Shown one piece after another: positions 1 to 64,000 of a stretch of 64,000 nt of DNA (its first letter is position 1; each line of letters opens with the position of its first letter). The translations under genes were made by a program, and so were the position numbers. The notes under the pieces were generated by a model. It did no database searches, was not told the origin of the DNA, and was given only the letters and a program-made list of their open reading frames with translations. Source of the stretch: Shinella curvata. Its GTDB lineage: Bacteria > Pseudomonadota > Alphaproteobacteria > Rhizobiales > Rhizobiaceae. The stretch lies in the NCBI RefSeq assembly GCF_022899935.1, contig NZ_JALJCJ010000005.1, forward strand, positions 248,001-312,000, in the 5' to 3' direction.

Positions 1-218
1 AGTTCTTCCAGCGACTGGCCCGACCAGAAAACCTGCTCGAAGCTGTCGAGCTGGCGACGGGCCTTGCCGTAGCTCACCGTCTTGTCGACCACGATGCCCC
101 AGGTCCAGACGGACGCGGCGATCAGGCCGAGCATGACCAGCTTCACGACGAACCCGGCCTGCATGAAGAGACCCCAGAGGGTTACACTGTGCGCGGCATC
201 CAAACCGACTTGTTCCAT
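1..218 (-). CDS. tolQ: TolQ, Tol-Pal proton channel subunit (partial, N-terminus only)
   Basis: TolQ is an inner-membrane subunit of the TolQRA motor that uses the proton motive force to hold the outer membrane inward during division. Only the first 72 codons lie in the window; the gene runs off the left edge. The translated start MEQVGLDAAHSVTLWGLF is followed by a hydrophobic segment (about residues 18-45) and then a SxGKARRQLDSFE stretch typical of rhizobial TolQ. The ATG at 216-218 is the only good start. It follows ybgC on the same strand after a gap of about 310 bases, as in the conserved ruv-ybgC-tol order. Confidence 0.9.
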   Translation of the reverse strand, partial: MEQVGLDAAHSVTLWGLFMQAGFVVKLVMLGLIAASVWTWGIVVDKTVSYGKARRQLDSFEQVFWSGQSLEE

Positions 219-531
219 AGACCTATGTCCCCGAATCCAAACACCCGGCACGGGCCTTTGCGGCTCGAACCGGGTAACATTCACGCCGCACGGTCTCCTG
301 GGAGGTCGAACCCGCATCGGCATTCACAGAAACGCGCGTTGCAGACCAGGATTGTGCCCCACCCGCTTCGCATATCCGTCAAGAATGTCCGGTTGATGCC
401 GCCGGCAGCCATGCCGGTCAAACGCTTACAACCTGCCTTCTTCACGGCAATTTTGGTTAAAGGATGACGTGCAGTGCACAAAATCCTCACCAACCGAGTA
501 AGACATCATTATGGTTAAGGGAGTGTTACCG
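219..531 (-). other. Gene-free stretch upstream of tolQ
   Basis: No credible gene is seen on either strand. It should contain the tolQRA promoter. Read on the minus strand it carries GTAA-N7-TTAA (515-529), one mismatch from the CtrA consensus, but about 300 bases before tolQ, so the assignment is weak. I saw no strong terminator after ybgC, so read-through from ybgC into tolQ is possible. Confidence 0.4.
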
Positions 532-1002
532 CTAATGCGCGCCTGAAACTTCTTGCGCCTTGGCAAGAAAACGCGCCGCAAGTCCGTCCGGCAGGCGCCG
601 CGGCCGGCCTGCGGAATTGATGACCGCGATGATGACACGCGCAGCGATCAGCAATTGCTCGCCGCGCCGGATGTCCTGGTTGAGGATCATCTTCGCCCCG
701 CCCGCCTTTTCAGTGAACGTCTGGATGGTCAGGATATCGTCCATGCGCGCGGGCGCCTTGAAGTCGATCTCCATGCGGTGCACGACGAAAACCAATCCCT
801 CGCGATCCTCTTCCAGAACAAGACTGCCCTGCTCCACGCCGAGAAGACGCAGATAGTCCGTCCGGCCGCGTTCCAGGAAATGCAGGTAGCGGGCGTGATA
901 GACCACACCGGAAAAATCCGTGTCCTCGTAGTAAACCCGCTGCACGAGCCGGTGTCCTGCTTCGGTCAATTCGCCAGAAAGGTGATGGGGGACATTCGTC
1001 AA
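532..1002 (-). CDS. ybgC: YbgC, Tol-Pal-associated acyl-CoA thioesterase
   Basis: Hotdog-fold acyl-CoA thioesterase of 156 residues, the normal family length. The YYEDTDFSG segment (residues 24-32) holds the catalytic Asp region, followed by VVYHARYLHFLERGRTD, the signature of the YbgC/4-hydroxybenzoyl-CoA thioesterase family. I chose a TTG start at 1000-1002 because it overlaps the stop of the upstream Nudix gene and has AAGGAG 8 bases before it; the open frame extends further upstream only inside the Nudix gene. The family is encoded next to tolQ in most proteobacteria and is thought to act on phospholipid acyl chains at the inner membrane. Translation is probably coupled to the Nudix gene. 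Confidence 0.9.
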   Translation of the reverse strand: MTNVPHHLSGELTEAGHRLVQRVYYEDTDFSGVVYHARYLHFLERGRTDYLRLLGVEQGSLVLEEDREGLVFVVHRMEIDFKAPARMDDILTIQTFTEKAGGAKMILNQDIRRGEQLLIAARVIIAVINSAGRPRRLPDGLAARFLAKAQEVSGAH

Positions 1003-1529
1003 GACACGGTCTCCTTCACAGCCAGCAAAGGCAGGCCTTCCCGAACGATGAGATGTTCGGCCGATGCCGGCAGCCGGTCGATGCGGCCTGCGATGAATTG
1101 CGGTTTCAGCCGATTTTCGGTCAGCGTCTCCGGCGTCGCCCGCAACCAGCGGAACTCCACCTCCACACCATCGACGACCCGGTGGACGATGTCCGTCTCG
1201 TGGAACGGAAAGGCCCCGTCCAGCGAGAGCAGGTAGTAGAAGCCGAGTTCGTGCGCGGCATAGCCCTCGTAGGTGAAGAAATTTTCGACCGTCCACACAA
1301 GACGCTCGATACGCGCTTCCCGATGCAGTTCTTCGCGCATTTCGCGCAGAACCGTCTCCTCGGAACTCTCCCCGATCTCCGCACGCCCGCCGGGCAGCGC
1401 CCAGTAGTCATCCTTCGCACCGCGCTGGGCGAGGATGTAGCCGTCGCGGAAGATCAGGCCGGCCACGCGAAAGCTGAAGAGCTGCGGCCTGCGATCGATC
1501 CGGATCATGTGGCGGCCCGGCTCACTCAT
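999..1529 (-). CDS. Nudix hydrolase
   Basis: Hydrolase of nucleoside diphosphates linked to another moiety; substrate not predictable. The Nudix box lies at about residues 48-70 (GRAEIGE...REMREEL), matching Gx5Ex7REUxEE, with His in place of the usual Gly after EEx. The chosen ATG (1527-1529) lies inside the end of ruvB, an 8-base overlap; a TTG two codons upstream is possible. Its stop overlaps the ybgC start. The gene is thus translationally tied to both neighbours and sits between ruvB and ybgC, which are usually adjacent in the genomes I know. A nucleotide-sanitising role beside DNA repair genes is inference only. Confidence 0.85.
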
Positions 1530-2562
1530 CCTCAAGGCCCAGCCGGAATTGCGTTGCTTCCAGATCCTTCGGCGGCGTCAAACCCATATGCTTCCAGGCA
1601 TTGACCGTCAGCACACGACCGCGCGGCGTGCGCTGGATGAAGCCCTGCTGGATCATGTAGGGCTCGATAATGTCTTCGATGGCGTCGCGCGGCTCGGAAA
1701 GCCCCGCAGCAATGGTTTCGATACCCACGGGACCGCCGCCAAAATTGTGCGCGATCATCGAGAGATAACGCCGGTCGAGCTGATCGAGACCCATATTGTC
1801 TACGAGCAGTCGCGTCAGGGCCTCGTCCGCGATCTTCTGCGTCACCGCTTCCGCCCGCGCCACTTCGGCAAAGTCGCGGACACGGCGCAGGAGACGTCCG
1901 GCGATGCGCGGCGTACCGCGGGCACGCCGCGCAATCTCGCGCGCACCCTCGTCCGTCATCCCGAGGCCCATCAGCCGTGCGCCGCGACGCACGATCGATT
2001 CCAGCTCCTCGACGGTGTAGAAATTCAGTCGTACCGGAATGCCGAAACGGTCACGCAGCGGCGTGGTGAGCAGGCCGAGGCGGGTGGTCGCGGCGACGAG
2101 GGTGAACTTCGACAGGTCGATCTTGACCGAGCGCGCGGCCGGACCTTCGCCGATGATCAGATCGAGCTGGAAATCCTCCATGGCCGGATAGAGGATTTCC
2201 TCGACGGCCGGGTTGAGGCGGTGGATTTCGTCGATGAAAAGCACGTCGCGCTCTTCGAGATTGGTGAGCAGTGCGGCGAGATCGCCGGCCTTGGCGATAA
2301 CAGGGCCTGATGTGGAGCGGAAATTGACGCCGAGTTCCTTCGCCATGATCTGGGCGAGCGTCGTCTTGCCGAGACCCGGCGGACCGACGAAGAGCACATG
2401 GTCGAGCGCCTCGCCGCGGTTCTTCGCGGCCTCGATGAAGATCTTCAGGTTCGCGCGCGCTTCCGCCTGGCCGGTGAAATCGTCCAGCGTCTGCGGCCGC
2501 AGGGCGGTATCGATGTCCTCGCCGCGCTTTTCCGGCGCCAGCAGTCTGTTCTCGTCGCTCAT
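1522..2562 (-). CDS. ruvB: RuvB, Holliday junction branch migration ATPase
   Basis: Hexameric AAA+ motor that, with RuvA, drives branch migration of Holliday junctions in the cytoplasm. The protein has 346 residues, standard length. Walker [10 protein letters not shown] is at 60-68, Walker B with DEIH at 111-114, sensor ATTR at 158-161, the RDRFG segment at about 170-174, and the winged-helix C-terminal domain includes the GGGPVG stretch. It starts 40 bases after ruvA and overlaps the Nudix gene. Highly conserved; identification is secure. Confidence 0.98.
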
Positions 2563-2602
2563 CGCGCCCTAATCCCATTCCCGGCCAAGGAAGGCAACCG
2601 CA

Positions 2603-3220
2603 TCACCGCGACAATTCCTTGAGGCCGAGCCGGATCAGCTTGGCGCTGTCGGCTCCCTCCCCGCCGTTCTTCAACGCCGCCGCGATGGCGTTGGCCGCCT
2701 GATCGCGCGAATAGCCGAGGTTCGTGAGTGCCGACACGGCATCGGAAACCGGGGCGGAGGCCACGCCCTCGCCGAGCTCCTGCTTGAGCCCGATGGAAGC
2801 GGAGGCCTCGCCCGCGAAGGCCGGCGCCTTGTTGCGCAGTTCCGTGATGATGCGCACGGCGACCTTCGGCCCGACGCCCGGCGCCCGCGACACCGCCGTC
2901 TTGTCCTGCAGCGCGATGGCATTGGCGAGCTCCCCCGGCGTCAGCGTCGACAACACGGCCAGCGCCACCTTGGAGCCGACGCCCTGCACGCTCTGCAACA
3001 GCCGGAACCATTCCCGCTCCAGCGCCGTCAGGAAGCCGAACAGGCGGAACTGGTCCTCGCGCACATAGGTCTCGATGAACAGCACCGCCGCCTCGCCGGA
3101 CGAGCCGAGCTTGCCGAGCGTGCGCGCCGAACAATGGGCGACATAGCCGACTCCGTGCACGTCCAGCACCACATGGTCGTCGCCGATCTCGTCTATGGTG
3201 CCTTTGAGTTTGCCGATCAT
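2603..3220 (-). CDS. ruvA: RuvA, Holliday junction DNA-binding protein
   Basis: Tetrameric protein that binds four-way junctions and loads RuvB. It has 205 residues beginning [15 protein letters not shown], an OB-fold N-terminus, two helix-hairpin-helix motifs ([13 protein letters not shown] and [12 protein letters not shown], residues about 73-125), and a C-terminal domain with [15 protein letters not shown] that contacts RuvB. The start at 3218-3220 gives the conserved N-terminus; the frame is open further upstream but that is not used. It begins only 11 bases after the vapC stop, so in this genome ruvAB is downstream of a toxin-antitoxin pair rather than directly after ruvC. Confidence 0.97.
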
Positions 3221-3231
3221 GGTGGGGTCCG

Positions 3232-3645
3232 TCAGGGATGAGTTTCGGGAGTGATCAAACGGATCATCGGAAAATACGTTTTGTAGCGCGCGGGATCGCG
3301 CGTCAGCAGAGCATGGCCCCGCACGAGCGCATGCGCTCCGATATAGAAATCCGGCAAAGGCGATCGCTTGTCGCCACCGCCACGCTTGTATTGCAGAAAA
3401 GCCAGGCCTGCGGCATGAGCCGCATCCCAAGGCAAGTCCTCGCGGACGAACGATGTCGGCGAGAGAGCCGCATCGAGTGCGCCGACCGTTGCAAAACCAG
3501 CGGCCATCTCCGCGTAGATCAACGGATTGATCAGAACGTCACCCTCCCGTCGCGCACCGGCGATCGCAAGCAATGACCACTCCTCGAACGCACTGCCGGA
3601 GTGGAAAACATCGATCAGGATATTGGTATCGACGAGCGTCGCCAT
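3232..3645 (-). CDS. vapC: VapC-type PIN-domain ribonuclease toxin
   Basis: PIN-domain endoribonuclease, the toxin of a type II toxin-antitoxin pair, likely cleaving tRNA or rRNA when freed from VapB. The protein has 137 residues. The four acidic positions of the PIN active site are visible: D6 (LVDTNIL), E46 (YAEM), D99 (PDFYIGAHA) and D117 (TRDPARY). It overlaps vapB by one base and is followed 11 bases later by ruvA. All catalytic residues are present, so it looks functional. Location inside the ruv operon is unusual. Confidence 0.93.
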
Positions 3646-3893
3646 CAGTCGCGCAACAGCTTGTAGAAGGCGTCTCCGTCAAGATCGCCGAGGGCCATCG
3701 AGCCTTTGTGGCGGCGAAGATGCTCCATCAGCGCCTGCACATCCCGCTCGCGCTCATCTGCCGAGGGCTCGATCCGGCGCAGCACGGCCGTATCGCCCTG
3801 AAGAACGAACTCCACGTCCGATCCCGGCACAATACCGAGATTGTTCCGCACATTTCGCGGGATCGTCACCTGACCTTTTTCCGTCACACGCAT
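3645..3893 (-). CDS. vapB: VapB-type antitoxin, AbrB/SpoVT fold
   Basis: Antitoxin and autorepressor partner of the downstream VapC. It has 82 residues: an AbrB-like swapped-hairpin DNA-binding domain at residues 1-45 (RVTEKGQVTIPRNVRNNLGI) and an acidic C-terminal tail (about 46-82) that would wrap the toxin. The ATG at 3891-3893 lies directly behind a perfect inverted repeat, and GAGG inside that repeat is the likely ribosome binding site. The stop TGA shares one base with the vapC ATG, the usual arrangement for these pairs. Confidence 0.93.
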   Translation of the reverse strand: MRVTEKGQVTIPRNVRNNLGIVPGSDVEFVLQGDTAVLRRIEPSADERERDVQALMEHLRRHKGSMALGDLDGDAFYKLLRD

Positions 3894-3894
3894 G

Positions 3895-3915
3895 GTAATA
3901 CCTCTGCAGTATTAC
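3895..3915 (-). promoter_or_regulatory. Probable VapB(C) operator: GTAATAC-7 nt-GTATTAC
   Basis: A perfect 7-base inverted repeat with a 7-base spacer ends one base before the vapB ATG. This is where AbrB-type antitoxins usually bind to repress their own operon. The repeat covers the ribosome binding site and may overlap a -10-like TAATAC element. If it acts as promoter/operator it would also control ruvA and ruvB downstream. Confidence 0.65.
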
Positions 3916-3948
3916 TTATCGCCACGATCAGAACAAGTCAAGAACAAA

Positions 3949-4461
3949 TCAGCCCACGAGCTTGGCGAGACGGCCGGAGAGGCCTTGGCGGTTATGGGCG
4001 TGGCAGATGGCGATGGCGAGCGCATCGGCGGCGTCGTTGCCCACGAATGTCGCCTTCGGCATCAGCACCTTCAGCATCATGTGGATCTGCTGCTTCTCAC
4101 CATGGCCGACACCGATGACGGCCTTCTTCACGGCATTCGGCGCATATTCGGCGACACGAAGGCCGGCACGAGCGGGCACAAGCATCGCGATGCCGCGGGC
4201 CTGGCCGAGCTTCAGCGTAGCAGTCGCATCCTTGTTGACGAAGGTCTGCTCGACAGCCGCTTCCTGCGGCTGGTAGCTGTGCATGATGTCGGCAAGGCCA
4301 TCATGCAGTTGGCAGAGCCGCGAGGCGAGATCCATGTCGCCATCTGACGTCACGGTGCCTGAGGCGACGAAGCGCAGCGAGTTGCCAAGCGTCTCGATGA
4401 TGCCCCAGCCGGTGCGGCGAAGCCCCGGGTCGATGCCGATGATGCGAATCGTTTCCTGCAT
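3949..4461 (-). CDS. ruvC: RuvC, crossover junction endonuclease
   Basis: Dimeric resolvase that cuts Holliday junctions processed by RuvAB. The protein has 170 residues with an RNase H-like fold; the acidic catalytic tetrad is visible as D11 (GIDPG), E71 (AVEQTFVN), D143 and D146 (GNDAADALA). The ATG at 4459-4461 gives the canonical N-terminus. It is first in the ruv operon and is separated from ruvA by vapBC. Confidence 0.97.
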
Positions 4462-4620
4462 GCAAAAATCCTAACCCTGTCCAGCGGACCCTGCCAGCGA
4501 AATGTGAACAAAACAAAAACATCGACAACGGCGCGAGAAAACCCATTGCGGCTTTATTGGATTTCGCAAAATTGAACCTACATGGGAGGACGATCAAATT
4601 CCCTTACAAAGGCCGCTCCA

Positions 4621-5622
4621 ATGGTGCCCTTCTCCATCCTCGATCTGTCCCCGGTCATCGAAGGCGGCACCGTCGCCCAGTCGCTGGCCAATTCCCGCCG
4701 CCTCGCGCAGGAAGCGGAAGCCCTCGGCTACAAGCGTTTCTGGCTTGCCGAACATCATGGTATGCGCGGCATTGCCAGCGCCGCCACCTCACTCGTCATC
4801 CAGCATGTCGCCGCCGGCACGGAGAAGATCCGCGTCGGCTCCGGCGGCATCATGCTGCCGAACCATTCGCCGCTGGTCATTGCCGAGCAGTTCGGCACGC
4901 TGGCGGCGCTTTTCCCTGACCGCATCGATCTCGGCCTCGGCCGTGCACCCGGCACCGACATGCGCACCGCGCAGGCGCTGCGCCGCAATCTCGACAGCGG
5001 TGCCGAAAACTTCCCGCAGGATGTCATCGAGCTGATGCAGTTGATGGGCCCGCCAAGCCCGCAGCAAAAGGTCGTCGCGGTCCCCGGCACCAACAGCAAC
5101 GTTCCGGTCTGGCTGCTCGGCTCGAGCCACTATTCCGCGCATCTGGCCGGCATGCTCGGCCTGCCCTTCGCCTTCGCCTCGCATTTTGCACCCGACATGC
5201 TGCTCTCGGCGCTTGAGATCTACCGCGAACGCTTCACGCCCTCGCAATATCTCGACAGGCCGCATGCCATGGTCGGCGTCATGGGGGCCGCGGCCGATAC
5301 GGATGCGGAGGCCAACCACATCTTCACCTCCATGCAGCAATCCTTCGTGCGCCTGCGCCGCGGCACGCCGGATGCGTTTCCGCCGCCGGTCGACAACATG
5401 GATGGCTTCTGGAACGAGCAGGAGCGGATCATGGTCGAACATACGCTGCAATATGCCGTGGTCGGCGGTCTGCAGACGATCCAGGCCCGCATCGCCGATT
5501 TCCTCGACCTCACCAAGGCCGACGAACTGATCATCTCCATGCCGATCTACGACATGGACGCAAGGCTGAAATCCGTGCAGCTTTTCGCAGAGGCGCAGCA
5601 GAGCCTCTCGTTCGCCGCCTGA
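4621..5622 (+). CDS. LLM-class flavin-dependent oxidoreductase, YhbW-like
   Basis: Luciferase-like monooxygenase (bacterial luciferase alpha/beta fold, FMN-dependent), cytoplasmic, substrate unknown. It resembles the E. coli YhbW type: FSILDLSP at the N-terminus, [47 protein letters not shown] and [12 protein letters not shown] occur in order. I use the ATG at 4621, which matches the family N-terminus; an in-frame ATG at 4582 would add 13 residues. It is a single-gene unit divergent from ruvC and convergent with yebC, ending at a shared terminator. Confidence 0.88.
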
Positions 5623-5624
5623 AT

Positions 5625-5662
5625 GAAAAAGGCCGGGCGCCCATGGGACGCCCGGCCTTTTC
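5625..5662. terminator. Bidirectional intrinsic terminator
   Basis: AAAAAGGCCGGGCG and its complement flank an 8-10 base loop, giving A-tract, GC stem and T-tract on both strands. It lies between the convergent oxidoreductase and yebC genes. Confidence 0.85.
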
Positions 5663-5682
5663 AATGCAGATGACCCGGCCGA

Positions 5683-6429
5683 TCAGGCCGAAAGCTTGGC
5701 CATGACCTCGTCGGAGACTTCGAAGTTCGAATAGACGTTCTGCACGTCGTCATCGTCTTCCAGCGTGTCGATGAGCTTCATCAGCGACTGTGCCTTTTCC
5801 TCGTCGACCGGCACGGTGTTCTGCGCCTTCCAGATCGCCTTGACGGTCTCGGCTTCACCGAGCTTGTCTTCGAGCGCCTTGGACACGTCGCCGATATCCT
5901 CGAAACCGCAGATGATCGTGTGGCCGTCCTCGTCCGTCGTCACGTCTTCGGCGCCGGCATCGATGGCGGCTTCCATGACGGCATCGGCGGAGCCGACCGA
6001 CAGCTTGTAGGTGATCTCGCCGACGCGGTCGAAGGAGAATGACACCGAACCGGTTTCACCCAGCGCGCCACCAGCCTTGGAGAAGGTCGAGCGGACGGAG
6101 GACGCGGTGCGGTTGCGATTGTCGGTCAGCGCCTCGACGATGACGGCGACGCCGCCCGGACCGTAACCCTCGTAGCGGACTTCTTCGTAGTTCTCGCCAT
6201 CGGCGCCGGACGCCTTCTTGACGGCGCGCTCGATATTGTCCTTGGGCATGGACTGCGCCTTGGCGTTCTGGATCGCCAGACGCAGGCGGGCATTCATGGC
6301 CGGGTCGGGCAGACCGGTCTTGGCCGCAACCGTGATTTCACGGGCGAGCTTGGAGAACATTTTCGACCGCACGGAATCCTGTTTTCCCTTGCGGTGCATG
6401 ATATTCTTGAACTGTGAATGGCCAGCCAT
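5683..6429 (-). CDS. yebC: YebC/PmpR family regulator
   Basis: Cytoplasmic protein of the YebC/PmpR/TACO1 family: described as transcriptional regulator and, in several organisms, as a factor aiding translation of difficult motifs. It has 248 residues. The start [18 protein letters not shown] is the family signature, with [26 protein letters not shown] and the acidic C-terminal half ([23 protein letters not shown]) also present. It is encoded singly, near ruvC as in many proteobacteria. Confidence 0.95.
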
Positions 6430-6571
6430 GGCACCCCTGTCTCGATTTTGGCGCCCCTTTTCGGGTCGCCGTTCACTTCATGAGGCCTGCGAGCGCGGAA
6501 CGCACCAGCCTGCTGCCCCGATTTTTGGAATGCCGCCTTATAATTTCATTGTCGCGCGGCGTCCAGCACCT

Positions 6572-7072
6572 TCAATCGGCTCGAATGCGCGCACGGCTAA
6601 GCAGGAAGGAATGGCCGTCATCGCGCTCGCAGGTCAGTCCTGTCCGTTCCGAATAGCAGGTGAAGGGGCCTGCCGACCAGGTTTCACCGTAATCGACGGT
6701 CCGGTCGCCGCCGCAGCAGCCCTGATCACCGACATTGGAAAGGATCACCGCCTTGCCGCTGCGCCCGAGCGTCGCGCGCACATATTTCGGCTCGATGCGA
6801 TCACAGGAGAGCTCAGGTCCGCCATCGGCGGGCTGGTACACGGCCGTCCCGCCCGGCGGAATATAGATGCACCCGATGTTGCCCGACGGCATGACGAAGG
6901 TTTCCGCAACGCCGAGGGTGCGCACGGGCAGCTTTTCGATGGGCTTGGTTTCCGTCTGTTTCTGCTGCGGCTTTCCGGTCTCGGCTCCCGGGCCGCCCGG
7001 CGTCGGCGCACTGCTGGCGAAAGCCACGGCGCAGGAGAACAGGATGGCACAGGCGGCAACAGGAAATCGCAT
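6572..7072 (-). CDS. Secreted hypothetical protein, DUF6636-like
   Basis: Unknown function. 166 residues with a signal peptide (about 1-20, ending AFASSA), a Pro/Gln/Lys-rich linker and a small Cys-rich domain (SGNIGCIY, ELSCDR, GDQGCCGGD, FTCYSERTGLTC, GHSFLLSRARI). The pattern of a GNIGC motif plus a C-terminal GHSF stretch resembles DUF6636. It starts 13 bases after the upstream MBL-fold gene, so the two exported proteins are likely co-transcribed. Confidence 0.75.
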   Translation of the reverse strand: MRFPVAACAILFSCAVAFASSAPTPGGPGAETGKPQQKQTETKPIEKLPVRTLGVAETFVMPSGNIGCIYIPPGGTAVYQPADGGPELSCDRIEPKYVRATLGRSGKAVILSNVGDQGCCGGDRTVDYGETWSAGPFTCYSERTGLTCERDDGHSFLLSRARIRAD

Positions 7073-7085
7073 CGAAAACTCCGGA

Positions 7086-7922
7086 TCAGACGCCGGAGAG
7101 AATATGAACCGTCGGCCGTTTCGGCAAGTTGCGGATGGAAACCGTGATCGTCGCGCTATCGCTCGTCACCGCATCGAACCCCTTGCCGAACATCGACAGG
7201 AAATGGCTGATCGGCGGGCCGCGCCGGTGCATGGGCAGAATGAGGGCCGAGCGCAGCCGCTGCACCACGCGGCTCATGCTCTCGGCTCCCATGGTCAGTC
7301 CGCCATCGACCGGCACCATCAGAACGTCGAGCCGGCCGATCTGCGCATATTGTTTTTCGGTGAGTTCATGATGCAGATGACCGAGGTGACCAATGCAAAG
7401 GCCCGCCACCTCGAAGATGAAGATGGAATTTCCGTTCGGCTCCATCGCCCCGCCCCACCCGCGAATATCCGTCGGCACGTTGCGGATATAGGTATCGCCG
7501 ACCACGACGTCGTGGTCTGCTCCCTCCGCAGAACCATCCTCCCAACCGTGCAGGACATGGTCGATGCCGGGATCGGGACTGAGCGTATAATGGCTGGCAT
7601 GAGCCTTGTTCATCGTCACGACGGTCGGCAGCGCCGGCGGCTTGAACCATCCGTTGTAGTCCGTGGCGATCGTTACGCCCGCAGGCGTCTCGATGAAAAA
7701 GGTGGAATGGCCGATATAGGTGATGCGAACCTCCTCGTCCCCCTTCGCCTGCACCCGAAGAGCCGGTAGCGCCGAAAGGGCAGCGAAGGTGACCGAGGGC
7801 AGCGAACGGGCGATCATCTGGCACTGGCTGACCGGCGTTTCGGTCTGCGCGAAGGCGGGTCGCGGCGCGGTGACGGCCGCAAGAACGGCAAGCAGCAACG
7901 GAATGAAGAGGAGATGCGGCAT
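7086..7922 (-). CDS. Secreted MBL-fold metallohydrolase, UlaG-like
   Basis: 278 residues with a clear signal peptide (1-25, ending AFA-Q), so periplasmic. The fold is metallo-beta-lactamase: YIGHSTFFIET with D88 nearby, NKAHASHYT in place of the usual HxHxDH, GHLGH, MVPVDGG and LPMHRRG. The HxHxDH motif is weak (AHASHY), so full di-metal activity is uncertain. Substrate unknown; UlaG-type proteins act on lactones or phosphodiesters. It forms a two-gene unit with the DUF6636-like gene. Confidence 0.82.
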   Translation of the reverse strand: MPHLLFIPLLLAVLAAVTAPRPAFAQTETPVSQCQMIARSLPSVTFAALSALPALRVQAKGDEEVRITYIGHSTFFIETPAGVTIATDYNGWFKPPALPTVVTMNKAHASHYTLSPDPGIDHVLHGWEDGSAEGADHDVVVGDTYIRNVPTDIRGWGGAMEPNGNSIFIFEVAGLCIGHLGHLHHELTEKQYAQIGRLDVLMVPVDGGLTMGAESMSRVVQRLRSALILPMHRRGPPISHFLSMFGKGFDAVTSDSATITVSIRNLPKRPTVHILSGV

Positions 7923-8090
7923 CTGCGGCTCCGTTCATCGGTCGGCCGCGACTATGCACCCATGCCCCTGACGGGTCGAGGCACGCCACGGCACGAGGCG
8001 ATCACGATCGGTTGAGCGGCTGTGATTGGAACCTTGCCCGCCCTCTCACGTTAGCCCGACCATCAACGTCAACGCTTGAGAGGAATATCC

Positions 8091-8627
8091 ATGTCCAGTC
8101 TCACCCGTGCCCGAGAAAATCCCAAGGAGCAGCTTTTCGACGAGATCGACCGCATCCATGCCGGCATGCTCGGCATCGAGGGTGCCCATATGCATATGCA
8201 GCCGATGGCGCCGCAACTCGACCGGCAGGCTGCAACGATCTGGTTCTTCACCAAGACGGATGCGGAGATCGCCGAAGCTGTCGTACCCGGCTCTCGCGCG
8301 CATTTCTGCGTCGTCGGCAAGGACCACGACTATCATGCCTGCATAGCAGGCCGGATCATGGTGCGCAGGGATCCGGCAAAAATCGATGAATACTGGAGCT
8401 CAGTGGTCGAAGCCTGGTTCGATCATGGCAAGGACGATCCGTATCTGACCATGCTGGCGCTGGAGATCGAGGACGTCGAAATCTGGGCCTCGACCGGCAG
8501 CAAGCTGAAATTCGGCTGGGAGATCGCCAAGGCCAACTTCAATCCGGAAGACGAGCCCGACGTCGGCGTTCGCACGCATCTCAACCTGACCGGCGGATCC
8601 GCCGATCACCTGCGTCACATGCTCTGA
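8091..8627 (+). CDS. General-stress FMN-binding split-barrel protein
   Basis: Pyridoxamine 5'-phosphate oxidase-like split barrel of the general stress protein 26 type, binding FMN or FAD; physiological substrate unknown. 178 residues. The stretches TIWFFTKTD, RAHFCVVGKDHDYHACIAGR, WFDHGKDDPYLTMLALE and DVEIWASTGSKLKFGW are typical. The ATG at 8091 has GAGAGGAA 6-8 bases upstream; a TTG at 8076 is less likely. Encoded alone, divergent from the secreted MBL gene. Confidence 0.85.
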   Translation: MSSLTRARENPKEQLFDEIDRIHAGMLGIEGAHMHMQPMAPQLDRQAATIWFFTKTDAEIAEAVVPGSRAHFCVVGKDHDYHACIAGRIMVRRDPAKIDEYWSSVVEAWFDHGKDDPYLTMLALEIEDVEIWASTGSKLKFGWEIAKANFNPEDEPDVGVRTHLNLTGGSADHLRHML

Positions 8628-8641
8628 CGTCGCAGAAGCGC

Positions 8642-9466
8642 CTAGCGCCAGAACTCCGGCAAGGCCTCTGCCAGACGCGGGCCGAGCCGGAGGGGCGCGA
8701 CCTTTTCGGCAAGGCCCGTGCGGTCGGAAATCTCGACCGCGAGGCCGCAGATCGTCGCCGGCCCGGAAGCCGCTTCGAAGCGGCCTTTCGGCATTTTCGA
8801 GATGAAGCGGTTGAGCGGCTCTTCCTTGTCCATGCCGAGCGAGGAATCGTAGTCACCGCACATGCCGGCGTCGGACATATAGGCGGTGCCCCCGTTCAAT
8901 ATCTGGCAATCGGCCGTCGGCACATGGGTATGCGTGCCGACGACGACGCTGGCGCGGCCATCGACGAAATGGCCGAAGCACTGCTTCTCGCTCGTCGCCT
9001 CCGCATGGAAGTCGAAGATGACGGCGTCCGCCTGCTCGCCGAGCGGGCAGGAGGCGAGGATCGTCTCGCCGGCGGTAAAGGGATCGTCGAGTTCAGGATG
9101 CATGAACACGCGGCCCATGACATTGGCCACGAGAACGCGCGCACCGTTGCGCGCGATGAAAAGGTTCGCGCCGCGGCCGGGCGTGCCGACGGGATAATTG
9201 GCGGGACGCAGGAACTGGTCGTGCCGGCCGGCGAAGCCGACGGCCTCCTTCTGGTCCCAGACATGGTTGCCAGTCGTCACAACGTCGGCGCCTGCATTGA
9301 TCGTCTCGAGGAAAATCTCCTCGGTGATGCCGAAGCCGCCGGCGGCATTTTCCCCGTTGACGACGACGAAATCCAGCTTGAAGTCGCTGATCAGCCCCGG
9401 CAAGCGCTCCCAGACGGCTGTCCGTCCGGTCTTGCCCACCATGTCGCCAAGAAAAAGAAAACGCAT
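8642..9466 (-). CDS. YmdB-like metallophosphoesterase (TIGR00282 family)
   Basis: Calcineurin-like phosphoesterase of the YmdB/TIGR00282 family; characterised members hydrolyse 2',3'-cyclic nucleotides. 274 residues. Metal-ligand positions are visible: D8 (FLGDMVG), NGEN (37-40), TTGNHVWD (64-71), FDFHAEATSEK and GTHTHVPTAD. It is 9 bases downstream of the cyclo-ligase gene and on the same strand, so co-transcribed. Confidence 0.92.
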   Translation of the reverse strand: MRFLFLGDMVGKTGRTAVWERLPGLISDFKLDFVVVNGENAAGGFGITEEIFLETINAGADVVTTGNHVWDQKEAVGFAGRHDQFLRPANYPVGTPGRGANLFIARNGARVLVANVMGRVFMHPELDDPFTAGETILASCPLGEQADAVIFDFHAEATSEKQCFGHFVDGRASVVVGTHTHVPTADCQILNGGTAYMSDAGMCGDYDSSLGMDKEEPLNRFISKMPKGRFEAASGPATICGLAVEISDRTGLAEKVAPLRLGPRLAEALPEFWR

Positions 9467-9475
9467 CTGATTGCC

Positions 9476-10060
9476 TTACGAAACCGGTTGGAACATACGG
9501 AAACCGCTTTCGGTGAGGATCGCGTCCAGCGCGACGTCATGCGGTTCCGCGGGTACTGATGCCACTTCCTGGCAGTCGAAGGCAATGCCGATGAGTTTTG
9601 GTGCATGGCCTTTCGCCTTCAGCCGGTCGATGGCGCGGTCGTAATGCCCGGCACCGTAGCCGATGCGGTGGCCTGCCTTGTCGAAAGCCGAAAGCGGCAC
9701 CAGCAGGATATCCGGATCGAGCACCGCGGCCTCCTCTCCAGGCCCCGTCGTGCCGAAGCCGGTCTTGACGACCGGCGCGCCCACGACGAGTTCGCGAAAG
9801 ATGATGGTCTCGCGGTCGAGCACCACAGGCAGGCAGAGCCGTGCTCCGCGGGTGCGGAAATGCGCCATCAGCGGGCGAATGTCGGCTTCCGAACGGATCG
9901 GCCAAAAACCCGAGATCACCGTGCCGGGCACAAACTCCAGGCGGTCTCCCGCATGCTCCACCATGGCAAGGCTGCCCTCGATACGCGCTTGTGGCGTCAT
10001 CGCATCGCGCAGTGCCAGCCGCTCGTTGCGGATCGCCGCCTTCTTCTCCCTGGATGTCAC
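9476..10060 (-). CDS. 5-formyltetrahydrofolate cyclo-ligase
   Basis: Converts 5-formyl-THF to 5,10-methenyl-THF with ATP, returning stored folate to the one-carbon pool. 194 residues, normal length. N-terminal REKKAAIRNERLALRD, FWPIRSEADIRPL and the substrate/ATP motif GYGAGHYDR (about 137-145) are present. The start is GTG (10058-10060) with GGAG 8 bases upstream. In alphaproteobacteria this gene commonly lies next to the 6S RNA and zapA; here those are about 6 kb away across the tal/RTX block. Confidence 0.93.
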   Translation of the reverse strand: MTSREKKAAIRNERLALRDAMTPQARIEGSLAMVEHAGDRLEFVPGTVISGFWPIRSEADIRPLMAHFRTRGARLCLPVVLDRETIIFRELVVGAPVVKTGFGTTGPGEEAAVLDPDILLVPLSAFDKAGHRIGYGAGHYDRAIDRLKAKGHAPKLIGIAFDCQEVASVPAEPHDVALDAILTESGFRMFQPVS

Positions 10061-10247
10061 TGTTGTCTCCGGCCTGATTTCAGCGTGGCTTACCAGCTAG
10101 CAGCGGCGGAAGGCAAATTCCCTTCCTTTTGCGACACGGCAAGACATGCCCCGCAATGATACAAAGTGGCGAAAAACGGCCTGCGCTCGTTAAGCATTGG
10201 AACAGCTTGTGCTTTGCCACGGCCGACCGAGCCCCTAAGCGGGGGGC

Positions 10248-10469
10248 ATGTCTTCGGAAAATGATCTTTCCCCTCCGCCTGAACTGACCGAACTTGAAAG
10301 ACGGTGTCTTTTCCTCGCCGCCCATGGCAGGACGCCGTCCGAGATCGTGCTCGAAACCGACCTGACGATGCCGCGTGTCGCGGAAGCCATGCGCGGTGCA
10401 ATCGACAAATTGGGCGCGCGCAACGTGACGGGCGCCGTCACCCGCGCCGTCCGTCTCAATCTGCTATGA
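10248..10469 (+). CDS. Orphan LuxR-type helix-turn-helix protein
   Basis: 73 residues that consist almost entirely of a LuxR/GerE DNA-binding domain (LTELERRCLFLAAHGRTPSE, then IDKLGARNVTGAVTRAVRL at the C-terminus). No sensor or receiver domain is attached. The ATG at 10248 follows a GCGGGGGG ribosome site. It is divergent from the cyclo-ligase gene and convergent with the SorC regulator. Target genes cannot be inferred. Confidence 0.8.
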   Translation: MSSENDLSPPPELTELERRCLFLAAHGRTPSEIVLETDLTMPRVAEAMRGAIDKLGARNVTGAVTRAVRLNLL

Positions 10470-10475
10470 AGGTGA

Positions 10476-11462
10476 TCACGCCGCGGCAGAGGCCTCCGCC
10501 AGCCGCAGCATCGCCGTTGCCGCCCCCTCGTCGGTGATCAGCGTGTTGCAGCCGATACGGCGGATCGTGGCGCGGATGGCCGGCGCCCGGTGCGCGCCCC
10601 CCGAGACCAGCACGATGTGACGCGCCTTCTTGACCGTATCCAGGTCGATCGACATGACGCGGTGGCGGATCGGATGGTCGATCGTGTGGCCTTCGGCATC
10701 GAGAAAATTGCACATCGTATCGCAGACGCAGCCCGCCGCGATCAGTTCGTCCAGCTCGTGCCGGGCGATGAAATCACGGGAGAGCGAACTCGCTCGCGGC
10801 CCGATATCACCACAGCTCACCACGGCGATATCCATGTTTTCCGCCAGATCGAACAGGGTCCTCAGACCGCATTTCTCGATGAGGCTGCGCTTGGTCTCGC
10901 GGGAATCGACAAGCAGCGGCGCGAGAAAGAGATAACACTCCGCCCCGAGCTGGCTCGCCAGTCGCCAGGTATATTCGATCGGATTGATGTGGTGCGCCTC
11001 GACGACCCCGCCGAGCAGCGACACCACCTTCACCCGCTCGCGCCGCGCCGGGCGAAAGCTGGCGAGCGAGGCCGTCAGCGTCCGCCCCCAGCCGACACCG
11101 ACCGTGCAATCGTCCGGAATGGCTTCCGTGAGGAACTGGCCAAGCGCCAGACCGACGCCCTTGGCCGTGGCCTCCGCGCTTGCGGCGGCCGGCACGACGA
11201 CCGCCTCATCGAGGCCATAGGCTTTTTCCAGCCGCACGGCGAGTTCGACGCAATCGCCGACCCCTTCGTTGATCCATATCTGCACTTCGGAACGTTTCAG
11301 CGCCTCATCGAGCATGCGCACGACCGTGGTGCGACTGACGCCGATCTTCTCCGCCACATCCTTCTGGGTGAGACCCTGATTGTAGTAGAGCCACGCGGCT
11401 CTCAGCCTCAGAGCCGTCGATTCCGAATAGGCCGTATGTGTGTCGCGCCGGAGCCTGGCCAC
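10476..11462 (-). CDS. SorC-family sugar-binding transcriptional regulator
   Basis: Tetrameric SorC/DeoR-type regulator: N-terminal helix-turn-helix (about residues 17-55, GLTQKDVAEKIGVSRTTVVR) and a sugar-phosphate-binding domain resembling glucosamine-6-P isomerase (GVGWGRTL, VSLLGG, CGDIGPRASSL, VSGGAHRAPAIRA). I place the start at GTG 11460-11462 because GGGAGG is 4 bases upstream; a TTG at 11483 is the alternative. It is divergent from transaldolase, so it probably regulates tal in response to a phosphosugar, and itself. Confidence 0.88.
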   Translation of the reverse strand: MARLRRDTHTAYSESTALRLRAAWLYYNQGLTQKDVAEKIGVSRTTVVRMLDEALKRSEVQIWINEGVGDCVELAVRLEKAYGLDEAVVVPAAASAEATAKGVGLALGQFLTEAIPDDCTVGVGWGRTLTASLASFRPARRERVKVVSLLGGVVEAHHINPIEYTWRLASQLGAECYLFLAPLLVDSRETKRSLIEKCGLRTLFDLAENMDIAVVSCGDIGPRASSLSRDFIARHELDELIAAGCVCDTMCNFLDAEGHTIDHPIRHRVMSIDLDTVKKARHIVLVSGGAHRAPAIRATIRRIGCNTLITDEGAATAMLRLAEASAAA

Positions 11463-11553
11463 GTCGCCTCCCTGTGTCTGCAAGCGTTCTGCGCACAGCT
11501 TAGCACAGCGAATGAAAAATGCGACATATGTTCAGAAGATTTGGCAAAAGTGC

Positions 11554-11582
11554 TTGACTTTCGTCCCCGGAAACGATGATAG
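11554..11582 (+). promoter_or_regulatory. Predicted tal promoter (TTGACT-17 nt-TGATAG)
   Basis: A sigma70-type -35 TTGACT at 11554-11559 and -10-like TGATAG at 11577-11582 are separated by 17 bases. They lie in the divergent region between the SorC regulator and tal. The palindrome ACATATGT just upstream (about 11524-11531) is a possible operator half. Confidence 0.5.
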
Positions 11583-11750
11583 TCGCCTCGGATCAGCTGG
11601 CGGAACTCCGCCGGAAGATTGGTTGTGCCAGCGCACACGGCGGCTGAAACAGGAAGCACGGTCGCCGGGTGCGCTTTCACAGGGAACATGGAGGAGGGCT
11701 TGACGTTTCCAAGGGAAACCGGCCCGCAACAACCATTCGGGATTTCGGAT

Positions 11751-12713
11751 ATGACGTCCAAGCTTGAACAACTCCGCGCCATGACCACCGTCGTGGCAGA
11801 TACCGGCGACATCGAAGCCGTGCGCCGTCTGAAGCCGGTCGATTGCACCACCAACCCCACCATCGTTCTAAAGGCGCTCGGCACGCCGATGTTTGCCGAT
11901 ACCGTCACCGAGGCCATCCGCTGGGGCCAGTCGCAGGGCGGCAGCCGCGAAGGCGTCGTCTCGGCCGTTGCCGACCGCCTGGCGATTTCTGTCGGCGCAG
12001 CGCTTTCCGAGCTGGTGCCGGGCCGCGTCTCGACCGAAGTCGACGCCGACCTCTCCTTCGACACCGAGGCCTCCATCGCCAAGGGCCGCGAGATCATCAA
12101 GGCCTATGAGGCGCGTGGCATTGCCCGCGATCGCATCCTCATCAAGCTCGCCTCCACCTGGGAAGGCATCCGCGCCGCGGAAGTCCTGCAGAAGGACGGC
12201 ATCGACTGCAACCTGACGCTGCTCTTCAACAAGGCCCAGGCGATCGCTTGCGCCGATGCCGGCGTCTTTCTCATCTCGCCCTTCGTCGGCCGCATCCTCG
12301 ACTGGCACGTCAAGGCGAGCGGCAAGACGTTTTCGGCGGAAGAAGATCCGGGCGTGCTCTCGGTCCGCGCAATCTATGACTACTACAAGTCCAACGGCAT
12401 CAACACGATCGTCATGGGCGCCTCGTTCCGCAACACGGGCGAGATCGAAGCGCTGGCCGGCTGCGATCGCCTGACCATCAGCCCGGCCCTGCTCGAAGAG
12501 CTCGACGCGGCAGAGGGTACGCTGGAGCGCAAGCTCTCGCCGGAGACCTTCTCCAAGGTCGCGCCTGTCAAGGTCGACGAAAAGGCCTTCCGCTGGATGC
12601 TGAACGAAGATGCCATGGCCACCGAAAAGCTCTCCGAAGGCATCCGCGCCTTCGCGAAGGACCTCGGCAGCCTGCGCGCCATGATCGACAAGGAACTGAA
12701 GGCCGCCGCATAA
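11751..12713 (+). CDS. tal: Transaldolase, TalB type
   Basis: Transfers a dihydroxyacetone unit between sedoheptulose-7-P and glyceraldehyde-3-P in the non-oxidative pentose phosphate pathway. 320 residues. The Schiff-base lysine is K132 in [21 protein letters not shown] (31-38) and the [11 protein letters not shown] segment are also intact. I use the ATG at 11751, giving the family N-terminus MTSKLEQLR; a TTG at 11700 with an excellent GGAGGAGG site would add 17 residues. It is divergent from the SorC regulator and ends at a strong terminator. Functional partner of transketolase encoded 5 kb away. Confidence 0.96.
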
Positions 12714-12738
12714 GGCAACCGACAGCCCCGAAAACAAG

Positions 12739-12766
12739 AAGGCCGCCCTCGGGGCGGCCTTTGTCT
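12739..12766 (+). terminator. Intrinsic terminator of tal
   Basis: AAGGCCGCCC and GGGCGGCCTT form a 10-base-pair stem with a tiny loop, followed by a T-rich run. Confidence 0.85.
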
Positions 12767-12887
12767 TTCATGGTTTAGCCAAAGCAAATCAACACTCCGA
12801 CGAGACTCGCGAGTGTGCAAGCTCGCCGCCTCGCCATTCACCAAAGCGAAACCTCGCGAAAGCCGGAACGCACCCTTCAGGTTCGCG

Positions 12888-15800
12888 CTACAGAATGAAA
12901 TCGCTCGCCTTCATCGCCAGGCTGAGATCGAGCCTGATGGCAAAGTCGGCTTTGCCGTCGCCGTTGGTGTCGCCCAGGATGATTGTGTCCCCGGACTTCA
13001 GCACATAGCGAAGTTCGCCCGCCTTCTTGTGGAACGCGTCCGTCTCGATGAAGGTAAAGGCATCGTCCGCCTGCGTCCTCGTATTGGCATCGATACCGTC
13101 AAGATCGATCTTGTCGCCCTGCTTGCGCGAGAAATCGTAGATGGCGTCACGGCTGCCGGCAGCGACAACGCTGGCCCCCTGCACCGCCAGAAAGACGAAT
13201 GTATCGGCGCCCGACCCGCCGTAAAGCTTGTCCCGACCACCGCCGTTGCCGCCGATCAGCGTATCGTCGCCGGCACCGCCCTTCAGCGTGTCGACGCCGC
13301 CCCTGCCGTTCAGCGTGTTGTCCGCACGGTTGCCGACAATGACGTTGTTGAGGCCATTGCCGGTCCCGTTGATCTGCGCAGAACCTGAAAGCGTCAGGTT
13401 CTCGACATTGGCCGAGAGGGCGTATGAAACCGACGCCCTCACGAGATCGGTCCCCTCTCCGGCTTTTTCGACGACCTTGTCCCTTGCATTGTCGACGCCA
13501 TAGGTATCGTTGCCCGTGCCGCCGACCATGCGGTCGGCTCCTGCCCTGCCATTGATCACATTATCGGCGGCATTGCCGATGATGACATTGGCAAGGCCGT
13601 TGCCCGTGCCGGAAGTCGCCGTTCCCAGGAGCGTCAGATGCTCGACATTGGCGGAAAGCGCATAGCTGACCGAAGCCTTGACGAGATCGGTCCCGGCCCC
13701 CGTCCATTCGACGACCTTGTCCCTTGCATTGTCGACCACATAGATGTCGTTGCCCTTGCCGCCCGACATGCGGTCGGCCCCTGCCCTGCCGTCGAGCGTG
13801 TTTCCGGCGGCGTTGCCGCTGATGAGATTTGCGAGGCCGTTGCCCGTGCCGTTGATCTTTGCCAGCCCCGTCAGCTTCAGATTTTCGACATTCGCGCCAA
13901 GTGTGTAGGTGAGGGAAGACCTGACGAGATCCGTGCCCTCTCCCGCCGCCTCGACCACAATATCCCCGGCATTTTCAACGAAATAGGTGTCGTTTCCCTT
14001 GCCGCCGAGCATCCGGTCGGCGCCCGTCCTGCCGTTGAGCAGATCGGTGCCGGCATAGCCGTAGAGGATATCGCGATGAATGCTGCCCTTCAGGCTGTCA
14101 TTGCCGGGCGTGCCCTTGAAGATGTCAGGTTCGATGCCCCTGACCGTCACCGTTACGTCAGCCGTCGTTTTGCCGCCATGACCGTCGGAAACGGTGTAGC
14201 GGATGATCACGGTACGTGTCTCGTCGGCTGCGATGTTCTGGTTGGGCGCTTTTGTAGGATCATAGACCAGCCGGCCGTCCGCCCGGATCGAAACGCTGCC
14301 GAAACCGGACCGGACGGATGCGGAGAGGATGGAGAGTTTGTCGCCGTCATCGTCATGGGCGGCGGACAGCACATCGATGGAAACCGCCGCATTCTCGAAC
14401 GTCCGGGCAGCGATATTTGCCGGAAGTTCTGGCGCGTCATTGAGGTTCTTGACCGTCAGCGTGAAGACCTCGCTGACGGAAAGACCGCCCTTGTCGGTCG
14501 CGGTGATGCGCACGGACAGCCCACCGACGTCGCCTTTTTGCGGTGTGCCGGAGAAAGTGCGCGTGGCCGCGTTGAAATGCAGCCAATCCGGCAACGCGCC
14601 ACCGCCGGCAAGCGTGGCCTTGTAGGTGAGCGTGTCAAGTGCATCGGGATCGGCAAAGATGCCTGCGGGCACGCTGAAAGAAAAGGGTTTAGCCTCCTGC
14701 GCCGTCTGCAGGGCAATGTCCTTGCTGGTCGGTGCGTCATTCAGCCAGAAGGTTCGCTGATAGATGCCCTCGCCATGCGCTCCGTAGACTGTCCAGGTGA
14801 CCACCCAGCCACCGTCCGAAAGCGCGGTGATTTCAGGACTATAGTCGTCGTCCAACCCGCCGGCACTGACCTGCATCTTGCCACCGTTTGCCGTGCCGTC
14901 GGCATTGTAGGCCCGCTGGTAGATGTCGGACCTGTTTCCTTCTGTCGAAAAGTCGATCCAGGTGACCACCCATCCGCCGTCCGAAAGCACCGTGATCTGG
15001 GGGTCGATGCCCGTGGCGCTGATGCCGGTCTCTGCGCCCTGCTTGGTGCCGTTGGCATGGTAGGCTTGCTGCCGCAGGCCCTCCCATCCCAGCCAGGCCA
15101 CGACCCAGCCACCGTCCGGCAGCGCCACCACCTCGGGCAGGCTGATCGCCACGGATTGGGAATTGACCTGGGCTTCGCCACCCTGCCTGCTGCCGTTGGC
15201 GTTGTAGACCTGCTGGTAGATGCCATCTTCACCGGCGTCCTGTTCGGACGACATCCAGGTCACGACCCAGCCGCCGTCCGAAAGCGCCGTGATCTGCGTG
15301 CCGACCTGGAAGCTCGTCGTATAGGTATTGACCCGCACCGCCGCGCCGCGCGCCGTGCCGTCGGCATGGAAAGCCCGCTGGTAGACATCCGTGTCGAGCG
15401 GGTCAGCGTTGATCGAACCATCTGCGGACGACCACATGACGACCCAGCCGCCGTCCGAAAGCGCCGTGATCTGCGGCGCCAGCTGATCGCCGGTCGCTGC
15501 CGTGTTCACCCTGATCTTGCCGCCCTGCGCCGTGCCATCGGCACGGAAGGCCTGCTGGTAGACATCATAGTCGGACGAGGTTCCCCCGGAAGGCCCCTCC
15601 CAGGTGACAACCCAGCCGCCGTCAGAAAGCGCCGTGGTCTGGGCACCGCGCAGGCTCGAAGTATCGAGCGTGGTTTCCGGACCCCTGGCGGCACCATCCG
15701 CACGATAGGCCTGCTGCCGAACGCCACCGGCGCCGAACCAGGAAACGACCCAACCGCCATCGGAAAGCGCCGTCACCAGCGGCCCGTACTGGCCGCTCGC

Positions 15801-16010
15801 CGTGTAGGTGTTGACCCTGGTTTCGCCGCCCTGCTTCGTGCCGTCGGCATTGTAGACCTGCTGGGAAATGTCGAGGTTCGACGCACCCGGCGCATAGGAT
15901 TCCCAGGTGACGACCCAGCCGCCATCCGAAAGTCCCGTGATTTGTGGAAACTGCCTTGAGAAGGCTTCCCCGGTATTGACCCGGCTGATCGTGCCGCTCG
16001 TGATTGCCAT
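12888..16010 (-). CDS. RTX/type I-secreted repeat protein (putative adhesin)
   Basis: 1040 residues, unknown function, probably exported by a type I system and active outside the cell. Layout: eight N-terminal repeats of about 45-60 residues with LSDGGWVVTW cores and YQQxYxADGT ends (27-440); a putative Ig/CADG-like domain (PDALDTLTYKATL); a cadherin-like/VCBS-type segment; three to four 80-residue RTX modules with GGxGNDTYxVDNA and NVExLTLxG; final GGAGDDTLIGGNGG nonapeptides; and a serralysin-type C-terminal domain (DFSRKQGDKIDLDGID). No N-terminal signal peptide, as expected for type I export. The ATG at 16008-16010 has GGGGA upstream; a GTG at 16085 is possible. No hlyBD-like genes are nearby. 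Confidence 0.85.
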   Translation of the reverse strand: MAITSGTISRVNTGEAFSRQFPQITGLSDGGWVVTWESYAPGASNLDISQQVYNADGTKQGGETRVNTYTASGQYGPLVTALSDGGWVVSWFGAGGVRQQAYRADGAARGPETTLDTSSLRGAQTTALSDGGWVVTWEGPSGGTSSDYDVYQQAFRADGTAQGGKIRVNTAATGDQLAPQITALSDGGWVVMWSSADGSINADPLDTDVYQRAFHADGTARGAAVRVNTYTTSFQVGTQITALSDGGWVVTWMSSEQDAGEDGIYQQVYNANGSRQGGEAQVNSQSVAISLPEVVALPDGGWVVAWLGWEGLRQQAYHANGTKQGAETGISATGIDPQITVLSDGGWVVTWIDFSTEGNRSDIYQRAYNADGTANGGKMQVSAGGLDDDYSPEITALSDGGWVVTWTVYGAHGEGIYQRTFWLNDAPTSKDIALQTAQEAKPFSFSVPAGIFADPDALDTLTYKATLAGGGALPDWLHFNAATRTFSGTPQKGDVGGLSVRITATDKGGLSVSEVFTLTVKNLNDAPELPANIAARTFENAAVSIDVLSAAHDDDGDKLSILSASVRSGFGSVSIRADGRLVYDPTKAPNQNIAADETRTVIIRYTVSDGHGGKTTADVTVTVRGIEPDIFKGTPGNDSLKGSIHRDILYGYAGTDLLNGRTGADRMLGGKGNDTYFVENAGDIVVEAAGEGTDLVRSSLTYTLGANVENLKLTGLAKINGTGNGLANLISGNAAGNTLDGRAGADRMSGGKGNDIYVVDNARDKVVEWTGAGTDLVKASVSYALSANVEHLTLLGTATSGTGNGLANVIIGNAADNVINGRAGADRMVGGTGNDTYGVDNARDKVVEKAGEGTDLVRASVSYALSANVENLTLSGSAQINGTGNGLNNVIVGNRADNTLNGRGGVDTLKGGAGDDTLIGGNGGGRDKLYGGSGADTFVFLAVQGASVVAAGSRDAIYDFSRKQGDKIDLDGIDANTRTQADDAFTFIETDAFHKKAGELRYVLKSGDTIILGDTNGDGKADFAIRLDLSLAMKASDFIL
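13330..14060 (-). repeat. Tandem RTX modules of about 240 bp within the adhesin gene
   Basis: Matching segments start near 13330, 13573 and 13813, giving periods of 243 and 240 bases (80-81 residues); a further partial copy follows. Each encodes a GTGNGL...GNDTY...VVE...TDLV...NVE block. Confidence 0.8.
14790..15960 (-). repeat. Eight DGGW repeats in the N-terminal half of the adhesin gene
   Basis: The DNA encoding LSDGGWVVTW recurs eight times at intervals of roughly 130-175 bases. Eight related blades could build a beta-propeller; this is inference from copy number only. Confidence 0.75.
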
Positions 16011-16298
16011 TGTCGCGTCCCCCATGACAGGCACGGCGACAGGATCACCGTCCGCCACCGCGCGCAAATCGTCCCTCAACCACACGCTATACGGGCCTTG
16101 AGGACCCGTTATTCCCCATTTACGAAAGGAACGCGGATTTTCGAGAAAAGTCCAGTCGTGAGTGGCCAGCCGGTTCGCGCAAAAAATCGCCGCGCCCAGC
16201 CCGCATCGACGTGAAAATGGGAAGGTGCGCCGGAGCGCTTGCGGTCCGCCGCGACAGACGAAGCAGGAAAAGTGCGATCCACGGCGACCGATGGAGAT

Positions 16299-16431
16299 TT
16301 ACGATCCTGGGTGCCTACAAACGTAGGTGGGCGCCATATGTCCAAGCCCACGGGCCTGGTCAGGGACAGCTCCCTTTGGATCGAGTATGGCCCCAGGGAT
16401 TGTGGTTCCTGTCGGGAAGCGCAGATCGCAA
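16299..16431 (-). ncRNA. ssrS: Probable 6S RNA
   Basis: Candidate 6S RNA, which binds RNA polymerase holoenzyme in stationary phase. It lies just downstream of zapA on the same strand, the conserved alphaproteobacterial position. The ends can pair (TTGCGATC with GATCGTAA), an inner closing stem forms (CTGGGGCC with GGCACCCAG, one bulge), and a long central arm contains TCCAA/TTGGA, GGGAGCTGTCCC and a CCTAC/GTAGG side hairpin. A TATATC -10-like box (16436-16441) sits 5-10 bases before the predicted 5' end. Boundaries are uncertain; 133 nt is shorter than typical 6S. Confidence 0.55.
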
Positions 16432-16528
16432 CCGAGATATAGGATGAAAGCGGGCGTTTCGCCAGTGGCAATCGTCGAAGCATGTCCAGCAAATATGCGA
16501 ACGGTCGTGCGCCCGCAGATGCGCCGGA

Positions 16529-16900
16529 TCAGTTCGCCTGCGGCTTCCCGTTGAGTTTAGCCGCCATGCCCTGGATCTGGCTGGTCAGCTCGCCGAGCGC
16601 CTGGGCGATCGCCTCCTCGCTGCGCGAAACCTCGCCCATCACGCCTTCGCGGCCCTTGCGCAGATCCTCGGCTTCCTTTTCGAGCTTGCCGAGCCGGCGC
16701 TTCACATCGTTCAGCTCGTCCATGACCATGATGCCGGCCATGACGGTCAGGCGCAGGTCGCCGATCTCACCGAACTGGCTCTTCAGGTGCCCGACATATT
16801 GATCGAAGCCGGCGGCGAGCTCTTCGAGATGCGCCTCCTGCCCCTCTTCGCAGGCCATGCGATAGGCCTTGCCATCAATCTGTACGGTTACCTGTGCCAT
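16529..16900 (-). CDS. zapA: ZapA, cell division protein
   Basis: FtsZ-associated protein that promotes bundling of the Z-ring. 123 residues: an N-terminal globular domain (VTVQIDGKAYRMACEEGQE, then HLEELAAGFDQYV) and a long C-terminal coiled coil (about 55-110). It follows the DUF4164 gene by 18 bases and precedes the probable 6S RNA, the common arrangement in this class. Confidence 0.92.
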   Translation of the reverse strand: MAQVTVQIDGKAYRMACEEGQEAHLEELAAGFDQYVGHLKSQFGEIGDLRLTVMAGIMVMDELNDVKRRLGKLEKEAEDLRKGREGVMGEVSRSEEAIAQALGELTSQIQGMAAKLNGKPQAN

Positions 16901-16918
16901 GCGGATTCTTTCTGCTGA

Positions 16919-17191
16919 TTAGCGGTCGAGCACGGCCCGGATCGTTTCCATGGCCGTGACGAGACGGCGGGAAACCTCGCGGTTGACCTCCTCCAGCCGG
17001 TTGGCGCGGAATTCGGATTGGTCGAGCTCCTGGGCGAGCCGCGAGCGGTCGGTGTTGACACGCCGCACTTCACTCTCCACGTCGCCGCGATCACGCTCGC
17101 GCTCGAAGCGCATGTCGAGCGCATTGTCCAGACTGCTGAGCGCCTTGCGAAGCTCCTCGATCGCTGTCCGAACTGTTTCCCCGTTGGTCAT
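16919..17191 (-). CDS. DUF4164 coiled-coil protein
   Basis: 90 residues, almost all predicted coiled coil with alternating charge (IEELRKALSSLDNALDMRF, RSRLAQELDQSEFRANRLEE). DUF4164 is a family found beside zapA in Rhizobiales. The function is unknown; position and coiled coil suggest a partner of ZapA at the divisome, which is inference. The ATG at 17189-17191 is clear. Confidence 0.85.
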   Translation of the reverse strand: MTNGETVRTAIEELRKALSSLDNALDMRFERERDRGDVESEVRRVNTDRSRLAQELDQSEFRANRLEEVNREVSRRLVTAMETIRAVLDR

Positions 17192-17425
17192 AAAGCCTTC
17201 ACCGGCACTCTCAAAAAACGCGAATCGCCGCCGCCAGCGCCGGTTCTCTCGCTTCGACAGTATTCAACTGCGGGCATGAGCGTCAACAGCGCGGCCGACG
17301 ACGCCATAAACCCGCTGTGGATCAGCCGTTCGGCCGGTTGCAATGAGCGCCTGCGGCAGCTTTTCGCAAAGGCTGAAAAAGGCGGCGGAAATGGCCCTCA
17401 AATGCCGGAAAAACCGCCGAATTCG

Positions 17426-17453
17426 TTGACTCCGACGATGCACCTGCTATGTG
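17426..17453 (+). promoter_or_regulatory. Predicted tkt promoter (TTGACT-16 nt-TATGTG)
   Basis: TTGACT at 17426-17431 and TATGTG at 17448-17453 are spaced 16 bases apart, about 67 bases before the tkt ATG, in the divergent gap between DUF4164 and tkt (17192-17520), which holds no gene. Confidence 0.45.
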
Positions 17454-17520
17454 TCTCCCGCTTCCTAACCGATGCCCAGAAAGGCACCGGGCCCAACACT
17501 CCGAAGAAGACGGAACAGTC

Positions 17521-19503
17521 ATGATCTCTCGCGAAAAACACGACCGGATGGCGAACGCAATTCGCTTCCTTTCCATGGATGCCGTGGAAAAGGCGAACTC
17601 CGGTCACCCCGGCCTGCCCATGGGCGCAGCAGATATCGCAACGGTTCTTTTCACCCGCTTTCTTTCCTTCGATCCGAAGACCCCGTCCTGGCCGAACCGT
17701 GACCGTTTCGTGCTGTCGGCCGGTCACGGCTCGATGCTGCTCTACTCGCTGCTCTATTTGACGGGCTACGAAGACATCACGATCGACGAGATCAAGAATT
17801 TCCGCCAGCTCGGCGCCAAGACCGCCGGCCACCCGGAATACGGCCACGCCGCCGGCATCGAGACGACCACCGGTCCGCTCGGCCAGGGCATTGCCAATGC
17901 CGTCGGCATGGCGCTTGCCGAACGCAAGCTGCGCGACGAGTTCGGCGCCGACCTCATGGAGCACTTCACCTACGTGATCGCGGGTGACGGCTGCCTCATG
18001 GAAGGCATCAGCCAGGAGGCCATCGCGCTTGCCGGGCACCTGAAGCTGAACAAGCTCATCGTCTTCTGGGACGACAACAACATCTCGATCGACGGCCCGA
18101 TCTCGATTGCCGACTCGACCGACCAGCACGCCCGCTTCCGCGCCAGCCAGTGGCATACGATCGCCGTCGACGGCCATGATCCGGATGCGATCGCCGCTGC
18201 CATCGAGGAAGCCCAGAAGTCCGACAAGCCGACCATGATCGCCTGCAAGACGACGATCGGTTTCGGCGCCCCGAACAAGGCCGGCACGCACAAGGTGCAC
18301 GGTTCGCCGCTCGGTGCCGAAGAAATCGCCGCCACCCGCAAGGCGCTGAACTGGGAATCGGAAGCCTTCGTCGTTCCCTCCGACGTGCTCGACGCCTGGC
18401 GTCTGGCCGGTCTTCGCTCCGCCAAGACCCACAAGGAATGGGAAGCCCGTCTCGAGAAGACGGAAGCCGAGAAGAAGGCGCAGTTCGTCCGCCGCTTCGC
18501 CGGCGATCTCGAAAGCAGCCTCGACTCCGCCATCGCCACCTACAAGAAGAAGCTCGCCGAAACCAAGCCGAACCCGGCAACCCGCAAGGCTTCGGAAGAC
18601 GCGCTTGAAGTGATCAACGGCGTTCTCCTGGAAACGCTCGGCGGCTCGGCCGACCTGACCGGTTCGAACAACACCAAGACGAGCCAGACCAAGTCGATCA
18701 CCCCGACGGACTTCTCCGGCCGTTACGTCCATTACGGCGTGCGCGAGCACGGCATGGCCGCCGCCATGAACGGTATCGCACTGCATGGCGGCCTGATCCC
18801 CTATTCCGGCGGCTTCCTGATCTTCTCGGACTATTGCCGTCCGTCGATCCGCCTTGCCGCACTGATGGGTATCCGCGTCATCCATGTCCTGACGCACGAT
18901 TCCATCGGTCTTGGTGAAGACGGCCCGACGCACCAGCCGGTCGAACACATGGCGGCGCTCCGCGCCATTCCGAACCTGCTCGTCTTCCGCCCGGCCGACG
19001 CCACGGAAACCGCAGAAGTCTGGCAGCTGGCGCTCGAAAGCCACAACCGTCCGTCGGCCATCGCGCTGACCCGCCAGAACCTGATGCCGGTTCGCCTGGA
19101 ATACGAGGAAGAAAACCTCTCGGCTCGCGGCGCCTACGATCTGGTTTCGGCCAGCGACGCCAAGGTCACGATCTTCGCCTCCGGCTCGGAAATCGAAATC
19201 GCCGTGAAGGCCCAGCAGGCGCTGTCGGCCAAGGGCATCTCGACCCGCGTCGTTTCCGTACCCTGCGTCGAACTCTTCGCCGAACAGCCGGAAGCCTACC
19301 AGAAGGCCGTCATCGGCAACTCGCCGGTCAAGATCGCCGTCGAAGCCGGCATCCGCCAGGGCTGGGACCACTTCATCGGTTCGGACGGCATCTTCGTCGG
19401 CATGTCCTCGTTCGGCGCCTCCGGCCCGTACAAGGAACTCTACAAGCATTTCGGCATCACGCCGGAGGCTGTCGTCGCCGCTGCGGAAGCAAAGCTCGGT
19501 TAA
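17521..19503 (+). CDS. tkt: Transketolase
   Basis: Thiamine-diphosphate enzyme moving two-carbon units between ketose and aldose phosphates in the pentose phosphate (and, where present, Calvin) pathway. 660 residues. Visible are [14 protein letters not shown] near the N-terminus, the ThDP motif [30 protein letters not shown] and the central [21 protein letters not shown]. The ATG at 17521 starts [17 protein letters not shown], the family N-terminus. It leads a tkt-gap-pgk cluster. Confidence 0.97.
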
Positions 19504-19544
19504 TGCCTGACGGCGCGGCCCCGGCCGCGCCTCACACCGCCCAA

Positions 19545-19577
19545 AGTTTATCCATAGGGCCCAGTTTATCCATAGGG
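19545..19577 (+). repeat. 18-bp tandem duplication before gap
   Basis: AGTTTATCCATAGGG occurs at 19545-19559 and again at 19563-19577 (period 18), ending 11 bases before the gap start codon. The second copy supplies the GGGAGAG ribosome binding site; the first gives a decoy GGG. A GC-rich palindrome (19512-19531) lies just upstream in the tkt-gap gap. Confidence 0.9.
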
Positions 19578-19588
19578 AGAGACCCCAC

Positions 19589-20590
19589 ATGACTGTGAAA
19601 GTTGCCATCAACGGTTTTGGCCGCATCGGCCGTAACGTGCTTCGCGCCATCGTCGAATCCGGCCGCACCGACATCGAAGTTGTCGCCGTCAACGACCTCG
19701 GCCCGGTCGAGACCAATGCGCATCTCGTTCGCTACGATTCCGTCCACGGCAAGTTCCCGGGCACCGTCACCGTTTCCGGCGACACGATCGACGTCGGCCG
19801 CGGCCCGATCCGCGTCACCGCCATCCGCGACCCGAAGGAACTGCCCTGGGGCGACGTCGACATCGCGCTGGAATGCACCGGCCTGTTCACGACGAAGGAA
19901 AAGGCCGGCGCGCATCTCGCCAACGGCTCCAAGCGCGTCATCGTCTCCGCACCGTGCGACAATGCCGATAAGACCATCGTCTATGGCGTGAACCACAACA
20001 CGCTGACCAAGGACGACCGCGTCATTTCGAACGCATCGTGCACGACGAACTGCCTGGCGCCCGTCGCCTACATTCTCGACAAGGCCTTCGGCATCGAGAA
20101 GGGCTACATGACGACGATCCACTCCTACACGGGTGATCAGCCGACGCTCGACACGATGCACAAGGACCTCTACCGCGCCCGCGCGGCAGCGCTCTCCATG
20201 ATCCCGACCTCGACGGGTGCTGCAAAGGCCGTCGGCCTCGTGCTGCCGCAGCTCAAGGGCAAGCTCGACGGTTCGGCCATCCGCGTGCCGACCCCGAACG
20301 TCTCGGTCGTCGACCTGAAGTTCGTACCGTCGCGCAACGTCACGGCTGAAGAAGTCAACGCTGCCATCAAGGAAGCCGCGGAAGGCGAACTCAAGGGCAT
20401 CCTCGACTACGTCACGGGCCCGCTCGTCTCGATCGACTTCAACCACGACAGCAACTCGTCGAACTTCGCCGCCGACCAGACCAAGGTTCTCGACGGCAAC
20501 CTCGTTCGCATCCTGTCCTGGTACGACAACGAATGGGGCTTCTCGAACCGCATGTCCGACACGGCTGTGGCCTTCGGCAAGCTGATCTAA
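19589..20590 (+). CDS. gap: Glyceraldehyde-3-phosphate dehydrogenase, type I
   Basis: Oxidises glyceraldehyde-3-P to 1,3-bisphosphoglycerate with NAD(P). 333 residues. The Rossmann motif [10 protein letters not shown] is at 7-16, the nucleophile is C151 in ASCTTNC, and the base is H178 in [10 protein letters not shown]. An Asp (D36) after the second strand favours NAD over NADP. Lies between tkt and pgk on the same strand and is followed by its own terminator. Confidence 0.98.
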
Positions 20591-20601
20591 GCAGCAACAC
20601 G

Positions 20602-20635
20602 AAACACCCGGGCAGCGATGTCCGGGTGTTTTTTC
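20602..20635 (+). terminator. Intrinsic terminator after gap
   Basis: ACACCCGG and CCGGGTGT flank a 9-10 base loop, followed by six T. It separates gap from pgk, so pgk may also have its own promoter. Confidence 0.85.
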
Positions 20636-20666
20636 TTGACCAGACGACACTTTCAGGAGCCGTGCC

Positions 20667-21866
20667 ATGACCTTCAAGACCCTCGACAATCTCACCGACA
20701 TCGCCGGCAAGCGCGTGCTCGTCCGCGTCGATCTCAACGTGCCCGTCAAGGACGGCAAGGTCACCGATGCGACACGCATCGAGCGCGTCGCCCCGACCAT
20801 CCAGGAACTCTCCAAGAAGGGCGCCAAGGTCATCCTGCTCGCCCATTTCGGCCGCCCGAAGGGTGAGGTCGTCGCCGACATGTCGCTGGAGCAGATTCTG
20901 CCCGCGGTGAACGACGTTCTCGGCACGAAGGTGCATTTCGCCGCCGATTGCATCGGCGATACCGCCGCTGCCGCCATCGCCGCGCTCGACAATGGCGGCA
21001 TCCTGCTTCTCGAAAACACCCGCTTCCACAAAGGCGAAGAGAAGAACAACCCGGACTTCACCGCAGCGCTCGCCGCAAACGGCGACCTCTATGTCAACGA
21101 CGCCTTCTCGGCCGCGCACCGCGCACACGCCTCGACCGAAGGCCTCGCCCATCTCCTGCCCGCCTATGCCGGCCGCACCATGCAGGCGGAACTCGAAGCG
21201 CTGGAAAAGGGCCTCGGCAATCCGAACCGCCCGGTCGTCGCCATCGTCGGCGGCGCAAAAGTCTCCACCAAGATCGACCTGCTCATGAACCTCGTGAAAA
21301 AGGTAGACGCGCTGGTCATCGGCGGCGGCATGGCGAACACCTTCCTTGCCGCCCGCGGCACCAATGTCGGAAAGTCGCTCTGCGAACATGACCTCGCCGA
21401 CACCGCCAAGCAGATCATGATCGAGGCCGCCACCGCGACCTGCGCCATCGTGCTGCCGGAAGACGGCGTCGTCGCCCGTGAGTTCAAGGCCAATGCCGAA
21501 AACGAAGTGGTCGATGTCAACGCCATTCCGGCCGACGCCATGATGCTCGACGTCGGTCCGAAGACCATCGAGGCCGTGAATGCCTGGATTTCGCGCGCTT
21601 CGACGCTCGTCTGGAACGGCCCGCTCGGCGCCTTCGAAATCGCCCCCTTCGACACCGCGACGGTCGCGGCTGCCAAGCATGCGGCCGAACAGACCAAAGC
21701 CGGCAAGCTCGTCTCCGTCGCCGGTGGCGGCGATACGGTCGCGGCCCTCAACCATGCCGGTGTCGCCGACGATTTCACCTATGTCTCGACCGCCGGCGGC
21801 GCGTTCCTCGAATGGATGGAAGGCAAGCCGCTGCCGGGCGTCGATATCCTGCATCAGCAGAAATAA
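20667..21866 (+). CDS. pgk: Phosphoglycerate kinase
   Basis: Interconverts 1,3-bisphosphoglycerate and 3-phosphoglycerate with ADP/ATP. 399 residues. N-terminal substrate site [36 protein letters not shown], the hinge and nucleotide site [18 protein letters not shown] and the C-terminal GGGDTVAAL are all intact. The ATG at 20667 follows a CAGGAGCCG ribosome site. Third gene of the tkt-gap-pgk cluster. Confidence 0.98.
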
Positions 21867-21940
21867 CGGCCGCCCCTTGCGCTTGGCGCGGGATCGCCTA
21901 CATTCTCTGTAACGTCAACAACGGAAAGGAAGGTGATCCA

Positions 21941-22015
21941 ATGTCTAATGAGATTTCGGTCTTGGCTTCGGGCATGGGAATTGTGGTGAATGAAACGAGG
22001 CAGCCCTCGTTCTGA
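21941..22015 (+). CDS. 24-residue small ORF in an orphan short transcript
   Basis: Translates to 24 residues beginning MSNEISVLASGMG and ending TRQPSF. It has a very good ribosome binding site (GGAAAGGAAGG, 5-9 bases upstream) and is followed at once by three hairpins, the last a strong terminator at 22071-22097. No gene follows on this strand within the transcript. It could be a leader peptide without its operon, a small protein, or the mRNA part of a dual-function sRNA. Not recognised. Confidence 0.45.
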   Translation: MSNEISVLASGMGIVVNETRQPSF

Positions 22016-22029
22016 CCCCGCCTTCCTTC

Positions 22030-22059
22030 GGGTCCTAAGACCCGGGTCCGCACCGGACC
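22030..22059 (+). other. Two hairpins downstream of the 24-codon ORF
   Basis: GGGTC-4 nt-GACCC (22030-22043) and GGTCC-5 nt-GGACC (22045-22059) are perfect 5-base-pair stems lying back to back between the small ORF and its terminator. Confidence 0.6.
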
Positions 22060-22070
22060 AAACCTCATGG

Positions 22071-22097
22071 GGGCCACCTTCGGGTGGCCCTTTTGCG
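22071..22097 (+). terminator. Strong intrinsic terminator with TTCG loop
   Basis: GGGCCACC-TTCG-GGTGGCCC followed by TTTT. Ends the short transcript downstream of pgk. Confidence 0.9.
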
Positions 22098-22133
22098 TTT
22101 GAGGTGACAGTAAGCAGCCCGCCTCCTCTCCAA

Positions 22134-22222
22134 GGTCATCCTCGGGCTTGACCCGAGGATCCACAGCCGCAAGCGAGGACGTACCGTGTGGATGGATGCT
22201 CGGGTCAAGCCCGAGCATGACG
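22134..22222. repeat. Rhizobial palindromic repeat (RIME-like)
   Basis: About 89 bases arranged as an imperfect palindrome whose two arms are themselves palindromes: CCTCGGGCTTGACCCGAGG (22140-22158) and GCTCGGGTCAAGCCCGAGC (22198-22216), flanked by GTCAT/ATGAC. This is the typical look of intergenic mosaic elements scattered through Rhizobiaceae genomes. Only one copy is in this window. Confidence 0.8.
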
Positions 22223-22243
22223 GAGGAGGTTGTTGTTCCTCCA

Positions 22244-22399
22244 CTACGGCCGTATCAGCACCGTCAGCATCATCAGCGCGATGGCGACGACAGCGATCTT
22301 CCAGAAATCCGCGCGCCGGCGCAGTCCCGGCAGGCCAATGGGCCGGATCAGATGCAGCAGCATGACGGCAAGCAGGAGGACGGGGAGGATTTTCGACAT
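22244..22399 (-). CDS. Small two-helix membrane protein (51 aa)
   Basis: 51 residues: MSKILPVLLLAVMLLHLI forms one hydrophobic segment, a basic linker GLPGLRRRADFW follows, and IAVVAIALMMLTVLI forms a second. The ATG at 22397-22399 has GAGGAAAGG 5-10 bases upstream. Function unknown. Coding quality is supported by the clear ribosome site and the helix-loop-helix design. It is divergent from the MFS transporter. Confidence 0.7.
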   Translation of the reverse strand: MSKILPVLLLAVMLLHLIRPIGLPGLRRRADFWKIAVVAIALMMLTVLIRP

Positions 22400-22551
22400 G
22401 ATGGCCTTTCCTCGCCCTTCCTGTCACACCCGGGACATTTTTCCAAGCGATCAGCGCAAGGGGTGAAAATCCTGCGCCATGTCGCCTTTGCATCTGGCAA
22501 TCGTCGTGCGGCGCGCTATTCCTATTGCATCGGCGAACCTGCGGAAATCAC

Positions 22552-23832
22552 ATGCGCAATAATCTCATATCCGTCTTCGCGCTGCTCATGGGCACGCTGT
22601 TCCTGTTCCTCGGGAATGGCCTGCACGGCCTGCTGCTTCCCATGCGCGGCGCCTTCGAAGGTTATGAGACGACGATGCTCGGCTTGCTCGGCACGTCCTG
22701 GGCGTCGGGCTTCGTGCTCGGCTGCCTACTGGCGCCTGCTATCGTCAAGCGCATCGGCCATGTGCGTGCCTTCTCGGGCTTCGCCTCGCTCATCGCCATC
22801 ATCGCGCTTTTGACCGGCATCCTCGTCGATCCCATCTGGTGGATCGTGCTGCGTGCCGTCACCGGTTTTTCGATCGCCGGCACATCGATGATCATCGAAA
22901 GCTGGCTGAACGAACGCGCCACCAACGAGAGCCGCGGCCTGATCTTTTCCCTTTACATCGCCATCACGCTGATCGGCACCGTCGGTGGCCAGATGACGGT
23001 GGCGCTCGGCGATGTGACGACACCGATCCTGTTCATGTTCGCCGGCATCCTCTACTGCTTCGCCATGCTGCCGACCACACTCTCCACGGCCGCCTCGCCG
23101 CAACCGCTGAAGCAGGTGCGCCTCGATATTCCCGCCCTCTTCCGCACCTCGCCGATCGCCTGCGTCGGCATCGTGCTGATCGGCATTTCCAACGGCGCCT
23201 TCGGAACGCTCGGCGCCGTCTTCGGCGCGCAGGTGGGGCTTACGTCCAGCATGATTGCCACCATGATGAGCGTGGCGATCTTCGCCGGCGCCGTCATGCA
23301 GCTGCCGGCCGGCCGCATGTCCGACCGCATCGACCGGCGCATCGTGCTTGCCGCGCTCTCGGCGGTGGCCGCCGCCGCCGGCCTTGCCCTCTTCGTCTTT
23401 CAGCCGGCTAACGTGACCGTGCTTCTGGTGCTGACCGCCCTCTATGGCGCGATGGCCAATGCCCTCTACCCGATCGCCGTGTCGCATGCCAATGACTTCG
23501 CAAGTCCCGAGGACTTCGTGAAGGTGTCCGGCGGCCTGCTTCTCCTGTACGGCATCGGCACGATCATCGGCCCCACGCTCGGCGGCCCGATCATGTCGGC
23601 TATCGGCCCCTATGCGCTGTTCCTCGTCACCTGCTGGGCGCATATCCTGATCACCGCCTACGCGATCTTCCGCAGTCAGCGCCGCGCCGCTAAGCCGGCC
23701 GAGATGCGCGATGCCTATACGACGATCAACCCCGGCACGCTGATGACGCCGGAAAGCCTTCAGCTTTCTCCGCGTGCCCTGCCCCAGCAACAGGCCACTG
23801 CCGACGAGCAACAGGAGGGGGAAACCGCATGA
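22552..23832 (+). CDS. MFS transporter
   Basis: Inner-membrane transporter of the major facilitator superfamily, 426 residues with twelve predicted helices. The SWASGFVLGCLLAPAIVKRIG segment carries the loop 2-3 region, and GRMSDRIDRR the equivalent loop 8-9 signature. The substrate cannot be told; the sequence resembles the YfcJ/UMF-type efflux members of Rhizobiales. The ATG at 22552 is preferred to a TTG at 22525. Its stop overlaps the DUF1192 start by four bases. Confidence 0.9.
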   Translation: MRNNLISVFALLMGTLFLFLGNGLHGLLLPMRGAFEGYETTMLGLLGTSWASGFVLGCLLAPAIVKRIGHVRAFSGFASLIAIIALLTGILVDPIWWIVLRAVTGFSIAGTSMIIESWLNERATNESRGLIFSLYIAITLIGTVGGQMTVALGDVTTPILFMFAGILYCFAMLPTTLSTAASPQPLKQVRLDIPALFRTSPIACVGIVLIGISNGAFGTLGAVFGAQVGLTSSMIATMMSVAIFAGAVMQLPAGRMSDRIDRRIVLAALSAVAAAAGLALFVFQPANVTVLLVLTALYGAMANALYPIAVSHANDFASPEDFVKVSGGLLLLYGIGTIIGPTLGGPIMSAIGPYALFLVTCWAHILITAYAIFRSQRRAAKPAEMRDAYTTINPGTLMTPESLQLSPRALPQQQATADEQQEGETA

Positions 23833-24017
23833 GCCTTTTCGATGATGATCGCACGCAGAAGAAGACGGTCCATGACATCGGCAGCGACCTCTCCCTGCTG
23901 TCCGTGGATGAGCTTTCCGCGCGAATCGACCTCCTCAAGGCCGAAATCGCACGTCTCGAATCGGAGAAGGCACAAAAGGGCGCCAGCCGCTCGGCTGCGG
24001 AAAGCCTATTCCGCTAG
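23829..24017 (+). CDS. DUF1192 family protein
   Basis: 62 residues: SLFDDDRTQKKTVHDIGSD, then SLLSVDELSARIDLLKAEIA and a short helix, the pattern of DUF1192. A small cytoplasmic alpha-helical protein of unknown function, common in Alphaproteobacteria. Start and MFS stop overlap (ATGA), so translation is coupled. Confidence 0.88.
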   Translation: MSLFDDDRTQKKTVHDIGSDLSLLSVDELSARIDLLKAEIARLESEKAQKGASRSAAESLFR

Positions 24018-24018
24018 G

Positions 24019-24061
24019 GCATTTCCAGCCGAAGCGGAATCGCTTCGGCGTCGGATAATGC
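24019..24061. repeat. Short palindromic element
   Basis: GCCGAAGCG-4 nt-CGCTTCGGC (24028-24049) nested in outer GCATT/AATGC arms. This form recurs in rhizobial intergenic regions to my knowledge. It begins two bases after the DUF1192 stop and lacks a T-tract, so I do not call it a terminator. Confidence 0.6.
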
Positions 24062-24130
24062 GAAAACAACCAGCGCCTATTGTCGCAGCCTTGCCAAAAA
24101 AACACAGGAGCCGGCGAAACGACAATAGAG

Positions 24131-24145
24131 TTAACCGGCCATTAA
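24131..24145 (+). promoter_or_regulatory. CtrA box (TTAA-N7-TTAA) before candidate sRNA
   Basis: TTAACCGGCCATTAA matches the CtrA consensus half-sites exactly, with correct 7-base spacing. It lies about 30 bases upstream of the predicted 5' end of the sRNA, the expected distance for a CtrA-activated promoter (box overlapping the -35). Confidence 0.65.
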
Positions 24146-24168
24146 GCCTTACACGTTATTACTTGCCT

Positions 24169-24268
24169 ATCCGGTCCTTCCGGATTCAGACATTTTCTCC
24201 CTCCGGGGTATCGGTCTGATTTTTCTCCCTGTTTTACCTTGAGAGCCGCTTTCCGCGGCTCTTTTTTT
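24169..24268 (+). ncRNA. Candidate CtrA-controlled sRNA with duplicated anti-Shine-Dalgarno motif
   Basis: About 100 nt with no ORF. It can form hairpin 1 (ATCCGG/CCGGAT, 24169-24185), hairpin 2 (CAGAC/GTCTG, 24187-24217) and a terminator hairpin with a 7-T tail. The 10-mer TTTTCTCCCT occurs exactly twice, in the loop of hairpin 2 (24193-24202) and in the linker (24221-24230); CUCCCU is complementary to ribosome binding sites, as in several rhizobial trans-acting sRNAs. A CtrA box lies upstream. It could correspond to the cell-cycle sRNA type known as GspR in Sinorhizobium, which I cannot confirm. Confidence 0.55.
24241..24268 (+). terminator. Intrinsic terminator of the candidate sRNA
   Basis: AGAGCCGC and GCGGCTCT flank a 5-base loop and are followed by seven T. 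Confidence 0.9.
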
Positions 24269-24316
24269 ATTTGCGCCCCCATCCTCCTGTGCACTGTCCC
24301 GAAAGAATTGTGGAGA

Positions 24317-24331
24317 TTAACCCTTTATTAA
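24317..24331 (+). promoter_or_regulatory. CtrA box (TTAA-N7-TTAA) upstream of rcdA
   Basis: TTAACCCTTTATTAA has perfect half-sites and spacing, 117 bases before the rcdA ATG. A GGTTAT -10-like element follows at 24352-24357. In Caulobacter, rcdA is a CtrA target, which fits. Confidence 0.65.
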
Positions 24332-24447
24332 GAATGCCCTTGCGCGAATTAGGTTATGGGATCATCCTCAAGACATAGAAGGCGGCTGGAACCGAATGAG
24401 CCGACCCTCCGTTACCTGCAAGTCGCGCGTTCAACAGGGATCAAACC

Positions 24448-24966
24448 ATGTCCGAAAGAGGATTGAATACCGTCAGCTTCGCTGGCCACGTTGCGTCGTC
24501 GGCGCAATTCAAGGCCCTGTACGCTGAGGGCATGGGTCTCGTTGAGGAGACCGCGAGCTATCTCGATGGCGTCGGCCGCCAGGCTTCCAAGGTCCTGCCG
24601 CGCATGGCCTCGGTGCTTTACGCAGCAGAATCGATGCGCCTCACCACCCGCCTGATGCAGATGGCCTCCTGGCTTCTCCTGCAGCGCGCTGTCAACAATG
24701 GCGAAATGAGCCGCGATCAGGTGCTGTCGGAAAAGAACAAGGTCCGCCTCGACAGCTTCAACGTCGACAAGACCGCGCCCGGCTGGAACGACCTGCCGGA
24801 AGCCTTCCGCGACCTCATCGAACGGTCGCTGCGCCTGCAGAACCGCATCGCCTTGCTCGACCGCGAAATCTATCGCCCGCAGGACGTCCAGACATTTGCG
24901 CCCGACAATCAGAACAGCGTCCAGGCCCAGATCAACCTGCTGCAGACCGCCTTTGGCAACAACTGA
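24448..24966 (+). CDS. rcdA: RcdA, ClpXP adaptor for CtrA degradation (DUF1465)
   Basis: RcdA is a three-helix dimeric adaptor that helps deliver CtrA and other substrates to ClpXP during the alphaproteobacterial cell cycle. 172 residues with the DUF1465 family pattern: FKALYAEGMGLVEETASYLD near the N-terminus, ESMRLTTRLMQMASWLLLQRA in the middle, and a disordered C-terminal tail after residue about 145. The ATG at 24448 is clear. A CtrA box upstream suggests feedback, as CtrA would drive its own proteolysis factor. It ends at a strong terminator. Confidence 0.88.
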   Translation: MSERGLNTVSFAGHVASSAQFKALYAEGMGLVEETASYLDGVGRQASKVLPRMASVLYAAESMRLTTRLMQMASWLLLQRAVNNGEMSRDQVLSEKNKVRLDSFNVDKTAPGWNDLPEAFRDLIERSLRLQNRIALLDREIYRPQDVQTFAPDNQNSVQAQINLLQTAFGNN

Positions 24967-24992
24967 ACGGCACGCAGGACCATGACGACACC

Positions 24993-25016
24993 AACCCGGC
25001 TCCGGCCGGGTTTTTT
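24993..25016 (+). terminator. Intrinsic terminator of rcdA
   Basis: AACCCGGC-TCC-GCCGGGTT followed by six T. Confidence 0.9.
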
Positions 25017-25045
25017 GTTATCTGCTCTCAAGGGAAATCAAGGCA

Positions 25046-25074
25046 ATAAAAAACCCGGCCGAAGCCGGGTTCTT
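25046..25074 (-). terminator. Intrinsic terminator of rpmE
   Basis: Read on the minus strand, AACCCGGC-TTC-GGCCGGGTT followed by a run of T. Convergent with the rcdA terminator 30 bases away. Confidence 0.85.
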
Positions 25075-25097
25075 CAAAACTGTCTGCGAAAGGCAGA

Positions 25098-25319
25098 TTA
25101 GAGGCCGAGGCCTTCGAAGCGCTTCTTGAACTTCGAAACGCGGCCGCCACGGTCCAGCATCTGCTGGTTGCCGCCGGTCCAGGCCGGGTGCGACTTCGGA
25201 TCGATTTCGAGGTTCATCGTTGCGCCTTCCGAACCCCAGGTCGAGCGGGTTTCGTACTCGGTGCCGTCGGTCATGACGACCTTGATGACGTGGTAGTCGG
25301 GATGGATATCAGCCTTCAT
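25098..25319 (-). CDS. rpmE: 50S ribosomal protein L31
   Basis: 73 residues, beginning [19 protein letters not shown], with HPAWTGGN and [11 protein letters not shown]. It contains no cysteine, so it lacks the zinc ribbon of the classical L31; this form is normal for Alphaproteobacteria. The ATG at 25317-25319 gives the family N-terminus. Divergent from the ABC exporter. Confidence 0.97.
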
Positions 25320-25509
25320 GACACTCTTCCTGCTTGTTCCGGGGGCCATTTGTCGCAACGCATTGCGGCAGCGAGGCCAAAGACGTAAATGAAGCCGCGG
25401 CCGGTCGGACCTGCGGCTTCCCAATTCGATGGCGAGCCTATACATGAAGGCCGTCTGGATAACAAGAGCCGAAAGACAAATCGTGCCGCAAGGCGCTGGA
25501 AACGGGGGT

Positions 25510-27336
<1,827 letters not shown>

Positions 27337-27413
27337 CGGGTTCGCCCTTGTCATGAGGAGGTAGCGCCCTATCCTGAGTGTCGTAACCAACGTCACTCTG
27401 GGAGGAGACCACC

Positions 27414-28406
27414 GTGGCATTTTCGACGATCACCCGCCGGACCCTGATGGCGCTCGGCGCTACAGCGCTTGCAGCGCTGACGCTGGGCACGTCCGCCAGC
27501 GCCCAGCAGTTTCCCGACCGCACCATCACGCTCGTTGTGCCCTTCGCGGCCGGCGGCTCGACGGATGTGGTGGCCCGCATCATCGCGCAGAAGATGTCGG
27601 AGAATATCGGCCAGCAGATCATCGTCGAGAATGTCGGCGGGGCCGGCGGCAGCCTGGGCGCAGATCGCGTGGCGCGGGCGGAACCGGACGGCTACACGAT
27701 CCTGATGGCGACCGTCGCCACCCATGCGCTCAACCCGCTCATCCTGAAGACGAAGCCCTATGATGCGGAAAAGGATTTTGCGCCGGTTTCGCTGCTGGTG
27801 ATCGTGCCGAACGTGCTGGTGGTCAATCCCGAGCTGCCCGCCAAAAGTGTCGAGGAGCTGCTCGCCTTGCTGAAGGCCGATCCGGAAGGCTACAGCTATG
27901 CCTCGTCCGGCAATGGCACGCCGCTGCACCTCTCCGGCGAACTCTTCAAGTCGATGGCCGGCGTCAGCATGCAGCATGTGCCCTACAAGGGCTCCGGCCC
28001 GGCACTCAACGACGTGATTGGCAACCAGATCCCGATCATGTTCGACAACCTGCCCTCCTCCTCCGGCCACATCAAGGCCGGCACGCTGCGCGCGCTTGCC
28101 GTCACCACCAAGGAACGCGCCGCGTCCTTCCCGGATGTGCCGACGATCGCCGAATCCGGCATTCCCGGCTACGAGACCTATACGTGGAACGCGCTCTTCG
28201 CGCCGGCCGGCACGCCGAAGGAGGTTGTCGATAAACTCAATGAAGCCGCCAACACCGCCCTGAAGGATCCTGCAGTGATGGAGCGCATGAAGGAATTCAG
28301 CGCCACCATCGTCGGCTCAACGTCGGAAGAACTCGGCAAACACGTGACGGCAGAACTCGCCAAATGGAAACCCGTCGTCGAGGGTGCAAAAATCCAGATG
28401 GATTGA
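27414..28406 (+). CDS. Tripartite tricarboxylate transporter binding protein (TctC/Bug family)
   Basis: Periplasmic solute-binding protein, 330 residues. A signal peptide spans about 1-30 with a twin-arginine-like ITRRTLMALG motif, ending SASA-Q. The body has VVPFAAGGSTDVVAR, GGAGGSLGADRVARAEPDG, PYKGSGPALNDVIG and SGIPGYETYTWNALFAPAGT, the Bug-family pattern. The start is GTG with GGGAGGAG 7 bases upstream. No TctA or TctB membrane genes are nearby, as for many orphan Bug proteins; ligand unknown. Confidence 0.93.
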   Translation: MAFSTITRRTLMALGATALAALTLGTSASAQQFPDRTITLVVPFAAGGSTDVVARIIAQKMSENIGQQIIVENVGGAGGSLGADRVARAEPDGYTILMATVATHALNPLILKTKPYDAEKDFAPVSLLVIVPNVLVVNPELPAKSVEELLALLKADPEGYSYASSGNGTPLHLSGELFKSMAGVSMQHVPYKGSGPALNDVIGNQIPIMFDNLPSSSGHIKAGTLRALAVTTKERAASFPDVPTIAESGIPGYETYTWNALFAPAGTPKEVVDKLNEAANTALKDPAVMERMKEFSATIVGSTSEELGKHVTAELAKWKPVVEGAKIQMD

Positions 28407-28425
28407 TCAGCGTCAGGCCGGCGCC

Positions 28426-30069
28426 TCAGGCGCCGATTGCCCTGCCCGCAATGCGCCCGGAAAACAGGCAGCCACCGAGGAATGTGCCCTCCAGCGCATT
28501 GTAGCCATGCAGGCCGCCGCCACCGAAGCCGGCGGCCTCGCCGGCCGCATAGAGGCCCGGCACCGGCTTGCCTGACAGTTCCAGCACCCGCCCAGACGGA
28601 TCCGTCTGGAGGCCACCGAGTGTCTTGCGCGTGAGGATGTTGAGGCGCACCGCGATCAGCGGCCCGGACTTGGGATCGAGCAGGCGGTGCGGCCGCGCCG
28701 TGCGCATCAGCTTGTCGCCGAGATAGTTGCGCGCGCCGTGGATGGCCGTGACCTGCGCATCCTTCGAGAACGGATTGTCGATCTCGCGGTCGCGCGCCTC
28801 CACCTCGGCACGCACGCGCTCCGCATTGAGCAGGGGCGCATCGGTCAGCCCATTCATGGCCGCGACGAGATCGTCGAGCGTGTCGCGAACGACGAAATCC
28901 GCCCCCTTGTCCATGAAAGCCTGCACCGGGCCGGGCGGGTTCTTGCCGAGCCGCCTCAGCAAGAGCGGGATGTCCTTGCCCGTCAGGTCCGGGTTCTGCT
29001 CGGATCCGGACAGCGCGAATTCCTTCTTGATGATCGCCCGCGTCAGGATGAACCAGCTGTGGTCGTGGCCGCTCGCGCGAATGGCTTTCAGTGTCGCCAG
29101 CGTATCGAAACCCGGCATGGCCGGCGCGGGAAAGCGGCGGCCGTGGGCATCGAGCCAGAGCGACGACGGGCCGGGCAGGATCCGGATGCCGTGACCCGGC
29201 CAGATCGGATCCCAGTTCCGCAGGCCCTCGGTGTAGTGCCACATGCGGTCGCCATTGATGACCGAACCGCCAGCTCGTTGCGCGATGCCCAGCATGCGTC
29301 CGTCGACATGGGCGGGCACGCCGCTCACCATGAAAGCGGGCGGTTCGCCGAGGCGGTCGCGCGGCCAGCTTTCACGCACCAGGTCCTGATTGCCGCCAAT
29401 GCCGCCCGACGACACCAGAACTGCACCCGCGCGAAACCGGAAATCGCCGACGATCTCCCGCGACGTCGATCGACCGCGCGCCGCATGATCCGGCGCCAGC
29501 ACCGCGCCATGGGCACCGACAACCACACCATTCTCGACGATCACCCCATCGACACGATGGCGGAAACGGAAGGCAATCGCGTTTTCGGCCCGAAGCTGCT
29601 CGGCACGCCGCAAAAACGGCGCCAGCACACCGGGGCCGGTGCCCCATGTCACATGGAAGCGCGGCACGGAATTGCCATGCCCCGTCGCCAGCCCACCGCC
29701 CCGCTCCGCCCAGCCAACGACGGGAAACCAGCGCATACCCATTGCATGCAGCCAGGCCTGCTTCTCACCGCTGGCAAAGTCGAGATAGGCCTCTGCCCAA
29801 TAACGCGGCCAATGGTCCTCCGGCCGGTCGAAACCGGCAGAGCCCATCCAGTCCTGCCGCGCCAATGCGAGGCTGTCACGGATGCGCATGCGGCGCTGCT
29901 CGGGACTATCGATGAAGAACAGACCACCCAGCGACCAGAAGGCCTGCCCGCCCAGGCTCTGCTCTCCCTCCTGGTCGAGCACGATCACCCTGAGCCCGCG
30001 CCCGGCCGCCTCCGTCGCTGCGACGAGGCCGGCAAGACCCGCGCCGATGACAAGAAGATCGCAATCCAT
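28426..30069 (-). CDS. FAD-binding dehydrogenase (KsdD-like)
   Basis: 547 residues. The dinucleotide motif VIGAGLAGLVAATEA is near the N-terminus and the C-terminal FAD motif GLYAAGEAAGFGGGG is followed by LEGTFLGGCLFSGRIAG. The overall pattern is that of the fumarate reductase/3-ketosteroid-dehydrogenase flavoprotein group; the substrate is unknown. The ATG at 30067-30069 has GGGAGG 7 bases upstream; a TTG at 30096 is less likely. Convergent with the TctC gene, so the two are not one operon. Confidence 0.9.
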   Translation of the reverse strand: MDCDLLVIGAGLAGLVAATEAAGRGLRVIVLDQEGEQSLGGQAFWSLGGLFFIDSPEQRRMRIRDSLALARQDWMGSAGFDRPEDHWPRYWAEAYLDFASGEKQAWLHAMGMRWFPVVGWAERGGGLATGHGNSVPRFHVTWGTGPGVLAPFLRRAEQLRAENAIAFRFRHRVDGVIVENGVVVGAHGAVLAPDHAARGRSTSREIVGDFRFRAGAVLVSSGGIGGNQDLVRESWPRDRLGEPPAFMVSGVPAHVDGRMLGIAQRAGGSVINGDRMWHYTEGLRNWDPIWPGHGIRILPGPSSLWLDAHGRRFPAPAMPGFDTLATLKAIRASGHDHSWFILTRAIIKKEFALSGSEQNPDLTGKDIPLLLRRLGKNPPGPVQAFMDKGADFVVRDTLDDLVAAMNGLTDAPLLNAERVRAEVEARDREIDNPFSKDAQVTAIHGARNYLGDKLMRTARPHRLLDPKSGPLIAVRLNILTRKTLGGLQTDPSGRVLELSGKPVPGLYAAGEAAGFGGGGLHGYNALEGTFLGGCLFSGRIAGRAIGA

Positions 30070-30187
30070 CCCAACGCCTCCCGTCGCAAGTTGCAAAACT
30101 TACGCTGACGTTCACGTCAGATCAATAGATGGAGAAATGTCCGTGGCGGGAAGGCGCAACACTGGCGCGCTCCCCAAGTCACGAAAC

Positions 30188-31219
30188 CTATCGTTCGGTC
30201 AGCTTCAGTTCGATACGGCGGTTAGTCGCCTTTGCCGCATCGTCATTGCCCTCGGCAATCGGCTGGAATTCGCCGAAGCCGGCTGCGACGAGCCGGTTGG
30301 CCGGCACGCCATTGGCGATAAGGAATTTGACGACCGACGTTGCGCGCGCCGAGGAAAGCTCCCAGTTGTCGCGGTAGCGGCCGGTGCCGGACAGCGGCAC
30401 ATTGTCGGTATGGCCATCGACGCGCAGCACCCAGTTGATCTCGGCGGGAATTTCCTTGGCGAGATCGAGCAGGGCTGTAGCGAGCTTCTTCATCTCCGCC
30501 TGCCCCGCCTCGTTCAGCTCGTTGCCGCCGGAGGGGAAGAGCACTTCCGACTGGAAGACGAAGCGGTCGCCGACGATGCGGATGTTTTCGCGGTCGGACA
30601 GGATTTCGCGCAGCCGGCCGAAGAAGTCGGAACGGTAGCGGTTGAGCTCCTGCACACGCTGCGCCAGCGCGACATTGAGGCGGCGGCCGAGATCGGCGAT
30701 CTTCGTCTGCGAGGACTTGTCCTTGGCCTCGGAGGCCTGGAGCGCCTCTTCCACGGCGGCGATCTGGCTACGCAGCGCGGCGATCTGCTGGTTGAGCAGC
30801 TCGATCTGGCTTGCAGCCCGCGCGCTCACCTGCTTTTCCGAATCCAGTTCGCCTTCCAGCGTCGTCACGCGGGCATTGGCGGCATCGGAGGCACCGGAAC
30901 CGCTGTCCAGTAGCTGTTGAAGACGCGTGCGGTCGCTTTCGGATTGCGCAAGCGAGGCCTGGAGATTGGCGAGCGTGTCCTCGAGATCCTGCTTGCCGCT
31001 CTTTTCCAGCGCCAGCAATTGCGTGAGTTCGTTGATCTGGCTGGTCAGCCGATTCAGCACGTCGTCCTTGCCGGAGATTTCGCGGCTCAGAAAGAACTGC
31101 GCCAGCACGAAGACCGTGAGCAGGAACATGATCGCAAGCAGCAGCGTCGACAACGCATCGACGAAGCCCGGCCAGTAATCGACCGAGCGCTGGCTGCGCC
31201 GGTTGCGGGCGAGCGCCAT
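30188..31219 (-). CDS. OmpA/MotB-like peptidoglycan-binding protein
   Basis: 343 residues: one N-terminal transmembrane helix (VDALSTLLLAIMFLLTVFVL, about 20-40) preceded by a basic tail, a long coiled coil (about 50-200), then an OmpA C-terminal domain (about 225-343) with RVDGHTDNVP, WELSSARATSVV and NRRIELKLTER, which binds peptidoglycan. The layout is that of MotB/ZorB-like stators. It is two bases downstream of the MotA/ExbB-like gene, so the two proteins should form one proton-driven complex. Role unknown. Confidence 0.88.
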   Translation of the reverse strand: MALARNRRSQRSVDYWPGFVDALSTLLLAIMFLLTVFVLAQFFLSREISGKDDVLNRLTSQINELTQLLALEKSGKQDLEDTLANLQASLAQSESDRTRLQQLLDSGSGASDAANARVTTLEGELDSEKQVSARAASQIELLNQQIAALRSQIAAVEEALQASEAKDKSSQTKIADLGRRLNVALAQRVQELNRYRSDFFGRLREILSDRENIRIVGDRFVFQSEVLFPSGGNELNEAGQAEMKKLATALLDLAKEIPAEINWVLRVDGHTDNVPLSGTGRYRDNWELSSARATSVVKFLIANGVPANRLVAAGFGEFQPIAEGNDDAAKATNRRIELKLTER

Positions 31220-31221
31220 CT

Positions 31222-32304
31222 CTATTCGCCCCCGGCCTTGTGGGCCTTCTCGGCCGCGCGTTCCGGCAGCTTTTCGACCGAGCGCTCACCCGAACGCGCT
31301 GCAAGACGGTCGAGCGTGCGGCGAAGCGCCTTGGCCTCCTCCTGCTGCGCCTCGATCCAGTCGCGCAGCATCTGCTGCTCGCTGCGCATGTTTTTCACAA
31401 GGCCCTGAATACCTTCTGCAAGGCTCGCCATCGCTGCCGTCGAGCGTTGGCCGCCACCTTCATGTTGCGCGAGTTTCAGGATCTGCTCGGCGAGCGCCTG
31501 CACGTCGGCCGAAGATGTCGTTGCGAGTTCCGCGGTCGGCTGAAGCTCCGACCCTACATCCGTCACGGAAGACAGCCAGTTTTCCAGCTCCGTGTAGAAG
31601 CGGTTCTGCGCACGGCCGGCCTGCAAGTCGAGGAAGCCGAGGATGAGCGAGGAGGCGAGACCGAACAGCGAGGTCGAGAAGGCCGTACCCATACCTTCCA
31701 GCGGGGCGTAAAGGCCTTGCTTCAGCGCCGTAAGAATATCATTCGCCGTGCCGCCGCCGGCATCCAGCGACTGGATGACCGCGCTGATCGAACCGATCGT
31801 GCCGAGCAGGCCCCAGAAGGTGCCCAGCAGGCCGAGAAAGACCAGGAGGCCGATCAGGTAGCGGGATGTATCGCGCGATTCGTCGAGGCGCGTGGCGATG
31901 GAATCGAGGATTGACCGCAGCGTCGCGGTCGACAGCGCCAGCGAATGGCGCCGGCCGATCAGCGCGCGCATCGGCGCGAGCAGCACGGGATCGCGCCCGA
32001 CCTTTTCGGCGCTGCCGGCCGCGCGGAACGAGTTGAACCAGCGCACTTCGGGCCGCAGCGCCAGAACATGGTTGAAGACCAGCAGTATGCCGATCAATAG
32101 CACACCGAGGATCAGGCCATTGAGGCCGGGATTGGAGAGAAACGCCGTCTGCGCCTGGCGAAAGAGGATGGCGGCGACGAAGCCGACGATGATGAGGAAG
32201 ATCACCATCGTCCAGAAGAACGCCATGGGGCTCGAAAGTTTGTGCGGGTAGTCGTCCCCGGTCTCGGACGACCCTCCCCAGCCCGACAGCGCCAGCTTAG
32301 CCAT
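31222..32304 (-). CDS. MotA/TolQ/ExbB-family proton channel protein
   Basis: 360 residues. Helices at about 30-48 and 65-85, then a conserved channel domain (SRDTSRYLIGLLVFLGLLGT, FWGLLGTIGSISAVI, then GMGTAFSTSLFGLASSLILG) typical of the MotA/TolQ/ExbB family. The C-terminal tail is a charged coiled coil. The ATG at 32302-32304 starts MAKLALSGWGG. Forms an operon with the OmpA-like gene (2-base gap). It is not beside flagellar, ton or tol genes; I know the pair as conserved in Rhizobiales without an assigned job. Confidence 0.88.
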   Translation of the reverse strand: MAKLALSGWGGSSETGDDYPHKLSSPMAFFWTMVIFLIIVGFVAAILFRQAQTAFLSNPGLNGLILGVLLIGILLVFNHVLALRPEVRWFNSFRAAGSAEKVGRDPVLLAPMRALIGRRHSLALSTATLRSILDSIATRLDESRDTSRYLIGLLVFLGLLGTFWGLLGTIGSISAVIQSLDAGGGTANDILTALKQGLYAPLEGMGTAFSTSLFGLASSLILGFLDLQAGRAQNRFYTELENWLSSVTDVGSELQPTAELATTSSADVQALAEQILKLAQHEGGGQRSTAAMASLAEGIQGLVKNMRSEQQMLRDWIEAQQEEAKALRRTLDRLAARSGERSVEKLPERAAEKAHKAGGE

Positions 32305-32416
32305 GTAGTCGCATCTCCGCTTTCTCGTCGGGGCGGAGACTAGAGGAAGATTGTGAGGAATTGAAGGGCTTAGCAGCAACAGCGGCGCTTTGATGCGCCG
32401 CCATCCTCAGCCTGCC

Positions 32417-33217
32417 TCAGCGCGTCGGAACCGGGCGGTGCAGCACGTCGCGCAACGCCTTGTGGATATATTCGTTACCGGCAACCACTTCGCCGGCATT
32501 GAACATGTCATTGCCGCCGTCGAAGTCGGTTGCATAACCGCCGGCTTCGCGAATCAGGAGAACACCGGTCGCCATGTCCCATTCGGCCAGGTCACGCTCC
32601 CAGAAACCGTCGAAACGGCCGGCGGCGACATAGGCGAGATCGAGCGCGGTGGAACCGAGACGGCGCATGCCGGCGACTTCGCCCATCACATGGCGCAGCT
32701 CGATGAGGAACTTGCCATGGTTGCCGCGGCCGAGATGCGGCACGCTGCAACCGATGACGGCATCCGACAGGGCCTTTCGGGCGGCCACGCGCAGGCGGCG
32801 ATCGTTGAGGAAGGCGCCACCGCCACGCTCGGCGGTGAAGAGTTCGTCCGTCGCCGCGTTGAGAACGACGGCGGCGACGATCTCGCCGTTGCGTTCCAGC
32901 GCAATGGTGCTGGCAAAGAGCGGGATGCCGTGCAGGAAATTCGTGGTGCCGTCGAGGGCGTTGACGATCCAGCGGTGCGCACCATCCGTGCCGATGACTT
33001 CGTCGGCTTCGTCGCTGAGGAAGCCATAGGTCGGACGGGCCTTCATCAGTTCTTCGCGGACGATCTTCTCGGCCTTGCGGTGGGCCTGCGCGACATATTC
33101 GGCCGGGCCCTTGAGCGAAACCTGGAGGTTCTGCACTTCGCCGAAATCACGCGAGAGCGACTTGCCGGCCTTGAAGGCGGCCTGAACCATAACGTTGAGA
33201 AGAGCTGAACGAGCCAT
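32417..33217 (-). CDS. Inositol-monophosphatase (SuhB)-family protein with altered metal site
   Basis: 266 residues, whole-length similarity to rhizobial SuhB (MARSALLNVMVQAAFKAGKS, GTDGAHRWIV, LDGTTNFLHGIP, LGRGNHGKFLIELRHVMGE). Several metal-site residues differ: E40 where family members have Asp (GPxD), H46 where they have Asp (QAD), SDE at 68-70 instead of GEE, and N86-A87 instead of Asp-Pro. D89 and D214 remain. The substitutions are clear in the DNA and the frame is intact. It may be inactive or regulatory, or have a changed specificity. ATG at 33215-33217 preferred over upstream alternatives. Confidence 0.85.
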   Translation of the reverse strand: MARSALLNVMVQAAFKAGKSLSRDFGEVQNLQVSLKGPAEYVAQAHRKAEKIVREELMKARPTYGFLSDEADEVIGTDGAHRWIVNALDGTTNFLHGIPLFASTIALERNGEIVAAVVLNAATDELFTAERGGGAFLNDRRLRVAARKALSDAVIGCSVPHLGRGNHGKFLIELRHVMGEVAGMRRLGSTALDLAYVAAGRFDGFWERDLAEWDMATGVLLIREAGGYATDFDGGNDMFNAGEVVAGNEYIHKALRDVLHRPVPTR

Positions 33218-33398
33218 GAAATGAATGTCCTTCGGGAATGTCCGGCGCATCGGGACGGCAAAAGCCGCGGCGCGCAAATGCACGGGGACCGGATGTGCGG
33301 GCTTCAAGACCACAAATCCAGCGAAGTTTCAAGCCTTCAGCCCCTGCGTCGGCTGCAATGCAGGGGCCGCGATCGTGCAACAGGGTAAATACGGCGCC

Positions 33399-34541
33399 CT
33401 ACGAGCCCGAGCGGTACTTGTTCGCCGCCGTGATCGCCGCCTTCTGCTGTTCGTCCGTCAGGCCGAGGTAGAAGTCCTCAAGCGACGGATCATTCAGACC
33501 TGCACGTCGGACCAGAACGAACCACTTGCCTGCCTCGATCGGATCGGGCCGTGTGCCGATGGCGTGGATATAAAGCTGCGCGAGCTTGCTCTGGGCAACG
33601 ACATTGCCGCCATCGGCGGCGCGCTTCATCCATTTAAAACCCGTATCGTAGTCACGATCGCCCGCCGTGCCGTTCACCAGCCACATGCCGAGATCGAGCT
33701 GAGCCGTATCGAAGCCCGCGCGGGCAGCCCGCACAAGCCATTCACGAGCGCGCTTGGTCTTTTCTTCCGGCAGGTCCTTCAGGTTCACATAGATCTGGGC
33801 CACGGCGTATTGCGCATCCGCGATGCCCTGCTCGGCGGACTTCTCGTAATAGGGCAGCGCGTCACGCAGCCCCTTGTCGCCCGGGCTATCGGCCACCAGC
33901 ACCTGCGCGTAGTTGAACTGCGCGGAGGCATTGCCGAGATCAGCCGATTTCTTCATCAGCTCGTCGGCCTTCTTGCGATCCGTCGGCGACGCCGAGCGCT
34001 CCATGAGAAGGATCGCATATTTGAACATGCCGGTCGGATCGCCGCCATTGGCGGCCTGCTCATACCAGAACAGTGCCTGCTTGCGATCGCGCTTCACGCC
34101 GAGGCCACGGTCGAGAATTTCGGCGACCAGGGTCTGCGCGGCGGGATCGCCCAGCTGCGCGCGCGGCAAAGCCAGTTCCATCGCCGTCAGGTAGTGGCCG
34201 CGCTGGAAGGCGCCGTAAGCGTCGTCCACCTTGCCGGTGAACGGCTTTTCGGCCGGCAGTGCCGGCAGGTCGGCCCCCATGCGATCGAGCACCGAGAGCC
34301 CCGTGGATGGACCATCGACCGGCTTCTTCTCGTCCTTCTTGGCCTCGTCGGGCTGCTCGTCGAGCGCGGCGGGCTTCACCTCCTCGACCGGTTTCTTTTC
34401 ATCAACCTTCGCATCGTCGAGGGTGACGGACGGTCCCTTCTTGGCCGTCTCGGCAAGAGACGGCACGGCGACGAGAACGCCCGTGGCGAGAAACGCCACC
34501 GGCGCGATACGGCAAGCTTGTGAACGAAGGGCCCTGATCAT
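33399..34541 (-). CDS. Secreted Sel1-repeat protein
   Basis: 380 residues. A signal peptide spans about 1-30 (ending SLA-E), then a Lys/Glu/Pro-rich linker (35-95), then about seven Sel1-like repeats (A..LG.A.AQ..... patterns such as AAQTLVAEILDRGLGVKRD, ASAQFNYAQVLVADSPGDKG). Sel1 repeats are protein-interaction scaffolds; ExoR of rhizobia is a periplasmic example. Partner unknown. It ends 10 bases after the neighbouring ThiE-like gene begins its 3' end on the same strand, so they may be co-transcribed. Confidence 0.86.
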   Translation of the reverse strand: MIRALRSQACRIAPVAFLATGVLVAVPSLAETAKKGPSVTLDDAKVDEKKPVEEVKPAALDEQPDEAKKDEKKPVDGPSTGLSVLDRMGADLPALPAEKPFTGKVDDAYGAFQRGHYLTAMELALPRAQLGDPAAQTLVAEILDRGLGVKRDRKQALFWYEQAANGGDPTGMFKYAILLMERSASPTDRKKADELMKKSADLGNASAQFNYAQVLVADSPGDKGLRDALPYYEKSAEQGIADAQYAVAQIYVNLKDLPEEKTKRAREWLVRAARAGFDTAQLDLGMWLVNGTAGDRDYDTGFKWMKRAADGGNVVAQSKLAQLYIHAIGTRPDPIEAGKWFVLVRRAGLNDPSLEDFYLGLTDEQQKAAITAANKYRSGS

Positions 34542-34550
34542 GAGCGCCTA

Positions 34551-35204
34551 CTATTGCTCAAACCGTGGCGCTTTTTCGTCAAGAAGAGCATTGACCGCAG
34601 CAATCACATGCGGCGCCTGCGCGGGGTCGGCAAACACCGCCTTGTCCAGCGCCACGAACTCCGCGCCGGTCTCGGCAACGGCAAGAGCGGAGTCCGGATC
34701 GCTGCCGCCGAGCACGATGCAGGGAATTTCCACCATCGAGGCCCACCATTCGGCAAGCGCCAGGTTCTTCGGATGCGCTTCCGGCTTTATGTCGCCGCCG
34801 ATCTTGCCGAAGAAGATATAGTCCGGCTGGATATCGCCGATCTCCAGCGCCTTGTGGCGATCCGTGGCATTGCCGCCGCCGACGATGAGTTTCGGCGTGA
34901 ACTTTTCCACCGCCTCGGCAAATTCCTCAAGCCCGCCGGTCACATGGATACCGTCGGCCTTCGCCCGGCCGGCCACGCGCGTATCGCCGGCGACAAGAGC
35001 TGCAGCGCCGGCATCCTGGACGATCTGGACGAGCGCTTCGGCATGCTTCTGGAACACGCCGTCGTCGAGCCCGTATTGCGGAATGATCACCGAGGCGACA
35101 TCGCCGCCCTTCAGAGCGCCCTCGAGCATGGCGGTCCGCGCGGACAGGTCCTCTCCCTCTGGGAGGATCAGCACGAGACGGCAGCGGTTATCGGCGTTGG
35201 ACAT
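34551..35204 (-). CDS. Thiamine-phosphate-synthase-like protein (divergent ThiE)
   Basis: 217 residues with the ThiE TIM-barrel pattern: AAALVAGDTRVAGRAKADGIH, FFGKIGG, and a C-terminal GGSDPDSALAVAETGAEFVAL. The classical NDR...ADGVHLGQ and GPvfxTxTK motifs are only partly present (GDTR for NDR, no TxTK), so pyrophosphate handling may differ. It could be a second, specialised ThiE. The ATG at 35202-35204 has AAGGAAG upstream. Followed by the Sel1-repeat gene. Confidence 0.75.
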   Translation of the reverse strand: MSNADNRCRLVLILPEGEDLSARTAMLEGALKGGDVASVIIPQYGLDDGVFQKHAEALVQIVQDAGAAALVAGDTRVAGRAKADGIHVTGGLEEFAEAVEKFTPKLIVGGGNATDRHKALEIGDIQPDYIFFGKIGGDIKPEAHPKNLALAEWWASMVEIPCIVLGGSDPDSALAVAETGAEFVALDKAVFADPAQAPHVIAAVNALLDEKAPRFEQ

Positions 35205-35295
35205 GGATGGGCACTTCCTTGAATTGCGGCACTTGGTCTCGTCATAACAGATCAAAGCGGATAGACGGAAGGACGAACAGGATCAATCGTCTTCC

Positions 35296-36066
35296 ATGTC
35301 CATAGACCCCTCGATTTATTACGCCGCGATCCCCGCCGTGCTGCTGGTCGGCCTGACAAAGGGCGGCATGGGCGAGGCGCTGGCATTAATGGGCGTGCCC
35401 CTGCTGGCCATGGCCGTGCCGCCGGTGCAAGCCGCCGCCATTCTTCTGCCGATCCTGGTGGTGATGGACTGCGTGTCGCTCTGGATCTGGCGCGAACACA
35501 ACAACCGCACCCTCCTGAAAATGCTGCTGCCTGGTGCGCTCATCGGCATTGCCATCGGCTGGGCAACCTCGGCCTATGTGCCGCGTGATGCGCTGCGCCT
35601 CATCATCGGCCTCATTACCGTACTCTTCGTGCTGCGCTACTTCTACAACAGCTGGCGCGTCCGGCATGGTTATATCATCGAGCCGAAACCGCACCGGCTC
35701 ATTCCCGCCGCCTTTTTCGGCACGCTGTCCGGCTATGGCAGCTTCGTGGCCCATGCCGGCGGCGCGCCGTTCCAGGTCTACGGCCTGCCGCTGAAGCTGC
35801 CGCCGCGCGACTATACCGGCGCGGCCGTCCGCTTCTTCGCCATTCTCAATTTCATCAAGCTTGGCCCCTATTTCGCGCTGGGACAGCTGGACACGACGAA
35901 CCTCACCATCTCGGCGACGCTCGTGCCGCTTGCCATCATCGCGACCGCCTTCGGCGGTTTCATGGTCAAACGCATGAAGCCGGATGTCTTCTATCCCTTC
36001 ATGTATTCCATGGCGCTGATTGCCGGGATGAAGCTCGTCTATGACGGCGTGCTGGCCTTTCTCTGA
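35296..36066 (+). CDS. TSUP-family (TauE/SafE) membrane exporter
   Basis: 256 residues with eight predicted helices; the sulfite/organosulfur exporter family TauE/SafE. N-terminal AIPAVLLVGLTKGGMGEA and the internal repeat GYGSFVAHAGGAPFQVYGLP are family hallmarks. Substrate unknown. The ATG at 35296 is divergent from the ThiE-like gene. The small ArsR regulator follows 60 bases downstream. Confidence 0.9.
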   Translation: MSIDPSIYYAAIPAVLLVGLTKGGMGEALALMGVPLLAMAVPPVQAAAILLPILVVMDCVSLWIWREHNNRTLLKMLLPGALIGIAIGWATSAYVPRDALRLIIGLITVLFVLRYFYNSWRVRHGYIIEPKPHRLIPAAFFGTLSGYGSFVAHAGGAPFQVYGLPLKLPPRDYTGAAVRFFAILNFIKLGPYFALGQLDTTNLTISATLVPLAIIATAFGGFMVKRMKPDVFYPFMYSMALIAGMKLVYDGVLAFL

Positions 36067-36126
36067 GGATACTTCGCACCGCACAAAATACTTGCCGCAC
36101 CTGCTGCTTTGCCCTAGCGTTCGGCC

Positions 36127-36387
36127 ATGGCGCACCCGGACCCCTTTGCTGCGATTGCCGATCCCAACCGCAGGTTCCTGCTGGAGGAGCTGCGTCGCGC
36201 TCCGCGCACGGTCAACGAACTCTCCGAAGGCCTGCCGATCAGCCGCCCGGCGGTCTCCCAGCACCTGAAAGCGCTGCTCGATTCCAACCTGGTCAGCGTG
36301 AAGGCCGAAGGCACGAAACGCATCTATGCCATCAATGCCAAGGGTTTCGACAGGCTCAATCTCTGGCTCGATCAATTCTGGTCGTGA
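36127..36387 (+). CDS. ArsR-family transcriptional regulator
   Basis: 86 residues, essentially one winged helix (FAAIADPNRRFLLEELRRA, then SEGLPISRPAVSQHLKALLD and VSVKAEGTKRIYAINAKG). It belongs to the ArsR/SmtB superfamily but has no cysteine for metal sensing, so it resembles the SdpR-like type that senses other signals. Possibly regulates the adjacent exporter. Confidence 0.85.
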   Translation: MAHPDPFAAIADPNRRFLLEELRRAPRTVNELSEGLPISRPAVSQHLKALLDSNLVSVKAEGTKRIYAINAKGFDRLNLWLDQFWS

Positions 36388-36574
36388 ACCCCACTGTGTC
36401 ATTTTGAAATAGAACGCCCCGGCAGACCTTCCGGTTTGCCAGGGCGTCACGACATCTATGATTTCGTTTTCGGAAGCGGTTTCGCGAAATGGGCTCCTAA
36501 CCCGGTCCTCCCATACGGACCAGCTGTTCCGCGACTTGCCTCCCTATAATCCCTTTGGAAAAATCCCTGTCGTT

Positions 36575-36748
36575 TCAGTGAGCTGAGGAGCGAATGCGCT
36601 CGATCTCGTCCTTGATGCGCAGCTTGCGACGCTTGATGTCTGCAATCGTCTCATCCTCCGAAGAGGGCCTTTTGATCGCAGCATGCAGCTCTTCTTCAAG
36701 AGCAAAATGCTTCTTTTCCAGCGTAGCCAGGTGGGCCTCAATCGTCAT
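36575..36748 (-). CDS. YdcH-type DUF465 protein
   Basis: 57 residues, a small helical hairpin: MTIEAHLATLEKKHFALEEE, then RRKLRIKDEIERIR. DUF465/YdcH family; role unknown. The ATG at 36746-36748 has AAGGAAGGAA upstream, which decides the start over an open upstream frame. Divergent from a second DUF465 gene 215 bases away. Confidence 0.85.
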   Translation of the reverse strand: MTIEAHLATLEKKHFALEEELHAAIKRPSSEDETIADIKRRKLRIKDEIERIRSSAH

Positions 36749-36962
36749 GTGACAGTTCCTTCCTTTTGCTTGCACCCGGTCACTTGCGTGCCGGATGATC
36801 CAGGTTGCAACAGTTCGAGTGTGCCATGTCATTTTTCATTTGTCGAAGGCGAAAACGTGGCAAGGGATAACTTCCCGTTACCGGGGCTTTCGTGATAGGA
36901 GCAGGCTTATACAGACTGGGACAGGCGGGCGAACCGCTGTTTCCGACGACGGGGAATAGAGC

Positions 36963-37166
36963 ATGGCAGATCAGGAACAGGCTGAATTGCGGCTTGCCGC
37001 CGCACGGCTTCGCCAGGAGCATGAAGACTACGATGCCGCGATCAACGCCATGATCCAGGTCGGCTGCGAAGCCCTCAAAATCCAGCGCATGAAGAAGAAG
37101 AAGCTGATCCTCAAGGACAAGCTTTCCAAGCTGGAAGACCAGATCATTCCCGATATCATCGCCTGA
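36963..37166 (+). CDS. YdcH-type DUF465 protein (second copy)
   Basis: 67 residues, predicted helical hairpin with a basic stretch (IQRMKKKKLILKDKLSKLED). Same DUF465 fold class as the divergent neighbour but clearly different in sequence. ATG at 36963, ribosome site GGGGAA. It lies 15 bases before purE and is likely co-transcribed with purEK. Confidence 0.82.
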   Translation: MADQEQAELRLAAARLRQEHEDYDAAINAMIQVGCEALKIQRMKKKKLILKDKLSKLEDQIIPDIIA

Positions 37167-37181
37167 ACCGGACGAGACGCC

Positions 37182-37685
37182 TTGGACACCACAGAAACGC
37201 CCCCCGTCGCCATCATCATGGGAAGCCAGTCCGACTGGGAGACCATGAAGAACGCCGCCGATACGCTCGATGCGCTGGGCGTCGACTACGAGGCCCGCAT
37301 CATTTCGGCGCACCGCACGCCCGACAGGCTCTACAGCTTCGCCCGTGGCGCCAAGGCGGAAGGGTTCAAGATCATCATCGCCGGCGCGGGCGGCGCGGCG
37401 CATCTGCCCGGCATGGCCGCGGCCATGACGCCGCTGCCGGTCTTCGGCGTGCCGGTCCAGTCGAAGGCCCTTTCCGGCCAGGACAGCCTTCTCTCCATCG
37501 TGCAGATGCCGGCCGGCATTCCCGTCGGCACGCTCGCCATCGGCCGGGCCGGCGCGGTCAATGCCGCGCTGCTTGCCGTCGCCGTGCTGGCGCTCAACGA
37601 TCCGGAACTTGCCCATCGCCTTGATGAATGGCGCGAAAACCAGTCCAACGCGATTGCCGAATATCCCGTGGACGGCCCGCTATGA
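37182..37685 (+). CDS. purE: PurE, N5-carboxyaminoimidazole ribonucleotide mutase
   Basis: Converts N5-CAIR to CAIR in purine synthesis, acting after PurK. 167 residues. [29 protein letters not shown] (catalytic His) and [12 protein letters not shown] are intact. The start is TTG at 37182: the next in-frame ATG is inside the conserved MGSQSDW motif, too late. Its stop overlaps purK (ATGA). Confidence 0.96.
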
Positions 37686-38740
37686 GCGCCCGCACCATCG
37701 GCATCATCGGCGGCGGCCAGCTCGGCCGCATGCTCGCCATGGCAGCCGCGCGCCTCAATCTGCGCACCGTCATCCTCGAGCCGCAGGCCGATTGTCCGGC
37801 AGCCCAGGTCGCCAACGCCCAGATCGTCGCCGCCTATGACGATGCCGAGGCGCTCGCCGAGCTTGCCCGCATCTGCGATGTCGTAACCTACGAATTCGAG
37901 AACGTGCCTGTCGCGGCGGCCGCTGCACTGGCAAAGGCCGTGCCGGTCTATCCGCCGCCGCGCGCGCTGGAAGTCTCACAGGACCGCCTCGTCGAAAAGA
38001 GTTTTATTCGCGACTGCGGCATCCTTACCGCCGATTTTGCGGCAATTGACAGCCAGCCCGATCTTGAGGCGGCGCTCGACCGCTTCGGCGGCGTCGGCGT
38101 ATTGAAGACCCGTCGGCTCGGTTATGACGGCAAGGGCCAGCGGCTCTTCCGCTCACCGGCCGAAAGCCGCGAGGGCGCCTTCGAAGCGCTGGGCGGCGTG
38201 CCGCTGATCCTCGAAAGCCTCGTGCCCTTCGAGCGCGAGGTCTCGATCATCGCCGCGCGCGACAGCGACGGCACCATCGCCTGCTACGACCCGGCCGAGA
38301 ACGTCCACCTCAACGGCATCCTGCACACCTCGACGCTGCCGGCGAGCGTCAGTGAGGCGACGGCCGACCAGGCCCGCAAGGCGGCCCGCGCCATCCTCGA
38401 CAGCCTCGGCTATGTCGGCGTCATCGGCGTGGAATTCTTCGTGCTGCCGGATGGCGCGCTCGTCGCCAACGAGATCGCGCCGCGTGTGCACAATTCCGGC
38501 CACTGGACGGAGGCGGCCTGCGTCGTCTCGCAGTTCGAACAGCATATCCGTGCCGTTGCCGGCCACACGCTCGGCGATCCGCGCCGCCATTCGGACTGCG
38601 TGATGCAGAATCTGATCGGCGACGATATCGACGATGTGCCGGCCTGGCTTGCCAAGCCCGGCGTGCTCGTCCACCTCTACGGCAAGACGGAAGCCCGTCC
38701 GGGCCGCAAGATGGGGCATATTACCCAGGTTTTCGGCTGA
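37682..38740 (+). CDS. purK: PurK, N5-carboxyaminoimidazole ribonucleotide synthase
   Basis: ATP-grasp enzyme making N5-CAIR from AIR and bicarbonate. 352 residues: [17 protein letters not shown] at the N-terminus, the [12 protein letters not shown] loop, [11 protein letters not shown], and [20 protein letters not shown] with [13 protein letters not shown]. The ATG at 37682 overlaps the purE stop, so translation is coupled. Confidence 0.97.
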
Positions 38741-38788
38741 GACAGGCTGGAAAACCGGACACAGCGGCGGAAAACCCGCCGCATATGG

Positions 38789-38817
38789 TTGACAGCGCAA
38801 ATGTCACGGGTTACATG
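38789..38817 (+). promoter_or_regulatory. Predicted rpmJ promoter (TTGACA-17 nt-TACATG)
   Basis: Perfect -35 TTGACA (38789-38794), 17-base spacer, -10-like TACATG (38812-38817). Transcription would start near 38824, upstream of a terminator hairpin and about 85 bases before rpmJ. Confidence 0.6.
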
Positions 38818-38830
38818 CCTGCCCAACGTG

Positions 38831-38857
38831 AAAGCGCGCCCGAAACGGCGCGTTTTT
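38831..38857 (+). terminator. Terminator/attenuator hairpin in the rpmJ leader
   Basis: AAAGCGCGCC-6 nt-GGCGCGTTTT forms a 10-base-pair stem with one G-U pair, followed by T. It can end purK transcripts but, lying after the predicted rpmJ promoter, could also attenuate rpmJ. Confidence 0.65.
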
Positions 38858-38910
38858 GATTGAAGAAATCCGGCGAACTCGTGTCGCCCTGCAATACGCG
38901 GATCGAAAAC

Positions 38911-39036
38911 ATGAAGATCAAGAATTCGCTCAAGTCGCTCAAGGCTCGCCACCGCGAAAACCGCCTTGTTCGCCGCAAGGGCCGCATCTACATCATCAAC
39001 AAGCAGAACCCGCGCTTCAAGGCTCGTCAGGGCTGA
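38911..39036 (+). CDS. rpmJ: 50S ribosomal protein L36
   Basis: 41 residues, [20 protein letters not shown] followed by [20 protein letters not shown]. It is the cysteine-free, zinc-independent L36 form (YkgO type), normal for Alphaproteobacteria. The ATG at 38911 fits the family exactly. Monocistronic between purK and a TPR gene. Confidence 0.96.
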
Positions 39037-39127
39037 TACGGCGTCGCGGTTGCCTGCCTGACTGAAGGGCAGTGTTGATCGAGAAATACAATTGAAGTTG
39101 AGCGCATGGCGGTTTACCATAACCGCC

Positions 39128-39736
39128 ATGCGCTTTTTCATGCTTTCCGCACTTTATCTCCCCCTTGCTCTCGCCGTGGCCGCACCCTCTGTTGCCATCG
39201 GGCAGACGGCGGACAAGGCTTCGCTCGACACGTCCTCCAGTGCCTTCAACACGCAAGCGCAGCGGCTGGACAAGCTGTTCGGCGAGCTGAAGCGCGAAGC
39301 CGATCCGGATGCCGCGACCGGCATTGCCAACCAGATTCGCCGCGAATGGCAGGATTCCGGCAGTGCCAGCATCAATCTGCTGATCCAGTGGGCCGACAAA
39401 GCCATGGGTGAAGACAAGAATGCCGCCGCGCTTGACTTCCTAGACGAGGCTATCCGCCTGCGACCCGATTATGTCGAGGGCTGGAACCGCAGGGCGACGC
39501 TGCATTTCAAGATGGGCAACTATCGCAAGTCGATGTCCGACATCAACCAGGTGCTGAAGATCGAGCCACGCCACTTCGGCGCGCTCGCCGGCATGGCAGC
39601 CATCCTGGCCCAGAGCGGCCGCGACGAGCTTGCCATGAAGGCCTGGGAGCGTTTCCTCGACGTCTACCCGACCGAACGGCAGGCACAGAAGGAAATGGGC
39701 GATCTCGCGGAAAAGCTGACCGGCCAGCGCACCTGA
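39128..39736 (+). CDS. Exported TPR-repeat protein
   Basis: 202 residues. A signal peptide spans about 1-27 (MRFFMLSALYLPLALAVAAP). The C-terminal half has two to three tetratricopeptide repeats (ALDFLDEAIRLRPDYVEGWN, KSMSDINQVLKIEPRHFGAL). Probably periplasmic protein-protein adaptor; partner unknown. The ATG at 39128 follows GCC; a TTG 36 bases upstream is possible but would place extra residues before the signal peptide. Confidence 0.85.
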   Translation: MRFFMLSALYLPLALAVAAPSVAIGQTADKASLDTSSSAFNTQAQRLDKLFGELKREADPDAATGIANQIRREWQDSGSASINLLIQWADKAMGEDKNAAALDFLDEAIRLRPDYVEGWNRRATLHFKMGNYRKSMSDINQVLKIEPRHFGALAGMAAILAQSGRDELAMKAWERFLDVYPTERQAQKEMGDLAEKLTGQRT

Positions 39737-39808
39737 TTCCCGTTCAGGTGAACCGGCATGGTGCCACCTGCGTAGATCAGCTATCTCCATCGTCGACCGG
39801 ACCCTTCC

Positions 39809-40837
39809 TTGCCCTCCCCGCTCCGCCTCATGCTGACAGCCCTTCTCGCCACCCCCTTCGCCCTCGCGCTCTCCGGCTACGCCTTCACCGCCTGGAAGGC
39901 CCGTGCGATCGAGCAACAGTTCCCCAATGTCGGCGAGATGATTGACGTCAGCGGCTTTCGCCTGAACAGCGTGCTGGTGCCGGCAGGCGTGAAGGCCGAT
40001 CTGCCGCCCATCGTCTTCATCCATGGCGCAAGCGGTAACCTGCGCGATCAGATGCATGCCTTCCGCGCGAAGCTCGAGGGACGTGCGGCCCTGCTCTTCG
40101 TCGATCGGCCGGGCCATGGCTATTCCGAGCGCGGCGGGCCGGAAAATGCCTGGCCGGACGGGCAGGCGAACGCCATTGCCCGCCTGATGGAAAAGCGCGG
40201 CATCGACAAGGCGATCATCGTCGCGCATTCCTTCGGCGGCGCGATTGCCGCAAGCTTTGCGCTGGAGCACCCGGAAAAGACCGCCGGCCTGCTGTTCCTC
40301 GCCCCGGCCACCCATCCCTGGCCGGGTGGCGTCGACTGGTATTACGATCTCGCCAGAGCGCCTTTTGTCGGCTGGCTGTTCACGCGCATCGTGGCACTGC
40401 CGGTGGGCCTGTCACGCATCGAGAGCGGCACCCGTTTCGTCTTTGCCCCGAACCCGCGGCCGAACGACTATATCGATGCGACCGCACCCGCCCTGGTGCT
40501 GCGCCCCGCCGCCTTCCGCAACAATGCCACCGACGTCGCCAATCTCCTGGAATACGTTCGTCGCGTGCAGCTGCGCTATCACGAAATCCATACACCGACG
40601 GTGATCGTCACCGGCGACACGGATGGCGTCGTCTATGAGGAAATCCATTCGCGCGGGCTGGCGCGTGACATCGATGGCTCTGAACTCGTCTGGATCCACA
40701 ATCTCGGTCACAAGCCGGATTACGTGGTGACGGACCTTGCGGTCGAGGCGATCGAGCAGATTGCGGGCGCGAAACGCGACCTCCAGGAATCAGCAAGGCG
40801 GGCCGAAGCCCGCCTTGCGAAAGATCACGAAAAGTAA
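39809..40837 (+). CDS. Alpha/beta hydrolase with N-terminal membrane anchor
   Basis: About 342 residues. A hydrophobic N-terminal segment (LMLTALLATPFALALSGYAF) suggests a signal anchor. The catalytic triad is visible: Ser in AHSFGG, Asp in VTGDTDGVV and His in NLGHKPDY; the oxyanion segment is FIHGASGN. Substrate unknown. The start is uncertain: TTG at 39809 keeps an Arg before the hydrophobic segment, ATG at 39830 is the alternative; neither has a good ribosome site. Confidence 0.86.
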   Translation: MPSPLRLMLTALLATPFALALSGYAFTAWKARAIEQQFPNVGEMIDVSGFRLNSVLVPAGVKADLPPIVFIHGASGNLRDQMHAFRAKLEGRAALLFVDRPGHGYSERGGPENAWPDGQANAIARLMEKRGIDKAIIVAHSFGGAIAASFALEHPEKTAGLLFLAPATHPWPGGVDWYYDLARAPFVGWLFTRIVALPVGLSRIESGTRFVFAPNPRPNDYIDATAPALVLRPAAFRNNATDVANLLEYVRRVQLRYHEIHTPTVIVTGDTDGVVYEEIHSRGLARDIDGSELVWIHNLGHKPDYVVTDLAVEAIEQIAGAKRDLQESARRAEARLAKDHEK

Positions 40838-40845
40838 CTCAGGCC

Positions 40846-42285
40846 TCAGACGCCGCTGACGCCGTCTGCGCCGATATAGGCGATGCGCAGCATGTTCGTG
40901 CCGCCGGGGGTGCGCAGCGGCACGCCGGCCGAAATGATGATGCGGTCGCCCGGCTTGCCGAACTCTTCCGCCACCACGATGCGGCAGGCGCGGTTCACCA
41001 TGTCGTCGAGATCTTCCGCGTCACCGGTGACGACGCAGTGCAGGCCCCAGACGACCGATAGGCGGCGCGCCGTCTCGATGACCGGCGAGAGCGCCAGGAT
41101 CGGCACTTCCGGCCGCTCACGCGCGGCACGCAGGCCAGTCGTGCCCGACGAGGTGTAACAGACGATAGCCGCGAGCTTCAGCGTCTCGGCGATCTGGTGG
41201 GCGGCAAGCGAGATAGCGTCGGCACCGGTTGCTTCCGGCGGCGTGCGCTGGGCGTAGATGATGCCCGGATAGTGCGGGTCGCGCTCGACCTTGCTGGCGA
41301 TAGACGCCATGGTGGAGACGGCTTCGACCGGATAATCGCCCGAGGCGGATTCGGCCGACAGCATGACGGCATCGGCGCCTTCGAAGACGGCAGTCGCCAC
41401 GTCGGACACTTCTGCACGCGTCGGCACCGGGGCCGAAATCATCGATTCCAGCATCTGGGTCGCCACGACGACCGGCTTGCCGGCGCGGCGGCAGGCGCGG
41501 ATGAGCTGCTTCTGCAGGCCCGGAACGGCTTCCAGCGGCATTTCCACGCCAAGGTCGCCACGGGCGACCATCAGGGCGTCCGAGAGATCGATGATCTCGT
41601 CGATGCGCTCGATGGCCTGCGGCTTCTCGATCTTCGACATCAGACCGACACGGCCACGCGAAATCTTACGCACTTCGGCGAGGTCTTCCGGACGCTGGAT
41701 GAAGGAGAGAGCGACCCAATCGACACTGCCGGTCGCCAGAACGGCATCAAGGTCGACACGGTCCTTCTCGGTCAGCGCGCCGACGCCGAGCAGCGTATCA
41801 GGCAGGCTGACGCCCTTGCGGTCGGAAATCTTGGTGCCCGAAACGACGGTGCAGACGATCGACTTGCCGTCGCACTTTTCGGCGCGCAGATGCAGCTTGC
41901 CGTCGTCGATCAGCAGGCGATGGCCGGGCTTGACCGATTCCAGGATTTCCGGATGGGGCAGGAAGACGCGGCTGTTGTCGCCGGGCTCCTCCTTGTTGTC
42001 GAGCGTGAAGGTCTGGCCGGGCTTCAGCTCTTCCGAGCCGTTGGCGAACTTGCCGACGCGCAGCTTCGGGCCCTGAAGGTCGGCGAGGATGCCGATGGGA
42101 CGGCCACAGCGGGCCTCTACGGCGCGGATGCGGCTGATCAGCGTGCGCATCACGTCGTGGCTGGCATGGCTCATATTGATGCGGAACAGGTCTGCTCCCG
42201 CCTCATGCAGCTTCTGGATCATCTGCTCGTCGGAGGATGCGGGTCCGAGCGTGGCGAGGATTTTGACTTTTCTGTTCCGTCTCAT
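40846..42285 (-). CDS. pyk: Pyruvate kinase
   Basis: Transfers phosphate from phosphoenolpyruvate to ADP, last step of glycolysis. 479 residues. KILATLGPASS, FRINMSH, ILADLQGPKLRVG, the active-site MSKIEKPQAIERIDEI with MVARGDLGVEMP, and VVVATQMLESMI are intact. The start ATG overlaps the DUF1036 stop by one base. It ends just after the convergent hydrolase gene. Confidence 0.97.
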   Translation of the reverse strand: MRRNRKVKILATLGPASSDEQMIQKLHEAGADLFRINMSHASHDVMRTLISRIRAVEARCGRPIGILADLQGPKLRVGKFANGSEELKPGQTFTLDNKEEPGDNSRVFLPHPEILESVKPGHRLLIDDGKLHLRAEKCDGKSIVCTVVSGTKISDRKGVSLPDTLLGVGALTEKDRVDLDAVLATGSVDWVALSFIQRPEDLAEVRKISRGRVGLMSKIEKPQAIERIDEIIDLSDALMVARGDLGVEMPLEAVPGLQKQLIRACRRAGKPVVVATQMLESMISAPVPTRAEVSDVATAVFEGADAVMLSAESASGDYPVEAVSTMASIASKVERDPHYPGIIYAQRTPPEATGADAISLAAHQIAETLKLAAIVCYTSSGTTGLRAARERPEVPILALSPVIETARRLSVVWGLHCVVTGDAEDLDDMVNRACRIVVAEEFGKPGDRIIISAGVPLRTPGGTNMLRIAYIGADGVSGV

Positions 42286-42761
42286 CAGTTCTGGCTTTCC
42301 TGGGTCCCTGGCGTGTCGGAAAGCTGCACCATCCAGCTTCCCTGTCGGCCCGTGTCATATTCCTTGAAGCCCATGCGCTGGAAACCGCGGGCAAAGCAGT
42401 CCTGCACGCCGGTGATCTTGAACTCGTTCTCGGCGACGCACATGTTGACGTCACCGGTCCAGCGGCCGCCGCGGGCGGCATCTTCGGCATAGAGATAGTA
42501 GTAGCGCGACTGCAGTTCGCCTTCGATCAAGGTGGCGCAGGTCGTGGCCGGCACCTGCCACCAGCCTTCCGTCATCCAACCTTCCTTGGCGCGGTAGCCG
42601 ATGGCGACGCCAACGAGGTTCTGCGTGCCGTTGCAGACACGAAACTCCGCTCTCGCTTCGTTGGGCACGGAAAGGGCAAGGAAACCCGCACAGGAGAAAA
42701 GGACGGCCGGCAGAAGGCGCGTGGCTTTCGGGAAGAAGGGGCTATGGCTCTTGGCTCGCAC
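42285..42761 (-). CDS. DUF1036 secreted protein
   Basis: About 158 residues. Signal peptide with hydrophobic core LLPAVLFSCAGFLAL ending NEARA-E, then a DUF1036 domain: FRVCNGTQNLVGVAIGYR, WTGDVNMCV and a C-terminal GSWMVQLSD. Unknown role at the cell surface or periplasm. I prefer the GTG at 42761 (GGAAA just upstream) because it gives a normal signal peptide; an ATG at 42818 would give a 35-residue lead. It is coupled to pyk by a 1-base overlap, an operon I know from other Rhizobiales. Confidence 0.8.
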   Translation of the reverse strand: MRAKSHSPFFPKATRLLPAVLFSCAGFLALSVPNEARAEFRVCNGTQNLVGVAIGYRAKEGWMTEGWWQVPATTCATLIEGELQSRYYYLYAEDAARGGRWTGDVNMCVAENEFKITGVQDCFARGFQRMGFKEYDTGRQGSWMVQLSDTPGTQESQN

Positions 42762-42951
42762 GGTTTCCAATGGAACTCCGTTGATTTGAATATGCGCTTT
42801 CTTGCGACGACGGGGCATGAATGTCAACGCAACACTAATCGATTACAATTTCACAAAAGGAGAGGGAATCTTTCCCGCAACCACAGGCCCCGCGCCTTGC
42901 GGGCCGGGTCGCCTCATGCGATCAGTCGATCTGAGCGGCATAACTTCGGCA

Positions 42952-43746
42952 ATGGGCATGCACAATCATCCTTCCTTCGAGATTATCGACGGCGACCCCG
43001 GCCTGGGGCTCGTCATCCTGGCGGACCATGCCACCAATTTCCTGCCTGAGCGCTACGGCCGCCTCGGCCTGCCGGAAAGCGCCTTCGAGCGCCACATCGC
43101 CTACGATATAGGTGTCGAGGGCGTGGTGCGCGGGCTCAATGCCCGGCTGAATGCGCCGGTGGTGATGAGCCGCTTTTCCCGCCTGCTGATCGACCCCAAC
43201 CGCGGCGAGGACGACCCGACACTCGTCATGCGTATTTCCGACGGTGCGATCATTCCAGGCAATCACCCAATCACATCAGAAGAATGGCAATACCGGCTGG
43301 ATACCTATCATCGCCCCTATCACGATGCCGTGTCCCGCACGATCGCTGCGGTGGCTGAAAAAACGGGCAAGGCGCCGCTCGTCATGTCCATGCACTCCTT
43401 CACACCCGCCTGGAAGGGAGCCGCCCGCCCCTGGCAGGTGACGGTGCTGTGGGACAGCGACTATCGCGCCGTCGGCCCCTTGCTTTGCGAACTTGAGGCT
43501 CTCGGCGATGTCATCGTCGGCGACAACGAGCCCTATGACGGTGCGCTGCGCGGCGACACCATGTTCCGTCACTGCATGAAGCCCGGCATCGCGCATGCCC
43601 TCATCGAAATCCGCCAGGACGAGATCGGCGACAATGCCGGCATTGTCCGCTGGGTCGATCGCCTCGCGCCGATCTTTTCGCGGTTGAATGCCGATCCCGC
43701 CCTGCACACATACGAGATACACACCTCCCGCACCGGACCCTATTGA
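42952..43746 (+). CDS. N-formylglutamate amidohydrolase family protein
   Basis: 264 residues. ILADHATNFLP, YDIGVEGVVRGL, SRFSRLLIDPNRGEDD, MSMHSFTPAW and LIEIRQDEIGD match the FGase family, zinc peptidase-like amidohydrolases that release formate from N-formylglutamate or act on similar amides. No hut genes are nearby, so the histidine-degradation role is not implied. Start ATG at 42952 (or 42958) fits family N-termini; the frame is open upstream to 42802. It is followed 10 bases later by a DUF1244 gene. Confidence 0.87.
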   Translation: MGMHNHPSFEIIDGDPGLGLVILADHATNFLPERYGRLGLPESAFERHIAYDIGVEGVVRGLNARLNAPVVMSRFSRLLIDPNRGEDDPTLVMRISDGAIIPGNHPITSEEWQYRLDTYHRPYHDAVSRTIAAVAEKTGKAPLVMSMHSFTPAWKGAARPWQVTVLWDSDYRAVGPLLCELEALGDVIVGDNEPYDGALRGDTMFRHCMKPGIAHALIEIRQDEIGDNAGIVRWVDRLAPIFSRLNADPALHTYEIHTSRTGPY

Positions 43747-43756
43747 GACCGAGCCG

Positions 43757-44062
43757 ATGACCGAACTCTCCAAAGAGCAGCAGACCGAATTCGAGGCCGC
43801 CGCCTTCCGCCGCCTCGTCAAGCACCTGCGCGAGCGCACGGATGTGCAGAACATCGACATGATGAATCTCGCCGGCTTCTGTCGCAACTGCCTCTCCAAC
43901 TGGTATCGCGACGCGGCCAACGAGGCGGGCATTCCTCTCGACAAGGACGCCTCGCGCGAGATCGTCTACGGCATGCCCTACGAGGAATGGCGCGGACGCT
44001 ACCAGCGCGAAGCGAGCGACGCGCAGAAGGCGGCTTTCGAGGTCAACCGCCCGAAAGAATGA
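43757..44062 (+). CDS. DUF1244 protein
   Basis: 101 residues with the DUF1244 core: [18 protein letters not shown] and [17 protein letters not shown]. The CRNC pair and a nearby conserved YR suggest a small metal or redox site, but the role is unknown. ATG at 43757 with GACCGAG upstream. Same operon as the amidohydrolase and probably gapR. Confidence 0.88.
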
Positions 44063-44180
44063 GCGGCAACGGCGTGAAAAACCGAAACGCCGTGCGATAG
44101 GCCTTGATCTTGCCGGAAGTTCGCGGCAAGTCACGGCCTTCGAATTTTTGCCGATACCCAGTCCACCCAAGGAGAAGACC

Positions 44181-44447
44181 ATGTCGGATGCCCACGGCGT
44201 CGCACGCGACCAGCTTCGCGCATTCATCGAGCGCATCGAGCGCCTCGAAGAGGAAAAGAAAACCATCGCGGACGATATCAAGGACGTCTATGGCGAAGCC
44301 AAGGGCACCGGCTTCGACACCAAGATCCTGCGCAAGGTCATCCAGATCCGCAAGCAGGACAAGGACGAGCGCATGGAGCAGGAAGCGATCCTCGACACCT
44401 ACCTGCAGGCGCTGGGCATGATCGATCTGCCGCAGGACGCCGAATAA
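44181..44447 (+). CDS. gapR: GapR, nucleoid-associated DNA-binding protein (DUF2312)
   Basis: GapR is an alphaproteobacterial nucleoid protein that encircles overtwisted AT-rich DNA ahead of replication and helps topoisomerases. 88 residues: [54 protein letters not shown], the DUF2312 pattern. The ATG at 44181 has AAGGAG 9 bases upstream. Ends at a clear terminator. Confidence 0.92.
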
Positions 44448-44473
44448 GGCGAAACGATCGTCAGACGTGAGAT

Positions 44474-44500
44474 GAAGGGGCGCGATGCGCCCCTTTTCTT
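44474..44500 (+). terminator. Intrinsic terminator after gapR
   Basis: GGGGCGC-GAT-GCGCCCC followed by TTTTCTTT. Confidence 0.85.
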
Positions 44501-44545
44501 TGCTCACGCCTGAACCTCGCAGCGATCCGTAGCGGCTTCAGAGTT

Positions 44546-44842
44546 TCACTGCCTTGAGGGCATGGAGCATGGACAGACCTTGAGCATTGAAGCCGATGTC
44601 CCGAAACCGATGGCCAATCGCGCCACGCGCCTGACGATTTGTGTCGTGAGGCCATCAGGGCCAATCAGCAATCCCGGTTTTCCTCTGGAGATGCCCTGCT
44701 GTCCAAAGAACAGACGCGGCTGATGGCTCTTGCCGGCAACCTGCGCCGCCCTTTCGACACGGCTCTTCATGCACCCGAACGCGCCGCCGCCGAGTGAGGG
44801 CGATACGCACCACACTTCAATGATCGTGCCGCGGCTCAGCAT
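44546..44842 (-). CDS. Doubtful 98-codon ORF, unknown
   Basis: The stretch 44501-44919 holds no recognised gene. This ORF on the minus strand begins MLSRGTIIEVWCVSPSLGGG and ends CPCSMPSRQ. No domain, signal peptide or membrane helix is apparent, and no good ribosome site precedes the ATG at 44842. It is unusually rich in Cys, Ser and Gly. It could be a lineage-specific gene, a decayed gene or non-coding. Confidence 0.2.
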   Translation of the reverse strand: MLSRGTIIEVWCVSPSLGGGAFGCMKSRVERAAQVAGKSHQPRLFFGQQGISRGKPGLLIGPDGLTTQIVRRVARLAIGFGTSASMLKVCPCSMPSRQ

Positions 44843-44919
44843 TTCATTGCGAATGAACGGTCGGCCTGTGCCGTCCCTCCTCTATCACCCCTTTCAGCGC
44901 AATCACTTTCAGGCAGACT

Positions 44920-46014
44920 ATGACCTTCCCCACAATCAAGCTTCCAGCCCGCCCCCTCGCCATCAAGGGCGGGGTCATTTCAATTCCCTTTGCCTACTAT
45001 TTCTCCATCCCCATCCTGCTGGCCATCGCGGTCTTCATGGGGATGACGGAAGCGCCGGGCATTCTGCGCGACTATACGATCAGCCAGAATCCGCTCGCCA
45101 TCGACGGGAATATCGATGGCAATTGCACGACGCGCAAAGCCGTCTTCACGACCTGCGAAGTGGACCTTTCATACGAGCATGGCGGCCAGCGCTACGAGAA
45201 GGAGGTCGAGGTGATGTTCGTCGATTTCCACACCGGCGACTACGAAACCGGTCTCGTCATCTCGGCCGACCATCCTGATCTCGCCACGATCAGCCTCGGG
45301 CTGGATATGCTGTGGAACCGGATCATCACACTGTCGGCCTTCACGATTCTGCTTGGCGGCGGGGGTCTTGCGATGATCTTCCTTGCATTGCGCATCCTGC
45401 GCGTCCGCGGCCAGCTGCGCCACCCGGCGGCTCTCACCGTCATTCCCGTCGAAATCACCGGGATCGACAAGAAGCGCGGCCGCCTTTCGGTCACCTATGC
45501 CGACAGGCTGAGCGAGCGGAAGACCAAGCGCGTCGCCTTCACCCGCTTCGAGACCGGCGAAGAGCCGATCATCGTCGGTGATGCCGGCAACAACGCGGTT
45601 GCCCTTGCCGTCTGGCACGGCAAGACCGCGCTTCCCGTGCTGCTCGATGACCGGCTGGAGCGCATCGACCTGACCGCGCAGGAGCGGGCGGATGCACTCG
45701 CCCCGCTTCATGCCGCCGCATCAGATGGCCACCAGACGGCCGCCGCGCTTGCTCCGGTCAAGAAGGGCATGTCGCTGGCGCGCAGGCTCGCCCTGTTCCT
45801 GCTGCTTATTCTGCTCATCGTCGGCGGTATTTTCGGCTACTGGCTTTGGTACGTGACCAGCGCGCCCTCGCAATACAATTCGCCGGGAATGGACATCAAC
45901 AACATGATGCCCGAAGCGCTCAACCGTTGGGGTTGCAGCCAGCTGCAAAGCCGTTTCGGCGATGGCCCCGCACCCTTCGGCTGCACGGCTGCGGACTATC
46001 AGAGCTGGAAATGA
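44920..46014 (+). CDS. Membrane protein of unknown function
   Basis: 364 residues, not recognised. Three hydrophobic segments: about 22-43 (SIPFAYYFSIPILLAIAVFM), 132-160 (IITLSAFTILLGGGGLAMIF) and 287-312 (LALFLLLILLIVGGIFGYWLW). Between the first two lies a 90-residue extracytoplasmic domain with two cysteines (GNCTTRKAVFTTCEVDLSY); the third is followed by a C-terminal domain also with a Cys pair (WGCSQLQ, FGCTAAD). Disulphides in the periplasm are likely. ATG at 44920. Monocistronic. Confidence 0.8.
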   Translation: MTFPTIKLPARPLAIKGGVISIPFAYYFSIPILLAIAVFMGMTEAPGILRDYTISQNPLAIDGNIDGNCTTRKAVFTTCEVDLSYEHGGQRYEKEVEVMFVDFHTGDYETGLVISADHPDLATISLGLDMLWNRIITLSAFTILLGGGGLAMIFLALRILRVRGQLRHPAALTVIPVEITGIDKKRGRLSVTYADRLSERKTKRVAFTRFETGEEPIIVGDAGNNAVALAVWHGKTALPVLLDDRLERIDLTAQERADALAPLHAAASDGHQTAAALAPVKKGMSLARRLALFLLLILLIVGGIFGYWLWYVTSAPSQYNSPGMDINNMMPEALNRWGCSQLQSRFGDGPAPFGCTAADYQSWK

Positions 46015-46019
46015 TGTAG

Positions 46020-46187
46020 CCTTCCCTGGTAGCGGCTCTCATGCTGATGTCTGACTACAGTCGGTAACTCGGTGGGGTGGAGTAAAAATTCCAGCCCACT
46101 TCGGCTCAGGGATACGCCTCGGCCCCGCTCCACCTCTTATCGGCCTTAGATAGATAGAACCGTTGCCGACGCTCCAATAACCCAAAG
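46020..46187. other. Structured gene-free stretch, nature unclear
   Basis: Contains GGTGGAG (46076-46082) pairing with CTCCACC (46128-46134) around an internal GCC/GGC hairpin, and GACT/AGTC arms before it. No ORF is convincing. It is too short and lacks the T-arm pattern for a tRNA. Base composition differs from neighbouring genes. It may be an unrecognised small RNA or a mobile-element remnant. Confidence 0.3.
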
Positions 46188-46221
46188 AAAAAGCCCGCCG
46201 GATCGCTCCGGCGGGCTTTTT
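46188..46221. terminator. Bidirectional intrinsic terminator
   Basis: AAAAAGCCCGCCGGA and TCCGGCGGGCTTTTT flank TCGC, a 15-base-pair perfect stem with A/T tracts on both sides. Serves the convergent unknown membrane gene and the DUF882 gene. Confidence 0.92.
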
Positions 46222-46239
46222 AAATCTCTGTCCTCTGGC

Positions 46240-48045
46240 TCAATCGAACTTGCGAACTTCCATGAAGTTCACCGCGTTGCCGCTGAAGCGGCCGGCATCG
46301 ATCGATTTGCCTTGCGACTGGAAGCCGGCCATGTAGACGGTCGTCGGTGCGGCGCGCAGCTTGCGGCTCACGAAGCGCGGCGCTTTGACCGGCTTGGAGA
46401 GCGTTGCCATATTGCCCTGCTCGAGCGCCCATTGCGAGATGATCTTCTGCGTCAGCTTCGGCTCGGTGCGGATCGCGCCACGGCTTGCGGCATCGGCATC
46501 CTTCTTCTTCGGACGTCCACCCTTCGACGGCGTCTCCTCGACCGACGTGCCGTCGAACGCATCGACACCCGCCAGCGAGCGCGTAGCACCGGAATTGCTG
46601 GAAACCAGCGCCGCCATCTCGACCGGATTGCCCTGATCGTCGCCCGTCGTCGGATCGGCAAGGGCTGCGAGCCCCGAACGATCAGCAGAGGACGGAAGCG
46701 CGACCTTGGCCTCGGCGGCCGCCATCAGCGCGGTCTGCGACTGGTCGAGCTCGACCTGCGGGCGAAGCCCGGGGACCGGCACCATCGCCAGCTCCTCGCC
46801 GTCTTCAGCCGCGGCAACCGCCGTCTCGGCAACTGCCGCCGTCATGGTCTCGCCGGGCTGCGCGTCGCCAGCCTGGGTGCGGGCACCAAGCATGACCGGC
46901 AAGGGAACCTTGTAGGCCGACAGATCTTCGAATTCAGGCTTCTGCTCTTCGGTCGTCGTCGCCGCTTCGAGGGCCGCAACAGCGCCGCTCGTCGTCGGTG
47001 CGACAAGGGCAAGTTCGCTGGCCGTCTCGGCCGCCTTGAAGGCGGGTCGGCTGCCCGGAACCGGCGCATTGAAGGCAAGTTCGGTCTCGGCTTCCGTCGC
47101 AACCGGCTTTTCCTCGGCAACGGCCTTTGCCGGAGCCCCGCCCGATTCGCCGCCCTCATCGAAGGAGTCGGCGATCGTGACCTTGCTGCTCGCGATCATT
47201 TCTGGTTCTTCATCTTCGTCGCCACCGCCACCGAAGAGCGCGGCGAGGAAGCCGCCCTTGCGCTTCGACGCCGTCGGCGTGGAACCGCCGCCGGCAACCT
47301 GGATGGCGTCCGCGCCGACGCGACGCTTGTAGTCGGCAACGGCCTGCTGGTAGCCCGGCAGCGGCTTGCCGTCCGTCGGCACATGCATGGTCTTGCCATC
47401 CGGGAAAAGGCGAACGAGCTCCTGGCGGCTCATGCGCGGCCAGGCGCGCACGCTTCCGACGTCGAGATGCACGAAAGGCGATCCGGATGTCGGATAGAAA
47501 CCGACGCCGCCAACCTGGAACTTCATCGCGGCGGCACGCAGGTTGGCAAGCTTCACGCCCGGAATGTAGAAGTCCATCGCCTTGCCGAGCATGTGCTGGC
47601 TCTTCTTGGCGACCCCCTTGGAGCGCGAGCGCAACATGCCGTTCGTCGCCGGCGAGCGATAGGCGGAGACGACGTTGATGTACCCCTTGCCGCCGACCTT
47701 CTGGTAAACTTCCCATACAAGATCGAAAAGGCGCGGATCCATGCGCGTCGGCTCGTTACGGCGCCAATCGCGCAGGAACGTGTTGAGCTGCTTCAGGCCG
47801 CGCTGGTCGAAACGACCGTTGCGCTTGAAGGTGATCTCGGCCTTTTCCTTGGTGTGAATGAAATAGAGCTTGAGCGTACGGTTGCCGCTCTCGGCCTGGA
47901 CCGTCGCGGGAATGGCCGTTGGCAGGATGAGGGCAGCAGAGAGCACAGCCGTGGTCAAAGCCCTGGGCAGCTTTTGCAACACTGTCTTGCAGAGGCTGCC
48001 AAGGGCGGTCCCCGGGCGCTTCATCGATGCGAACAAATTTGCCAA
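46240..48045 (-). CDS. DUF882 (peptidase M15-like) protein with long repetitive tail
   Basis: 601 residues. Signal peptide (hydrophobic core TTAVLSAALILPTAIPA, ending VQA-E), then a DUF882/YcbK domain (about 55-215): KLYFIHTKEKAEITFKRNG, SAYRSPATNGMLRSRSKGVA, SQHMLGKAMDFYIPG, GGVGFYPTSGSPFVHLDVG; the SxH, D and HLD residues resemble the zinc ligands of M15 peptidoglycan peptidases. The remaining 350 residues are Ala/Glu/Pro-rich low complexity. TTG at 48045 has GGGGAAAG upstream; ATG at 48024 lacks a ribosome site. Cell-wall role inferred. Confidence 0.86.
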   Translation of the reverse strand: MANLFASMKRPGTALGSLCKTVLQKLPRALTTAVLSAALILPTAIPATVQAESGNRTLKLYFIHTKEKAEITFKRNGRFDQRGLKQLNTFLRDWRRNEPTRMDPRLFDLVWEVYQKVGGKGYINVVSAYRSPATNGMLRSRSKGVAKKSQHMLGKAMDFYIPGVKLANLRAAAMKFQVGGVGFYPTSGSPFVHLDVGSVRAWPRMSRQELVRLFPDGKTMHVPTDGKPLPGYQQAVADYKRRVGADAIQVAGGGSTPTASKRKGGFLAALFGGGGDEDEEPEMIASSKVTIADSFDEGGESGGAPAKAVAEEKPVATEAETELAFNAPVPGSRPAFKAAETASELALVAPTTSGAVAALEAATTTEEQKPEFEDLSAYKVPLPVMLGARTQAGDAQPGETMTAAVAETAVAAAEDGEELAMVPVPGLRPQVELDQSQTALMAAAEAKVALPSSADRSGLAALADPTTGDDQGNPVEMAALVSSNSGATRSLAGVDAFDGTSVEETPSKGGRPKKKDADAASRGAIRTEPKLTQKIISQWALEQGNMATLSKPVKAPRFVSRKLRAAPTTVYMAGFQSQGKSIDAGRFSGNAVNFMEVRKFD

Positions 48046-48220
48046 CTCTTTCCCCGTCCGAAGGACAACGAACGTCCGTTATTCCAGATGCCTATCAATT
48101 GCGGTGAGAGCATGGCAAATCCGCCACACTCTTCAACGCGCACCCGTTATAGTGAACAATCCACTAACAGGGAATAAACGGCAATCGCGAAATCTCAAAC
48201 GGCCGGGATTCCAACGGTTT

Positions 48221-49759
<1,539 letters not shown>

Positions 49760-49922
49760 TGGAACCTCCTTGCCCAGGCGTGCGTCATGCACGCCGAAGG
49801 GAACTGAACACCAGCGGACCATGACAGGAAGGGTTGAACATGCCGTTTTGAGAAAGGCTTGCATTTTAACCAATGCCGACGCAAGCAAGGGGCCGATCTG
49901 CCCACCAGGAAGAGAGATAGAG

Positions 49923-51776
49923 ATGACGCGTAATTTCCCCGCACCCCGGATCACCTTCGCTCCGGCGGACGCCGCCGCAAGCGCCGAGCTGGGCGACCTC
50001 CCCGGTTGGAACCTTGGCGATCTCTATCCTTCGCAGACCTCTGCGGAATTTACCGGCGACATGAAGAAGGCCGAGGCGGAAACCCTCGCCTTCGAAGCCA
50101 GGTGGAAGGGCAAGCTCGACGCCGCCACGGAAAAAAATGGCGATGAGGGCATCGGCGCGGCCGTCAAGGAATTCGAGGCGCTGGAAGACGTGATGGGTCG
50201 CCTCATCTCCTTCGCCGGCCTCACCTATTTCACCAACACGACCGAACCCGCCAACGGCAAATTCTATGGTGACGTGCAGGCGAAGCTGACCGATCTCGGC
50301 GCGCATCTCCTGTTTTTCTCGCTTGAACTCAACAGGATAGCGGACGAGCGCATCGAAGCGGCGCTGACCAACGACGCTCTGGCGGCACACTACCGCCCGT
50401 GGATCGAGGACCTGCGCAAGGACAAGCCCTACCAGCTCGACGACAAGACCGAGCAGCTCTTCCTCGAAAAGTCGATGACCGGTGCCGCCGCCTGGAACCG
50501 CCTGTTCGACGAAACCATGGCCTCGCTGCGCTACACGATCGACGGCGAGGAACTGCCGCTCGAAATCGCCCTCAACCAGCTCCAGTCGCCCGACCGGGAG
50601 GCGCGCCGCGAGGCCGCGCAGGCGCTGGCAAAAACCTTCCAGGACAACATCCGCACCTTCTCGTTGATCACCAACACGCTTGCCAAGGACAAGGAAATCT
50701 CCGACCGCTGGCGCGGCTTCGAGGACATCGCCGACAGCCGCCATCTGGCCAACCGCGTCGAGCCGGAAGTGGTCGCGGCGCTGGCGGAAGCCGTGCGCGA
50801 AGCGTATCCGCGCCTGTCGCACCGCTACTATGCGATGAAGGCGAAGTGGCTCGGAATGGAGCAGATGGAGTTCTGGGATCGCAATGCGCCCCTTCCCGAG
50901 ACACCCGATGCGGTGATCCCGTGGACCGAGGCGCGCGACACCGTGCTCTCCGCCTACGGCGCTTTCGCGCCCGAAATGGCCGACATCGCGAAAAAGTTCT
51001 TCGACAAGGGCTGGATCGACGCGCCGGTCCGCCCCGGCAAGGCGCCCGGCGCTTTCGCCCATCCGACGGTGCCCTCCGCGCACCCCTATGTTCTCGTCAA
51101 CTACATGGGCAAGCCGCGCGACGTGATGACGCTCGCCCATGAGCTCGGCCATGGCGTGCATCAGGTGCTGGCCGGCGGCCAGGGTGCGCTGATGGCCTCC
51201 ACACCGCTGACGCTCGCCGAAACCGCCTCCGTCTTCGGCGAGATGCTGACCTTCCGCAGCCTGCTCGACAAGACGAAGGACAAGCGCGAACGCAAGGCCA
51301 TGCTCGCCCAGAAGGTCGAGGACATGATCAACACGGTCGTGCGCCAGATCGCCTTCTACGAATTCGAGCGCAAGGTGCACACTGCCCGCAAGGAGGGCGA
51401 GCTGACCGCCGAACAGATCGGTGAACTCTGGCTCTCCGTGCAGGGCGAAAGCCTCGGCCCGGCGATCCGCATTTCCGAGGGCTACGAGACCTACTGGGCC
51501 TATATCCCCCACTTCATCCACTCGCCCTTCTACGTCTATGCCTACGCCTTCGGCGATTGCCTGGTGAACTCGCTCTACGCCGTCTACCAAAAGGCCGATG
51601 CGGGCTTCCAGGCGAAGTATTTCGACCTGCTCAAGGCCGGCGGCACGAAGCATCACTCGGAGCTCCTGAAGCCCTTCGGCCTCGATGCCAGCGATCCGTC
51701 GTTCTGGAGCAAGGGACTGTCGATGATCGAGGGGCTAATCGACGAGTTGGAAGCGCTTGATAAGGCCTCCCCTTAA
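49923..51776 (+). CDS. pepF: Oligoendopeptidase F, M3 family
   Basis: Cytoplasmic zinc metallopeptidase that degrades oligopeptides. 617 residues. The HExxH motif is HELGH at 406-410, with the downstream Glu ligand in ETASVFGE; the C-terminal YxxY-rich segment (HSPFYVYAYAFGDCLV) is typical of PepF. ATG at 49923 with GGAAGAGAG upstream; the frame is open far upstream but that overlaps the regulator on the other strand. Divergent from the NtrC-like gene. Confidence 0.95.
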   Translation: MTRNFPAPRITFAPADAAASAELGDLPGWNLGDLYPSQTSAEFTGDMKKAEAETLAFEARWKGKLDAATEKNGDEGIGAAVKEFEALEDVMGRLISFAGLTYFTNTTEPANGKFYGDVQAKLTDLGAHLLFFSLELNRIADERIEAALTNDALAAHYRPWIEDLRKDKPYQLDDKTEQLFLEKSMTGAAAWNRLFDETMASLRYTIDGEELPLEIALNQLQSPDREARREAAQALAKTFQDNIRTFSLITNTLAKDKEISDRWRGFEDIADSRHLANRVEPEVVAALAEAVREAYPRLSHRYYAMKAKWLGMEQMEFWDRNAPLPETPDAVIPWTEARDTVLSAYGAFAPEMADIAKKFFDKGWIDAPVRPGKAPGAFAHPTVPSAHPYVLVNYMGKPRDVMTLAHELGHGVHQVLAGGQGALMASTPLTLAETASVFGEMLTFRSLLDKTKDKRERKAMLAQKVEDMINTVVRQIAFYEFERKVHTARKEGELTAEQIGELWLSVQGESLGPAIRISEGYETYWAYIPHFIHSPFYVYAYAFGDCLVNSLYAVYQKADAGFQAKYFDLLKAGGTKHHSELLKPFGLDASDPSFWSKGLSMIEGLIDELEALDKASP

Positions 51777-51794
51777 AAGAAGCCGGACATCAGC

Positions 51795-52952
51795 ATGACC
51801 GATCGCGAACGCTTTGTGCTCCTCAGGGACGACCGCGAGGACCGGACGGTGGTTTTCGCCGATCCGCTCGCCGTCGTCACCGTGCGCGATCGCGCCGGCT
51901 TCGAACCCGCCTTCGCGGCGCTGCAAGCGGCCCATGACAACGGCCACTGGATCGCCGGCTTCATGAGCTATGAGGCCGGCCATCTCTTCGAGGAGAAGCT
52001 CGCTCCCTTCGCCGAGGAAAACCGCCCGACGCCGCTGATGAGCTTTGGGATTTTCGAAAAGCCTGTGGACGACCATCCGCTGGCAAGGCCGCGCCAGCGC
52101 ATCGAGAACGAGCCGTTCCTGACCGAGCCGAAAGCGCATTGGGATTTCGAGACCTATCGCAGCCGCTTCGATCGGCTGCATCGGCATCTGCGCGAGGGGG
52201 ATTGTTACCAGGCGAACCTCACCATGCCGATCCGCGCCCGCTGGACCGGCGACCCGCTCGCCGCCTTCTGGTCGCTGATCGAGCGCCAGCCGGTGCGCTA
52301 CGGCGCCTTCGTCTCGCTCGACGGGCCGCTTCTCTTGTCGCGCTCGCCGGAACTGTTCTTCGACATCGACAAAGACGGCTGGATCGAGACGCATCCGATG
52401 AAGGGCACAGCGCCGCGCGGGGCAAACCCGGCGGAAGATGCGGACATCATCGCCGCCATGCAGGCCGATCCGAAGTCGCAGGCGGAAAACCGCATGATCG
52501 TCGATCTCCTGCGCAACGATATCTCGCGCATCTCGGAGGTCGGCACGCTTCACGTGCCCAAACTCTTCGCTGTCGAGACCTACCCGACCGTGCATCAGAT
52601 GGTGAGCCATGTGCGGGCAAAGCTGCTGCCCGGCATCTCCATCCGCGATATCTTTGCCGCCCTCTTCCCCTGCGGCTCGATCACCGGCGCACCGAAGATG
52701 AGCGCCATGAAGATCCTGCACGATCTGGAGGACGGCCCGCGCGACGCCTATTGCGGCGCCATCGGCATGATCGCACCCGACGGCACGATGCGCTTCAACG
52801 TCGCCATCCGCACCATATCGATTTTCGAGGACGGCAAGGCCGTCTTCAATGTCGGCGGCGGCATCGTGTTCGATTCCACCGCCGAGGCGGAATATGAGGA
52901 ATGCCTGCTGAAGGCGCGCTTTGCCGTGGGGGACCAATGGATTTCTCGCTGA
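51795..52952 (+). CDS. pabB: Aminodeoxychorismate synthase component I
   Basis: Makes 4-amino-4-deoxychorismate from chorismate and ammonia for folate. 385 residues. Chorismate-binding enzyme motifs: GDCYQANLTMP, ETHPMKGTAPRG (the Lys of KGT is typical of PabB rather than TrpE), ENRMIVDLLRNDISRI, FPCGSITGAPKMSAM and FNVGGGIVFDSTAEAEYEE. It overlaps the pabC-like gene by 16 bases, so the two are coupled. Confidence 0.93.
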   Translation: MTDRERFVLLRDDREDRTVVFADPLAVVTVRDRAGFEPAFAALQAAHDNGHWIAGFMSYEAGHLFEEKLAPFAEENRPTPLMSFGIFEKPVDDHPLARPRQRIENEPFLTEPKAHWDFETYRSRFDRLHRHLREGDCYQANLTMPIRARWTGDPLAAFWSLIERQPVRYGAFVSLDGPLLLSRSPELFFDIDKDGWIETHPMKGTAPRGANPAEDADIIAAMQADPKSQAENRMIVDLLRNDISRISEVGTLHVPKLFAVETYPTVHQMVSHVRAKLLPGISIRDIFAALFPCGSITGAPKMSAMKILHDLEDGPRDAYCGAIGMIAPDGTMRFNVAIRTISIFEDGKAVFNVGGGIVFDSTAEAEYEECLLKARFAVGDQWISR

Positions 52953-53572
52953 TCGAGACCCTGCGCTGGGAGCCCGTGGCCGGCTTCGTGCGGCTGGAAC
53001 GCCATCTGGCACGGCTGGCACATTCGGCGGACCTCCTTGGAATGGAGGGCGCCGAAAAGGCAAAAGCCGCGCTGTCCGGACTTGCACACTCTGAGACACC
53101 CCTGCGCATTCGCCTCGAACTCTTCCCCAATGGCCGGATCGAGGTGCAGACCGCCGTCTTCACGCCCCTGCCGCCCGGCACGATATGGAAACTGAAGATC
53201 GCCGAAACCCGCCTTGCCTCAACCGATCCGCTGCTGCGTCACAAGACCTCCCGCCGCGACGTCTATATGCAGGCGCGCGCCGAGTTTTCGGGGCTCGAGG
53301 CCGACGAAGTGATTCTTCTCAACGAATACGGCGATCTCTGCGAGGGAACGATCACCTCGCTTTTCGTCGATGACGGTTCGGGCGTTCTGAAAACCCCGCC
53401 GCTGGCAGCCGGCCTGCTGGCTGGCGTGCTGCGCGCGGAGCTCATCGAAAAAGGCATGGCCGTCGAGAAGAGGCTGCGGCCGGAGGACCTTTCGGAAGGT
53501 CGAATCTTCGCCGGCAATTCGCTGCGCGGCCTCATCCCTGCCGTGTTTGTCCGAGCGGTTAACGCCGGTTAA
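52937..53572 (+). CDS. pabC: Aminotransferase class IV, aminodeoxychorismate lyase-like
   Basis: PLP enzyme that removes pyruvate from 4-amino-4-deoxychorismate to give 4-aminobenzoate. 211 residues, slightly short. The PLP lysine is in RHKTSRRDVY; EVILLNEYGDLCEGTITSLF and GLLAGVLRAEL are fold type IV motifs. ATG at 52937 has GGGGGA upstream and lies inside the end of pabB. The pairing with PabB supports the lyase assignment. Confidence 0.9.
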   Translation: MDFSLIETLRWEPVAGFVRLERHLARLAHSADLLGMEGAEKAKAALSGLAHSETPLRIRLELFPNGRIEVQTAVFTPLPPGTIWKLKIAETRLASTDPLLRHKTSRRDVYMQARAEFSGLEADEVILLNEYGDLCEGTITSLFVDDGSGVLKTPPLAAGLLAGVLRAELIEKGMAVEKRLRPEDLSEGRIFAGNSLRGLIPAVFVRAVNAG

Positions 53573-53702
53573 GAATAGCGCTACAGAAAACCGTGCTTTC
53601 CCTTTATTGTGACAGAAATCTGTGCTCTAGCGCTGCCATTATGCTATGGGGCGCGTCAAAGCCCCGATTTTAGCGCAAAGCGGCCGTCCGCAGGAGAACC
53701 AA

Positions 53703-55154
53703 ATGGCAGACAGCACCTATCCGGTACATGGCGAAATCACCGGCCCGATCGTGATGATCGGCTTCGGTTCGATCGGACGCGGCACCCTGCCGCTCATCGA
53801 GCGCCACTTCAAGTATGACCGGAACCGGCTGATCGTCATCGAGCCGCGCGAAGACGCCGCCGACGCCGAAATCTATGCCCGCCACGGCGTGCGCCACATC
53901 AAGGCCCATGTCACCAAGGACAACTACAAGGAACTGCTGAAGCCGTTGCTGACCGAAGGCGAAGGCCAGGGTTTCTGCGTCAACCTGTCGGTCGACACCG
54001 GCTCCGTCGACCTGATGAAGCTGTGCCGCAAGCTCGACGTTCTCTATATCGATACGGTCGTCGAGCCCTGGCTCGGCTTCTATTTCGACAAGGACATGAA
54101 GAACGCCGACCGCACGAACTATGCCCTGCGCGAAACGCTGCGCAAGGAGAAGGAAAAGAACCCGGGCGGCACCACCGCCGTTTCGACCTGCGGCGCCAAT
54201 CCCGGCATGGTCTCCTGGTTCGTCAAGCAGGCGCTGCTGAACCTCGCCAACGATCTCGACATCAAGTTCGAAGAGCCCGCGCAGGACGATCGCGAAGGCT
54301 GGGCAAAGCTGATGAAGAAGGTCGGCGTCAAGGGCATCCACATCGCCGAACGCGACACCCAGCGCACCAAGAACCCGAAGCCGTTCAACACCTTCTGGAA
54401 CACCTGGTCGGTCGAGGGCTTCATCTCGGAAGGCCTGCAGCCGGCCGAACTCGGCTGGGGCACCCATGAAGAATGGATGCCGAAGAACGCCAAGAAGCAC
54501 AAGAAGGGCTGCAAGGCCGCGATCTATCTCGAGCAGCCCGGCGCCAACACGCGCGTGCGCTCCTGGTGCCCGACGCCCGGCCCGCAATACGGCTTCCTCG
54601 TCACTCACAATGAGTCGATCTCGATTGCCGACTTCTTCACGGTGCGCGACAAGGACGGCCACGTCACCTTCCGTCCGACCTGCCACTATGCCTATCACCC
54701 GGCCAATGATGCCGTGATCTCGCTGCACGAAATGTTCGGCAACGGCGGCAATCAGCAGCCGGTCCTGCACGTTCTCGACGAGAACGAGCTGGTCGACGGC
54801 GTCGACGAACTCGGCGTGCTGCTCTACGGCCACGACAAGAACGCCTACTGGTACGGTTCGCGCCTGTCGCTGGAAGAAACCCGCCGCATCGCCCCCTACC
54901 AGAATGCGACAGGCCTGCAGGTAACGTCGGCCGTTCTCGCCGGCATGGTCTGGGCGCTGGAAAACCCGAAGGCCGGCATCGTCGAGGCCGACGAGGTCGA
55001 TTACAAGCGTTGCCTCGAAGTGCAGACGCCCTATCTCGGCCCGGTCGAAGGCCACTACACCGACTGGACCCCGCTCGACGGCCGTCCGGGCCTCTTCCCG
55101 GAAGACCTCGACACGAAGGATCCGTGGCAGTTCAAGAACATCCTCGTTCGCTGA
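53703..55154 (+). CDS. hss: Homospermidine synthase
   Basis: NAD-dependent enzyme making sym-homospermidine from putrescine, the characteristic polyamine of many Rhizobiaceae. 483 residues, normal length. Rossmann motif [14 protein letters not shown] (about 18-31), [41 protein letters not shown] and HEMFGNGG are family features. ATG at 53703 with GCAGGAGAACC upstream. Monocistronic with its own terminator. Confidence 0.97.
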
Positions 55155-55178
55155 ACCGGCCTGTAAAACCGAATGCCA

Positions 55179-55212
55179 GACGCCCGCGGCCAAACCGCGG
55201 GCGTCTTCGCTT
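55179..55212 (+). terminator. Intrinsic terminator of hss
   Basis: GACGCCCGCGG-5 nt-CCGCGGGCGTC followed by TTCGCTTT. Confidence 0.85.
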
Positions 55213-55324
55213 TCAATGGGATAATGCCCGTTCGCTACCAGGCGTATCTTGCTTTCGCAGGCTCTTCACGGCATGGTTTGCCGAATTGGACGGGCGGCTT
55301 GCCGCCGTGACCCTGGAGACCCCT

Positions 55325-55696
55325 ATGAAGCCGATCACAGTCCTCAGCCTGCTGACTGCCGCCGTTGCGCTTGCCGCCTGCCAGTCGGACCGCGCACCGC
55401 GCGATCTGCCTCCCATCCAGCAACCGCAGCAGACCGGTGTCGAGGGTGCCTGGGTCGATCCGAACGGCATCGTCTCCACCTTCCAGGCTGGCACCTTCTC
55501 GACGCGCACGACGGATACCAACCAGCTGCTGGCATCCGGCACCTATGTCAACACGTCACCGACGCTGGTCGAGATCAACATGACCTCGCTGGTGCGCAAC
55601 ACCCAGTCCAAGGTCAATTGCGCGCTCGTCAGCCAGCGCCAGCTGAACTGCACGACAGCCGAAGGCGCACAGTTCTCGCTCGCCCGCCGCGCGTAA
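55325..55696 (+). CDS. omp10: Omp10-type outer-membrane lipoprotein
   Basis: 123 residues with a lipoprotein signal (lipobox LAAC, Cys19). The mature part has [35 protein letters not shown] and [15 protein letters not shown], closely similar to Brucella Omp10. Anchored to the outer membrane; function unknown, related to lipocalin-like inhibitors. ATG at 55325. Followed by its own terminator. Confidence 0.9.
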
Positions 55697-55716
55697 CGTC
55701 AAGCAGAGATCGAACG

Positions 55717-55740
55717 AAAGGGCCGCAAGGCCCTTTTTTC
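55717..55740 (+). terminator. Intrinsic terminator of omp10
   Basis: AAAGGGCC-GCAA-GGCCCTTT followed by further T. Confidence 0.88.
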
Positions 55741-55909
55741 GTTTCCGCTGATAAGCCTCGCCCGGTTTCGCTCCACCCTCTTTTCTCTTGAAGTTGCCGT
55801 CGAGCGGTGAAAACATCCGCTCGGCCGGCTGTCCCGTTTCCGCTTCAGGGAGCAACGGACGGCCCCTGCCGCGCTCTCCAGCGCCGGCACAAACAGGGAG
55901 ATGAGGACC

Positions 55910-57895
55910 ATGACGATTTTCCGATCCGGCTTTCTCGCCGCCTCCATCATCGCGCTCTCCAGCGGCTCGGCACTCGCCGACTACGAGCTGAACATCCTGC
56001 ATATCAACGACCTGCATTCGCGCATCGAGGCGATCAACAAGTTCGATTCGACCTGCTCGGCCGAAGAAGAGGGCAAGGGCGAATGCTTCGGCGGCGTGGC
56101 ACGCCTGAAGGCTGCGATCGATGCCCAGCGCCAGGCGCTGTCCGGCAAGAACGTGCTCCTCCTCAATGCCGGCGACAATTTCCAGGGTTCGCTCTTCTAC
56201 ACGACCTACAAGGGGGCGGCCGAAGCGGAATTCCTCAATCTCATGAAGTTCGACGCCATGACCGTCGGCAACCATGAATTCGACGACAGCGAGGACGGCC
56301 TCGCCACCTTCCTCGACAAGGTCCAGTTCCCTGTCGTCACCGCCAATGTCGCCGCCGGGGCGGGCTCGAAGCTCGGCGACCGCATCAAACCTTTCATCGT
56401 GCTGGATCAGGGCGGCCAGAAGATCGGCATCGTCGGCGCGGTCGCCAACGATACGGCGGAACTCTCCTCGCCCGGCCCGAACGTGCTGATCGGCGACGAC
56501 GTCGCCGATATCACCGCCGCCGTCGCCGAACTGAAGAAGCAGGGCGTCGACAAGATCATCGCACTCACCCATGTCGGCTATCCGCGCGATCTTGCGGCGA
56601 TCGCCAAGATCCCCGACATCGACGTGGTCGTCGGCGGCCACACCAACACATTCCTGTCCAACACCTCGGACAAGGCGGAAGGCCCCTATCCGACGCTGGT
56701 CGACAATCCCGGTGGTTACAAGGTGCCCGTCGTACAGGCCGGCGCCTATACGAAATATCTCGGCAATCTCAAGGTCGTCTTCGACGATGCCGGCGTGGTG
56801 AAGGAAGCCTCCGGCGAGCCGATCCTGATCGATTCCAAGATCAAGCCGGACGAAGCCGTGCTCGCCCGCATCAAGGAACTCTCCGGCCCGATCGAGGAGC
56901 TGAAGAATAAGATCGTCGCGGAAAGTTCAGCCCCGATCGACGGCTCGCGCGAAACCTGCCGTGCCGCCGAATGCGCCATGGGCAACCTCGTGACGGACGC
57001 GATCCTCGACCGCACCAAGGATCAGGGCATCACCATCGCCATCACCAATGGTGGCGGTCTGCGCGCCTCCATCGACGGCGGCCCGGTCTCGATGGGCGAA
57101 GTGATCTCCGTCCTGCCCTTCCAGAACACGGTCGCGACCTTCCAGCTCAAGGGCTCCGACCTCGTCGCCGCCCTCGAAAACGGTCTTAGCCAGATCGAAG
57201 AGGGTGCCGGTCGCTTCCCGCAGGTCTCCGGCCTGAAATATTCCTTCGACAAGTCGAAGCCGGCGGGCAGCCGTGTCGTTTCCGTCGAGGTGAAAGAAGG
57301 CGATGCCTTCGTACCGCTCGATCCGGCCAAGATCTACGGCGTCGTCTCGAACAACTATATGCGCTCGGGCGGTGACGGCTATTCGGTCTTCGCGAAATTC
57401 GGCCAGAACGCCTATGATTTCGGCCCGAACCTGGAGCTGGTCGTCGCCGACTATCTCGCCGCGCACCAGCCCTACAAGCCTTACACGGATGGTCGCATAA
57501 CCGAAGTTGCCGCGTCGACACCTGCGACGGTCGACGCCGCGACCGGCACCGAGGCAAAGCCGGCCACATCGACGGAGACGGCTGCAAAATCGACGGAGGG
57601 AGCTGCAACGACCGGTGACGCCGCTTCCGACGCCGCAACAACGACTGAAGCCAAACCCGCGGCCTCGACCGACACGACTGCGAAGTCTGCGACCGAGGGG
57701 ACGGCGACCACGACGACAAGCGAAGCAGCAACGGCGGGCGGCAAGCATATTATCGCGCGCGGCGACACGCTGTGGGACCTCGCCAAGGCCGCCTATGGCG
57801 ACGGCACGCTGTGGCGCAAGATCGCGGAAGCCAACGGCAATCCGCGTCCGCGCGCGCTGCATGTCGGCAATGAGCTTTCCATCCCCGCAAAATAG
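55910..57895 (+). CDS. UshA-like 5'-nucleotidase with C-terminal LysM domain
   Basis: 661 residues. Signal peptide (about 1-24, ending SALA-D). Metallophosphatase domain with HINDLHSR, NAGDNFQG, VGNHEFDD, THVGYPRD and GGHTN; 5'-nucleotidase C-terminal domain with NGGGLRASIDGG and LPFQNTV; a Thr/Ala-rich linker of about 75 residues with two similar TEAKPA blocks; and a LysM domain at the end (GDTLWDLAKAAYGDGTLWRK, then HVGNELSIP). LysM would tether the enzyme to peptidoglycan. The ATG at 55910 has GAGG 5 bases upstream; ATG 55901 is the alternative. Confidence 0.93.
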   Translation: MTIFRSGFLAASIIALSSGSALADYELNILHINDLHSRIEAINKFDSTCSAEEEGKGECFGGVARLKAAIDAQRQALSGKNVLLLNAGDNFQGSLFYTTYKGAAEAEFLNLMKFDAMTVGNHEFDDSEDGLATFLDKVQFPVVTANVAAGAGSKLGDRIKPFIVLDQGGQKIGIVGAVANDTAELSSPGPNVLIGDDVADITAAVAELKKQGVDKIIALTHVGYPRDLAAIAKIPDIDVVVGGHTNTFLSNTSDKAEGPYPTLVDNPGGYKVPVVQAGAYTKYLGNLKVVFDDAGVVKEASGEPILIDSKIKPDEAVLARIKELSGPIEELKNKIVAESSAPIDGSRETCRAAECAMGNLVTDAILDRTKDQGITIAITNGGGLRASIDGGPVSMGEVISVLPFQNTVATFQLKGSDLVAALENGLSQIEEGAGRFPQVSGLKYSFDKSKPAGSRVVSVEVKEGDAFVPLDPAKIYGVVSNNYMRSGGDGYSVFAKFGQNAYDFGPNLELVVADYLAAHQPYKPYTDGRITEVAASTPATVDAATGTEAKPATSTETAAKSTEGAATTGDAASDAATTTEAKPAASTDTTAKSATEGTATTTTSEAATAGGKHIIARGDTLWDLAKAAYGDGTLWRKIAEANGNPRPRALHVGNELSIPAK

Positions 57896-57932
57896 GGCCC
57901 GGCGAATAAGGACAATTTGTCTCCACTATTTC

Positions 57933-57969
57933 TGCCGGTCCGGGCTTTCCCGGACCGGCATTTCTTTTT
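57933..57969 (+). terminator. Intrinsic terminator of the 5'-nucleotidase gene
   Basis: TGCCGGTCCGGG-CTTT-CCCGGACCGGCA followed by TTTCTTTTT. Confidence 0.92.
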
Positions 57970-57983
57970 AGAAACATTCCGAA
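57967..57983 (+). promoter_or_regulatory. Possible Irr/ICE-like site before hemH
   Basis: TTTAGAA-ACA-TTCCGAA resembles the iron control element (TTTAGAA-N3-TTCTAAA), with 5 of 7 matches in the second half-site, 64 bases before the hemH ATG. Rhizobial Irr represses haem genes under iron limitation. It overlaps the T-tract of the upstream terminator. Confidence 0.35.
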
Positions 57984-58046
57984 CCGAACGGCTCCTCGCC
58001 GCGTAGAAGAACACTGACCGAAACCCCGCACGCACAGGACCGAAAC

Positions 58047-59078
58047 ATGCAGGACATCGCCGCCAAGCCCGCCAGCCATCCGCCCGTCAAGCACGGCAAG
58101 GTCGGCGTCCTGCTCGTCAATCTCGGCACGCCCGACGGAACCGACTACACCTCCATGCGCCGCTACCTGAAGGAATTCCTGACGGACAAGCGCGTCATCG
58201 AATGGCCGAAGATCGCCTGGTATCCGATCCTGTTCGGCATCGTGCTCAACACGCGCCCCGGCAAGGTCGGCAAGGCCTACGAGATGATCTGGAACAAGGA
58301 CCGGAACGAGAGCTACCTGCGCACCTATACCCGCAGCCAGGCCGAACTGATGGCTGCTTCGCTCGCCGAACACAGCCATGTCGTCGTCGACTGGGCCATG
58401 CGCTACGGCCAGCCGTCGATCGCCTCGCGCATGGAAGTTCTCCAGAAGCAGGGCTGCGAACGCATCCTGGTCTTCCCGCTCTATCCGCAATATGCGGCAG
58501 CGACGACCGCCACCGTCAACGACAAGGCCTTCGAATTCCTGCTCAAGCAGCGCTGGCAGCCGGCGCTGCGCACCGTGCCGCCCTATCACGACGACCCGAC
58601 CTATATCGACGCGCTCGCCGTCTCGATCGAAAAGCACCTGGCGACGCTCGACTGGGAACCGGAGCGCGTGCTGACTTCCTTCCATGGCATTCCGCAAAGC
58701 TATTTCGACAAGGGCGATCCCTATTACTGTCAGTGCCAGAAGACCGCGCGCCTGTTGCGCGAACGGCTCGGCTGGTCGGAGGAGAAGCTGGTGATCACCT
58801 TCCAGTCCCGCTTTGGACCGGAAGAATGGCTGCAGCCCTATACGGACAAGACGGTCGAGAAGCTGGCGCAGGACGGCATCAAGCGCATCGCCGTGCTCAA
58901 TCCCGGCTTCGTTTCCGATTGCCTGGAAACGCTGGAAGAGATCGCCGAGCAGGCGGCCGAAAGCTTCCTGCACAATGGCGGCGAGAAATTCGCCCATATT
59001 CCCTGTCTGAACGATTCTGCTGAAGGCATGGCTGTTCTGGAGAAAGTCGTGCGGCGCGAACTCGCCGGCTGGATCTGA
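58047..59078 (+). CDS. hemH: Ferrochelatase
   Basis: Inserts ferrous iron into protoporphyrin IX, last step of haem synthesis, at the inner membrane face. 343 residues. GVLLVNLGTPDG, FPLYPQYAAATTATV, SFHGIPQSY with the iron-binding H213, CQCQKTARLL and VSDCLETLEEI with the catalytic Glu are intact. ATG at 58047. Monocistronic; possible Irr control (see the upstream site). Confidence 0.96.
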   Translation: MQDIAAKPASHPPVKHGKVGVLLVNLGTPDGTDYTSMRRYLKEFLTDKRVIEWPKIAWYPILFGIVLNTRPGKVGKAYEMIWNKDRNESYLRTYTRSQAELMAASLAEHSHVVVDWAMRYGQPSIASRMEVLQKQGCERILVFPLYPQYAAATTATVNDKAFEFLLKQRWQPALRTVPPYHDDPTYIDALAVSIEKHLATLDWEPERVLTSFHGIPQSYFDKGDPYYCQCQKTARLLRERLGWSEEKLVITFQSRFGPEEWLQPYTDKTVEKLAQDGIKRIAVLNPGFVSDCLETLEEIAEQAAESFLHNGGEKFAHIPCLNDSAEGMAVLEKVVRRELAGWI

Positions 59079-59178
59079 TCCGGGATAAATCCTTTTCCCG
59101 TCCAAATAGACTGGCATCGCGAGCCGTATTCCCTAGAGTGGCGCCGCGCCGCATCGTTGTCTGTTGGAGAAAGAAAAC

Positions 59179-60216
59179 ATGGAACTGTCCGGCCCGGATA
59201 TTTTCGTCATCGTCATCGTGCTTTTTGTCCTCTTCCTGCTGTTCAAGGGGATCAAGACCGTGCCTCAAGGCTATCAGTACACGGTGGAGCGCTTCGGCCG
59301 ATATACCAGCACCCTACAGCCCGGCCTCAATTTCATCGTGCCGCTCATCGACAGCATCGGCGCCAAGATGAATGTCATGGAACAGGTGCTGGACATTCCC
59401 CAGCAGGAAGTCATCACCCGCGACAATGCCAGCGTCGCCTCCGATGCGGTCGCCTTCTACCAGATCCTCAACCCCGCCCAGGCCGCCTATCAGGTCGCCA
59501 ATCTGCAGCACGCCATCATCAACCTCACCATGACCAACATCCGCTCGGTCATGGGCTCGATGGATCTCGACGAGCTCCTGTCCAACCGCGACAAGATCAA
59601 CGACCAGCTGCTGCGCGTCGTCGATGAAGCCGCCCATCCGTGGGGCGTGAAGATCACCCGCGTCGAGATCAAGGACATCGCGCCGCCGAAGGATCTCGTC
59701 GATTCGATGGCCCGCCAGATGAAGGCCGAGCGCGAGAAGCGCGCGCAGGTGCTGGAAGCAGAGGGTTCGCGCAACGCGCAGATTCTCCGCGCCGAGGGCG
59801 CCAAGCAGTCCGCCATCCTCGAGGCCGAAGGCACGCGCGAAGCCGCCTTCCGCGACGCCGAGGCGCGCGAACGTCTCGCCGAGGCCGAAGCCAAGGCGAC
59901 GAAGATGGTCTCGGAAGCCATCGCCGCCGGCAACGTGCAGGCGATCAACTACTTCGTCGCGCAGAAATACACCGAGGCCATGGCCGCTATCGGCAAGGCG
60001 AACAATTCCAAGATCGTGCTGATGCCGATGGAAGCCTCCTCGCTGATCGGCTCACTCGGCGGCATCGGCGCCATCGCGCGGGAAGTCTTCGGCGGTGACG
60101 GCTCTGCCGCTCAGCCGGTCAACACAGCGCGCGCGCGCCAGACGCCGGTCACGACCACGACCGCCTCCACACCCGCCTTCCGCAGCCCGTTCGACACGCC
60201 GCCGCAGGGAACGTGA
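59179..60216 (+). CDS. SPFH/band 7 (QmcA-like) membrane protein
   Basis: 345 residues. One N-terminal helix ([18 protein letters not shown]), SPFH domain ([49 protein letters not shown]), then an Ala/Glu-rich coiled coil (about 195-260, repeats of AEG..) and a low-complexity tail. It forms membrane-associated oligomers (stomatin/flotillin-like microdomains). ATG at 59179 has GGAGAAAG upstream. Its stop overlaps the NfeD gene, its usual partner. Confidence 0.93.
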
Positions 60217-60218
60217 GC

Positions 60219-60674
60219 ATGATCCAGCGCATAGTCACGGAACTCGGTCCCTGGGCATGGTGGGTTCTGGGGATCGTCCTTCTGATCCTCGAAGTGCTGA
60301 TGCCCGGCGTTTTCCTGGTCTGGATCGGCGTTGCGGCGATCATCACCGGCGCGCTTTCGCTGCTGCTGTGGGAAGCAGGATTCTGGACATGGCATGTTCA
60401 GTGGCTGGTTTTCGCGGCCCTTTCACTCGTGTCGCTGTTCATCGGCCGCCGGATCGTCAGCGCCCGCCTGGCCTCCGACCAGCCGCACCTGAACCAGCGC
60501 GGCCAAAGCCTCGTCGGGCGCACGGCGACGCTGGAGCAGCCGCTCACCGAAGGGCGCGGCCGCATCCGTCTCGATGATACGATGTGGAGCGTTCAGGGGC
60601 CGGACCTGCCGGTCGGCACACGCGTGCGGGTCACGGCAAGCAATGGCCGCGATCTCACGGTCGAGCCGCTATAG
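60219..60674 (+). CDS. NfeD-family protein (short form)
   Basis: 151 residues: three hydrophobic helices (WWVLGIVLLILEVLMPGVFL, LVWIGVAAIITGALSLLL, WLVFAALSLVSLFIG) and a C-terminal OB-fold domain (GQSLVGRTATLEQPL, MWSVQGPDLPVGTRV). NfeD proteins act with SPFH partners encoded next door. ATG at 60219 has AGGGA 8 bases upstream; a GTG at 60213 overlaps the upstream stop and is the alternative. Confidence 0.93.
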   Translation: MIQRIVTELGPWAWWVLGIVLLILEVLMPGVFLVWIGVAAIITGALSLLLWEAGFWTWHVQWLVFAALSLVSLFIGRRIVSARLASDQPHLNQRGQSLVGRTATLEQPLTEGRGRIRLDDTMWSVQGPDLPVGTRVRVTASNGRDLTVEPL

Positions 60675-60677
60675 GGA

Positions 60678-61673
60678 TCAGGCGACGCCGATCCTGAGCA
60701 GGTCGTGGAAATGCACGACGCCGATGGGGCGGAACGCCTCATCGGTGACCAGCAGTGCGGAAATGTTGTGCTGGTTGAGCAGGCCGAGGGCCGATGTCGC
60801 CAGCGTCGCAGGCTTCACCGTCTTCGGATTGCGCGTCATCACGTCGTCGACATCAAGCTCGGCAAGATTGCGCGTCAGATTGCGGGCAATGTCGCCATCC
60901 GTGACGATGCCGACCAGGATGCCTTGGTCATTGACGACGCCGACGCAACCGTAACGCTTCTGGGCGAGCGTCATGACGGCATCCGGCATGGATGTGCCGA
61001 GGGCCACCAACGGCATGTTCTCGCCGCTGTGCATGATATCGCCGACATGCGAGAGGCTCGCCCCCAGCTTGCCGCCGGGATGGAAGGTTTTGAAATCCGT
61101 CGCGCTGAAACCGCGGGCTTCGAGCAGGGCAACCGCGAGCGCATCGCCGAGTGCAAGCTGCATCAGCGTCGAGGTCGTCGGCGCAAGCCCATGCGGGCAG
61201 GCTTCCTGTTCCTTCGGCAGCAGGAGAAGCGTATCGGCCTCCCGCGCCAGCGCCGAGCGCTCGCCGGAGGTGATGGCGATCAACGGGATCTGGAAGCGGC
61301 GGGAATAGTTGATGATGCCCTGAAGCTCGGCGCTTTCACCGCTCCACGACATGGCGAGGATGACGTCGTCGCGCGCGATCATGCCGAGATCGCCATGGTT
61401 GGCTTCGACAGGATGCACGAAAAAGGACGGAGTACCGGTCGAGGCGAAAGTCGCCGCGATCTTCGCGCCGATATGGCCCGATTTACCGATGCCTGTCACC
61501 ACGACACGCCCGCTGATATCGCCGATCTGGCGTACCGCCTCGCAGAAAGCGTCATAGAGCCCGCCCTGGAGCGCGGCCGAAAGGGCGACAAGCCCTGCTT
61601 TTTCGGTTTCGACGGTACGGATTGCGGACGCAATAGCGCCGTTGCCGTCAACTTTTGCCTGTCTCTTGATCAT
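60678..61673 (-). CDS. kdsD: Arabinose-5-phosphate isomerase (KdsD/KpsF type)
   Basis: Converts ribulose-5-P to arabinose-5-P, the first step toward KDO of lipopolysaccharide. 331 residues: SIS domain (about 45-180) with TGIGKSGHIGAKIAATFAST, EANHGDLGM, SWSGESAEL and ALGDALAVAL, then two CBS domains (about 210-270 and 280-331). ATG at 61671-61673. Convergent with NfeD. A KpsF role in capsule synthesis is the alternative; no capsule genes are nearby. Confidence 0.92.
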   Translation of the reverse strand: MIKRQAKVDGNGAIASAIRTVETEKAGLVALSAALQGGLYDAFCEAVRQIGDISGRVVVTGIGKSGHIGAKIAATFASTGTPSFFVHPVEANHGDLGMIARDDVILAMSWSGESAELQGIINYSRRFQIPLIAITSGERSALAREADTLLLLPKEQEACPHGLAPTTSTLMQLALGDALAVALLEARGFSATDFKTFHPGGKLGASLSHVGDIMHSGENMPLVALGTSMPDAVMTLAQKRYGCVGVVNDQGILVGIVTDGDIARNLTRNLAELDVDDVMTRNPKTVKPATLATSALGLLNQHNISALLVTDEAFRPIGVVHFHDLLRIGVA

Positions 61674-61821
61674 TCGGCCTCGTTAGACCCTTTGTCTGTC
61701 ATTGTCCATGCACGAATGAAGGCAGCCCGTTACGGCAGGTGAATCCCGCTTTCTCAACCAAGCGTTAACCACAACGGTTTACGTTCGCTTAGGAAATTCG
61801 GAAAGATCGCAGGCCGCAATC

Positions 61822-63312
61822 ATGGCAGAGGCACACGGAATGGATCGCGGGACTGCCCAGTCCCGCCAATCGCGGCGTCTGGCCGGGCTTCTGCTCGCCG
61901 GAACGATGCTTGCAGCCATGCCCGCCCTTGCCCAGGATGCCACGAGCACCGCCGATACTTTCAGCAACCCGCTGCCGAACCAGATTCAGGTCCAGGCCGG
62001 CACGGGCGCCATCGCCACGGAAACAACGGCCGGGACGGCGGCGCAACCCGCCCTTATCGCCGATCAGCAGGCCGCAGCGGCCGACGACGATCTGACCGGA
62101 GCGATCCGGCGCACCGATCCGGAAGCCGAGCGGCTGAATCTGCCGGAAGGGACCGTCGACAATGTGCGCAGCCCCGACGGCGATCCCTACGAGCCGACCG
62201 GCATCCGCCTCGGTACCTTCGTGCTGAAACCCTCCCTGACACAGGGCCTGGGATATGAACGCAACCGCTCCGGCAGCACCGCGACGAGCCGCACCTTCTC
62301 CCAGACCGGCATCCGGGGTTCGCTGACCTCTGACTGGTCGCGTCACCAGCTCACCATCGATGCCGATGGCATCTACCAGCGCAATCTCAGCGGCACCGGC
62401 GAAACCGAGCCGCAGCTGCGCATCAACGGCGACCTCAGGCTCGACCTCAGCGACGATACGATCGTCAACATTACCGGCGGTTACGCCTTCGAACGGGAAA
62501 GCTCCAACGATCCCAACGCCGTCGATGGGGCCAGCGCCCAGTCCGGCGTGCAGACCCTGACGGGCGGCGCGCGCGTCACGCGCGATTTCGGCCTCATCCG
62601 CGGCACGCTCGGCACGGAACTCGAGCGCCGGACCTATGGCTCAGCAACGCTGAGCGACGGCAGCAGGCTCGATCTTTCCGACCGCAACTATACGGAAGCG
62701 ACCGTGACGGGCCGCATCGGCTACGAGCTTTCACCCGCCCTCATTCCGTATCTGGAGGCTTCCGTCGGACGCTCGTTCTACGACGACAAGACCGATTCGC
62801 TCGGCTACGAGCGCTCGGCCACCACTCTGGGCGCGCGCGCCGGCGTGGAAGTGGACCTTGGGGAAAAACTGCGCGGCGATCTCGGCCTCGGCTACGAGCA
62901 GGCCTCGTTCGACGACAACCGCCTTGATACGATCCGCGCCCTGACGGTCGACGGATCGGTCTTCTGGTCACCGCAGCGCGGCACGGATCTCCGGCTCGGC
63001 CTGCAGACGCAGATCGAACCCTCGACGGCCGGCGGCCAGAGCGGCTATGTCAGCTACGCGGCGAATGCGGAACTGACGCACGAACTGCGCGACAATCTCG
63101 TCGCCCGCCTCAGCGCGGCCTATACGTGGCGCAATCTGCCGACGGAACTCGGTCCCGACCAGAACATCTACCTGATCGGCACGGGCCTGACCTGGAACAT
63201 CAATCGCTGGCTCGCCGTGACCGGCGACGTCTCCTACGAGCTGACCCGCCAGGCGAGAGCATCCGACACCGGCGTCACGCGCGCCGGCATCGGGCTTGTG
63301 CTGCGCCGCTGA
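61822..63312 (+). CDS. Outer-membrane beta-barrel protein
   Basis: 496 residues. A signal peptide ends near residue 38 (AMPALA-Q). A 75-residue Ala/Thr-rich, disordered segment follows, then a repetitive barrel-like region with alternating polar/hydrophobic strands (GTFVLKPSLTQGLGYERN, HQLTIDADGIYQRNL, INGDLRLDLSDDTIVN, RITGGYAF-like) ending in a strand closing with LVLRR. It resembles the beta-barrel porin 2 (BBP2) surface proteins of Rhizobiales. Function unknown. ATG at 61822; an ATG at 61840 is also possible. Convergent with galU. Confidence 0.85.
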   Translation: MAEAHGMDRGTAQSRQSRRLAGLLLAGTMLAAMPALAQDATSTADTFSNPLPNQIQVQAGTGAIATETTAGTAAQPALIADQQAAAADDDLTGAIRRTDPEAERLNLPEGTVDNVRSPDGDPYEPTGIRLGTFVLKPSLTQGLGYERNRSGSTATSRTFSQTGIRGSLTSDWSRHQLTIDADGIYQRNLSGTGETEPQLRINGDLRLDLSDDTIVNITGGYAFERESSNDPNAVDGASAQSGVQTLTGGARVTRDFGLIRGTLGTELERRTYGSATLSDGSRLDLSDRNYTEATVTGRIGYELSPALIPYLEASVGRSFYDDKTDSLGYERSATTLGARAGVEVDLGEKLRGDLGLGYEQASFDDNRLDTIRALTVDGSVFWSPQRGTDLRLGLQTQIEPSTAGGQSGYVSYAANAELTHELRDNLVARLSAAYTWRNLPTELGPDQNIYLIGTGLTWNINRWLAVTGDVSYELTRQARASDTGVTRAGIGLVLRR

Positions 63313-64000
63313 CTATTTCAGGCTGGCAACAAGCTGCTTCAGCGGGCCTTCAACCGACGGGCGGATATCGGCGCGCGCCAGCGCAAAGGCGATATTGGCA
63401 AGAATGAAGCCATCCTTGGCGCCGCAGTCATAGGTCTCGCCGCGGAAGTGATAGGCGGCGAACTGCTGGTCGTTTGCAAGCCGCACCATGGCATCCGTCA
63501 GCTGGATCTCATTGCCGGCGCCGCGCTCCTGATTGGCAAGAATCGGAAAGATCTCCGGCTGGAGGATGTAGCGGCCGTTGATGAAGAAATTGGAGGGCGC
63601 GGTGCCCGGCGCCGGCTTCTCGACCATCTTCGTTATGGCGAAGCCATCACCGACCTTCTCCCCGACACCGACGATGCCGTATTTGTGGGCCTGGTCGGGC
63701 GCGCATTCCTCGACGGCGATGACGTTCGCGCCGCTATGCTCGAACAGTTCGACCATGCCCTTCATGCAGCCCTTCTCGGCCTTCATGATCATGTCGGGCA
63801 AAAGCAGCGCGAAAGGTTCGTTGCCGACCAGCTCACGGGCGCACCAGACGGCATGGCCGAGACCAAGCGGCTCCTGCTGGCGCGTGAAGCTCGTCGAGCC
63901 CGCCACCGGAAGGATGCTTTCCAGCAATGTCAGTTCGGCGGTCTTGTTGCGCTGGCGCAGCGTCTGCTCCAGCTCCACCTGGATATCGAAATAGTCCTCG
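63313..64000 (-). CDS. galU: UTP-glucose-1-phosphate uridylyltransferase (partial, C-terminal part)
   Basis: Makes UDP-glucose, precursor of exopolysaccharide, cyclic glucan and LPS. The frame is open to the right edge ([19 protein letters not shown] at the edge), so the N-terminal part is outside the window. Visible are [58 protein letters not shown] and [12 protein letters not shown], typical of GalU. Confidence 0.95.

Follow-up and report, generated by a model that had tools for sequence, protein, structure and literature searches.

A conserved small RNA with a CtrA-type promoter box beside rcdA in Shinella curvata and its relatives

In the Alphaproteobacteria the cell cycle is governed by the master regulator CtrA, known mostly for its role as a transcription factor, with the consensus TTAA-N7-TTAA and the ability to activate from the -35 region; in enterobacteria, OmpR and RpoE silence genes through small RNAs (sRNAs). 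Several rhizobial RNAs are relevant here. In S. meliloti, sm84 lies on the forward strand between SMc03988 and SMc03989, gives a band of ~80 nt and a microarray signal, and has a promoter annotated as sigma-70, as stated in the portion of PMC2573895 covered here. SmelC671 is placed at 2986421-2986520 on the + strand (100 nt; PMC2873474, in part), ReC71 of R. etli is given as the same sRNA (PMC3927594, in part), and the covered sections of PMC7143759 report nodule zone II expression of SmelC671, with no promoter class in their Table 1. Throughout the covered sections of this literature, sm84/SmelC671/ReC71 is an expressed, conserved sRNA for which neither a function nor a link to CtrA or rcdA is described. 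GspR, another rhizobial sRNA tied to CtrA, is SmelC775, located between SMc03844 and SMc03845, ~143 nt in size, likely found only in Sinorhizobium and, in the covered sections, without a known promoter signature upstream (PMC5928217, PMC7143759). The Caulobacter ncRNA CcnA has a predicted CtrA site and acts via a C-rich loop, according to the covered part of PMC8959179. For rcdA itself, whose product contributes to CtrA proteolysis, excerpts of PMC4433202 report ChIP-seq binding of CtrA at the rcdA promoter region of S. meliloti, while CtrA depletion leaves rcdA unchanged, and excerpts of PMC10469942 report several transcription start sites (TSS) 5' of rcdA in all three agrobacterial lineages, with a predicted CtrA site.

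We analysed a 64-kb stretch of Shinella curvata DNA (the window, at its full length), in which a sequence-only reading had picked out a candidate CtrA-driven sRNA next to rcdA. The gene order is pgk, an MFS transporter gene, the DUF1192 gene, the sRNA unit and rcdA, then rpmE on the opposite strand, and the features are as follows.

16272-16430, - strand: 6S RNA, used as a synteny anchor (RF00013, 77.6 bits)
23829-24017, + strand: DUF1192 gene, 5' of the sRNA
24131-24145, + strand: CtrA-type box TTAA-N7-TTAA of the putative sRNA promoter, TTAACCGGCCATTAA, an exact match
24157-24162, + strand: possible -10 element TATTAC, from its position
24169-24268, + strand: sRNA gene, 100 nt, predicted 5' end (from fold, RF02356 match, synteny and length)
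24169-24185, + strand: hairpin 1 (AUCCGG/CCGGAU), from the fold, with double changes at 5 of 6 pairs and 92.5% of cells paired
24186-24219, + strand: hairpin 2 (UCAGAC/GUCUGA), from the fold, containing the first TTTTCTCCCT copy at 24193-24202
24220-24240, + strand: open linker of 21 nt, from the fold, with the second TTTTCTCCCT copy at 24221-24230 and the conserved CUCCCUGU core
24241-24268, + strand: intrinsic terminator, from the fold, a 9-pair stem at 24241-24263 and then a T run
24317-24331, + strand: second CtrA-type box, on the rcdA side, an exact match
24448-24966, + strand: rcdA, protease adaptor (NF051867, NCBIfam ProtaseAdptRcdA; PF07323)
25098-25325, - strand: rpmE (ribosomal protein L31), start approximate; it adjoins the sRNA in two genomes where no rcdA was detected

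The proposal that the neighbour is rcdA, with a CtrA box of its own, is borne out by the NCBIfam ProtaseAdptRcdA match and the perfect box at 24317-24331. The top ten RcdA relatives carrying a species name, among those listed, all come from Shinella. The upstream box had been called perfect, and it is exact; the two boxes are the sole perfect TTAA-N7-TTAA matches in the 64 kb, where shuffled windows hold 0.01 on average and 0 of 100 shuffles reach two. The centre of the upstream box lies ~31 nt 5' of the predicted sRNA start, over the -35 region, and the sequence of the sRNA gene therefore carries the CtrA regulon motif at promoter position; the form of the motif in the covered part of PMC3616915 is TAA-N7-TTAAC. 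A simple consensus scan of 24020-24450 gave no sigma-70-like match. At gathering scores, the Rfam search of the whole window returned the 6S RNA as its sole match and did not call the sRNA unit.

The predicted sRNA measures 100 nt, its 5' end being taken from the fold in Shinella. The stretch 24169-24272 has a folding energy of -37.0 kcal/mol (z = -5.1), which none of 200 shuffles equals, and no ORF of at least 20 aa lies fully within the unit, which three mechanical frames overlap. The description of an ORF-less 100-nt unit with hairpins and a strong terminator thus stands. The open linker at 24220-24240 is the predicted targeting element. The 10-mer TTTTCTCCCT does occur exactly twice in the window, as had been noted (shuffle mean 0.07; two copies reached in 0 of 100 shuffles), and the linker copy is single-stranded in the fold, but the other copy had been assigned to a hairpin loop, and its CCC is predicted to be paired in hairpin 2, so that it would not be freely exposed. 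In 21 Shinella genomes the first copy is present in 5, the second in 19 and the perfect box in all 21. The idea that the two 10-mers work as a pair is therefore rejected, since the first copy is found in just 5/21 Shinella. In two Shinella loci (L017, L018) UCCCCUG replaces UCUCCCUG in the linker.

The structure is also conserved in relatives. Our alignment A1 contains 67 sequences, with L069 and L209 left out besides the wrong pattern picks L035 and L067, and its RNAalifold consensus recovered the terminator alone, because hairpins 1 and 2 do not stay in register across the mixed clades. We therefore scored a 25-pair structure hand-written from two A1 sequences, a choice that favours the structure: 89.0% of cells are paired over the 67 sequences against 82.1% in shuffles, double-change pairs number 18 against 11.1, and 0 of 500 shuffles are as high on any measure, which agrees with the expected hairpin conservation. 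Slid versions of the same structure pair 32-44% of cells. The model matches 74 times in 80 loci, and 71 of these matches contain the linker core CTCCCTGT, which also appears in the Rfam consensus; it is not universal, with departures in L017, L018, L039, L085, L220 and L221, and its invariance within A1 is partly by construction, because the pattern used for picking contained [CT]CTCC. The open motif read as resembling an anti-Shine-Dalgarno (anti-SD) sequence is thus conserved far beyond the genus.

Comparison with named RNAs shows that the unit is a genuine conserved sRNA that is already known: it is an orthologue of sm84/SmelC671 (R. etli ReC71), with Rfam BjrC1505 as a diverged relative. 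The equivalence with sm84/SmelC671 follows from the neighbourhood, that is, the distance to 6S RNA and the orientation. The 6S RNA lies 14.3 kb from the sRNA in strain 1021, 12.6 kb in strain 4H41 and 7.9 kb here, in the same relative orientation, and the genomic place thus agrees with that of sm84/SmelC671. In S. meliloti 4H41 the homologue measures 100 nt from hairpin 1 through the T run and has a perfect TTAA-N7-TTAA box. The RNAs are alike in place, strand relation, 100-nt length (as predicted for Shinella), hairpins and the linker UUUUUCUCCCUGUUUUACC, and it follows from the position that SMc03989 is rcdA.

The covariance search against Rfam gave RF02356 (BjrC1505) as a related family, at 36.2 bits (search of 461 bases with permissive settings, E 2.5e-5; 7.9e-5 for the genome), which is below the gathering threshold of 50 bits, with an alignment over the full length of the model (1-140 of 140). 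When 20 loci chosen from 80 fetched upstream of rcdA were scored with RF02356, 19 exceeded 50 bits, up to 133.6, and one scored 37.6. The series of loci 5' of rcdA (L074 at 37.6, L082 at 51.1, L092 at 63.3, up to L038 at 133.6 bits) connects the window RNA to the family through intermediates at the same locus and makes it the diverged end of the series. BjrC1505 and the window's clade differ in hairpin 2 and the flank of the linker (GACGCCUCCCUGUU against UUUUUCUCCCUGUU); GAGUGGCUCCUGUCCACUC-UGUUUGACGCCUCCCUGUUAAC or a similar sequence occurs in most other loci, whereas the window's clade has UCAGAC...GUCUGA-UUUUUCUCCCUGUUUUACC. Positions 1 to ~45 of the RF02356 model appear to cover the promoter with its box, so part of the consensus structure would be a DNA signal and not RNA.

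Other RNAs resemble the unit less closely. MmgR/suhB (RF00519), AbcR and SorX, whose loci we take to differ from that of the window sRNA, have a similar 3' module, in which a GC-rich terminator follows a C-rich anti-SD stretch. The window RNA gives weak matches to RF00519 and RF02784, and its scores lie below the cut-offs of suhB/MmgR (24.3 against 41 bits) and SorX (13.9 against 46.6 bits). The suggested link to GspR is rejected: by its published description GspR, as SmelC775, has a different locus, a different size (~143 nt) and a likely Sinorhizobium-limited range, and the likeness lies in its being a rhizobial sRNA tied to CtrA.

We then mapped the RNA across genomes, where family and order are inferred to be Rhizobiaceae and Rhizobiales. 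Among the matches listed, RF02356 at E<=1e-3 is found in 166 of the 199 order genomes, with 138 above the cut-off; class-wide it is found in 30 of 289 genomes (13 above the cut-off), and it was not found in 14 control genomes, including Caulobacter vibrioides. Our own model R1, built from A1 with 7 pairs, includes the window sequence, so its window score of 86.9 bits is not independent. R1 matches 74 of 81 family genomes, two of which show a further, weaker match; of the seven in which it was not found, six have sizes of 1.1-2.6 Mb and the seventh is 3.6 Mb. Across the class, R1 matches 57 of 289 genomes among the matches listed, and the weak ones may represent different RNAs sharing the sRNA's 3' module.

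The position of the RNA is nearly constant. Of the 150 sRNA rows listed, 129 come from genomes with a listed rcdA, and in 126 of these 129 the sRNA lies directly 5' of rcdA on the same strand; of the three exceptions, one is on a different contig and two are second copies. The median distance to the RcdA Pfam domain is 223 nt in the order and 224.5 nt in the family, where 72 of 74 genomes have the sRNA directly 5' of rcdA. Outside the order, an RcdA-like match, in some cases weak, lies within the fetched stretch at 10 of 18 loci. This near-fixed place upstream of rcdA, as read from the genome sequences, is apparently new. The sRNA stands apart from rcdA in L226 (G035), 4.6 kb upstream, and in G246:C1:1191426-1191543, elsewhere on the contig. 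Second RF02356 copies distant from rcdA are seen in L217 (G133), at 501-621, and L218 (G059), at 501-643; L217 has an altered linker and no TTAA box by eye, and could be a decayed duplicate.

We next asked how well the box is conserved, scanning 80 nt at the expected promoter position against a dinucleotide-shuffle background. At 151 unique loci, a set that still includes the wrong pattern picks L035 and L067, 140 have a box of at least 7/8 and 90 a perfect one, compared with 8.3% and 0.3% of shuffles, and the box lies at -96 to -82 relative to the linker in 146/151. After L035 and L067 were removed from the 71 non-redundant loci, 69 were scored, of which 65 have at least 7/8 and 35 are perfect at spacing 7. 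The picking pattern missed 18 of 202 rcdA-bearing loci, and R1 recovers the RNA in 12 of the 18. In the outside-order set (29 loci, L236-L264; 26 scored, 3 of these within the order), 20 of the 23 scored loci outside the order have at least 7/8 and 8 are perfect, although these are related sequences and not independent events. The claim that the CtrA-type box is a promoter element of the sRNA is thus upheld by a spacing-7 box of at least 7/8 in 65/69 loci, conserved beyond the genus.

These data bear on whether CtrA is involved at all. The promoter could be an ordinary sigma-70 promoter, with TTAA-N7-TTAA a consequence of AT richness in the -35 region, as would fit the sigma-70 promoter given for sm84 in the covered part of PMC2573895, the two loci (L025, L026) that keep the RNA with a best box of just 6/8, and the matches of at least 7/8 at other spacings (37 of 69 loci at spacing 3, 7-23 at the rest), which are less sharp than the perfect ones. 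We consider this unlikely, however, as perfect boxes favour spacing 7 (35/69) over spacings 3-6 and 8-12 (0-4 of 69), shuffles give 0.3% perfect boxes, and the simple scan of 24020-24450 returned no sigma-70-like match. Because the box is conserved, a link to CtrA is supported by sequence, and so is a CtrA-type promoter of the sRNA. Such a promoter is apparently new: no CtrA link of the sRNA appeared in the literature searched, with supplementary tables and most subscription journals outside its scope.

The rcdA-side box behaves differently among loci. In the window's clade (24 loci with RcdA identity of at least 70%), it is perfect in 24/24, while the sRNA-side box is at least 7/8 in 21 and perfect in 14; in the 45 loci with RcdA identity below 70%, the sRNA-side box is at least 7/8 in 44 and the rcdA-side box in 17. 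The rcdA-side box may account for the published S. meliloti ChIP peak, and part of the CtrA binding upstream of rcdA in that species may serve the sRNA. Several TSS 5' of agrobacterial rcdA are what two promoters would lead us to expect.

A common transcript offers another account of the arrangement, in which the RNA is an rcdA leader or attenuator, with transcription from the upstream box ending at ~24263 and read-through feeding rcdA. The shared strand and similar distance to rcdA (medians of 223 and 224.5 nt, measured to the Pfam domain) agree with it, as do an rcdA-side box of at least 7/8 in just 17 of the 45 loci with RcdA identity below 70%, and the several TSS 5' of Agrobacterium rcdA in the covered part of PMC10469942. 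The RNA and rcdA are also often absent together: among the matches listed, RF02356 is present in 159 of 179 order genomes with an rcdA match and in 7 of 20 without, and the 13 rcdA-less genomes that also have no RF02356 match suggest frequent joint loss. Against a leader stand those seven rcdA-less genomes that have the RNA, with a box in the four examined, together with the persistence of the RNA where rcdA is 4.6 kb away (G035) or elsewhere (G246), the strong terminator, and the discrete 80-100-nt RNA described for S. meliloti in the sources cited above, in part. In the four rcdA-less genomes the box, judged by eye, is perfect in L220 and L221 and 7/8 in L222 and L223, so the RNA can retain it in the absence of rcdA. 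We judge the leader account quite unlikely. Closeness to rcdA probably reflects shared CtrA control of one locus, because both RNA and box persist in some lineages where rcdA was not found. In two rcdA-less loci checked (L221, L223) rpmE adjoins the sRNA, with an apparent loss of rcdA around the retained sRNA.

Taken as a whole, a trans-acting sRNA of the sm84/SmelC671 type, activated by phosphorylated CtrA (CtrA-P) and blocking SD regions with its linker, has a good probability of being the right explanation, and a CtrA-activated anti-SD repressor is the most likely function, where both CtrA activation and repression are read from sequence features. The repressor proposal comes from the layout, since an open CUCCCUGU linker before the terminator is typical of anti-SD sRNAs. 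Phosphorylated CtrA would activate the stand-alone sRNA gene at 24169-24268, and the sRNA would accumulate while CtrA is active. The exposed CUCCCUGU linker would then pair with AACAGGGAG-like SD regions of several mRNAs, which by analogy would stop translation, as is thought for AbcR- and MmgR-type RNAs. The outcome would be a post-transcriptional negative arm for CtrA. The coherent CtrA output module put forward at the outset keeps its sRNA, box, rcdA neighbour and anti-SD motif, and loses the 10-mer pair and GspR. A wider form of the proposal seems to us somewhat better than an even bet: an ancient alphaproteobacterial CtrA-driven anti-SD sRNA beside rcdA, kept in some rcdA-less lineages, would serve as a negative CtrA arm and might explain CtrA binding without an rcdA response in S. 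meliloti.

If this is true, a conserved sRNA under direct CtrA control would let CtrA silence the translation of a gene set, and the sRNA may represent an RNA arm of cell-cycle control that has been overlooked. The sRNA itself is known in relatives, while its CtrA promoter and rcdA linkage are apparently new within the literature searched. The scattered catalogue names sm84, SmelC671, ReC71 and BjrC1505 would merge into one family with a promoter logic and a fixed neighbour, and the puzzling S. meliloti result, with CtrA bound at rcdA and rcdA unresponsive (PMC4433202, in part), becomes directly testable.

The target could in principle be rcdA itself. The sRNA would then mainly repress rcdA in an incoherent loop, with CtrA activating both rcdA and its repressor, and CtrA proteolysis would be delayed. 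The SD of rcdA in the window (AACAGGGA) pairs 8/8 with the linker sequence UCCCUGUU, several loci of the window's clade have 6-10 nt of complementarity to rcdA, and this loop would fit the binding of CtrA without an rcdA response in the covered part of PMC4433202. The complementarity is not conserved, however: 37 of 69 loci have a longest stretch of 0-5 nt, rcdA ranks 9th of the 62 window gene starts by duplex energy, and some genomes that lack rcdA have the RNA. As a conserved target across the order rcdA is thus unsupported, and we regard the loop as improbable. It is very improbable that the RNA is a GspR-type or CcnA-type regulator of ctrA mRNA; the cell-cycle context and the C-rich loop of CtrA-linked CcnA (PMC8959179, in part) speak for such a role, whereas GspR has another locus, another size and a Sinorhizobium-limited range in the published sections covered, and CcnA, compared by description, differs in that its gene is at the replication origin.

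Returning to the trans-acting repressor, we searched for its mRNA targets in the own genome, the window genes, Shinella orthologues and the order, and found no conserved one. In the own genome, AAACAGGGAGAAA with at most 1 mismatch gave 3 non-self sites versus 2 for the reversed control. The best candidate in the window was a 5'-nucleotidase/LysM gene at 55910, whose SD region (55885-55912) has an 11-nt complement to the linker; it was rejected, as the complement is present in 0 of the 19 other Shinella orthologues fetched. The complement of the core of the wider family, ACAGGGAGGCGTC (13 nt), has 125 sites listed in 150 order genomes, of which 103 are at a listed RF02356 match, 4 more are beside rcdA and 18 are elsewhere (e.g. 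L298, L303), a modest excess over the 6 sites of the reversed control. Four secondary matches (L212-L215) had no Rfam match at E<=0.1, and they have a common CCTTGAGAGCCGC stretch near another reading frame. One AAACAGGGAGAAA-type site, in L234, lies at an SD.
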